Position numbers and translations under genes: made by a program | Source: Flavobacterium sp. | GTDB taxonomy: Bacteria; Bacteroidota; Bacteroidia; Flavobacteriales; Flavobacteriaceae | Direction: 5' to 3' | Length of the DNA stretch: 64,000 nt | NCBI RefSeq assembly: GCF_017744675.1 | Contig: NZ_JAGIAV010000004.1 | Span: forward strand, 1 to 64,000 | The notes under the pieces: generated by a model | Told to the model about the DNA's origin: nothing | What the model saw: only the letters and a program-made list of their open reading frames with translations | Database searches by the model: none | Shown here: positions 1-64,000 of the stretch, one piece after another | How the letters are laid out: each line of letters starts with the position of its first letter | Position numbering within the stretch: position 1 is the stretch's first letter

Positions 1-50
1 AAATCCAGTGAACAGCAATGTTCGTGCGGGTTCAAGTCCCGCTCTGAGTA
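1..50 (+). tRNA. tRNA-Leu, 3' part only (anticodon outside window)
   Basis: The window opens inside a class II tRNA. A long variable arm is visible (GTGAACA at 8-14, GCAA loop, TGTTCGT at 19-25), then a perfect T stem-loop (GCGGG, TTCAAGT, CCCGC at 26-42), the acceptor 3' strand at 43-49 and discriminator A50. CCA is not encoded. A long variable arm with discriminator A fits Leu (Ser has G; Tyr is the alternative). The anticodon is not in the window, so the isotype is inferred from shape only. Confidence 0.75.
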
Positions 51-52
51 CT

Positions 53-92
53 AAAACTTCAATTAACTTTTGTTAATTGAAGTTTTTTTTTT
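53..92 (+). terminator. Rho-independent terminator after the tRNA
   Basis: A perfect 15-bp stem (53-67 with 72-86) closed by a TTTT loop is followed by a run of T. It starts three bases after the tRNA and ends its transcript. Confidence 0.85.
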
Positions 93-165
93 GCTCAAAA
101 TTGAGATCACTTAGTAAATTTTATATTTTTACTGGACTATTTATCTCACTAAAATATTTTTAATT

Positions 166-618
166 ATGCAAAACGTTTTTCTTAAAGAAGATTGTGATCA
201 ATTTATAAATAGAATTAATCGGCTTAAATCAAATACACAGCCTCTTTGGGGTAAAATGTCTGTTGATCAAATGCTGGCTCATTGTAACGTTACGTACGAA
301 ATGGTTTATGATGATATTCATCCTAAACCTAATGCTTTTATGAAACTCATTTTAAAGTTCCTAGCTAAAAATAAGGTTGTAAACGAAACTCCTTATCCTA
401 GAAATCTTGCTACCGCTCCACAATTTATCATTAAAGGGAATTGTGATTTTGAGCTTGAAAAAGAAAGACTTATCAATTATATCAATAAAACTTTAGAATT
501 AGGAAAAGACAATTTTGAAGGAAAAGAATCTATTTCTTTTGGTAAACTATCATCTAAAGAGTGGAATAATATGTTTGCAAAGCATTTAGATCATCATTTT
601 TCACAATTTGGAGTTTAA
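166..618 (+). CDS. DUF1569 / DinB-like protein
   Basis: This 150-residue cytosolic protein resembles the DUF1569 branch of the DinB/YfiT four-helix-bundle superfamily. The MSVDQMLAH motif (residues 31-39) and the C-terminal KHLDHHFSQFG motif carry the histidines that bind a metal in this fold. Members are thought to act in thiol or stress metabolism, but no reaction is established for this branch. There is no signal peptide. It sits just downstream of the tRNA terminator and 14 bp before a small secreted protein on the same strand, so the two may be co-transcribed. The family call is fairly sure; the function is unknown. Confidence 0.75.
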   Translation: MQNVFLKEDCDQFINRINRLKSNTQPLWGKMSVDQMLAHCNVTYEMVYDDIHPKPNAFMKLILKFLAKNKVVNETPYPRNLATAPQFIIKGNCDFELEKERLINYINKTLELGKDNFEGKESISFGKLSSKEWNNMFAKHLDHHFSQFGV

Positions 619-632
619 ATAATTTTTCTGCT

Positions 633-1067
633 ATGAGAGTTTACATCATCATCTTTTTTCTACTATTAGGAATATCTTCTAGCGCCCAAAAACAAGAAGT
701 TCAAAAATGCATTGAATTATTCTTTGAAGGATTTCATCAAAAGGACTCTACAAAAATTAAACTAGTTTGCTCTGATAATATGATATTACAATCTATTAGC
801 GAAAGCACAACTAAAGGAAATAAACTATCTAATGAAAATGCAAAAGAATTTTATAAATCTATTGCATCAATTCCTTCAAATATGAAATTTCAGGAAAAAA
901 TACTGAGTTATAATATTCAAATAGATGGAACAATGGCCCATGTTTGGGCGCCTTATGAATTTTATTTAAATGATAAATTCAGTCATTCGGGAGTAAATAC
1001 TTTTACTTTATTTAAAGAAAAAGATTTGTGGAAAATTATTTATCTGATTGATACGAGAAGAAAATAA
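633..1067 (+). CDS. secreted NTF2-like (SnoaL/DUF4440-type) protein
   Basis: This 144-residue protein has an N-terminal signal peptide ([19 protein letters not shown]), so it is probably periplasmic. The rest fits a single NTF2-like cone: an N-terminal helix (EVQKCIELFFEGFHQKD), the central segment with MILQSIS, and C-terminal strands ending in LWKIIYLIDTRRK. Such proteins bind small ligands or act as accessory enzymes; nothing here fixes a substrate. It lies 14 bp after the DUF1569 gene and converges with the endonuclease gene, whose stop codon directly abuts its own, with no room for a separate terminator. Confidence 0.65.
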   Translation: MRVYIIIFFLLLGISSSAQKQEVQKCIELFFEGFHQKDSTKIKLVCSDNMILQSISESTTKGNKLSNENAKEFYKSIASIPSNMKFQEKILSYNIQIDGTMAHVWAPYEFYLNDKFSHSGVNTFTLFKEKDLWKIIYLIDTRRK

Positions 1068-1718
1068 TTAATTTTTAAGAAATACAGTATTATAATACAA
1101 GCAAATATCTTTTAAAAGACATTCTGGACATTTTGGTTTAGGCCTGCAGATTTCGCGGCCCAAAAATGAAATTGCCATTCCAATTTCTGACCAAATATTT
1201 TTAGGTAAAACTTGCATTAAATCCTTTTCTACTTTATTACCGTCTTTAGACTCTTTTATTATCCCAATTCTGGGAGCGACTCTTATAACGTGTAAGTCAG
1301 CAATGATTCCTTCAGCTGGTTGCCCTGTTTCTCGTAAAATTACGTTGGCAGATTTTCTTCCAATTCCTTTTAATGCAGTGAGCCCTGACATTGTTAAAGG
1401 AATATCTTTGTCATCTTTTATCGTCTTGGCAATATCCAGAAGCCATTGCGCTTTGGTTCCGTGGTTTCGAACTTTAGTTATGTATGGTACAAAAGTTTCC
1501 AAATCAGCTTTTGATAGGCTCTTAAGTGTAGGGAAATTTTCAAATAATGCCGGTGAAATTGAATTGATATTAGCATCAGAATCTTGTGCAGATAAAACAA
1601 CCATAACCAATAACTGATACGGGTTTTGATAATCTAACGGATGTTTTCGTCCTTTGTACTTTTTTAAAATGGGTTTTAATTTAGTTTCCCAATCTGATGC
1701 TTCTCCAAATAAATCCAT
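1068..1718 (-). CDS. endonuclease III-like DNA glycosylase/AP lyase
   Basis: This 216-residue protein is close to the usual length of endonuclease III, which removes oxidised pyrimidines in base-excision repair. Visible are VLSAQDSD (substrate pocket), the helix-hairpin-helix LKGIGRKSANVIL with the expected catalytic Lys, and ADLHVIRV with the catalytic Asp. The C-terminal cysteines that hold the 4Fe-4S cluster are spaced C-x5-C-x2-C-x5-C rather than the usual C-x6-C-x2-C-x5-C, and the residue after the Asp is Leu rather than Thr. It is therefore probably a divergent Nth paralogue, and substrate preference is uncertain. It is separated by 45 bp from the upstream hydrolase gene. Confidence 0.8.
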   Translation of the reverse strand: MDLFGEASDWETKLKPILKKYKGRKHPLDYQNPYQLLVMVVLSAQDSDANINSISPALFENFPTLKSLSKADLETFVPYITKVRNHGTKAQWLLDIAKTIKDDKDIPLTMSGLTALKGIGRKSANVILRETGQPAEGIIADLHVIRVAPRIGIIKESKDGNKVEKDLMQVLPKNIWSEIGMAISFLGREICRPKPKCPECLLKDICLYYNTVFLKN

Positions 1719-1763
1719 TTTTGATTTTCTTTAATGTTGATATTGAAATAGTTAATTATAAAG

Positions 1764-2630
1764 TTAACTGATTTTAATGAATTCTAGAATGTTTTTAATA
1801 ACATTTTGGTTTCCAAGTATTTTTCGATGGCCAAGTCCTTCTGTCAAATACAAAGTTCCCTTTTCTAGATTTTCATTAATATGTATTCCAGCTTTTACAA
1901 GAACTTCTGGGTCGTCTTTATCGTGCATTACTAAAACGGGAATTTTTACTTTTTGAGCTGCCCTGTAAGCCGAAAAATCATCCATTTTGACTTTATATTG
2001 ATCTTCAAAAGCTTTCCTTAAATGATTGCTGATCTCTTTTCTTAAACCTAATTTGAAAATAAATTCCTCTAAAATATCTTGAATGATGTCTCCACTTCCT
2101 ATTATAACCGCTTTTTCTACTTTAAGCCCATCTTTAATTGCGTTTAGAACCGACATTCCACCTAAAGAGTGTCCGATTGCAATTTCAAAAGGTCCAAATT
2201 GCTTTTCAATTTCTAAGATTGAGGCTATAAACTCCGACATTATAGTTGTTTTTCCTTTAGACTTACCGTGTGCAGGCGCATCAAAACTAACTGTTGAATA
2301 ACCATTTGGCAGAAGTTCGTCTGCAATTTTAAACAGTTGGGTTCCTCTTCCAGACCAGCCGTGAACCAATAATACTTTACGTAGACTTTGTCCATAAGCA
2401 TAAGTAACTACACTTTTATCTATTGCAGGAACGTATAGTAATTCTTGAATACTTTTAGCATCCATTTCCAATTCTCGTTTCGGAACTTTATGCTTTATTG
2501 GTGTTGTAAAAAGTCTTGCAGCAAATTTTGTAACTAATTTTGTTGATATAAATGTGCAAATCTTCGCAGAAAGTATAATAATCTTGGGAATTTTTAATGA
2601 TTTAGTAGGATTAGTTGCCTTTTTTGCCAT
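1764..2630 (-). CDS. alpha/beta hydrolase
   Basis: This 288-residue protein has the alpha/beta-hydrolase signature: an oxyanion strand LLVHGWSGRG (about residues 87-96), the nucleophile elbow GHSLGG with Ser155, an acid near Asp239/240 (HDKDDPEV) and His268 in GLGHRKIL. The basic N-terminus (residues 1-60) with a hydrophobic stretch IPKIIILSAKICTF may contact the membrane but is not a clear signal peptide. Substrate is unknown; esterase or thioesterase activity is likely. It is transcribed divergently from the glycogen operon, with 112 bp between the starts. Confidence 0.8.
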   Translation of the reverse strand: MAKKATNPTKSLKIPKIIILSAKICTFISTKLVTKFAARLFTTPIKHKVPKRELEMDAKSIQELLYVPAIDKSVVTYAYGQSLRKVLLVHGWSGRGTQLFKIADELLPNGYSTVSFDAPAHGKSKGKTTIMSEFIASILEIEKQFGPFEIAIGHSLGGMSVLNAIKDGLKVEKAVIIGSGDIIQDILEEFIFKLGLRKEISNHLRKAFEDQYKVKMDDFSAYRAAQKVKIPVLVMHDKDDPEVLVKAGIHINENLEKGTLYLTEGLGHRKILGNQNVIKNILEFIKIS

Positions 2631-2742
2631 TTCAATAAAACTTATTTAAAGGAAAGATTCTGCTTTTTTTTTTCTAAATTTAAAAAACATAAATGTAATA
2701 TAAATAATTGCTTTTTGTGATAATCATAAATTAATTTCTGGA

Positions 2743-4170
2743 ATGGAAATATTTCATATTAGTGCAGAATGTTATCCTGTTGCAAAAGTTGGAGGCTTGG
2801 GCGATGTGGTTGGCGCCTTACCTAAATATCAACAATCTGCTGGCCATGATGTTAGAGTTGTAATTCCTTGTTATGATACAAAATTTAGAAAGGAAAATGA
2901 CTTTGAATGCGTGCATTGGGGGACAGTTAAGTTAGGTAGTTTTAATTTTCCGTTTAGTGTTCTTAAAGAGACAACAAACAAGCTTGGTTTTGAACTTTAC
3001 TTAATAGAAATTAATGAATTGTTTAATCGCCCAAATGTATATGGTTATGAAGATGATATTGAGAGGTTCTTATCTTTTCAGATTGCCACACTTGATTGGA
3101 TTATAGCGCGCAATAAAATTCCAGAAATCATTAATTGTCACGATCATCATACAGGCGTTATTCCATTTTTACTTCAGTTTGCTTATAAATATGAGAGTCT
3201 AAAAAATGTAAAAACGGTTATTACAATACATAATGGTTTATATCAGGGCTGGTTTGGTTTTGATAAACTATATTACTTGCCAGAGTTTGATTTAAAACAT
3301 GTTGGATTTTTAGAATGGAGCAATTCGATCAATTCTTTGGCGGTAGGCATTAAATGTGCTAATGCTGTAACCACAGTTTCTCCAAGTTATTTAAATGAAA
3401 TTAATATTTCGGCAAATGGTTTGGAATCTTTATTTAATTCTGTGCGAAATAAATCTAAAGGAATTTTAAATGGAATTGATATTGAAGTTTGGAATCCGAT
3501 AAAAGATCAAATGATTGCAGAAAATTATTCGATTGAAGATTTTGAAACTGGAAAAAGAAAAAATAAAGAAAAGCTTTGCGAACAATTTGAATTAGACCCT
3601 TCAAAACCGCTATTTAGTTTTATAGGTCGATTGTTTGAAGAAAAAGGAGGCGATTTGCTTCCGCATGCTTCTGCTTTGGCATTGTCTGAGAATTTTGAAG
3701 AAATCAATATTCTAATTTTAGGATCAGGAAATGCAGAAATTGAATCGCAATTGATTCAGTTGCGAAATGATTATAAAGGAAATTACAATGTGTTTATAGG
3801 TTATAATGAAGATTTAGCGCATTTGATTTATGCAGGTTCAGATTTTATTCTAATGCCTTCGAGAGTTGAGCCATGCGGATTAAATCAGATGTATGCGATG
3901 CGTTACGGAACAATTCCGATCGTTAGGAGAACTGGTGGGCTAAGAGATACGGTTGTTGATTTTGGAGATGATGGAAATGGCGTTTGCCATGACCAAGCTT
4001 CTGTAGCAGATATATGCTATTCAATAAATCGTGCGGTTAGGTTGTATGAAGATAAAATTAGTTTTAATAGAGTTTTAAAGAAAGGAATGTCTGCAGATCA
4101 TTCCTGGGAAAGTGTTTGCCAAGAATATATCGAAATATACAACTTAATAATTCAGCAAAATGAAATTTAA
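2743..4170 (+). CDS. glgA: glycogen synthase (GT5)
   Basis: This 475-residue cytosolic enzyme transfers glucose from ADP-glucose to the non-reducing end of alpha-1,4-glucan. The N-terminal KVGGL motif (Lys15) binds ADP-glucose. The C-terminal Rossmann half has FIGRLFEEKGGDLL and the nucleotide-sugar motif SRVEPCGLNQMYAMRYG followed by RRTGGL. Length matches bacterial GlgA. It is the first gene of glgA-glgC-glgB, and its last 11 bases overlap the start of glgC, which implies translational coupling. No good flavobacterial promoter box was found in the 112 bp upstream. Confidence 0.95.
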   Translation: MEIFHISAECYPVAKVGGLGDVVGALPKYQQSAGHDVRVVIPCYDTKFRKENDFECVHWGTVKLGSFNFPFSVLKETTNKLGFELYLIEINELFNRPNVYGYEDDIERFLSFQIATLDWIIARNKIPEIINCHDHHTGVIPFLLQFAYKYESLKNVKTVITIHNGLYQGWFGFDKLYYLPEFDLKHVGFLEWSNSINSLAVGIKCANAVTTVSPSYLNEINISANGLESLFNSVRNKSKGILNGIDIEVWNPIKDQMIAENYSIEDFETGKRKNKEKLCEQFELDPSKPLFSFIGRLFEEKGGDLLPHASALALSENFEEINILILGSGNAEIESQLIQLRNDYKGNYNVFIGYNEDLAHLIYAGSDFILMPSRVEPCGLNQMYAMRYGTIPIVRRTGGLRDTVVDFGDDGNGVCHDQASVADICYSINRAVRLYEDKISFNRVLKKGMSADHSWESVCQEYIEIYNLIIQQNEI

Positions 4171-5440
4171 AAAGAAAAATGTCGTTGCCATTATTTTAGG
4201 AGGTGGACAAGGTTCACGCTTATTTCCATTGACAGAAACAAGATCAAAACCAGCAGTTCCGATTGGAGGAAAGTACCGTTTAGTCGATATTCCGATTTCT
4301 AATTGCATCAATTCTGATATTTTTAAAATATTCGTTTTGACGCAATTTAATTCAGCTTCTCTAAACGCTCACATTAAAAATACTTTTAATTTTAGCATTT
4401 TTAGTCAGTCATTTGTTGATATTTTGGCCGCTGAGCAGACTCCTGACAATCCAACATGGTTTCAAGGAACTGCTGATGCCGTAAGACAATGTATGTCACA
4501 TTTTTTAAAACACGATTTCGATCATGCTTTAATTCTTTCTGGCGATCAACTATATCAAATGGATTTTAATGAAATGCTCGAAGCGCATATCGCTGCCAAT
4601 GCCGAAATTTCTATTGCCACTTTGCCAGTTAATGCGAAAGACGCTCCAGAGTTTGGAATTCTAAAGACAAATCATGAAAGTGTTATAGAGGCCTTTATTG
4701 AAAAACCGCATGCTTCATTACTGCCTGATTGGGAATCTGAGGTTAGCGAACAGATGCAAGAAAAAGGCAAAAAATATCTAGCTTCTATGGGAATTTATAT
4801 TTTTAATAAATCACTATTGGAAGAGTTGATGGCTGATCCGGAAACAAAAGATTTTGGTAAAGAGATTATTCCGCAATCAGTTGGGAAACATAAAATTTTG
4901 AGTTATCAATATGAAGGATATTGGACAGATATTGGGAATATCGAATCATTTTTTGAAGCAAATATTGGTTTAACGGCTGATATTCCAGAGTTTAATTTAT
5001 TTGATAATGAAAATAAAATCTTTACCAGACCAAGATTATTGCCACCATCGAAATTTAGAAATTCAATAATCAATCAATCTTTGATTTCTGAAGGCTGTAT
5101 TATTAATGCCAAAGAAATTAAAAGCTCTGTAATTGGTATCCGTTCTAGAGTTGGCGAAGGAACTGTTTTGGAAAATTGCTACGTTATGGGAAATGATTTC
5201 TATCAAGATCTTGACGAATTAAACTACGAAAGCAGTATCAATAAAATACATGTTGGTATTGGTGAAAACTGTTTTATTAAAAATGCTTTAGTAGATAAAA
5301 ATGTACGAATTGGAAACAATGTGCACATCAGCGGTGGAAAACATTTAGACAATTTTACCAATGAATTATATAGTATAAAAGACGGAATTGTGGTTATCAA
5401 AAAAGGAGTTACGCTTTCAGATAACTTCAGAATTGAGTAA
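4160..5440 (+). CDS. glgC: glucose-1-phosphate adenylyltransferase
   Basis: This 426-residue enzyme makes ADP-glucose from ATP and glucose-1-phosphate, the committed step of glycogen synthesis. The nucleotidyltransferase loop GGGQGSRLFPLTETRSKPA (from residue 14), then GGKYRLVDIPISN, the LSGDQLYQMDF metal-binding segment and the sugar-binding IEKP motif are present. The C-terminal third is a left-handed beta-helix (isoleucine-patch repeats such as VIGIRSRVGEGTVLENC). Length is typical. The start overlaps the end of glgA. The enzyme is allosterically controlled in most bacteria; the effector cannot be read here. Confidence 0.95.
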   Translation: MKFKKKNVVAIILGGGQGSRLFPLTETRSKPAVPIGGKYRLVDIPISNCINSDIFKIFVLTQFNSASLNAHIKNTFNFSIFSQSFVDILAAEQTPDNPTWFQGTADAVRQCMSHFLKHDFDHALILSGDQLYQMDFNEMLEAHIAANAEISIATLPVNAKDAPEFGILKTNHESVIEAFIEKPHASLLPDWESEVSEQMQEKGKKYLASMGIYIFNKSLLEELMADPETKDFGKEIIPQSVGKHKILSYQYEGYWTDIGNIESFFEANIGLTADIPEFNLFDNENKIFTRPRLLPPSKFRNSIINQSLISEGCIINAKEIKSSVIGIRSRVGEGTVLENCYVMGNDFYQDLDELNYESSINKIHVGIGENCFIKNALVDKNVRIGNNVHISGGKHLDNFTNELYSIKDGIVVIKKGVTLSDNFRIE

Positions 5441-5450
5441 TACTTTATAG

Positions 5451-5504
5451 AAATTCCAATATTTAAAATCTAAATTCCAAGTTTTTCTTAAAGCTAAATT
5501 CCAA
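5451..5504. repeat. three direct AAATTCCAA motifs between glgC and glgB
   Basis: AAATTCCAA occurs at 5451-5459, 5472-5480 and 5496-5504. The same motif forms the stem of terminators at 20809, 32830 and 45179, but here there is no inverted partner, so no hairpin is formed. It may be a decayed copy of that terminator family. Confidence 0.5.
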
Positions 5505-5526
5505 ATCCATTATTTCCCAAACCGAT

Positions 5527-7431
5527 ATGAGTAAAGTAATTCCACATTCTCTTTTTACTGATTTTGATATAGATTTATTCAAAGCAGGAAAGCATTTCAG
5601 ATTATATGAAAAATTAGGCGCGCATTTGGTTGAAGTTAATGGTGTAAAAGGTGTTTATTTTGCAGTTTGGGCTCCTACAGCACATTCTGTTTCTGTTGTG
5701 GGCGATTTTAATTATTGGACACAAGGGGAACATGTTCTAAATGTTCGCTGGGATTCTTCTGGAATTTGGGAGGGATTTATTCCTGATATTTCGAAAGGAT
5801 CGTTTTATAAATACAAAATTCAATCTAATGTAAACGGTGTAATTACCGAAAAAGCCGATCCCTTTGCGCTTTATTGCGAAAAGCCACCACATACTGCTTC
5901 TGTAGTTTGGGATCTGGATTATAAGTGGAAAGATGAAAGCTGGATGCAAAATCGTCAGGATTTTAATTCTTTAGATAAGCCTTATTCTGTTTATGAAGTA
6001 CACTTAGGTTCTTGGAGACGTGGCGAGCATAATCGTTTTTTGACCTATTTGGAGCTTGCAGACGATTTGGTAAAATATGTAAAAGAAATGAGTTTTACGC
6101 ATGTGGAGTTTATGCCTATTATGGAATATCCGTACGATCCTTCGTGGGGATATCAATTAACAGGGTATTTTGCTCCAACTTCTCGCTTTGGGAAACCTCA
6201 GGATTTTATGGTTTTGGTAGACAAGCTGCATCAGGAAGGAATTGGAGTGATTCTAGATTGGGTTCCGTCGCATTTTCCAGATGATTCGCATGGTTTAGGA
6301 TTTTTTGATGGCTCTCATTTATACGAACATCCAGATCGAAGAAAAGGGTATCATCCAGACTGGAAAAGTCTTGTTTTTAATTATGGAAGAAATGAAGTTC
6401 GTGCTTTTTTGATAAGCAACGCTGTTTTCTGGCTTCAAAATTATCATATCGACGGACTTCGCGTTGATGCTGTAGCTTCAATGCTTTATTTGGACTATTC
6501 TAGAAAAGATGGCGAGTGGGAGGCTAACATTTTTGGAGGAAGAGAAAATCTTGATTCCATTAGTTTTCTTAAAGAATTTAACGAAGTAATCTACTCTAAC
6601 TTTATTGGAGTTCAAACTATTGCAGAAGAAAGCACATCGTTTCCTATGGTTTCCCGACCAACCTCTTTTGGAGGCTTGGGTTTTGGAATGAAATGGATGA
6701 TGGGCTGGATGCACGATACTTTAAAGTACTTTCAAAAAGAAACCGTTTATAGAAAATACCATCAGAACGAGCTGACCTTTTCAATGACCTATGCGTTTAC
6801 CGAAAATTTCATGCTTCCGTTTTCTCATGACGAAGTTGTTTACGGTAAAAATTCACTCATTTATAAAATGCCGGGTGACGAATGGCAGCGTTTTGCTAAT
6901 CTGAGATTGTTGTACGGATATATGTTTACGCATCCAGGAACAAAACTTCTGTTTATGGGCGCTGAGTTTGGGCAAACAAACGAGTGGAATTTTGAGCAGA
7001 GTTTAGACTGGCATTTGCTGCAATATGATTTTCATTCTGGAATAAAAAGACTGGTTACAGATTTAAATCATTTGTACAAAGCACAGCCAGCGTTGTACGA
7101 AAAGCAATTTAGAGGAGATGGTTTCGAATGGATTAATTATTCAGACCATCAAAATGCTATTTTATCTTATATCCGAAAAGGGAATAATCCAGATGAAAGT
7201 TTAATTGTTGTCTGCAATTTTACTCAAGTTATTCGTGAGAAATATAGAATTGGAATTCCTCGAAAAGGTAAATTAGTTGAGATTTTTAATAGTGATGCTA
7301 AAATATACGGTGGAAGCGGCGTTGAAAACTCTAAAGCCTTAAAAATTGAATCTATATCTTATGATGGCAGAGATTTTTCTGCTGAACTAGTTTTACCTCC
7401 ATTGAGTGTTACAGTTTATACTTTGGTGTAA
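5527..7431 (+). CDS. glgB: 1,4-alpha-glucan branching enzyme (GH13)
   Basis: This 634-residue enzyme introduces alpha-1,6 branches into glycogen. An N-terminal CBM48-type domain (AVWAPTAHSVSVVGDFNYW) precedes the GH13 barrel. The catalytic residues are Asp314 (GLRVDAVAS), Glu367 (IAEEST) and Asp435 (SHDEVV); EYPYDPSWGYQLTGYF is typical of branching enzymes. The C-terminus is an all-beta domain. It follows glgC by 86 bp, a gap that holds three direct AAATTCCAA copies but no terminator, so it probably belongs to the same transcript. Confidence 0.95.
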   Translation: MSKVIPHSLFTDFDIDLFKAGKHFRLYEKLGAHLVEVNGVKGVYFAVWAPTAHSVSVVGDFNYWTQGEHVLNVRWDSSGIWEGFIPDISKGSFYKYKIQSNVNGVITEKADPFALYCEKPPHTASVVWDLDYKWKDESWMQNRQDFNSLDKPYSVYEVHLGSWRRGEHNRFLTYLELADDLVKYVKEMSFTHVEFMPIMEYPYDPSWGYQLTGYFAPTSRFGKPQDFMVLVDKLHQEGIGVILDWVPSHFPDDSHGLGFFDGSHLYEHPDRRKGYHPDWKSLVFNYGRNEVRAFLISNAVFWLQNYHIDGLRVDAVASMLYLDYSRKDGEWEANIFGGRENLDSISFLKEFNEVIYSNFIGVQTIAEESTSFPMVSRPTSFGGLGFGMKWMMGWMHDTLKYFQKETVYRKYHQNELTFSMTYAFTENFMLPFSHDEVVYGKNSLIYKMPGDEWQRFANLRLLYGYMFTHPGTKLLFMGAEFGQTNEWNFEQSLDWHLLQYDFHSGIKRLVTDLNHLYKAQPALYEKQFRGDGFEWINYSDHQNAILSYIRKGNNPDESLIVVCNFTQVIREKYRIGIPRKGKLVEIFNSDAKIYGGSGVENSKALKIESISYDGRDFSAELVLPPLSVTVYTLV

Positions 7432-7573
7432 AAATCTAGAAGTAAGATTTTGTCATTATATCGTTTCAAAATTATCAAATTGTCGATTTTTTGTTTTGTA
7501 ATTTAAAACTCATTCAGAAAAAACGTTTTCGTTAATAAACCTTTTATTCATAGGGTGTTATAAACTTTTTTTG

Positions 7574-7581
7574 TATGTTTG
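7574..7581 (+). promoter_or_regulatory. -7 promoter box for the alpha-glucosidase gene
   Basis: TATGTTTG matches the flavobacterial -7 consensus TAnnTTTG, 37 bp before the ATG at 7619. I see no convincing TTG at the right distance upstream, so the promoter is tentative. It would allow the GH31 gene to be transcribed apart from glgB. Confidence 0.4.
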
Positions 7582-7618
7582 AGTAGAAGAAAATGTCATA
7601 AATTAACTCATTGGAGAT

Positions 7619-10018
7619 ATGATTACAAATACATCATTAGAATACAAAGGCGATTTATATCCATCAAAAATTGTCTCTTATGAACATGAAGGAGATTCTA
7701 TTTTCTTTAATACAGACAACAAAGTAATTTTAAAAGTCACTGTTCTTCGTGATAGTTTAATCCGATTTCGTTTTACTACAAAAGGCTATTTCAGCAACGA
7801 CTTTTCGTATGCCATTGATAAAACACAGCTTCACGGTTATAATTTTTTGGAAGTTACTGAAGAAGAAGCATACTTTCAGATTAGAACTAGCAAGGTAAAA
7901 TGTAAAATTCAGAAAGCAGATCTTCGTCTTTCGATTTATGATTTGAATGATTTTCTAATTCTTGAAGACGAACTTGGTTTTCATTGGGAAGAAAGCTATG
8001 AATATGGCGGAAATATCGTTAAAATGAGCAAATATGCTAAGGATGGAGAATGCTATTACGGACTTGGCGATAAAGCTACTCAAATGAATCTTAAAGGCAA
8101 AAGAGTAGAAAATTTTGCGACAGATCAATACGCTTACCAGAAAGATCAGGAGCCTTTGTATAAAGTGGTTCCTTTTTATATTGGTCTTCATAATAAACAA
8201 TCGTACGGTATATTTTTCGATAATACTTTTAGAACTTTTTTTGATTTTTGTCAGGAAAGAAGAAATGTAACGAGTTTCTGGGCAGAAGGTGGCGAGATGA
8301 ATTATTATTTCGTTTATGGCCCACAAATGCAAGATGTCGTTACCACTTATACCGATTTAACGGGCAAGCCAGAACTCCCGCCTCTTTGGGTTTTGGGCTA
8401 TCATCAATGCAAATGGAGTTATTATCCTGAAAGTAAAGTAAAAGAAATTACTTCAAAATTTAGAGAGCTTCAGATTCCTTGCGATGCCATTTATCTGGAT
8501 ATTGATTATATGGATGGTTTTAGATGTTTTACTTGGAACAAAAACTATTTTCCAGATCCGAAAAGAATGGTTTCTGAACTGGCCGAAGATGGTTTTAAAA
8601 CCATTGTAATCATTGATCCTGGAATTAAAATCGATAAAGATTACTGGGTTTACAAAGAAGCTTTAGAGAAAGATTATTTCTGCAAGAGAGCCGATGGACC
8701 TTACATGAAAGGAAAAGTTTGGCCAGGAGAATGTAATTTTCCTGATTATACAAATCCCGTAGTTAGAGAATGGTGGGCTGGACTATTTAAAGAACTAGTT
8801 GCAGATATTGGGGTAAAAGGAGTTTGGAATGATATGAATGAGCCAGCGGTTATGGAAGTTCCAAATAAAACTTTTCCGATGGACGTTCGCCATATTTATG
8901 ACGGAAATCCTTGCAGCCATAGAAAAGCGCATAATATTTATGGAACACAAATGGCAAGGGCAACTTATCATGGTGTAAAACGATTTGCGTATCCAAAACG
9001 TCCATTTGTAATTACAAGATCGGCATACTCTGGAGCACAACGTTATACCTCGTCATGGACAGGAGATAACGTAGCAACTTGGGAACATTTATGGATTGCT
9101 AATATTCAGGTTCAGCGATTGTCTATTTCAGGAATGGGATTTACAGGTTCTGATATAGGGGGTTTTGCAGAACAGCCAACTGGTGAGTTATATGCACGTT
9201 GGATTCAGTTAGGTGTTTTTCATCCTTTCTGTAGAACACACTCTTCTGGAGATCACGGAAATCAAGAGCCTTGGGCTTTTGATGAAGAAGTAATCAGTAT
9301 CACAAGAAAGTTTGTGAGTCTGCGCTATCAATTATTACCTTATTTATATACTATGTTTTGGCAGTATATTGAAGAAGGAATTCCGATGCTGAAACCATTG
9401 GTTTATTTTGATCAAGATGATACTCAGACACATTATCGAAATGACGAATTTATTTTTGGAAATCAAATTTTAGTTTGCCCAATACTTGAACCTAATGCTG
9501 TAGGTAGACGTATGTATATTCCTAGAGGAGAGTGGTATAACTATTGGACAAATGAATTGTTTGTTGGAGGCAGAGAAATCTGGATTGATACTAAATTTGA
9601 TGAGATTCCAGTGTTTGTGAAAGCAGGAGCCATTATTCCAAAATACCCAGTTCAACAATATGTTGGCGAATTGGAGTTTGATGAATTAACGCTTGATGTT
9701 TATTATAAAAACGGTAAAGAGCAGTCGGCTGTTTATGAAGATGCTCAAGATGGCTACGATTATAAAAAAGGACGTTATAGCTATTTGTCGTTGCGAAATA
9801 TTGGAAAAGAAAAAGAACTTATTATCCAGTTGCATAAAGAGGGAAAATACGAGACTCCATACAGTAAATATAAAATTAATCTAATCGGATTGCCATTTAA
9901 AGTTAAAGAGATCGAAATTGACAATGAAATAATTGAATTTGATGAAATTAGTTTCGAACAAAATAACTTCTTAATCGTTGATAAAGAGTTTAATGAACTC
10001 CATATTATTGGAGAGTAG
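7619..10018 (+). CDS. GH31 alpha-glucosidase
   Basis: This 799-residue protein is a family GH31 glycosidase that releases glucose from the ends of alpha-glucans or malto-oligosaccharides. The nucleophile Asp405 lies in WNDMNEP and the acid/base Asp483 in SWTGDN; also seen are YLDIDYMDGFRCFTWN, FCRTHSSGDHGNQEPW and the C-terminal beta domains. No signal peptide is visible, so it should act in the cytosol, unlike secreted SusB-type enzymes. Its position behind glgA-glgC-glgB suggests a role in glycogen or maltodextrin turnover. Confidence 0.9.
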   Translation: MITNTSLEYKGDLYPSKIVSYEHEGDSIFFNTDNKVILKVTVLRDSLIRFRFTTKGYFSNDFSYAIDKTQLHGYNFLEVTEEEAYFQIRTSKVKCKIQKADLRLSIYDLNDFLILEDELGFHWEESYEYGGNIVKMSKYAKDGECYYGLGDKATQMNLKGKRVENFATDQYAYQKDQEPLYKVVPFYIGLHNKQSYGIFFDNTFRTFFDFCQERRNVTSFWAEGGEMNYYFVYGPQMQDVVTTYTDLTGKPELPPLWVLGYHQCKWSYYPESKVKEITSKFRELQIPCDAIYLDIDYMDGFRCFTWNKNYFPDPKRMVSELAEDGFKTIVIIDPGIKIDKDYWVYKEALEKDYFCKRADGPYMKGKVWPGECNFPDYTNPVVREWWAGLFKELVADIGVKGVWNDMNEPAVMEVPNKTFPMDVRHIYDGNPCSHRKAHNIYGTQMARATYHGVKRFAYPKRPFVITRSAYSGAQRYTSSWTGDNVATWEHLWIANIQVQRLSISGMGFTGSDIGGFAEQPTGELYARWIQLGVFHPFCRTHSSGDHGNQEPWAFDEEVISITRKFVSLRYQLLPYLYTMFWQYIEEGIPMLKPLVYFDQDDTQTHYRNDEFIFGNQILVCPILEPNAVGRRMYIPRGEWYNYWTNELFVGGREIWIDTKFDEIPVFVKAGAIIPKYPVQQYVGELEFDELTLDVYYKNGKEQSAVYEDAQDGYDYKKGRYSYLSLRNIGKEKELIIQLHKEGKYETPYSKYKINLIGLPFKVKEIEIDNEIIEFDEISFEQNNFLIVDKEFNELHIIGE

Positions 10019-10074
10019 TTAAATTTTGATATTTTTTTGGCTTATTGTGTAAAATATTTTATTTTTTTTAATCG

Positions 10075-10082
10075 TATTTTTG
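10075..10082 (+). promoter_or_regulatory. -7 promoter box for the M48 lipoprotein gene
   Basis: TATTTTTG (consensus TAnnTTTG) lies 20 bp before the ATG at 10103. It also argues against a start further upstream at 10037, which would lie before the promoter box. The -33 element is not clear. Confidence 0.5.
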
Positions 10083-10102
10083 TTAGAAAAATAGCTCGAA
10101 TT

Positions 10103-10912
10103 ATGAAAAAATATGTGTTTTTAGGGATTTTTGGAGCACTTATGGTGGCTTGCGCAACAAATCCGATTACTGGGAAACAGAACTTAAATTTTGTTTCTAA
10201 TAGCGAATTATTTCCATCTTCTTTTCAGCAATACAGTCAGTTTTTAACCGAGAACAAAGTTATTACAGGAACAGCAGATGCAAAACTTGTTGAAACTGTC
10301 GGATTTAAAATAAAGGCAGCTGCAGAAAGATATTTAAACTATTTAGGTCAGACACAGTATTTAAAAGATTATCGCTGGGAATATAAATTGGTTGATAATA
10401 AAGAAGTAAATGCATGGTGTCTCCCTGGAGGTAAAATTGTGGTTTATTCTGGAATCCTGCCAATCACGCAAAATGAATCTGGTTTAGCAACTGTAATGGG
10501 ACATGAGGTTTCTCATGCTCTAGCAAATCACGGTGCACAAAGAATGTCTGCAGCACAATTACAGCAAATAGGAGGAGCGGCTTTAGGCGCTGCAACTAGC
10601 GGAAAATCTGAAGCGACTCAACAGATATTTGCACAAGCTTACGGAATTGGTTCTGAGGTAGGAGTAATGCTTCCATTTAGCAGAAGCAATGAAAGTGAAG
10701 CTGACAAAATTGGTTTGACTTTAATGGCAATTGCAGGTTATAATCCTGAAGATGCCGTAGCGTTTTGGAGTAGAATGGCTGCCAAATCGGGAGGTGCAAG
10801 TTCTCCAGAATTTATGAGCACACACCCTTCTGATGCTACTCGTATTGCCAATATCAAAGCTTTAATTCCAGAAGCAAAAGCAATTGCGCTTAAAGTGGGA
10901 ACTATCAAATAG
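10103..10912 (+). CDS. M48 family metalloprotease lipoprotein
   Basis: This 269-residue protein begins with a lipoprotein signal (lipobox MVAC, Cys17), so it is anchored in the envelope. The M48 zinc site is HEVSH (His134, Glu135, His138) with the third ligand Glu199 in NESEADKIG; a Gly/Ala-rich segment lies between them. It resembles LoiP/YcaL-type periplasmic proteases, which degrade misfolded outer-membrane proteins. The start at 10103 was chosen over 10037 because it gives the signal peptide and lies downstream of the TATTTTTG box. It ends before a shared bidirectional terminator. Confidence 0.88.
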   Translation: MKKYVFLGIFGALMVACATNPITGKQNLNFVSNSELFPSSFQQYSQFLTENKVITGTADAKLVETVGFKIKAAAERYLNYLGQTQYLKDYRWEYKLVDNKEVNAWCLPGGKIVVYSGILPITQNESGLATVMGHEVSHALANHGAQRMSAAQLQQIGGAALGAATSGKSEATQQIFAQAYGIGSEVGVMLPFSRSNESEADKIGLTLMAIAGYNPEDAVAFWSRMAAKSGGASSPEFMSTHPSDATRIANIKALIPEAKAIALKVGTIK

Positions 10913-10942
10913 TGGCTATATTGCAATAAAATATCATTCAAT

Positions 10943-10976
10943 AAAAAGATTGGCTTTTTGGCCAATCTTTTTTTAT
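10943..10976. terminator. bidirectional terminator
   Basis: A 12-bp stem (10943-10954 with 10961-10972, loop TTTTTG) has A-tract and T-tract flanks, so it can stop transcripts from both convergent neighbours, the M48 gene and the large lipoprotein gene. Confidence 0.8.
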
Positions 10977-10981
10977 TATAG

Positions 10982-12679
10982 TTATCTGGTAAATACAAGT
11001 TGCGGGTAAAGATTATTTGTTGCTGGATTGATAATTCCGTTTGCTAAATAACCATTTGTATCTGTTATACTAATATTTTTAATATAGCTTGTTTTTGCCA
11101 CACTAAGAATGTTGATCTTTCTAAACGGAATGCATAGATTAATTTTTAAACTATTTGCAGTGATATCTTTTGGAGAAATTTTTACCGTTTTACCTGCTTC
11201 AAGTATTGTTCCTGAATCAGAATAGACATCGTACTTTACTTCTAAATCTCCTGATAAAATTTTTCCTGAAATTGGATATTTATAGTCAAGCGTTACATCA
11301 TAGCTGTAAGAGTATAAACCACTACAAGGCAATGCAGAAGTTTTTGAATTTCTAAAGTTAGAAAAAGTCATTGTTTTGTTAAAATTACCTACATTCCATA
11401 ATTCTTTATTTTCTTTAAATAAGTCTGTAGTATATAAAGTAATCCCAAGTGCACCAAAACCGAAAGTAGCCTGAGAATAGAAATTTCCTTTAGAGGCAAA
11501 GGCAGAAGAATTAGTCATGCTTCCGTTACCTATAGTAAAGCTGTTTATTCCAAATACAATTTTTCCTTTAACATCCAAAATGCTGTTGTCAAGTAACTTA
11601 ATTTTTGGTTTAATAGAAATTTTCATGTTTGAAATAACTTCCCCAACTAAATCAGATTCGGTTACCTTTGCAGTAGTAATAGTGTTTTCGTATATGAAAT
11701 GGCTTGTTTTTCCTGGTACATTAACATAATTAGCAAAGCCAATTTTGAATGTCCCGCTAGAATTTATAGCAAAATGAGATGCTTTAGAAACGTTAGCTTC
11801 AACTTCCATCGGAAAAGAAATTTCATCAATGCTGATTTTTGCAGGAATCTCTCCCAACAAGTCTCCTCCTGGAAGCGTAACATCAATTTCTACTTTTTTT
11901 AGTAAATCTAAGAGATTTGCTGGCGCATTATCAATTAAGTTATACGAATACTTTTTATTGACAGCTCCATTGAAGGTAAAGAAAGGATTTATATTTGAAT
12001 CAATTTGATAATATACTTCCATTTCGTTTGGAAGCATTTTAGAAGCTCCAAATCCAATTTTCACATTAAAAGTTGATTTTACAGAAGTATTAGGGCTTAA
12101 TGCAAAATAATCAGATTTGTAATCTTTTATAAAATTAAATATATCGTAAGTAAAAGTGTTATTGTAACTTCCTTTTGCTGTTAAAAGTGAGGATTTTTTG
12201 GATTGTAATGCTTGTTCATTTTGTTGTATATCCAATTTAAGTTCAATTGATCCGCTAGTAAACAAGTCCCCGATATAAGAATCTGTAGTTTCAATACTAT
12301 AAAAATCTGAATCCTGATTTACTTTTTCGATTTTTCTGAAATAGACTTTAGAATCGTCGGTAGTTAAGTAGATAAGATTTCCAGGCACTATTTTTTGTGT
12401 TATCTCAGGGGAAGCAACTTTCATCTTCAATTTCCCATTTTCTAGATCTGCTGTGGAACTCATAATAATTGAGTTTTCAGAAGAAATTTTGATCAAATTA
12501 GGATTGACAGTTAAGTTATGTAAGTTATATGTAACTCCATCTGCAGATCCTGATCTATTTATTAATCTGTCTTTGGCAACGTGATTAGCAGCTGCTTCAT
12601 GAGGTGAATCATTAAAATCATTTGTACAAGAACTGAATGACAGTATAGTTGCACCTAAAAAAAATAATACTTTTTTCAT
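10982..12679 (-). CDS. large lipoprotein of unknown function
   Basis: This 565-residue protein starts with a lipoprotein signal (SFSSC, Cys18) followed by an acidic TNDFNDSP stretch, which suggests surface or outer-membrane anchoring. The body is rich in alternating beta-type segments with no Cys clusters or catalytic motif that I recognise. Segments such as LSPNTSVKSTFNVKIGFGAS and SSAFASKGNFYSQATFGFG suggest a beta-sandwich or binding fold. It is a single-gene unit, convergent with the M48 protease and divergent from a UMF1 permease. I do not recognise a family. Confidence 0.65.
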   Translation of the reverse strand: MKKVLFFLGATILSFSSCTNDFNDSPHEAAANHVAKDRLINRSGSADGVTYNLHNLTVNPNLIKISSENSIIMSSTADLENGKLKMKVASPEITQKIVPGNLIYLTTDDSKVYFRKIEKVNQDSDFYSIETTDSYIGDLFTSGSIELKLDIQQNEQALQSKKSSLLTAKGSYNNTFTYDIFNFIKDYKSDYFALSPNTSVKSTFNVKIGFGASKMLPNEMEVYYQIDSNINPFFTFNGAVNKKYSYNLIDNAPANLLDLLKKVEIDVTLPGGDLLGEIPAKISIDEISFPMEVEANVSKASHFAINSSGTFKIGFANYVNVPGKTSHFIYENTITTAKVTESDLVGEVISNMKISIKPKIKLLDNSILDVKGKIVFGINSFTIGNGSMTNSSAFASKGNFYSQATFGFGALGITLYTTDLFKENKELWNVGNFNKTMTFSNFRNSKTSALPCSGLYSYSYDVTLDYKYPISGKILSGDLEVKYDVYSDSGTILEAGKTVKISPKDITANSLKINLCIPFRKINILSVAKTSYIKNISITDTNGYLANGIINPATNNLYPQLVFTR

Positions 12680-12857
12680 ATACTTTAAATTTTTAAAAAT
12701 TTGAACAAGTATAGTACGTTTATAAAAATAGAATTGCTTCTAAAAGCCAATAAAAACAAGAGAATAAGACTTAAAAATTAGTGAGCAAATATTATCAAAG
12801 AATCAAATAAGAGTTCTTGGCAGGCATCAATTTCTTAATATATCATTTTTGATAAAA

Positions 12858-12865
12858 TAGCTTTG
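12858..12865 (+). promoter_or_regulatory. -7 promoter box for the UMF1 permease gene
   Basis: TAGCTTTG fits TAnnTTTG and lies 51 bp before the ATG at 12917. The upstream TTG at 12817 is too far away for the usual spacing, so the call rests on the -7 box alone. Confidence 0.35.
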
Positions 12866-12916
12866 AATATGATAATAATTAGATAAATTCGTAATCTATT
12901 TAACAAAACCATTTCT

Positions 12917-14242
12917 ATGAAAAACCTACCAAAAGGAGATAAGAAACTTTTAAATGCTTGGGCGTTTTATGACTGGGCAAATTCAGTTTATACCTTGACC
13001 ATTGCATCTGCAGTATTTCCGATTTTTTATGAAGCTTTATTTAGCGATCGAGATCATTATATTGATGTTTTTGGATTACATCTTAAAAACTCAGCCTTAA
13101 TTAGTTTTACTACTGCGGCAGCATTTTTAGTAGTTTCTTTCATTTCGCCTTTATTATCTGGAATCGCCGATTATGTTGGAAACAAAAAATCATTCATGAA
13201 ATTTTTCTGCTATATGGGAGCTGTGTCTTGCATGGGCTTGTATTGGTTTGATTTGGATAATATTTATGTTGGATTATTATTTTACTTTTTAGGATTAATT
13301 GGTTTCTGGGGAAGTTTGGTTTTTTATAATTCCTATCTTCCAGATATTGCTTTTGAGGATCAGCAAGATAAGATTAGCGCTAAAGGCTATTCTTTAGGTT
13401 ATATTGGAAGTGTTGTATTGCTGATTATCAATTTAGCTATGATTATGAAACCAAAACTTTTCGGAATCACAGGAACAAATGGTGAGGCAGCAATGAAAGC
13501 TATGCGTTATTCATTTATAATGGTAGGAGTTTGGTGGATTCTTTTTAGCCAATACACCTATTATTACTTGCCAAAAGGAAGTAAAGAGCAGGGGCAAAAA
13601 TTGACAAGAAATGTAGTTTTTAATGGTTTTAGAGAGTTAAAGAAAGTCTGGGCAGCCTTACAGAATATCACTCCTTTAAAACGTTATTTAGGAGGTTTTT
13701 TTGTCTCAAGTATGGCTGTTCAAACAGTTATGTTAGTAGCAACTTATTTTGGAGCTCAAGAAATAAAATGGACTTCAAAAGAAGAAAGCACAACAGGGTT
13801 GATTATTTGCATTTTATTGATCCAGTTGGTTGCTGTTGTTGGAGCTATTTTAACTTCACGTGCTTCAGCTAAATGGGGTAATATTCCAACTTTAATTGTA
13901 ATTAACAGTTTATGGGCGGTTTTCTGTGCTTTGGCTTATTTCATCACACTTCCAATTCATTTTTATGCAATGGCCGCAGTAATTGGTTTGGTAATGGGAG
14001 GAATCCAAGCTTTGTCTCGTTCAACATATTCGAAATTACTTCCAGAAACAGAAGATACAGCATCGTTTTTTAGTTTCTATGATGTTGCAGAAAAAATCGG
14101 AATTGTAATCGGGATGTGCGTTTACGGAATTATAGATCAAATTACAGGAAGTCCGCGTGCGGCAATTGTAATTTTAGCAATTTTCTTTATTACAGCGATA
14201 TTTTTATTAAGAAGAGTACATAAAAAAGACGTTTCAAATTAA
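12917..14242 (+). CDS. UMF1 (Atg22-like) major facilitator permease
   Basis: This 441-residue inner-membrane protein has about 12 hydrophobic segments. The N-terminus WAFYDWANSVYTLTIASAVFP is the signature of the UMF1/Atg22 branch of the MFS; GGIQALSRSTYSKLLPE is the matching motif in the C-terminal half. Atg22 in yeast exports amino acids from the vacuole, but the bacterial substrate is not known. It is monocistronic, with its own terminator before the convergent GIN-domain gene. Confidence 0.85.
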   Translation: MKNLPKGDKKLLNAWAFYDWANSVYTLTIASAVFPIFYEALFSDRDHYIDVFGLHLKNSALISFTTAAAFLVVSFISPLLSGIADYVGNKKSFMKFFCYMGAVSCMGLYWFDLDNIYVGLLFYFLGLIGFWGSLVFYNSYLPDIAFEDQQDKISAKGYSLGYIGSVVLLIINLAMIMKPKLFGITGTNGEAAMKAMRYSFIMVGVWWILFSQYTYYYLPKGSKEQGQKLTRNVVFNGFRELKKVWAALQNITPLKRYLGGFFVSSMAVQTVMLVATYFGAQEIKWTSKEESTTGLIICILLIQLVAVVGAILTSRASAKWGNIPTLIVINSLWAVFCALAYFITLPIHFYAMAAVIGLVMGGIQALSRSTYSKLLPETEDTASFFSFYDVAEKIGIVIGMCVYGIIDQITGSPRAAIVILAIFFITAIFLLRRVHKKDVSN

Positions 14243-14328
14243 TTAAAACGTCTTTAGAATAACTAATATCACGAATTGCAAAGATTATTTTGATTGATGA
14301 TTTTTTGTAATTCGTGATATTTTTTTTG
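14225..14328 (+). terminator. double hairpin terminator after the UMF1 gene
   Basis: Two hairpins lie in a row. The first (AAAGACGTTT at 14225-14234 with AAACGTCTTT at 14246-14255) overlaps the stop codon. The second pairs 14265-14277 with 14309-14321 (13 bp, long loop) and is followed by eight T. The second is the likelier terminator. Confidence 0.65.
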
Positions 14329-14333
14329 AAAAA

Positions 14334-15056
14334 TTAACCTTTGTAAATTTTTCCAGAACCAGAAACTTTTACATCTCTTTTTTCTGGATTTCCTAGATAT
14401 TTAATATTTCCAGAACCAGAAACTCTTCCGGTAATACTTGTTTCACAAGTTACTACGCTATTTCCCGAACCAGATACCGTAACATCTACAGTTTGCGATT
14501 TTAAATTAGAAGCGTTAACATTTCCTGATCCTGATACTTTGCTTGTAAAAGAATCTGCCTTTCCTTTTAAAACAATATCGCCAGATCCGCTTAAAGCTAA
14601 ATCAAGATTTTTAGAATCAACATCTAAATCGAAATTTCCTGACCCTGAAAGTTTTGCAGAAAAGCTATCGTTATTGATTTTATTTTTTGTTTTAATATCA
14701 CCTGAACCTGATAAACTTACAGATGAGATTTTTTCAAATGGAATTGTCAACTCGATTTTTTTTCCTGAGCTAGTACGAATTTGGATCCCTTTTTCAACAT
14801 AAACTTTCAATTCGTTTCCTTCAACTTCAACTTTAATTGATGAGAGTAGGTTTTCTTCTCCTTTAAGGATAATTTTCCCTTCTTTTCCAGCCACTAAGTC
14901 GACATCAAAGAATCCTGCGATTTTTATACCGTCATAATCTCCAGTTGTTCTTGTTTCGGTAATAACATTACCATTTCCGCTTATTTTTGTTTGAGCATTA
15001 GAATTTGCTGTGGTTAGAAATAAGCTTAATGCAATAAGTAAAATTGACTTTTTCAT
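14334..15056 (-). CDS. secreted head GIN domain (DUF2807) protein
   Basis: This 240-residue protein has a signal peptide (SLFLTTANSNAQ) and a right-handed beta-helix of the GIN/DUF2807 type. Seven SGSG turns plus one SGNG recur at about 20-30 residue intervals (for example LSGSGDIKT, LSGSGNFDL, VSGSGNVNA), each closing one coil. Such proteins are periplasmic or surface-exposed with no known enzymatic role. It is the last gene of the sigma-factor operon, 20 bp after the DUF4097-like gene, so it is probably induced by that sigma factor. Confidence 0.85.
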   Translation of the reverse strand: MKKSILLIALSLFLTTANSNAQTKISGNGNVITETRTTGDYDGIKIAGFFDVDLVAGKEGKIILKGEENLLSSIKVEVEGNELKVYVEKGIQIRTSSGKKIELTIPFEKISSVSLSGSGDIKTKNKINNDSFSAKLSGSGNFDLDVDSKNLDLALSGSGDIVLKGKADSFTSKVSGSGNVNASNLKSQTVDVTVSGSGNSVVTCETSITGRVSGSGNIKYLGNPEKRDVKVSGSGKIYKG

Positions 15057-15076
15057 TGTTTTGATTTTTAAGATGA

Positions 15077-16135
15077 TTAATTTTTTGTTAGTGAAATATT
15101 TCCATAATTGGAATTAATATTGATTTTATTCTGGCCTTTTCTCTTGTAGAAACCTGCAATTCTTTTGTTATTGCTTTTTACTTCAGAAACAGAAATTTCT
15201 AAAGAATTATCATGTTTAATGTTTGAATATCTTGCAGAAATATCAAAGTCGAAAGCATAATTTGGTACGTAACCAATTGAAATATCAGTATATCCAGAGT
15301 TTATTGTAATATTTCCAGCTTTTTCAGTCACCGTTCCAATGCTAATTTTGCTGTAATTGGTATCGTAGCTAAAGTTGCTTGAGATTTCTCCAATAATAAA
15401 AGTTAAGTAATTTCCTGAACCGCTCAAAGAATTGATTTTTTGAAATTTAAATGTTCCGTAGTTGCAATCGGCTTTAATATTTTGCCCATCATTAAGATTA
15501 ACATCGGTATAGTTGGCACTTAGATTTAAATTACCAGAATCATTAATCTTAAGATTAGAATATTTAGCATCAATATTTCCTGCTTTTATATATTCTATGC
15601 TTGAATTTTGGCAATATTGAATGGAGATTTGATTGCTAGAACCGTTTAATTTTCCTAAAGACACTTTTCCGTATTTGCAGTCTATATCCGTAGAAGATTC
15701 GGCATTTGGAACAGAAATATTTCCGTATTTATTAACCAGTTTGATAGATCCATTTTTTGGAATTTTAATCACATAATTGATCTCAAAACTGTTGTTGCTT
15801 CCTTTGCTTTTAACATTAGAATTTCCAAGTTTCGTTACAGCAGAAACCAATCCTTTAAGCGCTGTAATATCGACATCTATACTATTTAATCGTTCGTTTA
15901 CCCAATTTTCATTTGGCCCATTTACTTTTATAGTAATATCTAGATCAATTTTATCTTCGTCCCAAGTGGTAACAGTAATATTTCCGAATTTATTATCAAC
16001 ATCAATCCCAGCATTGGAGTTTACGATGTATGTTTTTTTAATATTTTTTTGTTTGGTAACATAAGTGTCATCATTTGAAAATCCTAATAAAGGTATCAAA
16101 AGAAATAAGATAAGTAAGTTATAGTGTTTTTTCAT
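15077..16135 (-). CDS. secreted DUF4097-like beta-repeat protein
   Basis: This 352-residue protein has a signal peptide (LLILFLLIPLLGFSN) and short beta repeats of the pattern KYGNISV, KYGKVSL, NYGTFKF, NYGNISL, as in DUF4097-type beta-solenoids. It probably acts outside the cytoplasm next to the GIN protein, which has a similar repeated-coil design. Its start overlaps the anti-sigma gene end by 17 bp, so the two are translationally coupled. No catalytic residues are seen. Confidence 0.75.
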   Translation of the reverse strand: MKKHYNLLILFLLIPLLGFSNDDTYVTKQKNIKKTYIVNSNAGIDVDNKFGNITVTTWDEDKIDLDITIKVNGPNENWVNERLNSIDVDITALKGLVSAVTKLGNSNVKSKGSNNSFEINYVIKIPKNGSIKLVNKYGNISVPNAESSTDIDCKYGKVSLGKLNGSSNQISIQYCQNSSIEYIKAGNIDAKYSNLKINDSGNLNLSANYTDVNLNDGQNIKADCNYGTFKFQKINSLSGSGNYLTFIIGEISSNFSYDTNYSKISIGTVTEKAGNITINSGYTDISIGYVPNYAFDFDISARYSNIKHDNSLEISVSEVKSNNKRIAGFYKRKGQNKININSNYGNISLTKN

Positions 16136-16652
16136 TAGAGTTGTTTTTTAGTTTTTCGTTGTCTTCTATTCTTTTCAAAACAGTTTGCAAAAAAGAAATG
16201 CGGGTTTGGAGGTTATTAATCATGGCATAAATAATTTGCTTGTTTTCACCATTTTTTTGCAGTTCATTTATGATTTTTTGATAATCAGCGTCAAAAGTTT
16301 TCATCTGTTTCATCGCATCATCAATAATCTGCTGATTTTCTGGTGAGTTTTTCTCTTTAAGTTTAACCAGTTCGTTGTCAATTAGAATATTGAAAATAGA
16401 ATCAGTACGCTTAGTTTCTTTCGAGGCAAATTTGAATTCTTTAGGTTTTTCATTCTTATAAAAAAGAGATATCCCAAGCATTAATACGATCGAGGCGGCA
16501 ATAGCAGTTGCAAACCAATACTTTTTCTTAGGCTCTTTTTTGTTAAGTTTTTGCAGAAAATCCATTTGATGGTCAGAATTTAATTCCTGAATATCCCATT
16601 GGTTTTCAAATCTGTTGAATAATTCGTCTAAATTGTCTTTTTCATTTTTCAT
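16119..16652 (-). CDS. probable membrane anti-sigma factor
   Basis: This 177-residue protein has a cytosolic N-terminus (residues 1-44, acidic, DNLDELFNRFENQWDI), one membrane helix at about 46-65 (ATAIAASIVLMLGISLFY) and a Lys/Glu-rich extracytoplasmic helical region. The layout and its place 14 bp after the ECF sigma gene make it the likely anti-sigma factor. It lacks the HxxxCxxC zinc motif of ZAS anti-sigma factors, so it would belong to another type. The assignment rests on context. Confidence 0.65.
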   Translation of the reverse strand: MKNEKDNLDELFNRFENQWDIQELNSDHQMDFLQKLNKKEPKKKYWFATAIAASIVLMLGISLFYKNEKPKEFKFASKETKRTDSIFNILIDNELVKLKEKNSPENQQIIDDAMKQMKTFDADYQKIINELQKNGENKQIIYAMINNLQTRISFLQTVLKRIEDNEKLKNNSNEKTL

Positions 16653-16666
16653 AATTCCAATTCATT

Positions 16667-17221
16667 TTATATTTCTTCCAAGTTTTTTCTCAAACTGTCT
16701 TTGGCTCTGCTCAAAGTTGTTCTGCAATTTGCGTATGTGATATTCAAAATTTCGCAGATTTCCTCTTGATCGTAACCTTCAATGTAAAAAAGCGTGAGTA
16801 CCATTCTGTAATTATCTTTCAGCTGCAGAATGGCATCCAAAACCTGTTTTACCCTTAAAGAGTTTAAGTCAATATTGTCAGAAATAATTCCGTCATTTTC
16901 TTCAATTTTATAAAGCTGTTTACTTAAATCTTCGATTTGAAAAGAGTTATTTTTCTTGTAGAAATCGATACTACAATTGATGATTATTTTTTTTAACCAT
17001 GCACCAAAAGCCACCTCTTGTTTATAGTCATTGATTTTTGTAAAAGCTTTTAAGAATCCTTCCTGCATGACGTCTTGTGCAAAATGTTCATCTTTTACAA
17101 TACGAAAAGCCACGTTATACATCGCTTTACAATAGCGATTGTATATTTCAAATTGCGCTTTTTGATTTTTGTTTTTGCAAAGCGCAATTAGTTCTTCGAT
17201 ATTTTGGTTGTTTCTATTCAA
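16667..17221 (-). CDS. ECF-type RNA polymerase sigma factor
   Basis: This 184-residue protein has the two-domain ECF layout: region 2 (about residues 22-90: AMYNVAFRIVKDEHFAQDVMQEGFLKAF, AFGAWLKKIIINCSIDFYKK) and region 4 (about 125-178: LKDNYRMVLTLFYIEGYDQEEIC, helix-turn-helix ITYANCRTTLSRAKDSLRKNL). It should direct RNA polymerase to a small regulon, including its own operon. It is followed by a membrane anti-sigma candidate and two secreted beta-repeat proteins, which suggests an envelope signal. The start at 17221 gives the usual N-terminal length. Confidence 0.92.
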   Translation of the reverse strand: MNRNNQNIEELIALCKNKNQKAQFEIYNRYCKAMYNVAFRIVKDEHFAQDVMQEGFLKAFTKINDYKQEVAFGAWLKKIIINCSIDFYKKNNSFQIEDLSKQLYKIEENDGIISDNIDLNSLRVKQVLDAILQLKDNYRMVLTLFYIEGYDQEEICEILNITYANCRTTLSRAKDSLRKNLEEI

Positions 17222-17385
17222 GTAGTGGCTTTTGGTTTTTTATAAGGACGGCACTTTTTTTTGTTTGTTACAGTTTTGATAAAAAAAATAAAAAATATTT
17301 TTTGATTTTACGTAATGTCGTAAGGTATAATACATTCATTATTATAATTTCACATAAAATTTCAATACCAAAAACAAAAATAATC

Positions 17386-18072
17386 ATGAGAAAATTAAAC
17401 AAATGCTTTGCAATTCTGTTTGTTATGACAGGATTTATGCTAACATCGTGTAGCAATGATAGCTCTGACGAGGGTGTCGGAGAATCAACAGGAGATTATT
17501 GGCCTTCTAAAGTGGGCAATCAATGGGTTTTCAATCAAGATGGTTCTGAAAGCACAGTGAAAATTCAAAGTTCATCTGATAAAGATGGTAATACCTATTA
17601 TAAATTTAATCAGCTATTTGGAGCAACTGACGGAGTTTCTGCAACAGCTGGTGCTTCGCTAAAAAAAGTAAAAGGAGATTATTACATCGTTATGGATGAA
17701 CTTAATTACAGTTCTGAAGGAATAACTGGTAAAATGACAGGTTATGAATTTATTCTTTTTAAAGATTATTTAGATGTAAATCAAACTTGGACCGGAAGTT
17801 ATTCTCAAGAAACGGTTTTTAACATACCTAATTTTCCTGCTCTTAAAATGAACGTAAACTATACAGGAACTATTTTAGAAAAAGGCACAAGCATAAAAGT
17901 GAAAGAGGTTACTTATAATAATGTGATTAAGTTTAAACTACATCTTGAGGCTAGCACTCAAGGGCAAAGTTCTTCGTCTGATACGTTTTACTGGATTGCA
18001 AAAGATGTTGGAATTGTAAAATTAGAATCGTCAGGGACTACTTCAGAACTTGTTTCTTACTCTTTGAAATAA
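17386..18072 (+). CDS. lipoprotein of unknown function
   Basis: This 228-residue protein starts with a lipoprotein signal (FMLTSC, Cys22), followed by a Ser/Asp-rich linker (SNDSSDEG). The motif DYWPSKVGNQWVF is common in Bacteroidota surface lipoproteins that fold as a beta-sandwich; no catalytic residues are recognised. A longer reading frame extends to 17077, but it would run across the divergent sigma gene and hide the signal peptide, so the ATG at 17386 is preferred. It is monocistronic, with a strong terminator. Confidence 0.75.
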   Translation: MRKLNKCFAILFVMTGFMLTSCSNDSSDEGVGESTGDYWPSKVGNQWVFNQDGSESTVKIQSSSDKDGNTYYKFNQLFGATDGVSATAGASLKKVKGDYYIVMDELNYSSEGITGKMTGYEFILFKDYLDVNQTWTGSYSQETVFNIPNFPALKMNVNYTGTILEKGTSIKVKEVTYNNVIKFKLHLEASTQGQSSSSDTFYWIAKDVGIVKLESSGTTSELVSYSLK

Positions 18073-18092
18073 TATCAGAAATAAAATGTTTA

Positions 18093-18127
18093 AAAACCCG
18101 AAAATTCTTTTTCGGGTTTTTTATTTT
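18093..18127 (+). terminator. Rho-independent terminator
   Basis: A perfect 12-bp stem (AAAACCCGAAAA at 18093-18104 with 18109-18120, loop TTCT) is followed by a T-rich tail. It closes the lipoprotein gene. Confidence 0.85.
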
Positions 18128-18332
18128 TTAAACTTTACAATCGATTGTATTTTAAAGTTAGTTAATTAGAATTATTTAAGCTTTAAATTTGTTTTGGCAT
18201 AATGATTGTCTATTTTTATGCCCTATCTTGTAATTGAAAAACAGAACTTGTTTTCAGTAAAAACTTCAATAAGCAATACTCTTTTTACAGATAGCACAGA
18301 AAAATTAATGACAAAACGACTTATATTTTATT

Positions 18333-20786
18333 ATGTCAAACCATAAAATACTTACTATTGACAATCTGTCACTTCAAGAATTTGACTCAGAGGCAGAATT
18401 AATTCCATTGTTGACGCCAGAAGACGAAGAGGAAATGAATAACGAAGAACTTCCTATTTCGCTTCCAATTTTACCATTACGTAATACTGTTTTGTTTCCT
18501 GGAGTTGTTATTCCAATTTCTGCTGGGAGAGATAAGTCTATTAAACTAATTAATGATGCCAATGCAGGCGGAAAAATCATTGGTGTAGTTTCTCAAATTA
18601 ATGAAGAAGACGAAGATCCGTCGAAAGATGATATTCATAAAATAGGAACGGTAGCGCGTATTTTACGTGTGCTAAAAATGCCTGACGGAAATGTAACGGT
18701 TATCCTTCAAGGAAAAAAACGCTTCGAAATTGACGAAGTAGTTTTAGAAGAACCATACATGACAGCGACTATTAAAGAAGTTGCGGAAGAGCGTCCAGAT
18801 GAAAATGATTCTGAGTTTACTGCGATTCTAGATTCAGTAAAAGAATTAGCTATCCAAATTATAAAAGAAAGTCCAAATATTCCTTCTGAGGCAACATTTG
18901 CAATCAAAAACATTGAAAGCCAATCGTTCTTGATCAATTTTGTTTCTTCTAATATGAATTTATCTGTAAAAGAAAAACAAGGCCTTTTATCGATAAACGG
19001 ATTGAAAGAACGCGCTTTAGAAACGTTACGTTATATGAATGTTGAACTTCAAAAATTAGAGTTGAAGAACGATATTCAGTCAAAAGTTCGTTTTGATTTA
19101 GACCAGCAGCAAAGAGAATATTTCCTTCACCAGCAAATGAAAACCATTCAAGAAGAATTGGGCGGCGTTTCGCAAGAAGAGGAAATGGACGAAATGGGGC
19201 AGAAGGCTAAAACCAAAAAATGGGACGAAAAAACGCAGAAACATTTCGAAAAAGAATTGTCAAAAATGCGTCGCATGAATCCGCAGTCTCCTGATTTTGG
19301 AATTCAAAGAAATTATTTAGAATTGTTTTTAGAATTGCCTTGGGGCGAATATTCTAAAGATAAATTCGATTTAAAGCATGCACAGAAAGTCTTAGATAAA
19401 GATCATTTTGGACTTGATGAAGTGAAGAAAAGAATGATTGAGCATTTGGCAGTTTTAAAATTGCGAAATGACATGAAATCACCAATTATATGTTTAACAG
19501 GGCCTCCAGGAGTTGGTAAAACTTCAATTGGTCGTTCTGTGGCTGAAGCTTTAGGAAGAGAATATGTTCGTATTTCTTTAGGTGGTTTACGTGACGAAGC
19601 GGAGATTCGCGGTCATAGAAAAACCTATATTGGAGCAATGCCAGGACGTATTATTCAGAGTTTGAAAAAGGCAGGGACATCAAATCCAGTATTTATTTTG
19701 GATGAGATCGATAAATTGTCAAATGGAAATAGCGGTGATCCGTCTTCAGCTTTATTAGAAGTTTTAGATCCAGAGCAAAACAATGCTTTTTATGATAATT
19801 TCCTTGAGATGGGTTATGATTTATCTAAAGTGATGTTTATTGCAACATCAAACAATATGGCGGCAATTCAACCTGCTTTGCGTGACAGAATGGAAGTAAT
19901 CAAAATGTCAGGGTATACAATCGAAGAAAAGGTTGAAATTGCCAAAAGACATTTATTTCCAAAACAACTAGAAGCGCACGGTCTAACGGCAAAAGATTTG
20001 ACTATTGGCAAAAAGCAATTAGAAAAAATCATTGAAGGTTATACAAGAGAATCTGGTGTTCGTAACTTAGAAACTAAAATTGCTCAGGTAATTAGAAATG
20101 CAGCAAAATCTGTTGCAATGGAAGAGGAGTATAACAAAAAAGTTACTGATGAAGATATTGTAGCAATTTTGGGAGTGCCAAGATTAGAGCGCGATAAATA
20201 CGAAAACAACGATGTTGCTGGTGTAGTAACAGGTTTGGCTTGGACAAGTGTTGGTGGAGATATTTTATTTATCGAATCTTTGATTTCTGAAGGAAAAGGA
20301 TCATTGAGCATTACAGGAAATCTTGGAACTGTAATGAAAGAATCTGCAACAATTGCATTAGAATATATTAAAGCAAATGCTAAGAAATTAGGTATTAGCA
20401 CAGAGCTTTTCCAGAAATACAATATTCACTTGCACGTGCCAGAAGGAGCAACTCCAAAAGACGGACCAAGTGCTGGTATTGCGATGCTTACCTCTTTGGT
20501 TTCTCTTTTAACGCAGAAAAAAGTGAAGAAAAGCCTTGCTATGACGGGTGAAATCACGCTTCGCGGAAAAGTATTGCCAGTGGGCGGTATCAAAGAAAAA
20601 ATCTTAGCGGCAAAAAGAGCCGGAATTAAAGAAATTATTCTTTGCCACGAAAACAAAAGCGATATTGATGAAATTAAAGCAGAATATTTAGAAGGCTTGA
20701 GTTTTCATTATGTGAAAGAAATGAGCGAAGTTCTAGCAGTAGCATTAACAGATCAGAAAGTTAAAAACGCTAAGGAGCTGAAATAA
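18333..20786 (+). CDS. lon: ATP-dependent protease Lon
   Basis: This 817-residue cytosolic protease has the LonA layout: an N-terminal substrate-binding domain (LPILPLRNTVLFPGVVIPI), the AAA+ module with Walker A GPPGVGKTS and Walker B FILDEIDKL, and the C-terminal protease domain with the Ser713-Lys756 dyad (GPSAGIAM and GGIKEK). It degrades misfolded and regulatory proteins. It is monocistronic, ending in an AAATTCCAAA-type terminator. A TAAATTTG box at 18184-18191 could be part of its promoter, leaving a leader of about 135 bases. Confidence 0.97.
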   Translation: MSNHKILTIDNLSLQEFDSEAELIPLLTPEDEEEMNNEELPISLPILPLRNTVLFPGVVIPISAGRDKSIKLINDANAGGKIIGVVSQINEEDEDPSKDDIHKIGTVARILRVLKMPDGNVTVILQGKKRFEIDEVVLEEPYMTATIKEVAEERPDENDSEFTAILDSVKELAIQIIKESPNIPSEATFAIKNIESQSFLINFVSSNMNLSVKEKQGLLSINGLKERALETLRYMNVELQKLELKNDIQSKVRFDLDQQQREYFLHQQMKTIQEELGGVSQEEEMDEMGQKAKTKKWDEKTQKHFEKELSKMRRMNPQSPDFGIQRNYLELFLELPWGEYSKDKFDLKHAQKVLDKDHFGLDEVKKRMIEHLAVLKLRNDMKSPIICLTGPPGVGKTSIGRSVAEALGREYVRISLGGLRDEAEIRGHRKTYIGAMPGRIIQSLKKAGTSNPVFILDEIDKLSNGNSGDPSSALLEVLDPEQNNAFYDNFLEMGYDLSKVMFIATSNNMAAIQPALRDRMEVIKMSGYTIEEKVEIAKRHLFPKQLEAHGLTAKDLTIGKKQLEKIIEGYTRESGVRNLETKIAQVIRNAAKSVAMEEEYNKKVTDEDIVAILGVPRLERDKYENNDVAGVVTGLAWTSVGGDILFIESLISEGKGSLSITGNLGTVMKESATIALEYIKANAKKLGISTELFQKYNIHLHVPEGATPKDGPSAGIAMLTSLVSLLTQKKVKKSLAMTGEITLRGKVLPVGGIKEKILAAKRAGIKEIILCHENKSDIDEIKAEYLEGLSFHYVKEMSEVLAVALTDQKVKNAKELK

Positions 20787-20808
20787 GTTTTAAAAACTTC
20801 AAATTATA

Positions 20809-20853
20809 AAATTCCAAATTCCAATTTTCTTATTGGGGTTTGGAATTTTTTTA
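20809..20853 (+). terminator. AAATTCCAAA-type terminator after lon
   Basis: AAATTCCAAA (20809-20818) pairs with TTTGGAATTT (20839-20848), and CCAAT (20821-20825) with ATTGG (20832-20836), joined by G-T wobbles; a T run follows. Confidence 0.8.
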
Positions 20854-20883
20854 TTGTATTTCACTTTTAGTGTTATATAATTT

Positions 20884-20891
20884 TATATTTG
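20884..20891 (+). promoter_or_regulatory. -7 promoter box of porQ
   Basis: TATATTTG matches TAnnTTTG and ends 36 bp before the ATG at 20928. The nearest upstream TTG is 27 bp away, longer than usual. Confidence 0.5.
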
Positions 20892-20927
20892 CATTTGCGT
20901 TATTCCCATTAGGTGCGCCAAAAACAA

Positions 20928-21947
20928 ATGCTTAAAAAAGTGGTTTTATTTTTTATAATCTTAATTTGTTCGCATTCTTTCGGACAAGTTGGAGGGCGCT
21001 ACACTTATCAATTTTTAAACTTAACCACTTCGCCAAGACAAGCTGCATTGGGAGGAGATGTGATCACGATATATGACGATGACGTTAATCAAGCCATGTC
21101 AAATCCTGCTCTTATAAATGCAGACATGGACAATCATTTGGCATTAAATTACGGAAGTTATTACGGTGAAGCCTCTTATGGAACAGCGTCGTATGCTTAT
21201 ACTTACGATAGGCATGTCCAGACTTTTTATGCTGGAGTAACTTATGTGAATTACGGTACATTTGAAGGATATGACGAAAACGGTCAGGCAACTTCAAATT
21301 TTACAGGAAGTGAAGGGGCATTATCGTTTGGATATGCCTACAATGTTCCATTTACCGATTTTTATATTGGTGCAAGTGCTAAATTGATAACGTCTTCATT
21401 AGAGAGCTATAATTCGATAGGCGGTGCGGTCGATGTCGGATTTTTATATGTGAATGAAAAAAACGATTTAAATTTTGCCCTTGTATTTAGAAACATGGGA
21501 ACACAGTTTACGACATATTCAGGGATTAAAGAAAATCTTCCGTTCGAAATTGTGGCAGGTATTTCACAGGAATTAGAACATGTACCCATTCGCTGGCATC
21601 TTTCAGTAGAAAACCTGCAGCAATGGAATATTTCTTTTTCGAATCCTGTTCGTGGAGAAACCAACATTGACGGATCTACAAGTCCAGAGAAAGTTTCTTT
21701 TGTAAACAATGCTTTAAGGCATGTGGCTTTTGGTGTGGAATTTTTTCCAAAAAGAGCATTCAATTTGCGTATAGGATATAATTTTAGAAGAGGAGAAGAA
21801 CTAAGAGTGGAAGAGCAGCGCAACTTCTCTGGAGTCTCATTAGGTTTTGGCTTAAAGATGAATAAACTGAAGTTTAACTATTCCTATTCTAGATATACAT
21901 TGGCAGCCAATACGAGTCTTTTTGGTCTAACTTTAAACTTTCAGTAA
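20928..21947 (+). CDS. porQ: type IX secretion system protein PorQ
   Basis: This 339-residue protein has a signal peptide (VVLFFIILICSHSFGQ) and a predicted outer-membrane beta-barrel ending in an aromatic-rich strand (LFGLTLNFQ). The opening GGRYTYQFLNLTTSPRQAALGG is characteristic of PorQ, which is needed for type IX secretion, gliding and A-LPS anchoring in Bacteroidota. I chose the ATG at 20928 rather than GTG at 20913 because it starts the signal peptide directly. The order porQ, L,D-transpeptidase-like gene, cmk reflects the frequent porQ/cmk linkage in flavobacteria. The LRR cargo protein at 27888 is a plausible client of the system. Confidence 0.85.
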   Translation: MLKKVVLFFIILICSHSFGQVGGRYTYQFLNLTTSPRQAALGGDVITIYDDDVNQAMSNPALINADMDNHLALNYGSYYGEASYGTASYAYTYDRHVQTFYAGVTYVNYGTFEGYDENGQATSNFTGSEGALSFGYAYNVPFTDFYIGASAKLITSSLESYNSIGGAVDVGFLYVNEKNDLNFALVFRNMGTQFTTYSGIKENLPFEIVAGISQELEHVPIRWHLSVENLQQWNISFSNPVRGETNIDGSTSPEKVSFVNNALRHVAFGVEFFPKRAFNLRIGYNFRRGEELRVEEQRNFSGVSLGFGLKMNKLKFNYSYSRYTLAANTSLFGLTLNFQ

Positions 21948-21954
21948 GTACATT

Positions 21955-22003
21955 AAACTTTTATTGTCGAATAATTTAGTTTTCAATAATAAAAGTTTTT
22001 CTC
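21955..22003 (+). terminator. weak terminator after porQ
   Basis: AAACTTTTATT (21955-21965) pairs with AATAAAAGTTT (21988-21998) around a 22-base loop, followed by TT and CTC. The stem is AT-only, so it is probably leaky, and some read-through into the next gene is likely. Confidence 0.45.
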
Positions 22004-22018
22004 AATCACATAATATCA

Positions 22019-22624
22019 ATGAAAAAAGTAATTATCGTATTCCTTTTTATTCTCGCATTTTTTGTGGGGTATTTGCTGTTATCTGATGGTAAAGAAATTG
22101 CTTCATTGTCTTCTGAAAATAAAAGAATTGAATCTCAAATTGCTGATGTGAAAAAGCTGATCAGTAAAAATCATCAATACAATAATAAAATTGCTTTTTT
22201 TATTGATATGAAGATTCGCTCAGGAGAGAATCGCTTTTTCGTTTATGATTTAAAAGCAAATAAAATTATCGATAAAGGTTTGGTTGCTCACGGTTCTGGT
22301 TCTGAAACTGGAATTAAAGGAAAACTTCGTTTTAGCAACGTTCCCAATTCATTAAGTACTTCGTTAGGGAAATATTATATCGGAAAGCATTATTACGGAA
22401 AGTTTGGCAAAGCATATAAGTTGTATGGATTAGATACAACCAATAGTAATGCTTTTAAACGAGATATTGTTTTTCATTACTATTATGATGTTCCATATGA
22501 AGAGAAAGATGGCTACATTTGCAATAGTTTTGGCTGTCCTATGGTTAATAAAAAATACTTTGATAGAATATCGCGATTAATTGATAGTTCTGAATCGGAT
22601 ATTTTAATGAGTATTTATTATTAA
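22019..22624 (+). CDS. murein L,D-transpeptidase-like (YkuD_2 type) protein
   Basis: This 201-residue protein has an N-terminal membrane anchor or signal (VIIVFLFILAFFVGYLLL), a short coiled segment (residues 30-55), then the L,D-transpeptidase-like catalytic domain of the YkuD_2 family. Cys173 lies in NSFGCPMV, the expected nucleophile, and upstream VAHGSGSETG supplies the His. The family is thought to modify peptidoglycan or its covalently attached proteins in the periplasm. It lies 44 bp before cmk and probably shares its transcript. Confidence 0.8.
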   Translation: MKKVIIVFLFILAFFVGYLLLSDGKEIASLSSENKRIESQIADVKKLISKNHQYNNKIAFFIDMKIRSGENRFFVYDLKANKIIDKGLVAHGSGSETGIKGKLRFSNVPNSLSTSLGKYYIGKHYYGKFGKAYKLYGLDTTNSNAFKRDIVFHYYYDVPYEEKDGYICNSFGCPMVNKKYFDRISRLIDSSESDILMSIYY

Positions 22625-22667
22625 AAACCAATTGTCATTAAAAGAATAAAAATTTAAAAATAAAAAA

Positions 22668-23360
22668 TTGAAAAAAATTACCATTGCTATCGACGGATTT
22701 TCATCTACAGGTAAAAGCACTCTTGCAAAACAATTGGCAAAAGAATTGGAATATGTTTATGTAGATACGGGGGCGATGTACCGCGCCGTAGCTTATTTTG
22801 CTATGCAGCATAATCTGATAGGAACTGATTTTTTTAAGAAAGAAGCTTTGATTGAAGCATTGTCTGATATTAAATTAGAATTTAGGTTTAATTCAGACTT
22901 GGGTTTTGCTGAAATGTATTTGAACGGTGAGAATGTGGAGAAACAAATTAGAACAATCGAAGTTTCTAATTTTGTTAGTAAAGTCGCAGCAGTTTCTGAA
23001 GTTCGTGCTAAACTGGTAGAACAACAGCAGGAAATGGGAACCAACAAAGCGATTGTAATGGATGGAAGAGATATTGGAACTGTGGTTTTCCCGAATGCTG
23101 AATTGAAAATCTTTATGACTGCAAGTGCAGAAACGCGTGCTCAAAGACGTTTTGATGAGTTGCAGCAAAAAGGCGATAATGTTTCTTATGAAGAAGTTTT
23201 GAAAAATGTGATGGAAAGAGATTATATGGACACGCATCGTGAAGATTCTCCTTTGGTAATTGCCGATGATGCAATTGAGATTGATAATTCTTACTTAAAT
23301 AAAGAGGAACAATTTGCTGCAGTTCTAGAATTAGTGAATGATGTTGTTAAAACAGCATAA
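22668..23360 (+). CDS. cmk: cytidylate kinase
   Basis: This 230-residue enzyme phosphorylates CMP and dCMP using ATP. The P-loop GFSSTGKST (residues 10-18), the CMP-binding DTGAMYRAVAYF and MDGRDIGTVVFPNA motifs, and the TRAQRRFDEL lid are all present. It starts with TTG: the next in-frame ATG is inside the DTGAMYRA motif, so the TTG is required to include the P-loop. It belongs to the porQ neighbourhood. Confidence 0.93.
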   Translation: MKKITIAIDGFSSTGKSTLAKQLAKELEYVYVDTGAMYRAVAYFAMQHNLIGTDFFKKEALIEALSDIKLEFRFNSDLGFAEMYLNGENVEKQIRTIEVSNFVSKVAAVSEVRAKLVEQQQEMGTNKAIVMDGRDIGTVVFPNAELKIFMTASAETRAQRRFDELQQKGDNVSYEEVLKNVMERDYMDTHREDSPLVIADDAIEIDNSYLNKEEQFAAVLELVNDVVKTA

Positions 23361-23429
23361 TTTTTTGCAGATATTATTTTAAATGGTAGTTTTACCGCTT
23401 CATTTTTACTAAAGAACAATTTTTATCAT

Positions 23430-24806
23430 ATGGGGATTAAAAACAGATTGATTTTAATGAGCTTTCTTCAATTTTTTGTTTGGGGAGCCTGGCTTATAAC
23501 AATTGGAAATTATTGGTTTGGTACAAAAAACTGGGAAGGAACTCAATTCGGACTAGTTTTCGGAACCATGGGAATCGCTTCTCTTTTTATGCCTACACTT
23601 ACAGGTATTATTGCTGACAGATGGATTAATGCCGAAAAATTATACGGTGCGCTCCATATTCTTTATGCAGCAGTTTTATTCGGAATTGCACAAGTAACTA
23701 CACCAGACACTTTTATTATTGTAATGCTTTTAGCAATGTGCTGTTATATGCCAACAATCGCTTTAAGTAATTCAATATCTTATACTTCGCTTAAATTAAA
23801 TAATAAAAACATTGTAAAAGATTTTCCGCCAATTCGTGTTTGGGGAACAATTGGTTTTATTGTGGCCATGTGGATTACGAATTTAAGTGGAAGTAAAGCA
23901 ACTGAATATCAGTTTTATATTGCTGGAGTTGGCGCTCTAATTCTTGGAATTTATGCTTTTACTCTGCCAAAATGTGAGCCGCAACGTTTGATTAAAGAAA
24001 ATGCAACTTGGACAGAAACTTTCGGTCTTGAATCTTTCAAATTATTTGGAAACTACAAAATGGCTTTGTTTTTTGTATTTTCTATGTTCTTAGGAGGAGC
24101 GCTTCAACTGACAAATGCTTACGGAGATGTATTCTTAGATGAGTTTAAACACTTTCCAAAATATGCAGATTCATTCGTAATTAAATATTCGACTATTATT
24201 ATGTCGATTTCTCAGGTTTCTGAAACATTATTTATTTTGGCGATTCCGTTTTTCTTAAGACGTTTTGGAATCAAACAAGTGATGTTGATTAGTATGCTGG
24301 CGTGGGTGCTTCGTTTCGGATTATTCGCTTTTGGAGATCCTATAAATGGTTTGTGGATGATTATTTTGTCTTGTATCGTTTACGGAATGGCATTTGATTT
24401 CTTTAATATTTCTGGTTCTTTATTCGTAGAGAGCAATACTGATTCTAAAATTCGTTCTTCTGCGCAAGGTTTGTTTATGATGATGACCAATGGAGTAGGA
24501 GCGGTTTTAGGAAGTTTAACTTCTGGTTGGGCAATAGATAGATTCTTTACAAAATCGTTTCATAGTACAACTGAATTAGCTGGATTTTTGCAAACCGATG
24601 CTAGTAATGAGAAAATGGTAGAATTTGTAAAAAGCCAAGGGAATTCAATTTCTACTGACGGAATATTCACAAATCCTGTTTTAATGAAAGATTGGCATAC
24701 AATCTGGTTGTCTTTCGCAGCTTATGCTTTAGTAATTGCAATTGCTTTTGCTGTTTTGTTTAAACATAAACATGATCCGAAGGAGATTGAGAATTTGAGT
24801 CATTAA
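23430..24806 (+). CDS. nucleoside:H+ symporter family MFS permease
   Basis: This 458-residue inner-membrane protein has about 12 hydrophobic helices. The N-terminal FLQFFVWGAWLITIGNYWF and the FPPIRVWGTIGFI motif are characteristic of the NupG/XapB-type nucleoside permease family (PF03825). It should import nucleosides by proton symport, consistent with cytidylate kinase 69 bp upstream, though the substrate is inferred from the family only. A strong hairpin follows. Confidence 0.8.
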   Translation: MGIKNRLILMSFLQFFVWGAWLITIGNYWFGTKNWEGTQFGLVFGTMGIASLFMPTLTGIIADRWINAEKLYGALHILYAAVLFGIAQVTTPDTFIIVMLLAMCCYMPTIALSNSISYTSLKLNNKNIVKDFPPIRVWGTIGFIVAMWITNLSGSKATEYQFYIAGVGALILGIYAFTLPKCEPQRLIKENATWTETFGLESFKLFGNYKMALFFVFSMFLGGALQLTNAYGDVFLDEFKHFPKYADSFVIKYSTIIMSISQVSETLFILAIPFFLRRFGIKQVMLISMLAWVLRFGLFAFGDPINGLWMIILSCIVYGMAFDFFNISGSLFVESNTDSKIRSSAQGLFMMMTNGVGAVLGSLTSGWAIDRFFTKSFHSTTELAGFLQTDASNEKMVEFVKSQGNSISTDGIFTNPVLMKDWHTIWLSFAAYALVIAIAFAVLFKHKHDPKEIENLSH

Positions 24807-24866
24807 AATAATATTTGATCTTTTTTGACGTTCAAAGGTTGAAGAAGTAAAATAAACTAAAATTTA

Positions 24867-24914
24867 AAATACCACAAAAGTTTCTATTTATAGAAACTTT
24901 TGTGGTATTTTTGT
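24867..24914 (+). terminator. 20-bp perfect hairpin terminator with embedded -7 box
   Basis: A perfect 20-bp stem (24867-24886 with 24891-24910, loop TTTA) ends in a T run, closing the permease gene. The 3' arm plus tail also reads TATTTTTG (24906-24913), a TAnnTTTG box 15 bp before the toxin ATG, so the element may both stop one transcript and start the next. Confidence 0.8.
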
Positions 24915-24928
24915 TATGTGCAAATTGA

Positions 24929-25268
24929 ATGAAACATTTTGAAACTAAATTTTTGGAGGAAGCACGAGAATTTATATTAAAGCTAGATAAAAAAATTAGC
25001 GAAAAGATTTTGTATAATATTGATTTAGCGGAAAAAAAAGCAAGATCCGAGATTGTTTAAGAAGCTTAATGATAATATTTGGGAATTTAGAATTAGATAT
25101 GCTAGGATTCAAATTAGGCTTTTGGCTTTTTGGGATAAAACTAATAACAAGCAAACTTTGGTTATTGCAACTCATGGCTTCATAAAAAAGGTTCATAAAG
25201 TCGCTGGAAATGAAATTGAAAAAGCTAACAAAATTAGAATGAAATACTTTGAAAATAAAATAGATTAG
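24929..25268 (+). pseudogene. HigB/RelE-type toxin, frameshifted in an A8 run
   Basis: Frame 1 from the ATG at 24929 encodes MKHFETKFLEEAREFILKL and stops at 25060 after 43 residues. A second frame continues with QDPRLFKKL, then NDNIWEFRIRYARIQIRL to 25268. Joining the frames at the A8 run (25032-25039) by removing one A gives a 112-residue RelE/HigB-family protein (Gp49-like, ribosome-dependent mRNA endonuclease family), with the conserved WEFRIRY core. The stop lies 2 bp before the antitoxin. It could be a true inactivating mutation, phase-variable or programmed slippage on the A run, or a sequencing error. Confidence 0.82.
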
Positions 25269-25270
25269 TT

Positions 25271-25597
25271 ATGGCAAAGAAAGAAATGAAGATGTATTCG
25301 CTTACTGAAATGAAAGATGAAGTTATTGGGAAAATTGGAACTCCTGAAAGAGATCAGTATGAATATGAACTTAATATGGAGTTACTGGGTAGAATGATTA
25401 AAACTGCTAGGAAAGAAAGAAATCTGACTCAGAATCAGCTTGGGGAATTAATAGGAGTGAAAAAATCACAAATTTCAAAATTGGAGAGTAGTGCCAATAG
25501 TGCAACAATAGATACGGTTATAAAAGTTTTTAAAGCATTAAAAGCAGAGATAAGTTTTAATGTTAAAATTGAAAATCAGAGCCTGCAAGTTTCGTAA
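25271..25597 (+). CDS. HigA/XRE-type antitoxin
   Basis: This 108-residue protein has a helix-turn-helix of the XRE (lambda Cro) class at about residues 47-100: LGRMIKTARKERNLTQNQLGELIGVKKSQISKLESS. The N-terminal part (residues 1-45) probably wraps the toxin. It is the antitoxin partner of the frameshifted toxin 2 bp upstream, in the toxin-first order of HigBA systems, and normally represses its own promoter. The reading frame is intact. Confidence 0.85.
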   Translation: MAKKEMKMYSLTEMKDEVIGKIGTPERDQYEYELNMELLGRMIKTARKERNLTQNQLGELIGVKKSQISKLESSANSATIDTVIKVFKALKAEISFNVKIENQSLQVS

Positions 25598-25614
25598 AGA
25601 TAGTTACACATAGT

Positions 25615-25654
25615 AAACCTGACAGATATTTTAAACCTGTCGGGTTTCGTTTTT
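25615..25654 (+). terminator. terminator of the toxin-antitoxin operon
   Basis: AAACCTGACAG (25615-25625) pairs with CTGTCGGGTTT (25637-25647) with one G-T wobble, followed by CGTTTTT. Confidence 0.75.
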
Positions 25655-25686
25655 AAGGTCTTATGAAAAACAAAACTTTCTAAGAT

Positions 25687-25756
25687 AGCCCCGATAGAAG
25701 TGGAAATCCTTTTATGGTGGGGTTCACCATAAAAGATTGTAACGGATAGCGGGACT
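25687..25756 (+). ncRNA. candidate structured RNA / repeat, copy 1
   Basis: This 70-bp element has a near-identical partner at 46966-47033 in the opposite orientation. It folds as a perfect 11-bp hairpin (25709-25719 with 25725-25735, loop GGGTT) inside an outer stem CCCG (25690-25693) with CGGG (25750-25753). Between the two copies one base pair of the hairpin changes from A-T to G-C and one of the outer stem from C-G to T-A, both compensatory. It lies between the antitoxin terminator and the rpsA promoter. It may be a member of the flavobacterial Flavo-1 RNA class or a REP-like repeat; identity is not proven. Confidence 0.6.
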
Positions 25757-25824
25757 AAAGTTCTTTAAAAATCGAAATTCTCTGGCTTCTAATTTATCAT
25801 ATTGATAATCATATCGGTTTTGTT

Positions 25825-25854
25825 TTGTTAATTCAGAAAAATGTATTAATTTTG
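25825..25854 (+). promoter_or_regulatory. rpsA promoter (TTG-N19-TAATTTTG)
   Basis: TTG at 25825-25827, a 19-bp spacer and TAATTTTG at 25847-25854 match the flavobacterial consensus exactly. It leaves an untranslated leader of about 110 bases before the ATG at 25974. Confidence 0.78.
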
Positions 25855-25973
25855 CAGTCCTTTTGGCAGAGAAGAGTTTCCATTAGGAATCAACCATTTA
25901 TGTAAAACAACTTCTGTATTTTCTATCGCATAGAGAAACTCGAGAAAAACAGAATACAAATTTTTTTATCAGC

Positions 25974-27749
25974 ATGTCTGAACAATTAAAATCACAAGAA
26001 GAGTTTTTAGCAAATTTTAACTGGCACAACTTCCAAGAAGGAATCGATGCAGTTGATGAGAAAAACTTGCAAGAGTTTGAAGAACTAGTATCTAAAACTT
26101 TCATCGCTACAGATCAAGAAGAAGTAGTTGAAGGAGTTGTAGTTAGAATTACAGATAGAGACGTTATCGTTGATATCAATGCTAAATCTGAAGGTGTTAT
26201 TTCTTTAAACGAATTCCGTTACAACCCAAACTTAAAAGTAGGTGACAAAGTAGAAGTATTAATCGACATCCGTGAGGATAAAACAGGTCAATTAGTATTA
26301 TCTCACAGAAAAGCACGTACTATCAAATCTTGGGATAGAGTTATTGCAGCTAATGAAACTGGAGAAATCGTTAACGGTTTTGTTAAATGTAGAACTAAAG
26401 GAGGTATGATTGTTGACGTATTCGGAATCGAAGCGTTCTTACCTGGATCTCAAATTGACGTTAAGCCAATTAGAGACTACGATGTATATGTAAACAAAAT
26501 GATGGAATTCAAAGTGGTAAAAATCAACCACGAATTCAAAAACGTTGTTGTATCTCATAAAGCTCTTATCGAGGCTGATATTGAAGTACAGAAAAAAGAG
26601 ATCATCGGTCAATTACAAAAAGGACAAGTATTAGAAGGTGTTGTTAAAAACATTACTTCTTATGGTGTGTTCATTGACTTAGGTGGTGTTGACGGATTAA
26701 TTCACATTACTGACCTTTCTTGGAGTAGAATCAACCACCCAAGTGAAGTTCTTGAATTAGACCAAAAATTAAACGTTGTAATCCTTGATTTCGATGATGA
26801 GAAAACAAGAATTCAATTAGGATTGAAACAATTAAACGCTCACCCATGGGATGCTTTAGATGCTAACTTAACTGTTGGTGATAAAGTTAAAGGTAAAGTA
26901 GTTGTAATCGCTGATTACGGTGCATTTATCGAAGTTGCTGAAGGTGTTGAAGGTTTAATTCACGTTTCTGAAATGTCATGGTCAACTCACTTACGTTCTG
27001 CTCAGGACTTCGTGAAAGTTGGAGACGTTGTTGAAGCAGTTATCTTAACTCTAGACAGAGACGATCGTAAGATGTCATTAGGTATCAAACAATTGACTCA
27101 AGATCCATGGACTGACATTACTTCTAAATACCCAGTAGGTTCTAAACATACAGGTATCGTTAGAAACTTCACAAACTTTGGTATTTTCGTAGAATTAGAA
27201 GAAGGAATTGATGGATTAATCTACATCTCTGACTTATCTTGGACTAAGAAAATTAAACACCCATCTGAGTTTGTAAACGTTGGTGAAAAACTTGATGTTG
27301 TTGTATTAGAATTAGATGTTGAAGGACGTAAATTATCTTTAGGTCACAAACAAACTACTGCTAATCCTTGGGATCAATACGAAGATTCTTTCGCTGTAGG
27401 AACTATCCACAATGGTGAGATTTCTGAAATCGTTGACAAAGGAGCTACTGTAGAATTCGGAGATGATATCGTTGCTTTCATTCCTACTCGTCACCTTGAA
27501 AAAGAAGACGGAAAGAAATTGAAAAAAGGTGATACAGCTGATTTCAAAGTAATTGAATTCAACAAAGAATTCAAAAGAGTAGTTGCTTCTCACACTGCTA
27601 TCTTCAGAGAAGAAGAAGAGAAAAACGTGAAAGCTGCTGCTGAAACTACTACATCTGCATCTACTAACGCACCAGCTGCGACTTTAGGAGATAACAATGA
27701 TGTATTAGCTGCTTTAAAAGCTAAAATGGAAAAAACTGAGAAAAAATAA
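25974..27749 (+). CDS. rpsA: 30S ribosomal protein S1
   Basis: This 591-residue protein has tandem S1 (OB-fold) domains beginning at about residue 50; repeats carry signatures such as GVFIDLGGVDGLIHITDLSW, GAFIEVAEGVEGLIHVSEMSW and GIFVELEEGIDGLIYISDLSW. S1 binds mRNA on the 30S subunit, and is especially important in Bacteroidota, whose genes mostly lack Shine-Dalgarno sites. An Ala/Thr-rich linker and charged tail end the protein. It is monocistronic with its own promoter, long leader and terminator. The codons are noticeably more uniform (for example frequent AAC, CAC, GTT) than in its neighbours, as expected of a highly expressed gene. Confidence 0.97.
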   Translation: MSEQLKSQEEFLANFNWHNFQEGIDAVDEKNLQEFEELVSKTFIATDQEEVVEGVVVRITDRDVIVDINAKSEGVISLNEFRYNPNLKVGDKVEVLIDIREDKTGQLVLSHRKARTIKSWDRVIAANETGEIVNGFVKCRTKGGMIVDVFGIEAFLPGSQIDVKPIRDYDVYVNKMMEFKVVKINHEFKNVVVSHKALIEADIEVQKKEIIGQLQKGQVLEGVVKNITSYGVFIDLGGVDGLIHITDLSWSRINHPSEVLELDQKLNVVILDFDDEKTRIQLGLKQLNAHPWDALDANLTVGDKVKGKVVVIADYGAFIEVAEGVEGLIHVSEMSWSTHLRSAQDFVKVGDVVEAVILTLDRDDRKMSLGIKQLTQDPWTDITSKYPVGSKHTGIVRNFTNFGIFVELEEGIDGLIYISDLSWTKKIKHPSEFVNVGEKLDVVVLELDVEGRKLSLGHKQTTANPWDQYEDSFAVGTIHNGEISEIVDKGATVEFGDDIVAFIPTRHLEKEDGKKLKKGDTADFKVIEFNKEFKRVVASHTAIFREEEEKNVKAAAETTTSASTNAPAATLGDNNDVLAALKAKMEKTEKK

Positions 27750-27772
27750 TTCTTAGATTCCTATAAAAAGAG

Positions 27773-27801
27773 AGTCCCACAGCGATGTGGGACTTTTTTT
27801 G
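27773..27801 (+). terminator. terminator of rpsA
   Basis: AGTCCCACA (27773-27781) pairs with TGTGGGACT (27786-27794) around loop GCGA, followed by T7. The hairpin sequence recurs almost unchanged after the next gene at 30331. Confidence 0.9.
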
Positions 27802-27841
27802 TTTTATATTTTTATATTTTAAGAAGTTTTAACAAATAAAG

Positions 27842-27871
27842 TTGTGTTATTACCTCAAAAAGTTATTTTTG
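27842..27871 (+). promoter_or_regulatory. promoter of the LRR cargo gene (TTG-N19-TATTTTTG)
   Basis: TTG at 27842-27844 and TATTTTTG at 27864-27871 are spaced by 19 bp. Transcription would start near 27878, after the upstream ATG at 27873, which decides the true start in favour of 27888. Confidence 0.75.
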
Positions 27872-27887
27872 TATGAAAATACCACTT

Positions 27888-30323
27888 ATGAAGAAACTTT
27901 ACTTTTTGCTTATAGCTTTATGCTTTTTTAATCATTTACAATCTCAAATAATTAATTTTCCTGATCCTAAATTTAAATGGTGGTTATTACTTACAAGTTA
28001 TGGAGCTACTATAGCAAGTGATGATAATGGTAATTATATTAAAATTGATGCGAATAATGATGGAGAAATTGAAATGAGTGAAATTTCAAATATTACTTCT
28101 TTGTATTTAGCATCTACAGATTTTTTATCTATTGAAGGTATTTCAAATTTCAAATCATTGAAAAATTTGACAATAAAAGAAAGTAAAATGACTAGTATAA
28201 ATCTAAGAGACCTTCCAAATCTTATTAAATTTACCTGCGACAAGAACAAAGAACTACTTTCACTTGAAATACACGGATTATCTAATCTTGAAAATTTAGC
28301 TTTCACAAATAATTTAAACCTTTCATCATTTAATTATAGTGGATTATCTAAACTAAAAGAAATAAATGGCGCATATAATAAATTTACTTCATATGATTTT
28401 ACAAATTTAACAGAACTTGAAAGAATTATTTGTACTAATAATGAATTAAAATCACTTAAAGTTTCTAATTTATCAAAATTAAAAGAACTATATTTTGATG
28501 ATAATCAAATAGAAACGATAGATTTTTCTGGACTTATAAATCTTGAAATTCTTTCTTTTAGCAGAAATTTGATCAGAACGCTTAATCTACAAGATTTATC
28601 AAATCTTGACGGTCTTTACTGTCTCGAGAATAAAATTGAAAGCTTAGACTTAAGCAAACTAAAAAAGTTGTCTGCTTTAAATTGTAGAAATAACCAGTTG
28701 CTTACGTTAGATATTTCTTCAAATACTAAACTCAATATAGTTGATTGTTCATATAATAAGTTGACTTCATTGTTTTTCAAAAATGGACTGGAAATGGGAT
28801 GGAATGTTAATTTAGATCACAATCCAAACTTAAAATACGTTTGTATTGAAGAAGGAAAGAGAAATTTTGACGTTTTTATAGGAAACGCAATAGATCACGC
28901 GGTAGATATTGGAGATAAAAGTAAGATTGTAGTCAACTCTTATTGTTCGTTTTTGAGCGGAGGTGATAATTATGAAATGAAAGGGAATGCAAGATTTGAT
29001 AGTGATAACAATGGATGCGATTTGTCTGATTTTAGTTACCCTAACTTTCAGTTAAGAGTTGTATCTGCAAAAAATGTTACAGAAAAATTCATTTCAAATC
29101 TTTTTGGAAATTATTCTATTTCTCTAACTCCAGGTGATTATTCTGTAGTCCCTGTAATTGAAAATCCAAGCTACTTTTTAGTTTCCCCTAGTCAGTTTAA
29201 TGTTAGTTTTCCTAGTCAGACAAGTCCATCTATACAAAACTTTTGCCTTACATCTGTGGGTAATCATTCTGACCTAGAAATTACATTGTTGCCAATTTCA
29301 AGTGCTGTACCTGGTTTTGATTCCACATATAAAATTGTATTTAAAAATAAAGGAAATAAAGTAAAATCGGGATCTGTTAATTTAAATTTTAATAGTAAAA
29401 TCCTAAATTATGTGTTTTCTAATACAACTACGAGTAATCAGAATGGTGATCAGATTACTTGGGATTTTATTAATTTAAGGCCTTTTGAAAGCAAAGAAAT
29501 TACTTTAACGCTAAAATTAAACAAACCAACAGAAATCCCAGCCGTTAATAATGGAGATATTTTAAAATTTACGGCCATAATTTCATCACCAGATATGGAT
29601 GAAACGCCTTTTGATAATACTTTTACGCTAAATCAGACTGTGGTAGGTTCTTATGATCCAAACGATAAAACCTGTTTAGAAGGAACAGTTATAACACCAA
29701 GTTTAATTGGTGAATATGTACATTATATGATTCGTTTTGAAAATACAGGAACTTATCAAGCGCAAAACATAGTAGTAAAAGATATGATTGATTTATCTAA
29801 ATTTGATATTTCAACTTTAATTCCAACAAGTTCGAGCCATTCTTTTGTAACTAAAATTTCAGAAGGAAATAAAGTAGAATTTATATTCGAAAATATAAAT
29901 CTGCCTTTTGATGATGCTACCAATGATGGTTATATAGCCTTTAAAATAAAGACAAAACCAACTTTAGTAGTTGGAGATTCGTTTACTAACGACGCAAATA
30001 TTTATTTTGATTATAATTTTCCGATTTTGACTAATAAGGCGACTTCGACATTTAAAACTGTTTTATCAACTGAGGATTTTAATTTCTCTAGATATTTGAA
30101 TTTGTATCCAAATCCAGCAAGTCAAGTTTTGAATATTTCGCAGAACGACAGTATCGAGATACAATCATTTGAAATTTATGACATTTTAGGTCAATTAGTA
30201 ATTGCAGTTCCAAACGCAAAAACAACTTCTAATATTGATATTTCAAAGCTTAGAACTGGCAATTATTTTATAAAAGTAAAATCAGACAAAGGAAGCTCAA
30301 GTATGAAATTCATTAAGAATTAA
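27888..30323 (+). CDS. secreted leucine-rich-repeat protein with T9SS sorting domain
   Basis: This 811-residue protein has a signal peptide (LYFLLIALCFFNHLQSQ), a run of about ten bacterial leucine-rich repeats (residues roughly 60-310; LKELYFDDNQIETIDFSGLINLEIL type), then beta-sandwich domains of the DUF11/DUF7619 type (VGSYDPNDKTCLEGT; YMIRFENTGTYQAQNIVVKDMID), and a type A C-terminal T9SS sorting domain (LYPNPASQVLNI ... GNYFIKVKS). It should cross the outer membrane through the type IX system that includes PorQ. The start at 27888 was chosen because the promoter -7 box overlaps the upstream ATG. Its ligand is unknown; adhesion is plausible. Confidence 0.9.
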   Translation: MKKLYFLLIALCFFNHLQSQIINFPDPKFKWWLLLTSYGATIASDDNGNYIKIDANNDGEIEMSEISNITSLYLASTDFLSIEGISNFKSLKNLTIKESKMTSINLRDLPNLIKFTCDKNKELLSLEIHGLSNLENLAFTNNLNLSSFNYSGLSKLKEINGAYNKFTSYDFTNLTELERIICTNNELKSLKVSNLSKLKELYFDDNQIETIDFSGLINLEILSFSRNLIRTLNLQDLSNLDGLYCLENKIESLDLSKLKKLSALNCRNNQLLTLDISSNTKLNIVDCSYNKLTSLFFKNGLEMGWNVNLDHNPNLKYVCIEEGKRNFDVFIGNAIDHAVDIGDKSKIVVNSYCSFLSGGDNYEMKGNARFDSDNNGCDLSDFSYPNFQLRVVSAKNVTEKFISNLFGNYSISLTPGDYSVVPVIENPSYFLVSPSQFNVSFPSQTSPSIQNFCLTSVGNHSDLEITLLPISSAVPGFDSTYKIVFKNKGNKVKSGSVNLNFNSKILNYVFSNTTTSNQNGDQITWDFINLRPFESKEITLTLKLNKPTEIPAVNNGDILKFTAIISSPDMDETPFDNTFTLNQTVVGSYDPNDKTCLEGTVITPSLIGEYVHYMIRFENTGTYQAQNIVVKDMIDLSKFDISTLIPTSSSHSFVTKISEGNKVEFIFENINLPFDDATNDGYIAFKIKTKPTLVVGDSFTNDANIYFDYNFPILTNKATSTFKTVLSTEDFNFSRYLNLYPNPASQVLNISQNDSIEIQSFEIYDILGQLVIAVPNAKTTSNIDISKLRTGNYFIKVKSDKGSSSMKFIKN

Positions 30324-30330
30324 ATAAAAT

Positions 30331-30357
30331 GTCCCACAGAGATGTGGGACTTTTTTG
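30331..30357 (+). terminator. terminator of the LRR gene
   Basis: GTCCCACA pairs with TGTGGGAC (30331-30338 with 30343-30350) and T6 follows. It is nearly identical to the rpsA terminator 2.5 kb upstream. Confidence 0.88.
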
Positions 30358-30421
30358 TTAGTTAGTTTTGCCGCGAAGACACAATGACGCAAAGATTTTT
30401 TTTATTTATTGTATGTTGAAA

Positions 30422-30949
30422 TTACTTTGAAGCTAATAATTTTGATTCTTCGGGAGAAAATTCATTGACAATAGCATAAGTGTCAATTTTTGCAATTGCC
30501 ATCTCGTCTAAAATGTCAACTAGATTTTTAAAATTGCTTTTTTTGCTAGGTTTAATAATTACCACCATTCCTCTTCCTGGTCTTCCTAATCGAGCAGAGT
30601 AATCTAGCATATTTTTATTTTGCTTAGAAAGCTCTTTCCTGATTCCATCTTTTCCGTATTCTAACTTTTTCGGAGCAACTTTTGGTATTTCTAATAATCC
30701 CATATAAGATACTATTTTGTTGTCTCCTCCAAGTAAAATGGTGTAAGATATGTTTTCTCCACAACCGCCTGTCCATCCACAGGTGTAGGCATCATAATCT
30801 GGTAAACTTAAATCCATAACTTTAGATTTTCTCAATTCTATTGTAATCATAAAAAATATAATCAGCAGAAAAGAAACACTCACCATTGCAGTTAAATCTA
30901 CTCTTGAACTTAACTTCTTGCTTCTGATTTTTTGAGGTAAATTTTTCAT
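30422..30949 (-). CDS. ExbD/TolR-like protein, third of three
   Basis: This 175-residue protein has a short basic cytosolic N-terminus (KIRSKKLSSRVDL), one membrane helix (SVSFLLIIFFMITIEL, about residues 25-40) and a periplasmic domain, as in ExbD/TolR proteins that couple proton flow to TonB-type transport. The RVDLTAMVS motif aligns with the family's DMTPMVD, but the Asp that carries protons in the membrane helix is Ser. No exbB or tonB gene is nearby. It ends the three-gene array at 11 bp spacing, so its function may not be proton-coupled. Confidence 0.72.
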   Translation of the reverse strand: MKNLPQKIRSKKLSSRVDLTAMVSVSFLLIIFFMITIELRKSKVMDLSLPDYDAYTCGWTGGCGENISYTILLGGDNKIVSYMGLLEIPKVAPKKLEYGKDGIRKELSKQNKNMLDYSARLGRPGRGMVVIIKPSKKSNFKNLVDILDEMAIAKIDTYAIVNEFSPEESKLLASK

Positions 30950-30960
30950 AAACTTTATAT

Positions 30961-31488
30961 TTAATTTGAGGTTAGTAATTTTGATTCTTCTGGTGTAAAC
31001 TGAGGGACAATTGCATAAGAGCTTATATTAGCCATTTTTATCTCATCTAATATATCAACAAGATTTCCATAGTTAGATTTTTCTGTTGGTTTTATAATGA
31101 CCGTAACTCCTCTTCCTGGTTTGCCAAGTCTTGCTGAATATTCTAAAACCCTTTTATTTTTCTCCATTAGCTCTTTTCGTATTCCATTTTTCCCATAATT
31201 AACTTCTTTAGGGGCTTGTATAGGAAATGCTAGTAATCCATGGTAAGTTATTATTTTGTCGTTTTTATCAAGTAATAAAGTTAAAACAATATTTTCGTCA
31301 GATTTATTACATTCAGGCTCAGGACCGCAACCTCCTCTTCCAGAATATAGTTCCATAAGTTTCGGCTTAGATAATTCCCCAACAACCATAAAAAATATAA
31401 TCAACAAAAATGAAACACTGACCATTGCGGTTAAGTCTACTCTTAAACTTAGTTTTTTGCTTCTGACTTTCTTTGGTAAGTTTTTCAT
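30961..31488 (-). CDS. ExbD/TolR-like protein, second of three
   Basis: This 175-residue paralogue starts at the ATG at 31488, which gives the same MKNLPKKVRSKK opening as its neighbours; an in-frame TTG at 31509 is less likely. It has one membrane helix (SVSFLLIIFFMVVGEL) and a periplasmic C-terminal domain with GKPGRGVTVIIKPTEKSNYGNLVDILDE, shared with the other two. A Cys pair (GGCGPEPEC) follows the helix and could form a disulfide. The usual membrane Asp is again Ser. It is 27 bp after the first paralogue. Confidence 0.72.
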   Translation of the reverse strand: MKNLPKKVRSKKLSLRVDLTAMVSVSFLLIIFFMVVGELSKPKLMELYSGRGGCGPEPECNKSDENIVLTLLLDKNDKIITYHGLLAFPIQAPKEVNYGKNGIRKELMEKNKRVLEYSARLGKPGRGVTVIIKPTEKSNYGNLVDILDEIKMANISSYAIVPQFTPEESKLLTSN

Positions 31489-31515
31489 ACACTTTTGATT
31501 TAGATACAATTTCGA

Positions 31516-32037
31516 TTAATTAGAGGCTAGTAATTTTGATTCTTCTACAGTAAAATCGTCAACTATTGAATAGTTTTCAATTTTAGCAATTTTCATTTCA
31601 TCCACTATATTTACTAAACTGCCATAGTTTGAGTGTTTACTCGGTTTTATAATAACGACTACTCCGCTCATTGGTCTTCCTTCAGAAATCATATAATCGC
31701 GAACTTCTTTCTTTTTGCGGAATACTTCTTGTCTTATTTCATTTTCTTGAAATTTAAATTCTTTTGGTTTTTCCATCGGAAATTCTAACAAGCCTGAATA
31801 AGTAATTACCTTTCCGTTTTTATCTAACAATATTGTAAATAGCTGACCGACTTTGACACATCCAATATTTTCTATGCACGCATATTTTTCGGGTAAATAA
31901 AGGTTCTTTTTAGGGAGTGATAATTCGCTAGCAATCATAAAAAACGCAACTAGTAAAAAAGAAATACTTACCATTGCAGTTAAATCAACTCCTGAATTTG
32001 ATTTTTTATCTCTGACTTTTTGAGCTAAATTTTTCAT
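31516..32037 (-). CDS. ExbD/TolR-like protein, first of three
   Basis: This 173-residue protein opens the array. The layout is the same: basic N-terminus, membrane helix (SISFLLVAFFMIASEL), and a periplasmic domain with the conserved SGVVVIIKPSKHSNYGSLVNIVDEM and the closing EESKLLASN. Two Cys (CIENIGC) follow the helix at a place where the next paralogue also has a pair. GVDLTAMVS again lacks the membrane Asp. All three are probably co-transcribed from the 213-bp gap before the fasciclin gene. I infer recent tandem duplication. Confidence 0.72.
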   Translation of the reverse strand: MKNLAQKVRDKKSNSGVDLTAMVSISFLLVAFFMIASELSLPKKNLYLPEKYACIENIGCVKVGQLFTILLDKNGKVITYSGLLEFPMEKPKEFKFQENEIRQEVFRKKKEVRDYMISEGRPMSGVVVIIKPSKHSNYGSLVNIVDEMKIAKIENYSIVDDFTVEESKLLASN

Positions 32038-32250
32038 AATTGATGATTTTTGTATTTAAATTTAACAATAAAACAGAAGCGAAGATTAAATATTTTTAAA
32101 ATTTTTACAAAAAAATATAATATTCTAAAGTCTTGATTTTGTTGAATATTGATATGTCAAACAAATGTTTTTTGGAGGAAAATATTTTTAGTTTAAAACC
32201 AAAACAATTTTATCTGCGTAAATGAGCTTATAACTTAAAATCATTTAAAC

Positions 32251-32805
32251 ATGAAAACTAGAAAATTTTTAGCTCTTGCAGTTTTAGCTTTAGGATTTGC
32301 ATTTACATCAAATGCTCAAAAAACAGTAATGGTTGGTGGTGCAGCAATGTATCCGAATAAAAACATTATTGAAAATGCTGTCAATTCGAAAGACCATACC
32401 ACTTTGGTCGCTGCAGTAAAAGCGGCAGATTTAGTTGAAACGCTTAAAGGAGCTGGCCCGTTTACTGTATTTGCTCCAACAAACGCGGCATTTGATAAAT
32501 TGCCAAAAGGTACTGTAGAAACTTTATTGAAACCAGAGAACAAAAAGAAATTGCAAACTATCCTGACTTACCACGTTGTTGCCGGAAAATTAAATTCATC
32601 AGATATTGCAAAGGCAATTAAGGAAGGTAAAGGGAAAGCATCTTTTAAAACAGTTAGTGGCGGAACATTAACAGCTTGGATGAAAGGTAAAGATTTGTAT
32701 ATTACTGACGAAAATGGCAATAAAGCAAAAGTTACAATTGCTGATGTTAATCAATCTAATGGAGTGATTCACGTTGTAGATGCTGTTTTGCTTCCAAAAA
32801 ACTAA
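32251..32805 (+). CDS. secreted fasciclin (FAS1) domain protein
   Basis: This 184-residue protein has a signal peptide (LALAVLALGFAFTSNAQ) and a single FAS1 domain: FTVFAPTNAAFDKLPKG (H1 motif), LQTILTYHVVAGKL, and the closing NGVIHVVDAVLLP (H2 motif). Such proteins are exported adhesins or matrix proteins. Length and motifs are complete. It is monocistronic; a terminator of the AAATTCCAAATTCCAA type follows. Confidence 0.92.
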   Translation: MKTRKFLALAVLALGFAFTSNAQKTVMVGGAAMYPNKNIIENAVNSKDHTTLVAAVKAADLVETLKGAGPFTVFAPTNAAFDKLPKGTVETLLKPENKKKLQTILTYHVVAGKLNSSDIAKAIKEGKGKASFKTVSGGTLTAWMKGKDLYITDENGNKAKVTIADVNQSNGVIHVVDAVLLPKN

Positions 32806-32829
32806 ATATAATAGAAGTTCCAAATTTTA

Positions 32830-32875
32830 AAAATTCCAAATTCCAATTTAAGCTTGGAATTTGGAATTTTTATTT
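32830..32875 (+). terminator. 17-bp terminator, AAATTCCAA family
   Basis: A perfect 17-bp stem (32830-32846 with 32854-32870, loop TTTAAGC) lies between the convergent fasciclin and EamA genes, with T-rich tails, so it may serve both. Confidence 0.85.
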
Positions 32876-32889
32876 TGAGATTCTTCAGA

Positions 32890-33735
32890 TTATTTTTTAG
32901 CAGTCAACGTACTTCCCGCAGAAGCTATTACAACACAAATAACAGCAAGAATTTCGTGGAAACTTAAGTTCTCATGAAGAAATATAAAAGCACAAATGCA
33001 TGCAGCTGCCGGCTCTAAGCTCATTAAAATGCTAAAAGTGCGAGGTGGAAGTTTTCCTAAAGCTTTCATTTCTAAAGTAAACGGAATTGCACTAGACAAA
33101 AGGGCTAAAGCAACGCCCATTCCGAATAATTTTGGAGTAAGATGATTTAATCCGTTTTCTAGAAAACCAAATGGCAATACTAAAAGTGCGGCAAATAGCA
33201 TTCCTGTTGAAACAGCATAACCATCATTCATTATTTTAGAGATCTTGCCCCCTAAAACAATATAAGCGCTCCAAAAAGCTCCTGCCAAAAGCGCACATAA
33301 AATTCCAATAGGATCTAATCGATCATTTGTCCAAGGAGCAATTAATAAAATGCCAATTGCAGCCAATAAAACCCAACAATAATCGACCAAACGTTTTGAA
33401 CCTGCTATAGCCAAGACTAAAGGCCCAACAAATTCTAAAGTAACAGCTAAACCAATTGGAATTCTTTCTATTGCAAAATAGAAAATCAAATTCATAGCGC
33501 CCAAAGCCAAACCATAAGGAATTACAATTTTCCATTGCTGCGCAGTTACGGTTTTTGGATTAGGGCGATAAGCCAATGCTAAAATTAAAGCTGAAACTCC
33601 AATACGAATAGATGCTGTGCCAGCTGCTCCAATTTCAGGAAATAAAGTTTTTGCAATTGCAGCTCCACATTGCACGCTGATAATCGCTAATAATACTGCT
33701 GGAACAGGAGGTAGACCGCTTTCTCTGTTTTTCAT
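32890..33735 (-). CDS. EamA family (RhtA-like) exporter
   Basis: This 281-residue inner-membrane protein has ten hydrophobic segments in two EamA repeats. SVQCGAAIAKTLFP at the N-terminus, ALGAMNLIFYFAIERIPIGLAVTLEFVGPL and SSAIPFTLEMKALGKLPPRTFSILMSLEPA resemble RhtA, the threonine and homoserine exporter, so efflux of amino acids is the likeliest role; the substrate is not proven. It is separated by 58 bp from the downstream end of the 47-residue gene. Confidence 0.82.
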   Translation of the reverse strand: MKNRESGLPPVPAVLLAIISVQCGAAIAKTLFPEIGAAGTASIRIGVSALILALAYRPNPKTVTAQQWKIVIPYGLALGAMNLIFYFAIERIPIGLAVTLEFVGPLVLAIAGSKRLVDYCWVLLAAIGILLIAPWTNDRLDPIGILCALLAGAFWSAYIVLGGKISKIMNDGYAVSTGMLFAALLVLPFGFLENGLNHLTPKLFGMGVALALLSSAIPFTLEMKALGKLPPRTFSILMSLEPAAACICAFIFLHENLSFHEILAVICVVIASAGSTLTAKK

Positions 33736-33793
33736 AAAAAATGAGACAGAATTATAAAATATATTTCTGTCGAATAAATAAATGTATTCTTAA

Positions 33794-33937
33794 TTAATTG
33801 CCTAAAGCTCTTTTGGTAACATAGGCACGATAACCAATAATTGCCATTTGCCATTTCTTTGCTTTCGAAATATCTAAACCTTGTTTGGTAAAGCTCGGCA
33901 AAAGTAGTTTATTTAGTTTAGCTAATAATTTATACAT
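33794..33937 (-). CDS. small conserved protein, 47 residues
   Basis: The short frame encodes MYKLLAKLNKLLLPSFTKQ followed by GLDISKAKKWQMAIIGYRAYV and TKRALGN. It is basic, with an amphipathic N-terminal helix. Flavobacterial proteins of this type are often short orphan annotations, some called SsrA-binding protein, without evidence. A TATCTTTG box on the same strand (33954-33961) lies 16 bp upstream of the ATG. Coding status is supported by the box and the clean frame with a sensible length, but I could not compare homologues. Confidence 0.6.
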   Translation of the reverse strand: MYKLLAKLNKLLLPSFTKQGLDISKAKKWQMAIIGYRAYVTKRALGN

Positions 33938-33960
33938 GGTATATTTGTTTAGACAAAGAT

Positions 33961-33997
33961 AAACAAAAAAGACTTTGTGTTTGAAACAAAGTCTTTT
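33961..33997 (-). terminator. terminator of the serine hydrolase gene
   Basis: AAAAGACTTTGT (33967-33978) pairs with ACAAAGTCTTTT (33986-33997), and the minus-strand tail is T-rich. It stops the hydrolase transcript just before the 47-residue gene. Confidence 0.8.
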
Positions 33998-34020
33998 GAG
34001 CAGTAAAATGTAAAAGTATC

Positions 34021-35454
34021 TTAAATTCTGAGAATCAGATTTTCGTTGTTATCGTTTTCACGATTTATGACCTTTTTAGGAGCTTCCATCCAGCCTGTTT
34101 TATTGATTACAAACTTGAAAAGGTAAGTTTTGTCTTTTTCAAATTTCGATTTAGGAACAGATAGCTCAAATGTATTTTTGTTTTTCTGAATCATTTGATA
34201 GTTTTGGTCATTTGGATTCCATTCATCAAACGAGCCAGCTATTGAGACGCTTTTGACTAAACTAGGATTTAAATTTTTATCGTGTTCGTAAGTAAAGACA
34301 ACATTATTTCCGACAATTTTATAGCCATAAATACCAGTTTGCTTTTTGTTTTCGCTCAATAAGTCGTTAGAAAGCCTTACAATCGCTTCGCCTAATGCGT
34401 TGCCTGTATTTTCGTCACTGATATTAACAATAATTGAAATTCCTAATTGGCGTTCAGGATAAATTATAAGCATGTTTTGGGTTCCAAATGCGCCACCATG
34501 CTTCCAGCAGTTCTTTCCGTTTTCATCAACTTGGATATAGTCCCAAAAATATCCGTTCCATGTTGTTGGACTATCTAAGAGATTTCGCTGCGATTCTTGA
34601 ACAATTTTACTTTTTGTATTTAGTTCATAAGCAATAAATTTGGTCAAGTCACCTAAAGTAGATTTTAGCATTCCTGCGGCTCCCCAAAGATTGTCTGAAA
34701 TGGTTGGCATTAAAACTCCTTTTAAGTTGTAACCATGTGCAATAGCAATATTTGGACTCAAATTGATTCCGCTGGACTTCATATCGAGTTTAGAAAAAAT
34801 GTTTTCTTTCAAAAGCGATTCATAGCTTTTTTGATAAACATTTTCCAAGATATGAGCCGTAAGATTAAGGCTTCCGTTGCTGTATTTGAATTTAGTTCCA
34901 GGCAAAGTATCTAATTTCATACTTTTTAGATCTTCAAAAAACTTTTCTCTGCTGTACGTTTCGTCTACTTTTTTGAATGCTAAATAACTGCTGTCGTTTC
35001 GATTTTTTCGTAATTCGTCAGTATCTGGCAAATCTTTACTAAAACCTGTCCTAAAAGAGACCAAATCTTTAATTGTAATTGGTGTTCCGTTGTATTCTAA
35101 GTTCGGATAAGAACCAGTAAGGTATTTTCTAATATCATCGTCAGGATTTAATTTTCCTTCTAAAACTGCTTGAGCCGTTAGTAAACCAGTAAATAATTTG
35201 GTTATAGAGGCAACCTCAAAAATAGTATTGTTGTTGGCAATATTTTCTTTTCCTTTATCAATTTCACCATAATGTCTCGTGTAGGTTTTTCCGTTTTTGA
35301 TAACGCCTATAGAAATTGAATTGGCTTTTGATTTCTGGGAAAGAATAGAAGCAGTTTTATCCATGGCAATGAAAATACTTTTTTCTACAGTGTTTTTTTG
35401 AGCTGAAATTGAGAAACTGATGCACAAAACAAAAAGTGAAATATTTTTCTTCAT
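34021..35454 (-). CDS. secreted class C beta-lactamase-like serine hydrolase with C-terminal E-set domain
   Basis: This 477-residue protein has a signal peptide (ISLFVLCISFSISAQ), then a beta-lactamase/penicillin-binding-protein fold. The SxxK motif is S83-I-T-K86, the YSN motif is at 191-193, and HGGAFG is the third (HxG-type) motif, as in many class C-like esterases and peptidases. From about residue 385 a separate beta-domain follows (VSIAGSFDEWNPND ... DKTYLFKFVI), similar to AMPK/CBM48 glycogen-recognition domains. The substrate is not known, and antibiotic resistance should not be assumed. It is monocistronic. Confidence 0.82.
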   Translation of the reverse strand: MKKNISLFVLCISFSISAQKNTVEKSIFIAMDKTASILSQKSKANSISIGVIKNGKTYTRHYGEIDKGKENIANNNTIFEVASITKLFTGLLTAQAVLEGKLNPDDDIRKYLTGSYPNLEYNGTPITIKDLVSFRTGFSKDLPDTDELRKNRNDSSYLAFKKVDETYSREKFFEDLKSMKLDTLPGTKFKYSNGSLNLTAHILENVYQKSYESLLKENIFSKLDMKSSGINLSPNIAIAHGYNLKGVLMPTISDNLWGAAGMLKSTLGDLTKFIAYELNTKSKIVQESQRNLLDSPTTWNGYFWDYIQVDENGKNCWKHGGAFGTQNMLIIYPERQLGISIIVNISDENTGNALGEAIVRLSNDLLSENKKQTGIYGYKIVGNNVVFTYEHDKNLNPSLVKSVSIAGSFDEWNPNDQNYQMIQKNKNTFELSVPKSKFEKDKTYLFKFVINKTGWMEAPKKVINRENDNNENLILRI

Positions 35455-35485
35455 GATTGTAGATTTTAAGTGATGAGTAAAATAG

Positions 35486-35518
35486 AAAAACCAGTGTTTT
35501 TAGCACTGGTTTTTAATA
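35486..35518. terminator. terminator after the first M56 gene
   Basis: AAAAACCAGTG (35486-35496) pairs with CACTGGTTTTT (35504-35514). On the minus strand it ends the M56 transcript. Confidence 0.75.
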
Positions 35519-35534
35519 TTTCAAAATATTATTA

Positions 35535-37397
35535 TTAAGCTTTCTTATTTTGCTTTTCCATTTCTTTCATATCTTTTTCATGCTGCTTCATGTCTTTCTC
35601 ATGCTGTTTCATATCCTTTGCATGTTGTTTCATGTCTTTTGCATGCTGTTTCATATCAAGCTCATATTGCTTCATATCTTGCTCGTATTGCTTCATGCTG
35701 TTTTCGTAATCTTTAGAATCAGTATCAAAATCAAACTTAAAATCATAACTGAACTTTTCCATGTTAGCACTGAATTTCTCCATCGCAATTTGATACTTTT
35801 CCATTTCTTTTTCATATACATCAGCTCTTTGCGACATGATAGCTTCAACCTGTTTTTCGTAAGCTTTCATTTGCGGTTCAAATGCTTCCATATGTTTCCC
35901 GAAAGCTTCCATGTCTTTTTCAAATTTAGCCATTGCTACTTTGTCTGATGGATTTTTTGGAGCAACAGGAGGTTTTGGCATTTTTGACATATCAATTGCT
36001 GGAACAGGAGGCATTGGTCCGGCAGGGAATACTGGTGGAGCTGGAGGTGCAGGAGGCGCAACATCAGTATCTCCAGGATTACGCACGATAACTCTTTCGT
36101 TTCTAATGATCATTGGCATTTTTACATTTCTATCGGTACTAATTACAATCGCTTTTGTACCGTTTTCATCAGTTCCAATTGCCAATTCGCAATCTTTTAT
36201 AGCTTGGTCTCCATCAATTTTGATCGTTTGTTTTTTACCAGAATCCGATTTTACTTTAATTTGAATCGCAGTCAATTCTTCTTTGGTATTTCTTTTTACA
36301 TCCGAAATTTCGACGTCAAGATTGTGCTTTGTTTTTAATTTTCCTGGCAATTCATTTAATTCCTTGTCAGTAGTGTTTTTTGTTATTTTGATGGTTTCCT
36401 CGGTATCTTTAATAGTATCTCTTTGAATAGAAGCAACTTCAGCTTGTTTCTTTTCTTGAGCAATGGTTTTTATTTGAAATAAAAGGACAAAAGCGCCTAG
36501 AGCAGGAATCACTGCCAAATATTTCCAGTAGTTTCTTTTCTTTGATTGATTTTTGTTTAACATGACAATTCGTTTTTTGATTAATGATTGATAAAAATGA
36601 TTGGTGATTGCAACACAAGTTTCATGTGTTGTTATTTTTAAAAGCGTGTATTGATACGCTTTTTTGTCGGCAATTTTTTTAGAAGCCTCCCTGTCTGCAA
36701 TAAATTCAAGGTTTTGTAAAATAGCTTTTTTATAAAGCCATACAATTGGATTAAACCAAAATAGGATACAGAAAATTCTAGAAATCAAAACATCTACAGT
36801 ATGTTTTTGGTCACTATGCACTTTTTCGTGTTCCAAAATGTTTTCTAATTCCGCTGCTGTATAAAGTGATGAGTTGTATACAATGTAATCGAAATAAGAA
36901 AAAGGAGCGATATTTTCATTAACATCAATAAATTTAAAATCTTCTTGCTGTTCAATTTTCTTTCCTTTCAAAACAGCATTTAGACTGTAAAAATCAAGCG
37001 CGAATTTGATCATAAAAGCTAAGAAACCAATTCCGTAAACTGCAACCAAAACTAAATTCCAATTGATTTCAAAATTTTCTTCTTCAACAACAGATACAGT
37101 TGTAGGTGTATAGTGAGTTTTGTAAGCTGCAACATCATAATTTGAAGTTGGAATACTCTCTAAATTAGCTGTCGTAGTTGTAATTATCGGATCTGAAGCA
37201 GGAGCAGGTGGTGCTTCTACCCAAATCACTTTTGTGTACACTACAAAAGGCAGCACTACAGAAGTGATTAATCCCGCAATTAAAAACCAGCGGCTGCTGT
37301 TGAAAAAAGTCTCTTTGCGAAGTAAAAAAATGTAAGCAAAATAAAACATTGCCAACAATCCGCTTGATTTTAGGATAAAAATGAAAAGTGCTTCCAT
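35535..37397 (-). CDS. M56 (BlaR1-like) sensor metallopeptidase with coiled heptad tail
   Basis: This 620-residue protein has four membrane helices in the N-terminal part and a zinc site HEKVH (His190, Glu191, His194), as in BlaR1/MecR1, which cleave BlaI-type repressors after sensing. The sensor part (about residues 330-420) has a beta-rich fold shared with its paralogue. The last 130 residues are unusual: 7-residue repeats such as AKDMKQH and EKDMKQH occur about six times near the end, predicting a coiled coil. It follows its BlaI repressor gene by 11 bp. Confidence 0.85.
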   Translation of the reverse strand: MEALFIFILKSSGLLAMFYFAYIFLLRKETFFNSSRWFLIAGLITSVVLPFVVYTKVIWVEAPPAPASDPIITTTTANLESIPTSNYDVAAYKTHYTPTTVSVVEEENFEINWNLVLVAVYGIGFLAFMIKFALDFYSLNAVLKGKKIEQQEDFKFIDVNENIAPFSYFDYIVYNSSLYTAAELENILEHEKVHSDQKHTVDVLISRIFCILFWFNPIVWLYKKAILQNLEFIADREASKKIADKKAYQYTLLKITTHETCVAITNHFYQSLIKKRIVMLNKNQSKKRNYWKYLAVIPALGAFVLLFQIKTIAQEKKQAEVASIQRDTIKDTEETIKITKNTTDKELNELPGKLKTKHNLDVEISDVKRNTKEELTAIQIKVKSDSGKKQTIKIDGDQAIKDCELAIGTDENGTKAIVISTDRNVKMPMIIRNERVIVRNPGDTDVAPPAPPAPPVFPAGPMPPVPAIDMSKMPKPPVAPKNPSDKVAMAKFEKDMEAFGKHMEAFEPQMKAYEKQVEAIMSQRADVYEKEMEKYQIAMEKFSANMEKFSYDFKFDFDTDSKDYENSMKQYEQDMKQYELDMKQHAKDMKQHAKDMKQHEKDMKQHEKDMKEMEKQNKKA

Positions 37398-37408
37398 AAC
37401 TATTTTGA

Positions 37409-37777
37409 TTATTTACCTGCTTTTGGATTTTCGATCATGTCTAAGATTTCACGCAATTCATCTGCTGAGATTTTTTCTTCTTTAGCAAAAAAAGAAACCA
37501 TGCTTTTGTACGAACTATTGAAATAATTGTCGATCGCAGTGCTCATAAAACCTTTTCTGTAATCTTCGATGCTAACAGCTGGATAATACTGGTGTGTATT
37601 TCCGAAAGCATTGTGCGCGACATAACCTTTTTCTTCCAGATTACGAACAATGGTAGACAAAGTGTTATAATGTGGCTGATCTTCTAAAATCTCTGCTTGA
37701 ATTTCTTTTACAAAAGCTTTTTTTAGCTTCCATAAAATATGCATGATTTCTTCTTCTTTATTGGTTAGCTTTTGCAT
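37409..37777 (-). CDS. BlaI/MecI/CopY family repressor
   Basis: This 122-residue protein is a winged helix-turn-helix repressor: EEEIMHILWKLKKAFVKEIQ, then the recognition segment HYNTLSTIVRNLEEKGYVAH, followed by a C-terminal dimerisation helix (KEEKISADELREILDMI). Its partner M56 protease would inactivate it. It is one of two near-identical copies; the other is at 39403. It lies 20 bp after the upstream M56 gene without a separate promoter, so both pairs probably share one transcript. Confidence 0.9.
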   Translation of the reverse strand: MQKLTNKEEEIMHILWKLKKAFVKEIQAEILEDQPHYNTLSTIVRNLEEKGYVAHNAFGNTHQYYPAVSIEDYRKGFMSTAIDNYFNSSYKSMVSFFAKEEKISADELREILDMIENPKAGK

Positions 37778-37797
37778 TTTTATTTATATAAAATGGT

Positions 37798-39396
37798 TTA
37801 GTTTTTAGTTTCAATTTCAATTACTCCATTTGCGGCTTTGCTTCCGTATTTTCCAGTTGCATTAGTTCCTGTAAAAATACTAACAGATTCGATATTATCA
37901 TTTGGAATACTTTTTACATCAAAACCTGCGGGCATTTCTTCTCCGTTTACAATTACAAGTGAAGAGCTAATTTTTATATTCGTTTTTGCGCCATTTGAAA
38001 CAGCGACTCTTGAACCTCCATCAGTCGTAATAACTTTAGTGTTATTATCAGTGTTTACAATTACAGTAGTGCTAGTATTTGCGCTAGTATCACTGTTAGT
38101 TTTTGTACTAGTAATAGAATTAGTGTTAACATGGGTTTCTGTATTAGTAGTTGCGTTTTTAATTTTTGTAGTGTTGTCATTTAAGGTTAGTTTTTTGCGA
38201 ACCACTATTTTTTCATCAGTAGTCTGAATGCCTGCTTTCTTCTTTCCATCTTTATCTGTAATGACAATTATTCCAAAATCTTTAATGGTTTTGTCTCCAA
38301 TTTGTATAGATTGAGATTTATCTTTTCCATTAATTACATCAACTTTAATAGAAGTTAATTCGTTTTCTGAGTTTCTTTTGATGTCAGAAACTTTAATATC
38401 AATATGATGAATTGATTTTAAGTTCTCTTTAAGCTCTTTTAAATCTGCATCTGTAGAGTTTTTGGTGATTTTGTATACATCAACAGACTCCATTTCTTTT
38501 GAAACTGCTTTTGCATTCTTGTTCTGTCTCTCTTTTGCAATTACTTCAATTTGAAATAATAATACAAAAGCTGCTAAAGCTGGAATTACAGCATAATACT
38601 TCCAGGAATTCCTCTTTTTTGATTGATTTTTGTTTAACATGACGATTCGTTTTTTGATTAATGATTGATAAAAATGATTGGTGATTGCAACACAATTTTC
38701 GTGTGTTGTTATTTTTAAAAGCGTGTATTGATAGGCTTTTTTGTCTAAAAGTTTTTTAGCGGCCTCGCTGTCGGCAATAAACTCAAGATTCTGAGTAATT
38801 GCTTTTTTGTAAAGCCAAACGATTGGGTTGAACCAGAAAATAATGCTAAATATTCTCGAAATCAAAACATCTAAAGTATGGTTTTGATCACTGTGCACTT
38901 TTTCATGTTCCAAAATGTTTTCCAATTCTGAAGCGGTGTAAAGTGATGAGTTGTACACGATATATTCAAAATAGGAGAAAGGAGCAATGTTTTCGTTTAT
39001 GTCTATAAATTTAAAATCGGCTTGCTGTTTGATCTTTTTTCCTTTTATAATAGAATTTAAACTGTAAAAATCAATTGCTAGTTTTATAGCAAATATTATA
39101 AGTCCGATGCCATAAAGCCCAAGAATAAAATAATTCCAATTAAAATCTGCTGATTCTTGTTGTGCATCATTTATTAAGGAAGTTTGGATATTGGAATTAA
39201 AGTCGGTAGAAGCGTTAATCCATATTACTTTAGTATAAGTCAGTAATGGTAAAATTACCGATACAACCAAACCCGACAGCAAAAACCATCTGTTGCTGTT
39301 GAAAAATGTTTCCTTGCGCAGTAAAAAGAAATAAGCGCAGTAAAACATAAGCATTAAACTGCTTGATTTGGCGATATAAATGAAAACAGCTTCCAT
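37798..39396 (-). CDS. M56 (BlaR1-like) metallopeptidase with TonB-plug-like C-terminus
   Basis: This 532-residue membrane protein has the same layout as its neighbour: four membrane helices and zinc site HEKVH (His164, Glu165, His168). After a sensor-like region and a Thr/Asn-rich linker (TNSDTSANTSTTVIV) it ends in a segment resembling the plug of TonB-dependent receptors: VVIVNGEEMPAGFDVKSIP, NIESVSIFTGTNATGKYGSK and ANGVIEIETK. This fusion is known in Bacteroidota, but the signal it reads is not. It follows its BlaI gene by 6 bp. Confidence 0.85.
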   Translation of the reverse strand: MEAVFIYIAKSSSLMLMFYCAYFFLLRKETFFNSNRWFLLSGLVVSVILPLLTYTKVIWINASTDFNSNIQTSLINDAQQESADFNWNYFILGLYGIGLIIFAIKLAIDFYSLNSIIKGKKIKQQADFKFIDINENIAPFSYFEYIVYNSSLYTASELENILEHEKVHSDQNHTLDVLISRIFSIIFWFNPIVWLYKKAITQNLEFIADSEAAKKLLDKKAYQYTLLKITTHENCVAITNHFYQSLIKKRIVMLNKNQSKKRNSWKYYAVIPALAAFVLLFQIEVIAKERQNKNAKAVSKEMESVDVYKITKNSTDADLKELKENLKSIHHIDIKVSDIKRNSENELTSIKVDVINGKDKSQSIQIGDKTIKDFGIIVITDKDGKKKAGIQTTDEKIVVRKKLTLNDNTTKIKNATTNTETHVNTNSITSTKTNSDTSANTSTTVIVNTDNNTKVITTDGGSRVAVSNGAKTNIKISSSLVIVNGEEMPAGFDVKSIPNDNIESVSIFTGTNATGKYGSKAANGVIEIETKN

Positions 39397-39402
39397 AACC
39401 GA

Positions 39403-39771
39403 TTATTTTTTTTCGTTTTTATTTTCGATCATTGATAAAATCTCACGCAATTCGTCTGCTGAAATTTTTTCTTCTTTGGCAAAAAAGGAAACCATGCTTT
39501 TATAAGAACTATTAAAGTAATTATCAATTGCGGTTTTCATAAATCCTTTTCTGTAATCTTCAATCGGCACAATCGGAAAGTATTGATGTGTATTTCCGAA
39601 AGCATTGTGCCCAACGTATCCTTTTTCTTCCAGATTACGCACGATAGTCGATAATGTGTTGTAATGTGGCTGATCTTCTGTGATTTCGGCTTGAATTTCT
39701 TTTACAAAAGCTTTTTTAAGCTTCCATAAAATCATCATGATTTCTTCTTCTTTGTTTGTTAACTTCTGCAT
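39403..39771 (-). CDS. BlaI/MecI/CopY family repressor, first in the operon
   Basis: This 122-residue winged-helix repressor is nearly identical to the copy at 37409 (shared EEEIM.ILWKLKKAFVKEIQ and HYNTLSTIVRNLEEKGYVGH). It is the first gene of the five-part operator/BlaI/M56/BlaI/M56 unit, and lies just 10 bp from the probable transcription start. Its own operator should be the palindrome array at 39798-39853, so autorepression is likely. Confidence 0.9.
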   Translation of the reverse strand: MQKLTNKEEEIMMILWKLKKAFVKEIQAEITEDQPHYNTLSTIVRNLEEKGYVGHNAFGNTHQYFPIVPIEDYRKGFMKTAIDNYFNSSYKSMVSFFAKEEKISADELREILSMIENKNEKK

Positions 39772-39788
39772 CTTCTCTAATTTTAATT

Positions 39789-39853
39789 CAAACCTACAAC
39801 TATTTTTTTAGTTACACAACTATAAAAATAGTTATTTAACTAAAAATTAAGTT
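39789..39853 (-). promoter_or_regulatory. promoter with a triple operator for the BlaI/M56 cluster
   Basis: On the minus strand TAGGTTTG (plus 39789-39796) is a -7 box, with TTG at plus 39817-39819 after a 20-bp spacer. Three dyads with half sites AACTA and TAGTT (N6 between; third copy AAGTT) start at 39798, 39818 and 39838, exactly 20 bp apart. The first fills the spacer between the promoter boxes, the second covers the TTG, and the third lies upstream. This is a textbook repression layout. Confidence 0.78.
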
Positions 39854-39938
39854 TGAATTCGCTTTTAGGCGCAGAAATGCTATTCAAATTTAAATGTAAT
39901 AAATTGAATTATAAGGTTTTAAAAGTTAAAAGTTTTCT

Positions 39939-41156
39939 TTAGGAAATCTTCTCGTTTAGTAGAGCATTCCTAATCCAAATGCAGCATCCTGTTGCAACCA
40001 CGCCAATACAAGCCATAAAAAGCCAGTTGATTTGGTAACCAAATCTAGTAATGATTTCAAATCCCAATTTAGAACTGATAATATGGGCAAGACTAAAACT
40101 CATGGTATAAAGCGCCATGTATCGGCCTTCTTGCCCGCGAGGTGCTCGACTTAAGGCAAATGCATTAGAAAAGGGGAAAGTAAGGACTTCTCCAATAGAA
40201 ATGCAAATCATACTCACAACCAGGATTCCTGCCCAAAAATTAATAAGAAGCAAAAAGAAGCTGCTCGCCATAACAAAAGATCCAACGATAATGATTCGAA
40301 TCTTTGGAAAAGCTTTTCGTTCCAAAAATCCAACTGTTGGCATTTCTAGTGTAAAGATTAAAAGACCGTTTAAAGTCATTAAAAGACCTGTTTGGAATTC
40401 GCTTAAGCCAAATTTTTCATTATGATATAAAGGAAGAGTGGTAAATAGCTGGAAGAAAATCATTGCCGTGATAAAGCTTACGAACAAGAAAACCCAGAAA
40501 ATTCGATCATGAAATACCGATTTTACATCTGATGCGCTTTCTGTTTTATCGCCATGAGTTGCTTTTTTCTTTTCTTTTACCAATAAAGCAAAAATCGAAA
40601 TAGAAATAATACAAGAAGCTCCGTCAACCCAGAAAAGTCCAGAATATCCTATTCCCATAATAATTAAACCTCCAAGCGCTGGTCCTGTGGCAAAACCTAA
40701 ATTTACAGCCAGACGAACAAGTGTAAGGGCGCGAGTACGATTTTCTGGTTTGGCATAAGCGCCTAATGACACAAACATGGCTGGACGAAACATATCTGCA
40801 ATGGTCATAAGTAAAAACATGGCAATGCAAAGATGCCAGAAAGTGGTGATATATTGCACAAAAAATAGCGCAATTCCACTGGTAAACAAACTAAAAATCA
40901 TGATTTTATAAAATCCGATTTTATCTGATAATTTACCTCCAAGCCAAGAACCCAACATCGATCCAAAACCAAAAGCCACCATAATCCATCCAACTTGATT
41001 GTAAGTAAAATGTAAGTCTTCTTTTAAATATTTGGATAAAAAAGGAAGAACCATTGTCCCAGCGCGGTTAATAAAAGTAATGATGGCAAGAATCCAAACT
41101 TCTCTGGTAAAACCTCGAAAGTTGTTAATGTAGTGGGTTAGGGCGTTTTTAAGCAT
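39939..41156 (-). CDS. MFS efflux-type permease
   Basis: This 405-residue inner-membrane protein has 12 predicted helices and the MFS signature GSWLGGKLSDKIGFYK between helices 2 and 3. The closing ALLNEK tail is cytosolic. It resembles the DHA1-like bacterial drug-efflux families (MdtG/YceL type); the substrate is unknown. It is transcribed divergently from the DUF1684 gene, with an inverted repeat (41178-41197) and a TAACTTTG box between them. Confidence 0.8.
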   Translation of the reverse strand: MLKNALTHYINNFRGFTREVWILAIITFINRAGTMVLPFLSKYLKEDLHFTYNQVGWIMVAFGFGSMLGSWLGGKLSDKIGFYKIMIFSLFTSGIALFFVQYITTFWHLCIAMFLLMTIADMFRPAMFVSLGAYAKPENRTRALTLVRLAVNLGFATGPALGGLIIMGIGYSGLFWVDGASCIISISIFALLVKEKKKATHGDKTESASDVKSVFHDRIFWVFLFVSFITAMIFFQLFTTLPLYHNEKFGLSEFQTGLLMTLNGLLIFTLEMPTVGFLERKAFPKIRIIIVGSFVMASSFFLLLINFWAGILVVSMICISIGEVLTFPFSNAFALSRAPRGQEGRYMALYTMSFSLAHIISSKLGFEIITRFGYQINWLFMACIGVVATGCCIWIRNALLNEKIS

Positions 41157-41177
41157 TTTGAGTGATAAATTATCGTC

Positions 41178-41197
41178 ACAAAGTTAGCAAACTTTGT
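41178..41197. promoter_or_regulatory. divergent promoter with 8-bp dyad
   Basis: ACAAAGTT (41178-41185), AGCA, AACTTTGT (41190-41197) is a perfect inverted repeat. On the minus strand it contains TAACTTTG (plus 41179-41186), a -7 box for the MFS gene 22 bp upstream of its ATG. It may be an operator, or a chance dyad around the box. Confidence 0.45.
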
Positions 41198-41212
41198 CTC
41201 GTTAAGTGGTTG

Positions 41213-41240
41213 TTGTTTTGTTACTTTTGAACTATTTTTG
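41213..41240 (+). promoter_or_regulatory. promoter of DUF1684-tatD unit (TTG-N17-TATTTTTG)
   Basis: TTG at 41213-41215 and TATTTTTG at 41233-41240 have a 17-bp spacer (20 if the TTG at 41210 is used). It excludes the in-frame TTG codon at 41238 as the start. Confidence 0.72.
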
Positions 41241-41255
41241 CAGAAAATTTCTAAG

Positions 41256-41855
41256 ATGAAAACTATAAATGCCCTTGCTTTATTGTTGGTATTTAATTTT
41301 GGCTTTGCTCAAAAAAAGTTCAATAAAGCCGACGCTCAAAAATTCCAGAGGAAAATCAACGCGGAATTTGCTGATCCTAAGACGAGTCCGTTGTTGCCGG
41401 AAGATTTAAAGACATTCAAAAGCTTAGATTTTTTTCCTATTTCTGAAGCGTATTTTGTAAATGCTACTTTGGAGAAAGCCAAAGGAGGAAAAGTTTTTGA
41501 AATGAAAACTTCGGGAAGTTATAAATCAAAATATACTAAATATGGAACTTTAAGCTTTAAAATAAACGGTAAAGCTTTTAAGCTTGCAGTTTATCAAAGT
41601 TTAGAACTTTTGGTGCAAGAAAAATATAAAAATCATCTTTTCTTGCCTTTTTCAGATTTAACGAGCGGAAAACAAAGTTATATTGGCGGTCGTTATATTG
41701 ACTTAGAAGTTCCGAAAGGAAATACAATAGCAATCGATTTTAACCAAGCTTATAATCCTTATTGCGCTTATAACTATAAATATTCTTGCCCGCTTGTGCC
41801 ACAGGAAAACGATTTAAAAATCGAAATCAAAGCAGGAGTAAAAGCTTTTCATTAA
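41256..41855 (+). CDS. secreted DUF1684 family protein
   Basis: This 199-residue protein has a signal peptide (TINALALLLVFNFGFAQ) and a single DUF1684 domain. LSFKINGKAFKLAVYQ, NHLFLPFSDLTSGKQSYIGGRYIDLEVP and NQAYNPYCAYNYKYSCPL are typical, with conserved Cys in the closing part. Members are secreted with no established activity. The stop codon overlaps the following ATG by one base (TAATG), so the TatD gene is translationally coupled. Confidence 0.85.
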   Translation: MKTINALALLLVFNFGFAQKKFNKADAQKFQRKINAEFADPKTSPLLPEDLKTFKSLDFFPISEAYFVNATLEKAKGGKVFEMKTSGSYKSKYTKYGTLSFKINGKAFKLAVYQSLELLVQEKYKNHLFLPFSDLTSGKQSYIGGRYIDLEVPKGNTIAIDFNQAYNPYCAYNYKYSCPLVPQENDLKIEIKAGVKAFH

Positions 41856-42499
41856 TGGAATATTTCAATCTTCATACCCATCAATTTACTAATAACTCTT
41901 ATGTTTTAGAACTGGTTAATCAGTATCCAAAAGATTTTGATGCAGCGATTCCGTTTTATTCTATCGGAATTCATCCTTGGTATATTGATGAAAGTAGAAT
42001 TGATGAAGATTTGAAAATTATAGAAGAAAAACTGCAAACTCAAAATTGCTTGGCAATTGGCGAATGCGGTTTAGATAAAAGAATTGAAGTTCTGTTGGAT
42101 GTTCAGATTTCAGTTTTTGAAAAACAATTGCAATTAGCAGAAAAATTCAAGAAGCCTGTGGTTATCCATTGTGTGGCTGCCTTTCAGGAAGTAATGGCAA
42201 TTAAGAAAAAAATGAAAATTACTGTTCCTATGATTATTCATGGTTTTTCGAAAAATAATCAGTTGGCAGAACAATTGATTGCTGCTGGTTTTTATCTTTC
42301 ATTCGGAAAATATTTATTGAAAAATCCAGATTTAAAAACGGTTTTTCAGAATGTTCCAAATGATCGTTTTTTCTTAGAAACCGATACAATTGAAGAATCA
42401 ATTCAGCAAGTTTATCAGTTAGCAGCAGGATATAAAAAATTAGATATAAAAGAATTACAAAGTGTTATTTCAAGTAATTATAGAAGTGTATTTGGATAA
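41855..42499 (+). CDS. TatD family hydrolase
   Basis: This 214-residue protein is a short member of the TatD metal-dependent hydrolases (DNase-like). It has the N-terminal metal motif NLHTHQFT, GIHPWYI, IGECGLDKRI with Glu and Asp, VVIHCVAAFQ, PMIIHGFSKN and FLETDTI, which supply the metal ligands in order. It is shorter than the usual ~260 residues. The start at 41855 gives coupling to DUF1684; an earlier in-frame codon lies inside the neighbour. Substrate is unproven. Confidence 0.85.
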   Translation: MEYFNLHTHQFTNNSYVLELVNQYPKDFDAAIPFYSIGIHPWYIDESRIDEDLKIIEEKLQTQNCLAIGECGLDKRIEVLLDVQISVFEKQLQLAEKFKKPVVIHCVAAFQEVMAIKKKMKITVPMIIHGFSKNNQLAEQLIAAGFYLSFGKYLLKNPDLKTVFQNVPNDRFFLETDTIEESIQQVYQLAAGYKKLDIKELQSVISSNYRSVFG

Positions 42500-42532
42500 T
42501 GAAATGTGAAAAGTAAAATGTGAAATGTTGAA

Positions 42533-42599
42533 TGTCAGGCTGAGTGAAGTCGAAGCCCGATTCCAATTGGAACGCCCTTCGACTCCGCTCAGGGTGACA
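42533..42599. repeat. REP-like palindromic element
   Basis: Two inverted arms (42533-42558 and 42574-42599) carry the widespread motif CTTCGACTCCGCTCAGGGTG and its complement, with an inner palindrome TTCCAATTGGAA at 42561-42572. It is flanked by short tandem strings (AATGTGAAA; GAAACTT). It fits the common REP-type mobile repeat of many bacterial groups. No transposase is nearby. Confidence 0.75.
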
Positions 42600-42679
42600 A
42601 ACGGCAAAAACATTAAACATGAAACTTGAAACTTGAAACAAAAAAAATTAAAAACTAAAAACAACAAAAAAAGAATATA

Positions 42680-43393
42680 ATGGCAGAATGGACAGAAAGA
42701 GCTGAGCTTTTGTTTACTAAAGAAGGATTAGAAAATTTACAAAAATCGAATGTTTTGGTCGTTGGACTAGGAGGAGTTGGATCTTTTGCAGCAGAATTTT
42801 TAGCAAGAGCAGGAGTAGGGAACATGACAATTGTTGACGGAGACGTTGTAGATATTACCAACATCAACCGTCAATTGCCAGCTTTGCATTCAACAGTTGG
42901 TCAGCCAAAAATTAAAATTGTAGGCGATCGCTTAATGGATATTAATCCAGAGTTAAATTTAACTCGTGTCCAAGAATTTCTGTCTCCGGAGCGTGCTTTT
43001 GAGATCGTTTCTCCAGAATTTGATTATGTTTTAGACTGCATTGACAGTATTACTCCAAAATTAAATCTGATTATTGCAGCAAAACGAAAAAGAGTAAAAA
43101 TCATCAGCAGTATGGGTGCAGGCGGAAAAATGCTGGCTTCTAAAGTAAAAGTGACAGATATTTCTAAAACCATCAACTGTTATTTTTCTAAAACCATTCG
43201 CAAGCGTTTAAAAGAAGCAAAAATCAATAAATTGAAAGTAGTTTTCTCTTCTGAAATTCAAGACGAAAAAAGTTTAAAATTGACAGACGGAAAAAACTTC
43301 AAAAAATCTTTCTACGGAACAAATAGCTATATGCCAGGATTATTTGGCTTACACGCTGCAGAAACAGTGATTAGACATTTGCTTAAAAAATAA
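42680..43393 (+). CDS. tcdA: tRNA threonylcarbamoyladenosine dehydratase
   Basis: This 237-residue protein belongs to the ThiF/E1-like adenylating family. GLGGVGSFAAEFLARAGVG (about residues 28-46) is the ATP-binding loop; DGDVVDITNINRQLPALHST and DCIDSITPKL follow the family pattern. TcdA makes the cyclic form of t6A37 in tRNA, improving decoding of ANN codons. Cys residues near SKTINCYFSKT may form the partner site. It is single, between two repeat elements, without a clear terminator. Confidence 0.88.
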   Translation: MAEWTERAELLFTKEGLENLQKSNVLVVGLGGVGSFAAEFLARAGVGNMTIVDGDVVDITNINRQLPALHSTVGQPKIKIVGDRLMDINPELNLTRVQEFLSPERAFEIVSPEFDYVLDCIDSITPKLNLIIAAKRKRVKIISSMGAGGKMLASKVKVTDISKTINCYFSKTIRKRLKEAKINKLKVVFSSEIQDEKSLKLTDGKNFKKSFYGTNSYMPGLFGLHAAETVIRHLLKK

Positions 43394-43566
43394 GGTTCTA
43401 AGATACTAAGATTCTGAGGCGCTAAGTTTTTAGCGGATGAAACTCGGAATCTTAATTTTCTAAAACTTTAAAAAAACAGCTTTGTCAAAGTTCTAAACTT
43501 TGACAAAGCTAAACACAAAAGAATAAAAAACTTAGCATCTCAGCATCTCAGAACCTTAGCATCTTA
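43391..43566. repeat. composite repeat: inverted CTAAG arrays around a 15-bp hairpin
   Basis: At 43391-43426 the motif (C)TAAG/CTGAG recurs every 8 bp, five times; at 43531-43566 its complement CTTAG/CTCAG recurs every 8 bp in the other direction. A perfect 15-bp hairpin (43478-43492 with 43496-43510, loop CTA) lies between them. The CTAAG array at 59308 has the same period. It fills the gap between tcdA and the HAD gene. Confidence 0.7.
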
Positions 43567-43572
43567 AAAAAA

Positions 43573-44235
43573 ATGATTAAAACAGTAATTTTTGATATGG
43601 ACGGCGTAATTGTTGACACAGAGCCTGTTCATCGTTATGCCTATTATTTGCAATTTTCAGAATTGAATATCGAAGTTCCTGAGGAAATGTACACAACATT
43701 TACAGGATTTTCGACGCGAAATACATTTCAAACATTAAAAAGCTATTTCCCGACTGTAGAACAAGAAGTGGAAGATTTGATTCAGCGAAAAAGAACTATT
43801 TTTAATGACGCTTTTGATACTAAAGAAGATTTGCATCTTTTGGATGGTGTCGAAGATTTAATTAAAGATTTGTACAACAACGGAATACAGTTGATTCTAG
43901 CTTCTTCGGCTTCAAAAGTAACTATCGATCGCGTATTTACCAGATTCAATCTGCACCAGTATTTTTCGCATATTGTAAGCGGAGAAGATTTTCCGCAGTC
44001 AAAACCAAATCCAGCAATATTTATTCATGCAGCTTCATTATCGGTTGCTCCAAAAGAAGAGTGCATTATTATTGAAGACAGCACAAATGGCGTAAAAGCA
44101 GCAAAAGGTGCAGGAATTTATTGCGTAGGATACAAAAGTGAACATTCGCATCTTCAGGATCTATCAGAGGCGGACTTGGTTATCGATCATTTTAGCGAAT
44201 TAAATGCAGAAAAAATATCACAGCTAAAGCCTTGA
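43573..44235 (+). CDS. HAD hydrolase, beta-phosphoglucomutase-like
   Basis: This 220-residue cytosolic enzyme has the HAD motifs in order: DMDGVIVDTEP (residues 8-18; both Asp present), ILASSASK (motif II), SKPNPAIF (motif III Lys) and EDSTNGVKAAKGAG (motif IV). A helical cap inserted after motif I (residues 19-90) is of the subclass I, phosphatase or beta-phosphoglucomutase type. The physiological substrate (sugar phosphate or similar) is unproven. Confidence 0.85.
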   Translation: MIKTVIFDMDGVIVDTEPVHRYAYYLQFSELNIEVPEEMYTTFTGFSTRNTFQTLKSYFPTVEQEVEDLIQRKRTIFNDAFDTKEDLHLLDGVEDLIKDLYNNGIQLILASSASKVTIDRVFTRFNLHQYFSHIVSGEDFPQSKPNPAIFIHAASLSVAPKEECIIIEDSTNGVKAAKGAGIYCVGYKSEHSHLQDLSEADLVIDHFSELNAEKISQLKP

Positions 44236-44274
44236 ATTATATAAAATTTAACATTCGTTAGCTGATTGAATTTG

Positions 44275-44282
44275 TAAATTTG
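44275..44282 (+). promoter_or_regulatory. -7 promoter box of the DUF2911 gene
   Basis: TAAATTTG (44275-44282) matches TAnnTTTG. The in-frame TTG at 44280 lies inside it, so translation must begin at the ATG at 44304. No clear TTG at -33. Confidence 0.5.
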
Positions 44283-44303
44283 AAAAAAATAAAACTTAAA
44301 ATA

Positions 44304-45146
44304 ATGAAAAAACTACTTATTGCTTTAGCCCTGATCTTAGCACCATTAGCATCAGAAGCACAAGTAAAAACACCGCAGGCAAGTCCAAAAGGTTATATAA
44401 AACAAACTGTTGGTTTAACCGATGTTGAAGTTACCTATTCAAGACCTGGAGCAAGAGGAAGAGCTGTGTTCGGAAATTTAGTTCCGTTTGGGAAACTATG
44501 GAGAACAGGAGCTAACGAAAATACAATCATTAACTTTAGCGACGATGTGGTAATCGACGGAAAAACGCTAAAGAAAGGTAAATATGCGATTTATACAATT
44601 CCAAGAATCGAAAGCTGGGATATCATTTTCTATCTTTCAACAGACAATTGGGGATTGCCAGAAAACTGGAGCGATGCTTATGTAGCTTTAAAAACTACTG
44701 TAAAAGAAGATGCGCTTCCAACTCCTGTTGAAACATTTACAATTGGTATTAACGGTTTAGACCCAAATTTTGGTTATTTAGACATCTCTTGGGAAAACTC
44801 TCATGTAGCTTTAAAATTTGAAGTGCCAACTGCTAAAATTGCTACGGCAAGTATCGATAAAACTTTGGCAGGACCAACTTGGAATGATTACTATGCAGCA
44901 TCTCAATACTTATTCCAATCAAACGGAAATATCGAAACGGCTAGAACTTACGTAGATAAAGCATTGGAGATGAGTTCTGATAAACCTTATTATTTGTCAA
45001 GATTAAAATCTTTGATTCAAGCGAAACAAGGTGATAAAAAAGGAGCAATCGAAACAGCAAAAGCTTCTTTAGCATCTGCAGAGGCTGCAAACAACTCTGA
45101 TTACGTAAAATTAAACAAAGACAGTATCGCAGAGTGGAGTAGATAG
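44304..45146 (+). CDS. secreted DUF2911 protein with TPR-like tail
   Basis: This 280-residue protein has a signal peptide (KLLIALALILAPLASEAQ) and a DUF2911 domain: VKTPQASPKGYIKQTVGL, VTYSRPGARGRAVFG, LWRTGANENT and FSDDVVIDGKTLKKGKYAIYT. The C-terminal ~90 residues form helical TPR-like repeats (YYAASQYLFQSNGNIETARTYVDKAL; KGAIETAKASLASAEAAN). No activity is known for the family. The start was placed at 44304 because the promoter box overlaps the upstream codons. Confidence 0.85.
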   Translation: MKKLLIALALILAPLASEAQVKTPQASPKGYIKQTVGLTDVEVTYSRPGARGRAVFGNLVPFGKLWRTGANENTIINFSDDVVIDGKTLKKGKYAIYTIPRIESWDIIFYLSTDNWGLPENWSDAYVALKTTVKEDALPTPVETFTIGINGLDPNFGYLDISWENSHVALKFEVPTAKIATASIDKTLAGPTWNDYYAASQYLFQSNGNIETARTYVDKALEMSSDKPYYLSRLKSLIQAKQGDKKGAIETAKASLASAEAANNSDYVKLNKDSIAEWSR

Positions 45147-45178
45147 TTCTTTGAATAAATTTCAATTTTTAAAATATC

Positions 45179-45212
45179 AAATTCCAAAGCTTTCGGGTTT
45201 TGGAATTTTTTT
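45179..45212 (+). terminator. AAATTCCAAA-type terminator after DUF2911
   Basis: AAATTCCAAA (45179-45188) pairs with TTTGGAATTT (45199-45208) around a 10-base loop, followed by T8. Confidence 0.8.
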
Positions 45213-45220
45213 TATTCAAA

Positions 45221-45267
45221 AATACAGACAGACTTGTCTGTTTGTATTAAAAAATGTTATATATTTG
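45221..45267 (+). promoter_or_regulatory. TetR operator and promoter
   Basis: A 28-bp near-perfect palindrome (45221-45248) is centred on ACAGAC-TT-GTCTGT (45228-45241) with outer arms AATACA and TGTATT. A TATATTTG box follows at 45260-45267, and the TTG candidates at 45234 and 45242 lie within the palindrome, so the bound regulator would block RNA polymerase. Confidence 0.72.
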
Positions 45268-45287
45268 CAGATATAAATTATAGCGTG

Positions 45288-45809
45288 ATGTTGCCAAAAG
45301 AAAGAATATTAGAGAAAACATTTAATTTATTCCACAGACAAGGTTATAATGCTACTGGAATCAATCAAATTATTGAAGAAGCAAAAGTTGCGAAAGCAAG
45401 TTTTTATCAGCATTTTAAATCTAAAGAGGATTTGTGCGTTGCCTTTTTAAATCAGCGGCATTCGTTTTGGTTTGATGAATTGCAAAAATTTACAGCAAAG
45501 GGAGAGGATACGAAACTGAAAGTTTTGTCTTCATTTGATTTCTTAATTTATATGAATAAAAATGAAAATTTCAGAGGTTGTAGTTTTCTAAATATTTTAT
45601 CAGAAATTCAATCAGATAATGTTAAGATTTTGGCAGTAATTCAAAGCCATAAAGCCGATTTGCGCGCCTTCTTTACTGAAATCTTAAAAGACAAACTTTT
45701 ATCTGATCATGTGTATTTACTTTTTGAGAGTTGCATTATAGAAAGCCAACTTTTTAAATCAAATCTGCTCATTGAGCAAACAAAAAAAATAATTCAAACT
45801 TTAATTTAA
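45288..45809 (+). CDS. TetR family transcriptional repressor
   Basis: This 173-residue protein has a TetR helix-turn-helix at about residues 5-50: [44 protein letters not shown]. The C-terminal ligand domain is helical, with Cys in RGCSFLNIL. The start at 45288 gives the usual MLPKER opening; an upstream in-frame codon at 45234 would lie inside the operator. It heads a two-gene operon with a DUF1348 protein, which it presumably regulates along with itself. Confidence 0.9.
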
Positions 45810-45814
45810 TAATT

Positions 45815-46225
45815 ATGGAACAGAAATTGCCATTGCCGCCTTTCTCATACGAAACAGCAATAGAGAAGATTCAATTAGCAGAAGATGCTTGGAACAGTCA
45901 AGATCCAGAAAGAGTTTCAAAAGCCTATACCATCGACAGTGAGTGGAGGAATAGGAATCAGTTTGTGAATGGTAGAGAAGAAATTGTACAGTTCTTAAGT
46001 CAAAAATGGAAAAAGGAGAAAAATTATAAACTTAAAAAAGAATACTGGGCGCATACAGAAAATAGAATTGCAGTTCGATTTGAGTATGAATATCAAGATC
46101 TTGATGGAAATTGGTTTAGAGCGTACGGAAATGAAAACTGGGAATTTGATTCAAATGGATTGATGCAAAAGCGTTTTGCCAGCATAAATGATCTTTCGAT
46201 AAAAGAAGAAGAAAGAAAATTATAA
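45815..46225 (+). CDS. DUF1348 NTF2-like protein
   Basis: This 136-residue cytosolic protein has the DUF1348 pattern: [38 protein letters not shown] and [19 protein letters not shown]. It folds as an NTF2-like cone with a deep pocket. Its enzymatic role is unknown. It lies 5 bp after the TetR gene, so its ligand or product may act on that regulator. Confidence 0.85.
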
Positions 46226-46230
46226 TAAAT

Positions 46231-46860
46231 TTAATTCATAGAGGGCGGTTCAGGAATCTTTACCGTCCTTTTTAATTTTTTTACAATTAACAAATAAAAT
46301 GTAATTCCGCCTAAAATAATCAGTAATGCAATTTGAAGCTGGCCAAGCACATTGTTGCGATTATACATTGCATTTGCTGCGGCTAGTTTTGCTTTTCCTT
46401 CTTCAATCTGAATTTGAGAAAGAGATTCAAGCGTTTTTAGAGCATTGGCACTAGAATTGGCAATTTTCTCCCAGCTTTTGCTTTCAACCTGCTCATTAAT
46501 TTCTTTGCACGAAATTAAAAATGTATCAAAATATTGTTTCTCTTTATTGGTGAGAACTGTTTTAGCGTACAAATCATCGATATTATGAATAATATCTAAT
46601 GTATGAATGATTTCATCTTTCTTAATCTTATCACTTAGATTTAGTTTTTCAGCTTCCGCTTTTATAAAATGAAGTTCTTTAGCGTATTGAAAAATATAAT
46701 GTGCCACGACCAATCTATCTTTGTAAATCGCATTTATATTGTCGTTGACGTTTTTGGAGTTTCGAAGTGTATTAAAGTTTCCAAGTAAAATAATCAACAT
46801 CACGATTAACAGAATAAAAGCAGCTTTGGTTTTGTTGCTGTATTTTTTTGAATCTCCCAT
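46231..46860 (-). CDS. membrane protein with MCP-type four-helix sensor domain
   Basis: This 209-residue protein has a membrane helix near residues 12-28 (AAFILLIVMLIILLGNF), a helical periplasmic region (about 30-165) similar to the four-helix bundle of methyl-accepting chemotaxis proteins, and a second membrane helix near the end (LGQLQIALLIILGGITFYLLIV) with a short basic tail. No signalling domain follows, so it is not a full receptor. An ATG two codons upstream is equally possible. Ligand is unknown. Confidence 0.72.
   Translation of the reverse strand: MGDSKKYSNKTKAAFILLIVMLIILLGNFNTLRNSKNVNDNINAIYKDRLVVAHYIFQYAKELHFIKAEAEKLNLSDKIKKDEIIHTLDIIHNIDDLYAKTVLTNKEKQYFDTFLISCKEINEQVESKSWEKIANSSANALKTLESLSQIQIEEGKAKLAAANAMYNRNNVLGQLQIALLIILGGITFYLLIVKKLKRTVKIPEPPSMN
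46242..46280 (+). terminator. terminator of the TetR-DUF1348 operon
   Basis: AGGGCGGT (46242-46249) pairs with ACCGTCCT (46262-46269) with one wobble, followed by a T-rich tail. It lies inside the 3' coding end of the convergent membrane-protein gene. Confidence 0.5.
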
Positions 46861-46965
46861 AATCATGATTTTTTTGAAATTAAAATAGCCTTTGTACAAT
46901 ATACTAAAATACTATTTTTAATTAGAATAGAGAGAAGCCGATTTTTGTCTAAATTTTCAGGAGCT

Positions 46966-47033
46966 AATCCTGCTGTCCGCTCTATCTTTTGTGGTGAACC
47001 CCACCACAAAAGGATGCCGCTTCCATCAGGGCT
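46966..47033 (-). ncRNA. candidate structured RNA / repeat, copy 2
   Basis: This is the second copy of the element at 25687, in minus orientation, just before the end of the symporter gene in the + numbering. The hairpin arms are plus 46986-46996 and 47002-47012; the outer stem is plus 46969-46972 with 47027-47030. Two base pairs differ from copy 1 in a compensatory way. Confidence 0.6.
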
Positions 47034-47066
47034 AGGGCATTAGGTTTCATTCGAGAAATTTATCTT

Positions 47067-48791
47067 TTACTCAACAATCAATTCATTATCATCTGATCTT
47101 CCTTTAAAAAACAAAAACTGAAGCAAAAGCGCCAATACAATGGTCAAAATAGCTCCAATAAAATTTAGCCATAAATAACCTAGTTTTTCTTGTCTGTAAA
47201 TCATGAAATAATAGATCACAAAAATGGTGAGCTGACTGATAATAGCGCTAATAAACATTGGTTTTGCTTGAACTCTTTTGGTGTAAAAACCAACAAGAAA
47301 TATTCCTAAAACGGTTCCATAAAAGATAGAGCCAATAATATTTACAAGCTGAATTAAGTTTTCGAACAAAGTTCCAACACACGCAAAAAGTATTGCTACA
47401 ACTCCCCAGAAAAGAGTGAAGAATTTAGTAACGTGCAAATAATGCTTCTCTGATTTTTCTTCTTTCTGATTTCGTTTGTAAATATCAATTGCCGTTGTAG
47501 AAGCCAATGCCGTTAATCCCGAAGCTGTAGAAGACATTGCCGCCGAAAGTATAACGGCCAACAACAATCCGATAAGGCCTTTTGGCAAATAATGCAGAAT
47601 AAAATGGAAAAAGACATAATCTTTATCATTGGTTTCAGAATTGCTGTCGGCTCTCGAAATGATCTCTTTGGCCTTATCGCGAAGATCTTTTTCTTTATTT
47701 GATAAAGCAACCAATTCTTTACGTAAAATCGGATTGTCGTAATCTTGATTCAGCTGATCGATATACAACAAATTAATCACCTTTTTATCTTCCGAAAGCT
47801 TAACGAGCTTTTCTTCTAAAACATGATACTCTTCCTTATATACCGATTTTTCAATCGCTGTTTTGTTATTCGGGTTAAAATTTAGTGGTACTGGATTGAA
47901 TTGAAAAAATACAAAAACCATAACTCCTGTCAACAGAATAAAGAACTGCATAGGGACTTTTAGAAGTGCATTCATGATTAATCCCATCTGACTTTCGCGA
48001 ATTGATTTTCCAGATAAGTAACGTCCAACTTGAGATTGGTCTGTACCAAAATAGGCAAGAGCCAAAAAGAAACCTCCTGTAATACCGCTCCAAAAAGTAT
48101 ATTTTTCTTCAGGATCAAAAGAGAAGTCTACAATATTCATTTTATCATTGGCGCCAGCAATATGCAGCGCACTGTTGAAAGTCATATCGTTTGGCAGATA
48201 ATGGAGAATCAGGAAAAAGGTTATAAACATGCCTGACATAATTACAAACATCTGCTGTTTTTGCGTTACGTTTACCGCTTTTGTTCCTCCGGAAAAGGTA
48301 TAAATGATTACTAAAACTCCAATTATAATATTCATTACAGTCAAATTCCATCCTAAAAGAGCAGACAAAATAATGGCTGGCGCATAAATGGTTAGACCGG
48401 TTCCTAAACCTCTTTGCACTAGAAACAAGATGGCAGCTAGCGAACGTGTTTTTACGTCAAATCTTCTCTCTAGAAATTCATAAGCTGTAAAAACTTTGCT
48501 TTTGTGATATAATGGAATAAAAGTCAAGCAAATGACAATCATTGCAATTGGCAGACCAAAATAGAATTGCACAAACCCCATTCCGTCGTGATAGGCCTGT
48601 CCAGGCGTAGATAAAAATGTAATGGCGCTGGCTTGTGTTGCCATTACAGAAAGTCCGACAGTATACCAAGGCGTTTCATTATTTCCTAGAATAAAATCTT
48701 CCACGTTTTTACTTCCTCGGGTTTTCCAAGAACCGTATCCAACAATGAATAATAAGGTGACAATAAGTACGATCCAGTCAAATAGCTGCAT
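47067..48791 (-). CDS. sodium:solute symporter (SSS family)
   Basis: This 574-residue inner-membrane protein has about 13 hydrophobic helices. GLSVMATQASAITFLSTPGQAYHDG is the family's N-terminal sodium-site region, and FGTDQSQVGRYLSGKS a typical loop. Between two helices (about residues 305-385) there is a hydrophilic insert (EEYHVLEEKLVKLSEDK ... KEKDLRDKAKEIISR), rich in Lys/Glu and probably helical, which is unusual for the family. The transported solute is unknown; a linked PIG-L deacetylase suggests a sugar or amide derivative. It lies 3 bp after the 35-residue gene. Confidence 0.85.
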   Translation of the reverse strand: MQLFDWIVLIVTLLFIVGYGSWKTRGSKNVEDFILGNNETPWYTVGLSVMATQASAITFLSTPGQAYHDGMGFVQFYFGLPIAMIVICLTFIPLYHKSKVFTAYEFLERRFDVKTRSLAAILFLVQRGLGTGLTIYAPAIILSALLGWNLTVMNIIIGVLVIIYTFSGGTKAVNVTQKQQMFVIMSGMFITFFLILHYLPNDMTFNSALHIAGANDKMNIVDFSFDPEEKYTFWSGITGGFFLALAYFGTDQSQVGRYLSGKSIRESQMGLIMNALLKVPMQFFILLTGVMVFVFFQFNPVPLNFNPNNKTAIEKSVYKEEYHVLEEKLVKLSEDKKVINLLYIDQLNQDYDNPILRKELVALSNKEKDLRDKAKEIISRADSNSETNDKDYVFFHFILHYLPKGLIGLLLAVILSAAMSSTASGLTALASTTAIDIYKRNQKEEKSEKHYLHVTKFFTLFWGVVAILFACVGTLFENLIQLVNIIGSIFYGTVLGIFLVGFYTKRVQAKPMFISAIISQLTIFVIYYFMIYRQEKLGYLWLNFIGAILTIVLALLLQFLFFKGRSDDNELIVE

Positions 48792-48794
48792 AGG

Positions 48795-48902
48795 TTATGA
48801 GTATAATTGCATGATTAAGAAAAAAATAGCAATATAAATTGCATTGGCTACCAAAACGTAAGTATAGCTTTTTTTCCATTTTTTTGTCTTTTTAGCTTCC
48901 AT
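48795..48902 (-). CDS. small membrane protein, 35 residues
   Basis: MEAKKTKKWKKSYTYV, then LVANAIYIAIFFLIMQLYS: a basic N-terminus and one membrane helix. The frame fills the gap exactly between the PIG-L gene (4 bp) and the symporter (3 bp). Its position, spacing and structure suggest a small subunit or regulator of the symporter, like the small proteins linked to some secondary transporters. Confidence 0.65.
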   Translation of the reverse strand: MEAKKTKKWKKSYTYVLVANAIYIAIFFLIMQLYS

Positions 48903-48906
48903 AATT

Positions 48907-51438
48907 TTATTGCTTTAAGTCTTGTTTAGGAGCTTCAATTGGCTGTTTTAGAGAAATAATATTCGATAATAATCGATATGCTCCAGCAACACCTTCTGGC
49001 AATTCTCTAAAGAAACTCAAACCTGTGTAAATATAATATCCTTTTCCGTATGGTGCGACAAGTAAAGCTCCATCTTTAGCAGATTCTCCTTTGTCATGCG
49101 ACGAAATAATAGGAGTGAAGGCAGGATCATATTCGTTTGGATAATATAAACCTTGTTCTTGCGTCCAGCCTTGAAAATCTTTTTCGGAGATTTTGTTCGG
49201 TGTGTTTAAAACAGGATGATTTGGCGCTAAGAACGTAATTTTGGCATTTTCTTCTGTCACACGATCGTTTGACAGTTTTAACGGATAAGGAGCAATTTTA
49301 TCGGTTACTAATTTTCCATTTGTATTATACTGCACAATCATATTTTTGCCGTTTTTTACAAAATTGAAAAGTATATTTTGTTTGTTTGCTAAAGCATTTA
49401 CTGTGTTGTAGGCACGAATTCCTGTGATAACGGTGCTAAATGAATCTAATTTTTCGGGTGTAATTTCTTCAGGTTTTAAGATTGAGACTTTATATCCCAT
49501 TTGTGTCAAACTCTCAGGAACTTCGTCTCCAGCTCCCATGATGTAAGCAATAGCATCTCCAGAAATTTTCAAATCAATTCGAATGCATCTGGATTCTGCT
49601 GGTTTTAAGACCATTTGTTTGGTAATATGGCTGAATTCTATGTTGGTTTGATCTTTATCAAAACGTTTATTGTCAACAATAGCAACGCTTTTTGCTGTAA
49701 CTTCTTCTGGATTAACAGGTGGAGTTACTTCAAAATAAAAGATTTGTTCGTTGCCTTTTTTGTCTAAAGCAAAGGGAATTTCTTTTGGAGAAACCGACCA
49801 GCTTTTTGGAAGTTCTAATTGCAGATTTCCTTTTACATTGTCTTTTCCAGCACGAACTTTCACAGGAACCATTTTACTTTTGGTGTTTCCAAAAACCAGA
49901 ACTTTTTCTAGAATAGAAGTGGTTACGTCTGGTACAATATCTAGGAAATTATACATTTCACCTTTTACACCATCATTGTATTTATAGACTACAGTGCGCT
50001 CAAATGGAATTTCGACATCGTTGATTTTTACATTAAAGATCACTTTTGTGTCTCTTATAATATCAGGAATACCAATGATTTCCTGATTAGAAACCGTGTA
50101 CATTCCGACAGTAGCTTTTTCTTTTAACCAATAAGGCTGTGTATATTCAATATTGTCTGGAAGCTTCAGCTGGAGATTTATTTTCTGGTCATTGTTGTTT
50201 TTTAAAACAATATTTTGAGCCGTAGTTTGATTGTCAGGAAGTGTTGTTACGCTAACCAACTGCATTCCTAAAGCACATCTGTTAATGGCTTCTAGGCTTA
50301 GTTGAATTGTACTTCCTGGAGTTGCTTCTTGCTCATTGGCAACGGCTTCAAGATATAAACCAGAGCAAGATGCAATAATGTTTTTTAGGGCAGCAAGTTT
50401 AATCGTTTTCCAATGTATGTCATCTAAAGCTTGAATCATAGAATAAGCCTTAACCAAATCAGGAATACTTGCCGAAGGATTGCTGAAATCGTATTTAGAG
50501 ATAATGGTTGCAATTAAATCGCCAACAGGTTTTCCGTTTTTAACGCGGTTCCAGCTCGTGTCAATTCCGTCAAATAAATTGTCACGTTCTTTTGGATTTT
50601 CACCATTAATTAGCTCTAAATATTCGGTTTCTTCACCGCGAACACCTGTGCTTCCAAATCCTTGCGACTGGTGGCGGCTTCGGCTCAAAGCGGCAATTTC
50701 TTGATTCGATTTTCCAAGTCCAGTGTAGTAAACTCCAGTTTCTAGCTTCGTAAATTTAGATTTATTGGCTGCATCAAACTTTTCTTGGCTTCCATAAAAC
50801 CACCAAGAAGGATTGAAGAACTGGCGTTTTACCTGCCAAGGAGTAACATATTTTAATTGTTCAGGATAAACTTTTGCATCGTTTGTTAGATTGAAGCTTT
50901 CAACACTCAACATGGCAGAAGAAGTATGGTGACCATGTGTTGTGCCTGGCGAACGATGATCAAATCTATTGATGATAATGTCTGGTTGGAATTTTCTAAT
51001 GGTCCAAACCACATCAGCCAAAACTTTGTCTTTGTCCCAGATATCTAAAGTCTCTGATGGATTTTTTGAAAAACCAAAATCGTTTGCTCTTGAAAAGAAT
51101 TGTTCTCCGCCATCTATTTTTCGAGCTTCAATTAATTCTTGTGTTCTAATAACACCAAGTAGTTCGCGCAATTGAGGGCCAATTAAATTTTGTCCGCCAT
51201 CGCCACGAGTAAGCGATAAATACCCCGTTCTGGCATTCATTTCATTGGCCAAATATGAAATCATTCTAGTATTTTCATCATCAGGATGCGCTGCAACATA
51301 CAATACAGAACCTAAAAAGTTTAATTTTTTGATTTGATTATAAATTTCAACTGAACTTAATTTTTGTGGCTGCTGTGCAAATGAAATTTGAAAACCTATA
51401 AAAAATAGAATAAAGATTTGAATCTGTATTTTTCGCAT
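48907..51438 (-). CDS. secreted PIG-L/LmbE family deacetylase with C-terminal domains
   Basis: This 843-residue protein has a signal peptide (IQIFILFFIGFQISFAQ). The PIG-L domain starts at about residue 35 with AAHPDDENTR (His51, Asp53/Asp54), the zinc-binding motif, then RGDGGQN, and NRFDHRSPGTTHGHHTSS, which carries the third metal ligand His. Family members remove N-acetyl or similar groups from sugars. Large beta-domains (residues 330-640) and a GATase-like C-terminal domain follow. The order PIG-L, small membrane protein, symporter implies one pathway that processes and imports a substrate. Confidence 0.83.
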   Translation of the reverse strand: MRKIQIQIFILFFIGFQISFAQQPQKLSSVEIYNQIKKLNFLGSVLYVAAHPDDENTRMISYLANEMNARTGYLSLTRGDGGQNLIGPQLRELLGVIRTQELIEARKIDGGEQFFSRANDFGFSKNPSETLDIWDKDKVLADVVWTIRKFQPDIIINRFDHRSPGTTHGHHTSSAMLSVESFNLTNDAKVYPEQLKYVTPWQVKRQFFNPSWWFYGSQEKFDAANKSKFTKLETGVYYTGLGKSNQEIAALSRSRHQSQGFGSTGVRGEETEYLELINGENPKERDNLFDGIDTSWNRVKNGKPVGDLIATIISKYDFSNPSASIPDLVKAYSMIQALDDIHWKTIKLAALKNIIASCSGLYLEAVANEQEATPGSTIQLSLEAINRCALGMQLVSVTTLPDNQTTAQNIVLKNNNDQKINLQLKLPDNIEYTQPYWLKEKATVGMYTVSNQEIIGIPDIIRDTKVIFNVKINDVEIPFERTVVYKYNDGVKGEMYNFLDIVPDVTTSILEKVLVFGNTKSKMVPVKVRAGKDNVKGNLQLELPKSWSVSPKEIPFALDKKGNEQIFYFEVTPPVNPEEVTAKSVAIVDNKRFDKDQTNIEFSHITKQMVLKPAESRCIRIDLKISGDAIAYIMGAGDEVPESLTQMGYKVSILKPEEITPEKLDSFSTVITGIRAYNTVNALANKQNILFNFVKNGKNMIVQYNTNGKLVTDKIAPYPLKLSNDRVTEENAKITFLAPNHPVLNTPNKISEKDFQGWTQEQGLYYPNEYDPAFTPIISSHDKGESAKDGALLVAPYGKGYYIYTGLSFFRELPEGVAGAYRLLSNIISLKQPIEAPKQDLKQ

Positions 51439-51467
51439 GGTGAGTGTTAGATGTTTTGAAATTATTC

Positions 51468-51475
51468 CAAAAATA
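51468..51475 (-). promoter_or_regulatory. -7 promoter box of the PIG-L operon
   Basis: On the minus strand the box reads TATTTTTG (plus 51468-51475), 30 bp upstream of the ATG at 51438. No good TTG was found at -33. Confidence 0.4.
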
Positions 51476-51548
51476 GTAATTATTTTATGGAAGATTATTT
51501 AAATGAAATGTTAACGCTCAATAATTATACCTTTCTTTAAAATGATAA

Positions 51549-51590
51549 AACAAAAAAAGCTGTTAGAACCCAATCTAACAGCTTTTTATT
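51549..51590 (-). terminator. terminator of the LVIVD lipoprotein gene
   Basis: AAAAAGCTGTTAGA (51554-51567) pairs with TCTAACAGCTTTTT (51574-51587). On the minus strand the tail is T-rich. Confidence 0.82.
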
Positions 51591-51605
51591 ATTTTTTTTA
51601 AGACT

Positions 51606-53231
51606 CTATTTCAGTTTATTCTCAGTGTCTTTGTAAGTTCCTGAAATCGTTACATTGCTTCCTTTGGTAACTTTACCATAGATAGTTATAGAAGAATCAT
51701 TTCCGATAAAATTGATTTTAGCACCGTTGTTTAATCGTAGATCTCCCCAAATTACGACAGAACCTTCAATTTGCAATACCGCATTATTGTTTATAATTAA
51801 TTCTGTTGGAGACGATTGCTGGTATTTACCTTGAGATAAACTTCCTCTCATATTAAAAGTACCACCGCTGTTTAAAGTCAAATTATTAAGAATTGTGATA
51901 GAACCGCAATGAGTTAAAACAGCACCAGAATTAACAATTGCTGAATTTATGGCTGTTGCTCCTTGGTACGATTTTATTTCATTAGAATTTAAAATCAAAT
52001 CTCTGCCTTGGTTATAAGTGCCATATGTAAGACAGCTCGCAAAAGTGGTATTAGGTTTTTCCATTTTAATGATTTTCAAACCGCCTGTTCCACTTGCTAC
52101 ATAAATGTAATTGCCGCTTGATTTTACATAATTTGATGAACCTGCAATTCCAACAGAACCTAATAAATTAAGCTGCGTTGCAGATTGGTAAACATTAAGT
52201 CCTAATGCACCGTTTGCAACAAAGGCATAACCATCATTAAAAGAAACAGCATTTGTTACGTTATCTTCGCCAGCAGTTGCAATTCCGATAGTTTGCAATT
52301 TCGACCCGCTATTCACGTCATAAACTCCAAGACCATTTGGACCTTCAGAAACAAAAAGTTTTGTTCCGTCTATATCCATTGTTCTTTTAGCACCGCTAGC
52401 ATCTGAAGAAGTGATAAAGCTTTTTTGCAGCGCAAGAGTCGATTGGTTGTAAATATTAACTCCTTTATTTCCGCTTAAAGTCACCACTTTATCGCTTGTT
52501 AAGGCAATAGAACGTAAATCGGCCATAGCTACTTTTCCAGCAATTGCTTTTGTAGAACTGTTTATTTTGAATAAGCTACCATTGTCTCCCGTTACTGCAA
52601 AGTAATTAGAAGCATTAGCTGCAACATCTGTAGTAACTCTGCTTTCTAAGTAATTTGCCTTTAGTTTATCTGAAAGCAATCCAGAACTAAGCTCCATGTT
52701 AAATACAACTGCCGGATTTCCTGCAAGCTGAGCATCTTTATCTACATCTTTTGCTGCTCCGATAATTAAATTTGATCCCGAGAAAGTCAGCGATGTGATA
52801 TCTGTATTAGGAATTAGGGCAGAAGTAACCAATTTTGGTTTATAAGGATCGGAAACATCAATCACGTCAATAGCTCCAGAATACACATCGCCTCTCATGA
52901 TATAAGAAACGTAAGCATAATTTCCGTTTACTGTAACGTGACTAGCTTGTAATGTTCTCCCATTGGCGTCAACCGGCGGTTTTACTTCGGCAATTTGCAC
53001 TAAAGGAAAAGTAGTACTAGCTGTTTCTGCAGCTTTTCCTGTTAGGGAGCCATTTTCGATCGAGATTACCCCAGAATTAGTTAAATCAAGTCTTTGGTTT
53101 AAAGTAGATTGATCTGAGGTAATGTTAATGTTATTTGACGATTGTCCATCGTTTTTATTGTCATTGTTATCGTCACAGCCTATTAACAGTGACAAGGCTA
53201 AAAATGAAAGCAAATAAACATTCTTTTTCAT
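51606..53231 (-). CDS. LVIVD-repeat beta-propeller lipoprotein
   Basis: This 541-residue protein has a lipoprotein signal (LLIGC, Cys19) and an Asp/Asn-rich linker. The body contains LVIVD-type repeats (GAIDVIDVSDPYKPKLVTSA; GVYDVNSGSKLQTIGIA; GGLKIIKMEKP) which form a beta-propeller. The last ~130 residues form a different beta-structure of short strands (GSITILNNLTLNSGGTFNM; VVIWGDLRLNNGAKINF), similar to a right-handed beta-helix. Function is unknown; it is likely on the cell surface. It has a promoter TTG-N18-TATCTTTG upstream. Confidence 0.78.
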   Translation of the reverse strand: MKKNVYLLSFLALSLLIGCDDNNDNKNDGQSSNNINITSDQSTLNQRLDLTNSGVISIENGSLTGKAAETASTTFPLVQIAEVKPPVDANGRTLQASHVTVNGNYAYVSYIMRGDVYSGAIDVIDVSDPYKPKLVTSALIPNTDITSLTFSGSNLIIGAAKDVDKDAQLAGNPAVVFNMELSSGLLSDKLKANYLESRVTTDVAANASNYFAVTGDNGSLFKINSSTKAIAGKVAMADLRSIALTSDKVVTLSGNKGVNIYNQSTLALQKSFITSSDASGAKRTMDIDGTKLFVSEGPNGLGVYDVNSGSKLQTIGIATAGEDNVTNAVSFNDGYAFVANGALGLNVYQSATQLNLLGSVGIAGSSNYVKSSGNYIYVASGTGGLKIIKMEKPNTTFASCLTYGTYNQGRDLILNSNEIKSYQGATAINSAIVNSGAVLTHCGSITILNNLTLNSGGTFNMRGSLSQGKYQQSSPTELIINNNAVLQIEGSVVIWGDLRLNNGAKINFIGNDSSITIYGKVTKGSNVTISGTYKDTENKLK

Positions 53232-53262
53232 AAATTTCTTTTTTGGATTTTAAAATTCGGTG

Positions 53263-53291
53263 CAAAGATATATCATACTCACATTAAACAA
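53263..53291 (-). promoter_or_regulatory. promoter of the LVIVD lipoprotein gene
   Basis: On the minus strand TATCTTTG (plus 53263-53270) and TTG (plus 53289-53291) are separated by 18 bp. The box is 31 bp upstream of the ATG. Confidence 0.72.
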
Positions 53292-53377
53292 TGGTTAAAT
53301 TTTTTGAACAATCTGTTTTTCAGTTATTTATGTTTAAAACACATGTTTTTAACAAAATTTCCAAACTAAAATGCCAT

Positions 53378-53413
53378 AAAAAAAAGAGAGTATCATTTTT
53401 TTGATACTCTCTT
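53378..53413 (-). terminator. terminator of the Tyr/His-rich protein gene
   Basis: AAGAGAGTATCA (53384-53395) pairs with TGATACTCTCTT (53402-53413), with T-rich flank on the minus strand. Confidence 0.8.
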
Positions 53414-53437
53414 GTATTGATTGTTAGTGATTTAGCA

Positions 53438-53953
53438 TTATCTTCTTCCGTGACCATGTCCACGTCCACGATCATCGTCATGATCATCATGATCGTGGTG
53501 TTTATTGTGTTTTTCGTAATGTTTGTACTCTTTACGATCATAATAACGACGATCATTGTAACCGTAAACAGGTCTAGGTCTATAAGGTCTTTGTGGTTCA
53601 CCGTGGTATCCTCTGTAATATTTAACTTTATGACGGTCAAAATAAGCATAAGGAGTTCTACCGTGGTAATCTGTTAAAACTACTTTGTAACCTCCATACA
53701 AATCGTAGTTTCTATATTGTCTTGGCAAGTAAGTTGCTCTTACCCATCCTCCTCCTCCGTAATAGATAAATTGAGCAGCACGAACATCGTAGTAAGCTTC
53801 AATATCTGGAAGATAATAATATTCCATATCAGAATATCCTACAGGTCCCCAAGCTGGAGGCGTACCTATATTTACATTAACCGATACTTGGGCTTGTGTG
53901 GCGTTTGCAACCAAAAGAAATAATCCGGCGATTGCTAATTTTATCGTTTTCAT
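53438..53953 (-). CDS. secreted Tyr/Arg-rich protein with His/Asp-rich tail
   Basis: This 171-residue protein has a signal peptide (LAIAGLFLLVANATQAQ). The mature part is very rich in Tyr, Arg and Gly (YYLPDIEAYYDVRAAQFIYYGGGGW; GYNDRRYYDRKEYKHY), and the last ~25 residues are almost all His, Asp, Arg and Gly (HHDHDDHDDDRGRGHGHG), which could bind metal ions or polyanions. Proteins of this sort occur in many Flavobacterium genomes, but no function is known. It is monocistronic. The codon and amino-acid bias marks it as low complexity. Confidence 0.7.
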   Translation of the reverse strand: MKTIKLAIAGLFLLVANATQAQVSVNVNIGTPPAWGPVGYSDMEYYYLPDIEAYYDVRAAQFIYYGGGGWVRATYLPRQYRNYDLYGGYKVVLTDYHGRTPYAYFDRHKVKYYRGYHGEPQRPYRPRPVYGYNDRRYYDRKEYKHYEKHNKHHDHDDHDDDRGRGHGHGRR

Positions 53954-54142
53954 CTTTTTTTAATTTTATAATGTTAATCTTGAATAGGGATATTCATATA
54001 CTGTGCCAAAAAATTAAAACAGATGCGTTTTGTCGGATAAAAATGCATTTCAACGAGTATGTAAAACCTTGCAAGGTGCTTAATCTATTGGTTTTTAACG
54101 TTTTGTTGGGTTTTGTATTTTTTTCAAAAAAAGTAAAAAAAA

Positions 54143-55975
54143 TTATTTGTAATTGACCACTCTTGGCTTTGCAAGTTCAAAACTTTGAAGACCATAATCG
54201 GTAGTTTCAAAAGTATTTGTTTTGAAAACATTATCTCCTTGTTGCGGAATACTAGGATAATACGAAAGTGAAAGCTGGAATGAACTGAAAACCAAATAGT
54301 CATTGCTAATTAGCAATCCCACTGTCAGTTTGGAATAAGGTTTATTTTTTGTCATTGCTATTTCTGGACTTCCTAAAACCGCAATCGAGTAATTGAAAAA
54401 CGGATTTAAACGAAAACCCAACAAGGCATGCGGAGAATAGGTCTGTGTCTGCAACGATAAAACAGCTTTGCTTGTGCCGTACAAGTAGGTATTAAAACCC
54501 GCCAATCCGTTTTTATTATTAATGTCTAATTGATCGCCAATAATATCATCTCGATTTATTCCGAGTACAACTTTTGGGTTTACGAATTGTCTAATTTTCC
54601 AATTTCCAACACTAAATAATTTGGTAAAATAATTGGATTCAAACAAAAACGAGGTTTGATAGGTTTTCGATTGATGAAAAAAAGTCCCTGCTTCAAAATT
54701 CATACTGAGAAAGCCCAATCGATAATAATTTCCAAAAGAAAATTGTGCTCCAACATAGGGCCTCCAAAACGTATTTTTATATTGATAACCAAAAGTGACA
54801 CCATAAATCCGACCTATAGGGACATCTTCGGTCTGCCCGTTTCTAAAAATATAGCTGTCTTTTATAAATTTTCGAGTATTCAATCCAATTCCGCTCAGAA
54901 TTAGCTTCTCAGAAGAATAAAAATGATTCGGATCATATAGTTCTGTAGGCGTTTCACTGTAATTGATATTCAAAAAACGAGCTGTTACTATTAAATTCGT
55001 AATCGCTTTATTTTGGTCTTCATACATTTTAAAAGCACGTCCGACCCACATATCTTGCGAGGTGTATTTTTTGGGCTGATAGGCAAATGTCGAATCTGGT
55101 GCTTGAAGCGTATCTTTTCTAAAACTTTCGTCAATATAGAATCCGCCAGCCCATTTTGTCAGAGGAGAGTAGAAATCTCGTTCAATATCTATACTTTTAA
55201 TATAATTATTGTCTAAATCCATATTATAATGAAACACAGTTCCTATATATGTATTTTTAATATTAGGAACAGTATAGGTGACTTCATTACCATTTTGGCC
55301 ATCACTAAAACGATTGGTAAAACGATATTCTAGCTGCTGGCCGCTTCCAAAGAAATCTTTTTCCTTAAAACCAACCGAAACTTGATTGCTCGAAATGGAA
55401 AACCTTGGAATGGTGCTCCAGGAATCTAAAACACGTATGGTAACATCTACAGAATCTGAAGCTTGACCTACGCTCTGATTCGAAATTCGAACTGCAGTAA
55501 CATAACGCTGCGCACGAATCAAACGCTCAGACTCGAGCACCTTATAGGTATTATAAGGCGTATTTTTCTTAAAAAGCAAAAGATTGTAAATCGCTATTTT
55601 TTTTGTTTTCAAATGAAGCCTATTACCCATTCTTTCTCCCCAATTTTTAGGCTGTTGAGTAGTGTCGGCGACAGAATACCCAAAAGGATCTAAAGTAATA
55701 ATATTGATTTTTCGAATAATTTTCCCTTCGTAGTTGGTCGAATCAATAGGAACAAGCAATTCGTCTTTTTTCTTTGGCTTTTTAGATCTGAAAAATAATT
55801 TATGCATGGCCTGCGTAAATTTATTCTTCTTAGAGTAATTTCTAATTTTGGTATAGATTTCCGTAGTGTCTTTTTGAGGTTTGGGTTCTTTCTTATTTTG
55901 ATTTACCTGTGCATATCCGTTTTGCAAACAGAAGCACAGCAAAATAAGAAATAGTATTTTTTTATATAAAGACAT
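54143..55975 (-). CDS. outer-membrane BamA/TamA-like protein
   Basis: This 610-residue protein has a signal peptide (KKILFLILLCFCLQNGYAQ), a Lys-rich linker, a POTRA-like periplasmic region (about residues 85-185: IIRKINIITLDPFG; YNTYKVLESERLIRAQRYVTAVRIS) and then a beta-barrel of alternating aromatic strands (FGSGQQLEYRFTNRFSDG; YGVTFGYQYKNTFW). BamA/TamA proteins insert or secrete outer-membrane proteins; this is a divergent member in which the usual C-terminal aromatic residue is absent. The role is inferred from architecture. Confidence 0.68.
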   Translation of the reverse strand: MSLYKKILFLILLCFCLQNGYAQVNQNKKEPKPQKDTTEIYTKIRNYSKKNKFTQAMHKLFFRSKKPKKKDELLVPIDSTNYEGKIIRKINIITLDPFGYSVADTTQQPKNWGERMGNRLHLKTKKIAIYNLLLFKKNTPYNTYKVLESERLIRAQRYVTAVRISNQSVGQASDSVDVTIRVLDSWSTIPRFSISSNQVSVGFKEKDFFGSGQQLEYRFTNRFSDGQNGNEVTYTVPNIKNTYIGTVFHYNMDLDNNYIKSIDIERDFYSPLTKWAGGFYIDESFRKDTLQAPDSTFAYQPKKYTSQDMWVGRAFKMYEDQNKAITNLIVTARFLNINYSETPTELYDPNHFYSSEKLILSGIGLNTRKFIKDSYIFRNGQTEDVPIGRIYGVTFGYQYKNTFWRPYVGAQFSFGNYYRLGFLSMNFEAGTFFHQSKTYQTSFLFESNYFTKLFSVGNWKIRQFVNPKVVLGINRDDIIGDQLDINNKNGLAGFNTYLYGTSKAVLSLQTQTYSPHALLGFRLNPFFNYSIAVLGSPEIAMTKNKPYSKLTVGLLISNDYLVFSSFQLSLSYYPSIPQQGDNVFKTNTFETTDYGLQSFELAKPRVVNYK

Positions 55976-56053
55976 TCGGTAGTTTTCTTCTAATAGTTTT
56001 AAGCTTTATGAATATAAGGAAATAATAAATGCTATGCTAGCATAACGCTTTTT

Positions 56054-57154
56054 TTAAGCTTCTGTTGTAATTTTTCTTTTTCTCCAGGCAAATTTTCTTG
56101 GAACATGATTTCCCATGAGATATCCCCAAGCAGAAAGCGAGTCAATTCGATCAAAAATAATTTTAAGAATGGCTAAAAGCGGAATCGCTAAAAACATTCC
56201 GGCTATACCAGCAGCAGCGCCTCCAACTATGATTCCCATAATAGAAACAAAAGCATTTATTTCTACTTTTGAATTGATAATTAAAGGCACAAGAAGGTTA
56301 TTGTCAATAAACTGAACAATAATATTCACAATAAGTATTCCGAGAATTACTGAAATTTCACCAGATCCTGTTAGTGATGCGAGAACCGTAATAACTCCGG
56401 CAATAAAAATTCCGATATAAGGAATTAGATTCAGAATTCCTGTAATTAACCCGAGAAGAACAAAATATTTTACGTCGATTATCCATAAGCCCAAACTGGT
56501 CAATACCGAAACTACAATCATTTCAATTATTAAGCTTACAATGTAATTATTGATCGAAACTTTTATCTGAGACAGAATATCCTGTAAAACGTCGTGATTT
56601 TCTTGTTTGATTAATTTGGCAAAAAATAGTTTGAAATGTTCCTTATAAATCAAAAATAGAAAGGTGTAAACCACCATAATGGTGCTGTCTAAAAGAACAT
56701 CACTAATAGAAACGATAAACGAACCCAATTTTGCCTGACCTGTTTTAACAGAATCTTTGGTAACCGAATCCAGATATTTCTTTTGTTCGCCTATACTGAC
56801 TTGGAAATTTTCGCGGATAAATTTATGAATTTCAAGAATAAAGGAATTTGCATTTTTCTTTATCGTATCAAAATCATTTGCCATATAGGTGACTTGATAA
56901 GAAATAAAGACCAGAACGGCAGCAATGACGGAGATAAAAATGACAAGACAGATTATCGCTGCAAGATGCCTTGGAAATTTAAGTCTTTTGTTTAAAAAGG
57001 TAAAAATCGGAAGCAGTAAAACGGCAAAAAGGAATGCCATTAAAATTGGCGTAAGAATATCTTTTCCGATGCAAAAAATAAATGCAAAACAAATTAGAGT
57101 AACAAGAATAAAAGAAAGTTTTGCATAAAAGGGTAATGTTATGGGCCGAGTCAT
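56054..57154 (-). CDS. AI-2E family transporter (PerM-like)
   Basis: This 366-residue inner-membrane protein has eight predicted helices with the family pattern: SLIIEMIVVSVLTSLGLWIIDVKYFVLLGLITGILNLIPYIG and GIIVGGAAAGIAGMFLAIPLLAILK. Family members export small molecules or act as sodium/proton antiporters; AI-2 transport is only known for one. It lies 102 bp after the mechanosensitive channel gene, so co-transcription is uncertain. Confidence 0.88.
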   Translation of the reverse strand: MTRPITLPFYAKLSFILVTLICFAFIFCIGKDILTPILMAFLFAVLLLPIFTFLNKRLKFPRHLAAIICLVIFISVIAAVLVFISYQVTYMANDFDTIKKNANSFILEIHKFIRENFQVSIGEQKKYLDSVTKDSVKTGQAKLGSFIVSISDVLLDSTIMVVYTFLFLIYKEHFKLFFAKLIKQENHDVLQDILSQIKVSINNYIVSLIIEMIVVSVLTSLGLWIIDVKYFVLLGLITGILNLIPYIGIFIAGVITVLASLTGSGEISVILGILIVNIIVQFIDNNLLVPLIINSKVEINAFVSIMGIIVGGAAAGIAGMFLAIPLLAILKIIFDRIDSLSAWGYLMGNHVPRKFAWRKRKITTEA

Positions 57155-57256
57155 TTATATTTTTATTTAGCTGAATTTATATAACAAATATTACTCTTTA
57201 TTTGTCTTTTTACGTTCCAGCTTTTTTTGCGCCCGTTATAAAATTCCCATTACAAT

Positions 57257-57787
57257 TTAGTCGAAAAACTCGCGTTCTTCATACTTTGCAGGAATAATCG
57301 AAATTCCTTTTTGAAGCAACAAATTGTTTGGGAAAACAATTTTCTCTCCTTCTTTTGTTTTTAAACTTACGTGAAAGGTGTTAATGTCTTCAATTTCAGC
57401 TTCGATAGGGAAATCTTTGTCGTGTATTTTAATTGTATCTCCAATTCTAAAAGGAAATGAAAAGAATAAAACCATTCCAGAAGTAATATTGCTTAAAATA
57501 GACCATTGCGCAAACATGGCAACACCAATTACGGTTGCAATAGAAGAAATAGTAATAAAAATATCCTCGGTTTGAACGCCCCAGATTACGATTAAACTTG
57601 TTACCACAAGAATGTTCATCAAAATATTAATATACTTGATGACCAAATTGGTTCGGTGCTCAAATAATTGGCTTGTATAAGCAAATCGTCTTATTAATTT
57701 GGCGATTAATATTCGCAGTACAATCAAAATGGCAATAAGAACGATTGTTGCAATTATTTCACGGCTATACTCTTTAAAAGAAAACAT
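57257..57787 (-). CDS. small mechanosensitive channel (MscS-like)
   Basis: This 176-residue protein has an N-terminal membrane segment (IIATIVLIAILIVLRILIAKLI) and the MscS pore-plus-beta region (GVAMFAQWSILSNITSGMVLFFSFPFRIGDTIKI; EIEDINTFHVSLKTKEGEKIVFPNNLLLQ). The usual C-terminal domain is missing, so it is a minimal MscS-like protein. It opens under membrane tension to release osmolytes. It follows maf by 10 bp. Confidence 0.85.
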   Translation of the reverse strand: MFSFKEYSREIIATIVLIAILIVLRILIAKLIRRFAYTSQLFEHRTNLVIKYINILMNILVVTSLIVIWGVQTEDIFITISSIATVIGVAMFAQWSILSNITSGMVLFFSFPFRIGDTIKIHDKDFPIEAEIEDINTFHVSLKTKEGEKIVFPNNLLLQKGISIIPAKYEEREFFD

Positions 57788-57797
57788 AAATAAATTT

Positions 57798-58382
57798 TTA
57801 CACTAATGTAGTCAAAAATTCATAAACTTTGGCTGTCGGAAGTCCCATAACATTGGTATAAGAACCTTCAACTTTTGCAACTGCCATAAAACCAAACCAT
57901 TCCTGAATGCCATAGGCGCCAGCTTTGTCGTAAGGTTTGTAGTTTTCGATATAATATAAAATAGCTTCGTCAGACAAATCATTAAAAGTTACTTTGGTAA
58001 TATCGTGCAAAAGGGTAGAAGAGTCTTTCGTTTTAAAACAAACTGAAGTAATGACGTCATGTGTTGTATTAGACATCGATTTAATCATTGCAAAAGCTTC
58101 CTCGGCACTTTTTGGTTTTCCTAAAGCTTTGTTCTGATGCCAAACAATAGTGTCGCTAGTAACCAAGATTTCATCTGCTGCCAATTCGCCCTCAAAAGCA
58201 CTTGCCTTTAATTCTGCAAGATAATCTGTGATTTCAACAGCTTTTAATTCTGGAGGATAAATTTCTTCCACATCTTTTAAGCGAATTTCAAAATCAAGAT
58301 CTAAATCCTTAAAAAATTGCTGTCTTCGAGGCGAACCCGAAGCTAAAATGATTTTATACTTTTTTAGTTTTTCTTTAAGCAT
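57798..58382 (-). CDS. maf: Maf-like nucleotide pyrophosphatase
   Basis: This 194-residue cytosolic enzyme has Maf motifs: ILASGSPRRQQFFKDLDL at the N-terminus, VTSDTIVWHQNKALGKP and DKAGAYGIQEWFGFMAVAKVEGSYTNVMGLP. Maf proteins hydrolyse dTTP/UTP or modified nucleotides to monophosphates, a housekeeping role. The start overlaps the end of the UbiA gene by 8 bp, so the two are coupled. Confidence 0.93.
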   Translation of the reverse strand: MLKEKLKKYKIILASGSPRRQQFFKDLDLDFEIRLKDVEEIYPPELKAVEITDYLAELKASAFEGELAADEILVTSDTIVWHQNKALGKPKSAEEAFAMIKSMSNTTHDVITSVCFKTKDSSTLLHDITKVTFNDLSDEAILYYIENYKPYDKAGAYGIQEWFGFMAVAKVEGSYTNVMGLPTAKVYEFLTTLV

Positions 58383-59301
58383 TGTATTTGATATTTAAGG
58401 CGATAACCAAGATTGATAAAATCCCGAAGAATAAAATAAGTTTTAAAATGCTGCTCAAATGATGAAATTCTTTTTGCGATTTGGCACTAAATATTTTGAC
58501 AATAAAATAAAGCAAAGGCGCCAATACAGTTGCAAAAGCATAAAATACCGAGATATAAAGCTTGTTTTGCATGAAATAAGTATTACAATAAAGCGCACAC
58601 ATAATAAAGGCAACAATGGCAAAACCTAAGGCGATTTTTGCTGCTCTATTTATTCCAATGGCAACAGGCAAAGTGTTCATTCCCATATTGTAATCGCCAT
58701 TTACATCTTCGATATCTTTTACAATTTCGCGAATAAAATTAATCATAAAAGCAAATAAGGCATAATCGGTTAGAATAGAAAAAAGGCTTGCCATTTGCGC
58801 TTGATTTTCACCCGTAGTAGCAGGAAAAAGATCAAAAACACCAATAATTAACACGCTTGCAGCTAAAAGCAATGCGACTACAAAATTGCCCAAGATCATT
58901 ATTTGTTTTAGGCTAGTTGCATAAAAATAAAGAAGCGAAGCAATTAAAATAAAAAGCGAAGCAAAAGTTGGTCTCATGATAATATTCGAAAGAATAAAAC
59001 CAATTGCAACTCCCGAAATATTCAGCGCTATATAAATATTGTAGGCAGCGGTTTCCGTGATTCCTTTTCCAACCACAACATTATTTGGTTTGTTAATGCT
59101 ATCGGTTCCTACATCATAAATGTTATTGATTACATAACCTGCAGCAGCCAATAAAACAGTACTTAAAACTAATAAACCGTATTGCCAGTCAGCCAATGCC
59201 AATGGAACTTGCTGTTGTTTTAAAAAAGCATAACGGAATAAGAGCTGCATAAAAGCAAGCATTAATAGGTTTTTGTAACGAATAAGTTTTAAGAATTTCA
59301 T
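58375..59301 (-). CDS. UbiA family prenyltransferase
   Basis: This 308-residue inner-membrane protein has nine hydrophobic helices. The first Asp-rich motif is N60-IY-D63-VGT-D67 in NNIYDVGTDSINKPN, the second is REIVKDIEDVNGDYNMG. It resembles geranylgeranylglycerol-phosphate synthase-type or 4-hydroxybenzoate-type enzymes; related flavobacterial genes are often annotated as geranylgeranylglycerol-phosphate geranylgeranyltransferase. The exact acceptor is unproven. It is separated by 85 bp of CTAAG repeat from the KdsC-like gene. Confidence 0.85.
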   Translation of the reverse strand: MKFLKLIRYKNLLMLAFMQLLFRYAFLKQQQVPLALADWQYGLLVLSTVLLAAAGYVINNIYDVGTDSINKPNNVVVGKGITETAAYNIYIALNISGVAIGFILSNIIMRPTFASLFILIASLLYFYATSLKQIMILGNFVVALLLAASVLIIGVFDLFPATTGENQAQMASLFSILTDYALFAFMINFIREIVKDIEDVNGDYNMGMNTLPVAIGINRAAKIALGFAIVAFIMCALYCNTYFMQNKLYISVFYAFATVLAPLLYFIVKIFSAKSQKEFHHLSSILKLILFFGILSILVIALNIKYNA

Positions 59302-59307
59302 TTTTTT

Positions 59308-59344
59308 CTAAGGTTCTAAGGGGCTAAGATTCTAAGATGCTAAG
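59308..59344. repeat. 8-bp-period CTAAG repeat array
   Basis: CTAAG occurs five times at exactly 8-bp spacing (59308, 59316, 59324, 59332, 59340), with varying three-base spacers. The arrays at 43391 and 43531 have the same period. It lies between KdsC-like and UbiA genes. Confidence 0.7.
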
Positions 59345-59386
59345 TTTTTTTCAGTTAACAATTTATAATTAACAATTTACAATTAA

Positions 59387-59914
59387 TTAATCATGTTTTC
59401 CGTTAAAATAATCCATCCATTTTCCTTGTACTTTCATTACTTGCTCGATAACGTCTCTTACGGCTCCGCGTCCGCCTTTTACATGCGAAATATAACGGCA
59501 AAGAGTTTTGATTTCTGGACTCGCATCTTGTGGACAAGTTGGAAGTCCGACTAATTTCATAACATGAAAATCTGGAATATCGTCTCCCATATATAATACA
59601 TTTTCAGGTTTGATATTATGGGTTTCACAATAAGCTGTAAACGTTTTTACTTTATCAGGCGTGCCCAAATGAATGTCATTAACGCCTAGATTTTTCAGAC
59701 GAATACGAACTCCTTCATTGCTTCCTCCAGAAATAATGCAAACATGATAACCGCTTTCAATAGCTGCTTTCATTGCATAACCATCACGTATATTCATTGT
59801 TCTTAACATTTCGCCTTCATTGGTTACAAAAACAGAACCGTCTGTAAGTACGCCGTCTACATCAAAAACAAATGTTGTGATGTCATTCATTATTTCTTTA
59901 TAACTTTTTGCCAT
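59387..59914 (-). CDS. KdsC-like HAD phosphatase
   Basis: This 175-residue enzyme is a subfamily IIIA HAD phosphatase. Motif I is FVFDVDGVLTDGSV (Asp18, Asp20), motif II CIISGGS, motif III near PDKVKTF, and motif IV YMGDDIPDFHVM. KdsC removes phosphate from 3-deoxy-D-manno-octulosonate 8-phosphate in the Kdo branch of lipid A synthesis; other sugar phosphatases share the fold, so the substrate is inferred. The start overlaps the DUF2520 gene by 17 bp. Confidence 0.88.
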   Translation of the reverse strand: MAKSYKEIMNDITTFVFDVDGVLTDGSVFVTNEGEMLRTMNIRDGYAMKAAIESGYHVCIISGGSNEGVRIRLKNLGVNDIHLGTPDKVKTFTAYCETHNIKPENVLYMGDDIPDFHVMKLVGLPTCPQDASPEIKTLCRYISHVKGGRGAVRDVIEQVMKVQGKWMDYFNGKHD

Positions 59915-60659
59915 TATGCTGTATAGATTGTGTTAAAATTTTATAGATATTTTTTTTGTTTTCGTCTTGTAAAAAGGCCATGTGCGCATCGGTAGTAATA
60001 GAGTCGTGGCGAATTGCCGGACCTGTTTGTGCATCAATAGGATCGAGTGTATTGATTTTGTCTGCGGTTTCCTGAATTAAAGGTTTTAAAACAGCAAAAG
60101 GAACTTGATTTTCTTCACAAATTTCATGTCCCATTTGGTATAAATGATTCGTAAAATTGCTAACAAAAACAGCTGCCACATGCAGTGCTTTACGTTGTTC
60201 CGAACTTATAGAATAGACGGCAGTTGAAACACTTTTTGCTACGGTTTCCAAAAGCTTGAAATCGGCTGTATTTTCTGCTTCCAAGCAAAAAGGAATAACA
60301 GAATAGTCTAATTCTTTACTTTTAGAAAATGTCTGAAGCGGGTAAAAAACGCCACGTCTATTTTTTTGATTTAGAAGTTCTATTGAAGATGTTCCAGAAG
60401 TATGAACTACTAATTGATTATTAAAAGGAAGCTCATCTGAAACTTCTGTAATCGCATTGTCTGAAACTGAAATAATATGCAGATCAGCAGGTTCTAATGC
60501 CTTAAGATCGGTTACAATCTTTTCAGAATCAATTAAATGAAGTAGGGTTTCTTTCTTTCGTGAAAAAACCTGTTTAATTTCAACAATTTTGCTGGCAGAA
60601 AGAGCCTTTATCAAATGCTGCGCAACGTTGCCGGAACCAATTATTGTTATCTGAATCAT
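59898..60659 (-). CDS. Rossmann-like/DUF2520 oxidoreductase-like protein
   Basis: This 253-residue cytosolic protein has an N-terminal NAD(P)-binding fold (ITIIGSGNVAQHLIKAL) and a C-terminal DUF2520 helical domain (FVSNFTNHLYQMGHEICEENQVPF; LDPIDAQTGPAIRHD). It resembles 6-phosphogluconate dehydrogenase-like reductases of unknown substrate. It is first in the operon DUF2520, KdsC-like, UbiA, Maf, MscS, an order common in flavobacteria. A CAAAATTA box (TAATTTTG on the minus strand, plus 60665-60672) lies only 6 bp before its ATG, too close for a usual leader. Confidence 0.85.
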   Translation of the reverse strand: MIQITIIGSGNVAQHLIKALSASKIVEIKQVFSRKKETLLHLIDSEKIVTDLKALEPADLHIISVSDNAITEVSDELPFNNQLVVHTSGTSSIELLNQKNRRGVFYPLQTFSKSKELDYSVIPFCLEAENTADFKLLETVAKSVSTAVYSISSEQRKALHVAAVFVSNFTNHLYQMGHEICEENQVPFAVLKPLIQETADKINTLDPIDAQTGPAIRHDSITTDAHMAFLQDENKKNIYKILTQSIQHNGKKL

Positions 60660-60854
60660 GAAAGCAAAATTAGTATTATTTTTTTAATGAAAGAGTGTAC
60701 TGGCCATTGATAATGCTTTTTTGAGGATTTTATTGCTTTGCTGTTTTTGTTAGAATTCTAACACATTTTTTAGAAAAGAGATAATTAAAAAATATCCTAT
60801 CTGTTTTGTAAGTTTAAACTTTCTATATTATCAATTTGTTTGAAAAATAGTCCT

Positions 60855-60915
60855 TATTTTTGGTTTTTATTAACAAAAGCCAAAGCCTGCTAATCAACAT
60901 TTTTAAGTACTTTTG
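60855..60915 (+). promoter_or_regulatory. two candidate promoters before ccsBA
   Basis: TATTTTTG at 60855-60862 has TTG at 60836-60838 (16-bp spacer); a second box TACTTTTG is at 60908-60915, without a clear -33 element, 31 bp before the ATG. Both match TAnnTTTG, and one or both could start the ccsBA transcript. Confidence 0.45.
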
Positions 60916-60946
60916 TCGCACTTTTATACAATGTAATTCCTAAGAA

Positions 60947-63900
60947 ATGGATAAAAAAATATTCTCTTTTTTGTTTTCTACACGATTAATGGCCGTTCTT
61001 TTTTTAACATTTGCAATTGCAATGGGTGTTGGAACTTTTATCGAAAGTAAATACAATACCGATACGGCTAGAATACTAATTTACAATACTTGGTGGTTTG
61101 AGGCAATTATGGCCATCTTTATGATTAATTTCTTCGGAAATATTAAAAGATACCAACTGCATAAAAAAGAAAAATGGGCAACACTTTTACTACACCTTGC
61201 CTTTGTTTTTATCATTTTAGGAGCTTTTATTACAAGATATATCAGTTACGAAGGAATGATGCCAATTCGCGAAGGCGCGGCAGAAAACCAAGTGTATTCA
61301 GATAAAACTTTCTTGACTGTTTTTGTTGATGGCGAATATAAAGGCGAAATGAAAAGAAGGGTTTTCGAGAAAAGCCTTTTACTTTCTCCTGCTACCGATA
61401 ATGATTTCAGCATTTCAGGAAAATTTGACGAAACTCCTTTTGAAGTTACCTATTCAAACTACATCATGGGAGCCAAAGAAGTAGTTAAACCAGACCCAAG
61501 CGGCACTTTATATTTAAAATTAGTTGAAGCTGGAGCGGGCGGAAGAGAAGAACATTACTTGAAAGAAGGTGAAGTTCAGAATATTCATAATGTGTTATTT
61601 GCTTTAAACAAACAGACAGATGGTGCAATTAACATCAACACAACTGGAAAAGAATATACGATTCAGACGCCTTTTGAAGGTGAATTTATGCGAATGGCAG
61701 ATCAGTTTAAAGGAAAAGTTACTAAAGATAATGTACAGCCTTTAATGATGCGTTCGTTATACAGCATTGGAGATATTAGAATTGTATTTCCAGATCCGCC
61801 AATGAAAGGAAAAGTAGCATATGAATCTAATAATGACTATAAAGCAAAATCTCATAAAGATGCTTTGGTTGTAAAAGTAAAAGCCGAAGGACAGGAGAAA
61901 GAAGTAATGGTTTTTGGTAATAAAGGCCAAGTTGGAGAAGCTAAAACAGTTAAAATTGGTAATATCGAGTATTCTTTATTCTATGGAAGTAAAGCTTATG
62001 TTTTGCCATTTAAAATTCGTTTAAATGATTTTATCGCTGATAAATATCCTGGATCAGAAAAAAGTTATTCAGCTTTTAAAAGTAAAGTAACCGTTCAAGA
62101 TTCTACAGAAACGTTTGATGCAGATATTTTTATGAACCATGTTTTAGATTACAAAGGATACCGTTTCTTTCAATCTTCATTTGATCCAGACGAAAAAGGA
62201 ACTGTTTTATCTGTAAATCATGACTTTTGGGGAACTAACATTACTTATTTAGGTTATTTTCTGTTATACATTGGTTTAATGGCAATTATGTTTACTAAAC
62301 ATTCTCGTTTTGGCGATTTGAAAAAGAAATTAGACGCCATTCAAAAGAAGAAAGAAAAACTAATTACAATTTTAGTTTTATTAATTGGGTTAAATGGTTT
62401 TGCTCAGCAAACGCCTCATGTTCATTCACACGATCACGCGCATTCTGCAGATCCAAATGATCATGCGAATCACGTTACAGCTCCACCAAGCAAGAAACAA
62501 TTAGATTCTTTATTGACTATTTATAAAGTACCAGAAGCACACGCAGCCAAATTTGGCCGTTTGATTATTCAAGATGCAGGAGGTAGAATGAAGCCTATTA
62601 ATACTTTTTCATCTGAATTACTTCGTAAAGTAAGCCATAGTGATACTTATAACGGGATGAATTCTGATCAGGTTTTCTTATCTATGACGCAATATGCTCA
62701 GGTTTGGATTCAGATTCCTTTGATTTATATCAAATCTGGAAATGACAGTATTCGTAAAATTATCGGAATTGATTCTAAAGATCAATATGCTCCGTTTGTA
62801 AAATTCTTTGATGAACAAGGAAATTATAAATTATCGCCTTATTTAGATGGAGCTTATAAAGCTGCAAATCCGAATAATTTTGAGAAAGATTTTGTTGAGA
62901 CTGATAAAAAAGTAAACTTAATGGAATCGGCTTTGAGCGGAAGGATTTTGAAAATTTTCCCTGTTCCAAACGATATAAATAATAAATGGGTTTCTTATCT
63001 AGAGCGCGATAATGCTGGTTTTAAAGGAATGGATTCTACTTATGTGCAGCAAATCCTGCCATTGTACTTTAGTGCTTTAAACAATGGTTCTATTGAGAAA
63101 AACTTTAGTACTGCTGATAACTTAGTGGAAAGCATTAATGGTTTTCAGAAGAAATTTGGAGCAAAAGTAAGACCAAGCGAAGAAAAAATCGATGCTGAGA
63201 TTGCTTATAACAAATACGATGTTTTCAAAGTATTGCCATATTGGTACATTACAGTAGCAATTTTGATGCTTATGTTTACGATTCTAAATATTTTCTTTGA
63301 GAAAAAATGGATTCGTATTACCGTAAATGTTTTCCATGTTTTGGTAGGTTTACTATTTGTGCTCCATACCTTAGGATTAATTGCGCGTTGGTATATTTCT
63401 GGTCACGCGCCATGGAGTAACGCTTACGAATCTATCGTTTATGTTGCTTGGTCGACGATGTTTTTCGGATTGGCTTTTGATAGAAAATCAAAACTTACTG
63501 TAGCTTCATCAGCATTCGTTACAGCAATGATTTTAATGGCAGCTTACATGAACTGGATCGATCCAGAAATTGCAAATCTTCAGCCAGTTCTTAATTCATA
63601 TTGGTTAATGATTCACGTTGCCGTAATTGTAGCAAGTTATGGTCCAACTGCTTTAGGAATGATTTTAGGTTTTGTTGCTTTAATCTTGATTTTCTTTACG
63701 AATGATAAAAACAAAGCCAAAATGGACTTACATATTAAAGAAGTAAGTTACATTAATGAAATGGCTTTGACAATTGGTCTTATTATGTTGACTATTGGAA
63801 ACTTCCTAGGAGGGCAATGGGCAAACGAAAGTTGGGGACGCTACTGGGGATGGGATCCAAAAGAAACTTGGGCTTTAATTTCTATTATGGTGTATGCGTT

Positions 63901-64000
63901 TGTAATTCACGCTCGCTTTGTACCCGCTTTAAGAGGAAAATGGTTCTTTAACTTAATGAGTATGTATGCTTTTGTTTCGATCTTGTTTACCTATTATGGA
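60947..64000 (+). CDS. fused cytochrome c biogenesis protein CcsBA, 3' end outside window
   Basis: The open frame runs from the ATG at 60947 to the last base (1018 codons, no stop), so the protein is cut by the window edge. The N-terminal half is ResB/CcsB-like (helices near residues 10-110, a large extracytoplasmic region, a helix near 425-450), and the C-terminal half is CcsA-like, with WANESWGRYWGWDPKETWALIS, the WWD heme-handling motif, and membrane His residues. The fusion exports heme and attaches it to c-type apocytochromes at the outer face of the inner membrane. A His-rich linker (HVHSHDHAHS) lies between the halves. Confidence 0.93.
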   Translation, partial: MDKKIFSFLFSTRLMAVLFLTFAIAMGVGTFIESKYNTDTARILIYNTWWFEAIMAIFMINFFGNIKRYQLHKKEKWATLLLHLAFVFIILGAFITRYISYEGMMPIREGAAENQVYSDKTFLTVFVDGEYKGEMKRRVFEKSLLLSPATDNDFSISGKFDETPFEVTYSNYIMGAKEVVKPDPSGTLYLKLVEAGAGGREEHYLKEGEVQNIHNVLFALNKQTDGAININTTGKEYTIQTPFEGEFMRMADQFKGKVTKDNVQPLMMRSLYSIGDIRIVFPDPPMKGKVAYESNNDYKAKSHKDALVVKVKAEGQEKEVMVFGNKGQVGEAKTVKIGNIEYSLFYGSKAYVLPFKIRLNDFIADKYPGSEKSYSAFKSKVTVQDSTETFDADIFMNHVLDYKGYRFFQSSFDPDEKGTVLSVNHDFWGTNITYLGYFLLYIGLMAIMFTKHSRFGDLKKKLDAIQKKKEKLITILVLLIGLNGFAQQTPHVHSHDHAHSADPNDHANHVTAPPSKKQLDSLLTIYKVPEAHAAKFGRLIIQDAGGRMKPINTFSSELLRKVSHSDTYNGMNSDQVFLSMTQYAQVWIQIPLIYIKSGNDSIRKIIGIDSKDQYAPFVKFFDEQGNYKLSPYLDGAYKAANPNNFEKDFVETDKKVNLMESALSGRILKIFPVPNDINNKWVSYLERDNAGFKGMDSTYVQQILPLYFSALNNGSIEKNFSTADNLVESINGFQKKFGAKVRPSEEKIDAEIAYNKYDVFKVLPYWYITVAILMLMFTILNIFFEKKWIRITVNVFHVLVGLLFVLHTLGLIARWYISGHAPWSNAYESIVYVAWSTMFFGLAFDRKSKLTVASSAFVTAMILMAAYMNWIDPEIANLQPVLNSYWLMIHVAVIVASYGPTALGMILGFVALILIFFTNDKNKAKMDLHIKEVSYINEMALTIGLIMLTIGNFLGGQWANESWGRYWGWDPKETWALISIMVYAFVIHARFVPALRGKWFFNLMSMYAFVSILFTYYG

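Follow-up and report, generated by a model that had tools for sequence, protein, structure and literature searches.

Among the closest described systems are the BlaI/MecI-BlaR1/MecR1 pairs of Staphylococcus aureus, in which a PF03965 repressor regulates its own genes and is cleaved by a membrane protease with an HExxH motif (PMC9834060, PMC3305447); BlaR1 cuts BlaI directly at the bond N101-F102 (PMC9834060). The textbook operator core of the BlaI/MecI/CopY repressors is TACANNTGTA (PMC7253601). In Bacillus licheniformis three BlaI operators, OP1 to OP3, control the bla genes and lie between divergent operons (PMC3305447). The CopY/CopR repressors, assigned by homology to the same family, have duplicated palindromic boxes before an operon, are metal-responsive and have the consensus RNYKACANNTGTMRNY, with two 21-base repeats within 61 bp (PMC7253601). 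For BlaI_0696 and BlaI_1845 of Clostridium thermocellum, studied by DAP-seq, gel shift and site scanning, the operators are ordered paired inverted repeats; the targets carry two inverted-repeat pairs (four protomers), other genes have at most a single site, and the regulons are tiny and mainly autoregulatory (PMC8457756). A mycobacterial BlaI motif exists in figure form (PMC12565901), and BlaR homologues are treated in a further account whose available text gives no operator (PMC9045261). Among the matches listed in the open-licence articles searched, no BlaI operator was found for Bacteroidetes.

Three phased dyads in front of blaI1

The window, meaning the whole 64,000-nucleotide stretch of Flavobacterium DNA that was analysed, holds a duplicated BlaI-M56 gene cluster preceded by three dyads of the form AACTA-N6-TAGTT. 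The features are as follows.

39838-39853, no strand: dyad 3, distal, AACTAAAAATTAAGTT, 1 mismatch
39818-39833, no strand: dyad 2, middle, AACTATAAAAATAGTT, 0 mismatches, overlapping the -33 TTG
39819-39817, minus strand: -33 box TTG, read from the sequence, its TT common to the end of dyad 2
39798-39813, no strand: dyad 1, promoter-proximal, AACTA-N6-TAGTT, AACTATTTTTTTAGTT, 0 mismatches
39796-39789, minus strand: -7 box TAGGTTTG (TAnnTTTG), 1 bp past dyad 1
39403-39771, minus strand: BlaI1 repressor (P0001, 122 aa), PF03965 at E 8e-30, with MecI homology and a predicted fold matching MecI
37798-39396, minus strand: M56_1 (P0003), BlaR1-like metalloprotease, HEKVH at residue 164 and EFIAD at 205
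37409-37777, minus strand: BlaI2 repressor (P0002), PF03965 at E 5e-31, 90% identical to BlaI1
35535-37397, minus strand: M56_2 (P0004), BlaR1-like metalloprotease, HEKVH at residue 190 and EFIAD at 231
34021-35454, minus strand: serine hydrolase (PF00144 by domain search), the next gene in the same direction and a possible output gene

The dyads follow each other at a period of exactly 20 bp in the window sequence, and a mismatch scan of the window bore out the starts given by the first-pass annotation, 39798 and 39818 (both exact) and 39838 (one mismatch). The minus-strand promoter reads TTG-N20-TAGGTTTG, with a -33 TTG and a -7 TAnnTTTG that we take to be promoter boxes from the Bacteroidetes promoter consensus. 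The spacer between them, 39797-39816, is filled by dyad 1, which lies wholly inside it as had been annotated, and dyad 2, which had been placed on the -33 TTG, indeed ends on the TT of that box. The period had also been described as close to two helical turns; 20 bp amount to 1.9 turns at 10.5 bp per turn, so that successive copies come to lie on one face of the helix within about 34 degrees. Around ACTA/TAGT the gap inside a dyad equals the gap between dyads, both being 6 bp, which places a half-site every 10 bp.

The dyad centres are AT-only in the window, and ACTA-N6-TAGT fits the outer part of ACTACANNTGTAGT without its CA/TG. The TACANNTGTA core is absent from the window dyads, the outer ACTA/TAGT being kept and the inner CA/TG missing. 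Compared with S. aureus, the operator thus keeps ACTA/TAGT without the TACA/TGTA core, and the genes form a tandem-duplicated operon rather than a divergon. With C. thermocellum the locus has in common that BlaI stands beside BlaR1-type genes and that the half-sites there, GTCTAT and GACTAT, contain CTA (PMC8457756); it differs in that the inverted repeats of C. thermocellum, a member of another phylum, are five nucleotides apart, and the available text of that account gives neither a 20-bp period nor a promoter phase (PMC8457756).

The operon and its proteins

The gaps between the genes of BlaI1, M56_1, BlaI2 and M56_2 are only 6, 20 and 11 bp, and the four therefore probably form one operon, with the hydrolase gene following after a further 80 bp. 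No array of its own was found upstream of BlaI2. PF03965, the Penicillinase_R winged-helix family, scores above its cut-off over the whole protein in both repressors, and BlaI matches MecI in sequence at E 1e-9. A MecI-like fold is predicted, the best matches of the BlaI1 model being MecI and BlaI together with DNA complexes, including the MecI-mecA operator complex 2d45; the pLDDT is 85-94 in the winged-helix part and 57-72 in the remainder with its loose tail, the C-terminal half being of low confidence (57-61). The recognition helix HYNTLSTIVRNLEEKG is identical in BlaI1 and BlaI2 and the proteins are 90% identical, so either of them could bind the same site.

Residue F97 of BlaI1 aligns with the Phe at P1' of the N101-F102 bond cleaved in S. 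aureus (PMC9834060). Phe occupies this position in 21 of 27 relatives (M, W, I or L in the others), and the preceding P1 residue is Phe instead of Asn, as in 19 of the 27. From this alignment a BlaR1-type cut site at F97 is plausible. Both M56 proteins exceed the PF05569 cut-off and have HExxH with a distal Glu (HEKVH, EFIAD). Pfam and NCBIfam searches at E 0.001 showed no penicillin-binding domain in either protein, a difference from the S. aureus sensor, and the blaR1_generic model, which matches the protease part only, reaches 35-36 bits where its cut-off is 400. M56_1 ends in a TonB-receptor plug and SusC/RagA signature, both just below the curated cut-offs (TIGR04057 at E 2.7e-9, with 36.6 bits against a cut-off of 46.2), and the tail of M56_2 is repetitive. 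The NCBIfam models nearest to the hydrolase are AmpH and class C beta-lactamase, both below their cut-offs. For Porphyromonas gingivalis, tables on hemin-dependent methylation and expression list a BlaI/MecI/CopY gene and a neighbouring M56 gene, which may offer a clue to the signal; no operator is given there (PMC10470040).

The pair and not the single dyad is specific

Single dyads are not significant as sites in the window, where six with at most one mismatch were found against 4.1 expected and 21 of 100 shuffles reached at least as many. The phased array is beyond chance. The triple at period 20 has one mismatch in total, and the best triple per shuffle had 8 to 11 in 300 dinucleotide shuffles, or 7 to 10 when the period was left free between 16 and 40.

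A genome scan for AACTA-N6-TAGTT had been proposed as a means of finding the regulon. In the whole 5.5-Mb source genome the exact motif has nine sites, fewer than the 36 of a reversed-pattern control. None of the seven exact dyads outside the window array is at a BlaI gene; six lie inside long reading frames and one before a sigma-factor-like frame. The single-dyad scan was therefore rejected as not enriched. The site at the sigma-factor-like frame (L007:1501, G000:C13:1200279) is a single exact dyad 3 bp before the first Met. Specificity lies in the 20-bp pair only, not in the single dyad.

The 20-bp pair with at most one mismatch occurs at exactly two promoters of the source genome, both of BlaI-M56 operons. 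The second (G000:C15:381864) has three dyads in the same 20-bp steps before BlaI3-M56, and BlaI3 is 42% identical. Two further places hold a pair with two mismatches, one inside a 337-codon frame (L053) and one outside any frame above 150 codons (L054). No array was found upstream of a BlaI4-M56 cassette (G000:C10:918117); this gene may lack a promoter of its own, because a 321-codon frame upstream runs on past its start.

Conservation in the genus

The close named relatives of the source genome belong to Flavobacterium, and 150 genomes of this genus were scanned for two exact ACTA/TAGT dyads with a free gap of 0-28 bp. At least one pair was found in 108 of the 150. The pairs, added up by hand, come to 177, and those of the reversed control to 48. 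Among the matches listed, 75 of the 177, the gap was 6 bp (period 20) in 67 by hand count. Of 57 loci inspected, 47 of the 50 with period 20 adjoin BlaI, and so do three of the seven with other spacing, two of these being 40-bp pairs with a one-mismatch middle copy.

Named BlaI relatives, the best 80 of 544, were examined from the side of the gene. Within 250 bp, 52 of these 80 have two exact dyads and 13 have three, at period 20; the rest comprise two with an exact 40-bp pair, three with one exact dyad and ten with none. When one mismatch was allowed all 80 have a pair, 70 directly upstream and ten before the first BlaI of the operon. For these ten exceptions the exact pair lies 2.0-2.35 kb upstream of the BlaI gene, as would suit copies that stand second in the operon, after an M56 gene.

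In an alignment of 69 upstream regions of the named relatives, chosen for having a pair with at most one mismatch, ACTA/TAGT is conserved at 97-100% per base in dyad 1 and at 94-100% in dyad 2. In dyad 3 the promoter-side TAGT is conserved and the distal half is degenerate (columns -20 to -7). Conservation of the -7 box comes close to that of the half-sites (TA 97-100%, TTT 96-100%, G 97%), the G of the -33 TTG stands at 77%, and the N6 centres are mostly A or T.

Some arrays of the genus stand at other genes. One of period 20 (L067:3027, G111) immediately precedes the gene of a PF00144 serine hydrolase, and a BlaI-M56 array lies 24 kb away; this hydrolase is a distant relative of the one in the window, with 30% identity over 230 aligned columns. 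In another genome (G123) GLPGLI-like (Porph_ging) clusters are preceded by two arrays of period 20 (L074:3024, L075:3022), which lie 20 kb from each other, the Porph_ging match at L074 being just below the Pfam cut-off, and no BlaI was found within 3 kb of either. By their arrays these clusters are candidate BlaI targets. The source genome lends the GLPGLI link no support, as no dyad with at most one mismatch was found near the start of its single GLPGLI gene (L164), and the link is drawn from G123, the one other genome.

Conservation in the class and phylum

Exact 20-bp pairs were found in 62 of 395 Bacteroidia genomes and in 42 of 196 genera, compared with one genome for the reversed-pattern control. 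They occur at 68 places, and 64 of these adjoin BlaI (26 of 29 and 37 of 38 new loci, plus the window). Genus and class scans alike require exact ACTA/TAGT, so degenerate arrays are under-counted, and the BlaI neighbours were called by phmmer with five queries from the source genome, which could miss divergent BlaI proteins. In one genome (G468) the array runs to five dyads, all in phase. With the gap left free, 247 class genomes gave 58 pairs, and the reversed control, all gaps taken together, gave 68; the pattern is not enriched as a whole, and the excess is at a gap of 6 bp alone. Period 20 accounts for 36 of the 58 free-gap pairs, and the next commonest period, 33 bp, for four (hand count). 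In 89 genomes from other classes of the phylum no array was found, an absence that is weak because it may reflect base composition.

Beyond the genus the array is followed by a -7 box in part of the promoters. A strict TAnnTTTG stands after it in 24 of 58 class promoters outside the genus, in 22 of them 0-2 bp behind the last half-site; the strict box is absent from the other 34, many of which have looser versions by eye. In 23 of the 58 (hand count; e.g. L167, L192, L197, L225, L230) the first Met of the BlaI frame comes only 12-15 bp after the last half-site; where the -7 box is strict, the distance from it is about 4-5 bp. Because the first Met is so close behind the -7 box, these promoters suggest leaderless blaI mRNAs in the class. 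In one family (f41: L211, L213, L214, L215, L218, L220, L222) the promoter is flanked by operators on both sides, since an extra ACTA-N6-TAGT dyad follows the -7 region; its distance from the last dyad of the array, in the cases measured, is 28-33 bp, and some of the free-gap class pairs with a period other than 20 are these extra dyads beyond the -7 box.

Several class arrays have other neighbours. The array of L172 precedes a MacB/FtsX permease gene, with BlaI 2.6 kb behind the array on the same strand, and that of L176, at period 20, goes with TonB_C and is not beside BlaI. A period-20 array at L232:3025 (G478) stands about 5 bp before the gene of a TonB_C protein, beside a second TonB-like frame. 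The exact array of L207 lies between unrelated frames, and that of L183 (G503) between two unrelated genes, where it resembles an inverted-repeat terminator by eye.

Recognition helix and operator

For a sample not chosen for arrays, PF03965 was searched in 70 class genomes, which gave 31 strong hits in 14 genomes, seven of these with several BlaI copies. A period-20 pair precedes 8 of the 31 in exact form and 14 with at most two mismatches. Grouped by hand, the pair stands before 10 of 14 BlaIs with a YN[TS] helix and before 4 of 17 with other helices, and among the array-bearing class BlaIs the YN[TS] helix is present in 52 of 58. Of the four YN[TS] BlaIs that have no such pair, two are second in their operon, one (G187, YNT-type) has exact dyads at 23 bp and one has AACTG/CAGTT-like dyads at 20 bp. 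Period 20 is thus the mode and not a law.

A motif-free scan found CTACA-NN-TGTAG, together with a second, degenerate copy 20 bp away, before three BlaIs with a TTT helix from two genomes (G180b, G180c, G170b). Four BlaIs with a GYTT[TI]LK helix (L260, L264, L265, L266; G150, G189, G207) have perfect TACGA-N6-TCGTA pairs at 24, 27, 30 and 31 bp. The four non-YN[TS] BlaIs with an ACTA array at two mismatches or fewer include G180b and G180c, which are of the CTACA type; G170b and the four GYTT[TI]LK proteins have other clear dyads, and an operator was named for none of the remaining 8 of the 17. Judged from these sequences the array is the mark of a single BlaI subfamily, and helix and operator appear to vary together.

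Proposed mechanism and alternative readings

The three dyads are very probably sites where the repressor shuts off its own genes, to judge from their position and company. The fuller reading, to which we give a probability of about 0.87, is that they would form an autoregulatory operator array of BlaI1/BlaI2 that is bound cooperatively and released through the M56 proteins. One BlaI dimer would sit on each AACTA-N6-TAGTT dyad, and since there is a half-site every 10 bp with both gaps at 6 bp, two or three dimers could lie side by side in successive major grooves along one DNA face without a break. Both the -33 box and the -33/-7 spacer would be occupied by them, which would keep RNA polymerase off, and autorepression is predicted to be tight. 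The repressed unit would be BlaI1-M56_1-BlaI2-M56_2 and probably also the serine hydrolase. On an envelope signal, sensed by the M56 membrane proteases, BlaI would be cleaved and the operon derepressed. The first-pass annotation had called the dyads a readable operator array for BlaI, and the comparison strongly supports this, binding being what we infer from it.

One rival to this reading concerns the contact between dimers. The dyads could be BlaI operators on which dimers act singly, the period merely mirroring the distance between the two boxes, and we regard this as unlikely though deserving of serious weight. The TTG-to-TA spacing here is exactly 20 nt, so one site per box would give the period without cooperativity, and elsewhere the spacing varies, with the TACGA-N6-TCGTA pairs of the other subfamily at 24-31 bp and the YNT-type pair of G187 at 23 bp. 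Against it, the distal dyad 3 holds the 20-bp step where no promoter box was seen, and the five dyads of G468 keep the same phase. That another regulator binds the dyads and controls the operon is much less probable still, and we consider it very improbable: the CA..TG of the textbook core TACANNTGTA (PMC7253601) is indeed missing from the motif, but nearly all exact class arrays adjoin a BlaI gene (64 of 68), the helix tracks the motif, with YN[TS] in 52 of the 58 array bearers, and the TTT-helix BlaIs have their own CTACA-NN-TGTAG at the 20-bp step, the second copy degenerate.

The palindromes might also be terminator hairpins of the upstream MFS gene, whose frame lies on the operon's strand and stops at 39939, or chance repeats in AT-rich DNA, and the terminator-like look of L183 agrees with the former. 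A search for terminator-like sites found none, however, the 300 shuffles never matched the triple, and in the aligned relatives it is ACTA/TAGT and the promoter boxes that are conserved, not a stem. On the alignment, the shuffles and the terminator search both the terminator and the chance readings were rejected, their chance of being right being negligible.

Meaning of the array

Paired BlaI operators were already known from C. thermocellum (PMC8457756). Among the matches listed in the open-licence literature searched, the AACTA-N6-TAGTT motif, the 20-bp period, the promoter phase and the spread in Bacteroidia were not found, and to that extent the motif, its period and its phase with the promoter in Bacteroidia are new. 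The candidate targets outside BlaI loci and the C-termini of the M56 proteins suggest that the signal is not a beta-lactam captured by a penicillin-binding sensor. Taken further, and held only tentatively, the arrays may reflect a cis-regulatory grammar of Bacteroidia in which BlaIs of the YNT type tile one DNA face at 10-bp intervals between half-sites, in phase with the -33 and -7 boxes, and in which M56 sensors have acquired other C-termini in place of the penicillin-binding domain; an envelope-stress regulon would then extend beyond the BlaI operon itself to serine hydrolases, GLPGLI proteins, TonB and MacB-type permeases, with a helix-to-operator code of YNT for AACTA/TAGTT at 20 bp, TTT for CTACA/TGTAG at 20 bp and GYTT[TI]LK for TACGA/TCGTA at 24-31 bp.

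Strong BlaI genes are present in 14 of the 70 class genomes sampled, and the searched open-licence literature yielded no paper on their DNA targets there. As the pattern is nearly confined to BlaI promoters, the autoregulated cassettes of this subfamily and candidate targets can be listed from sequence alone, and it also supplies natural pairs of operator and repressor on which to test what DNA a BlaI helix selects.
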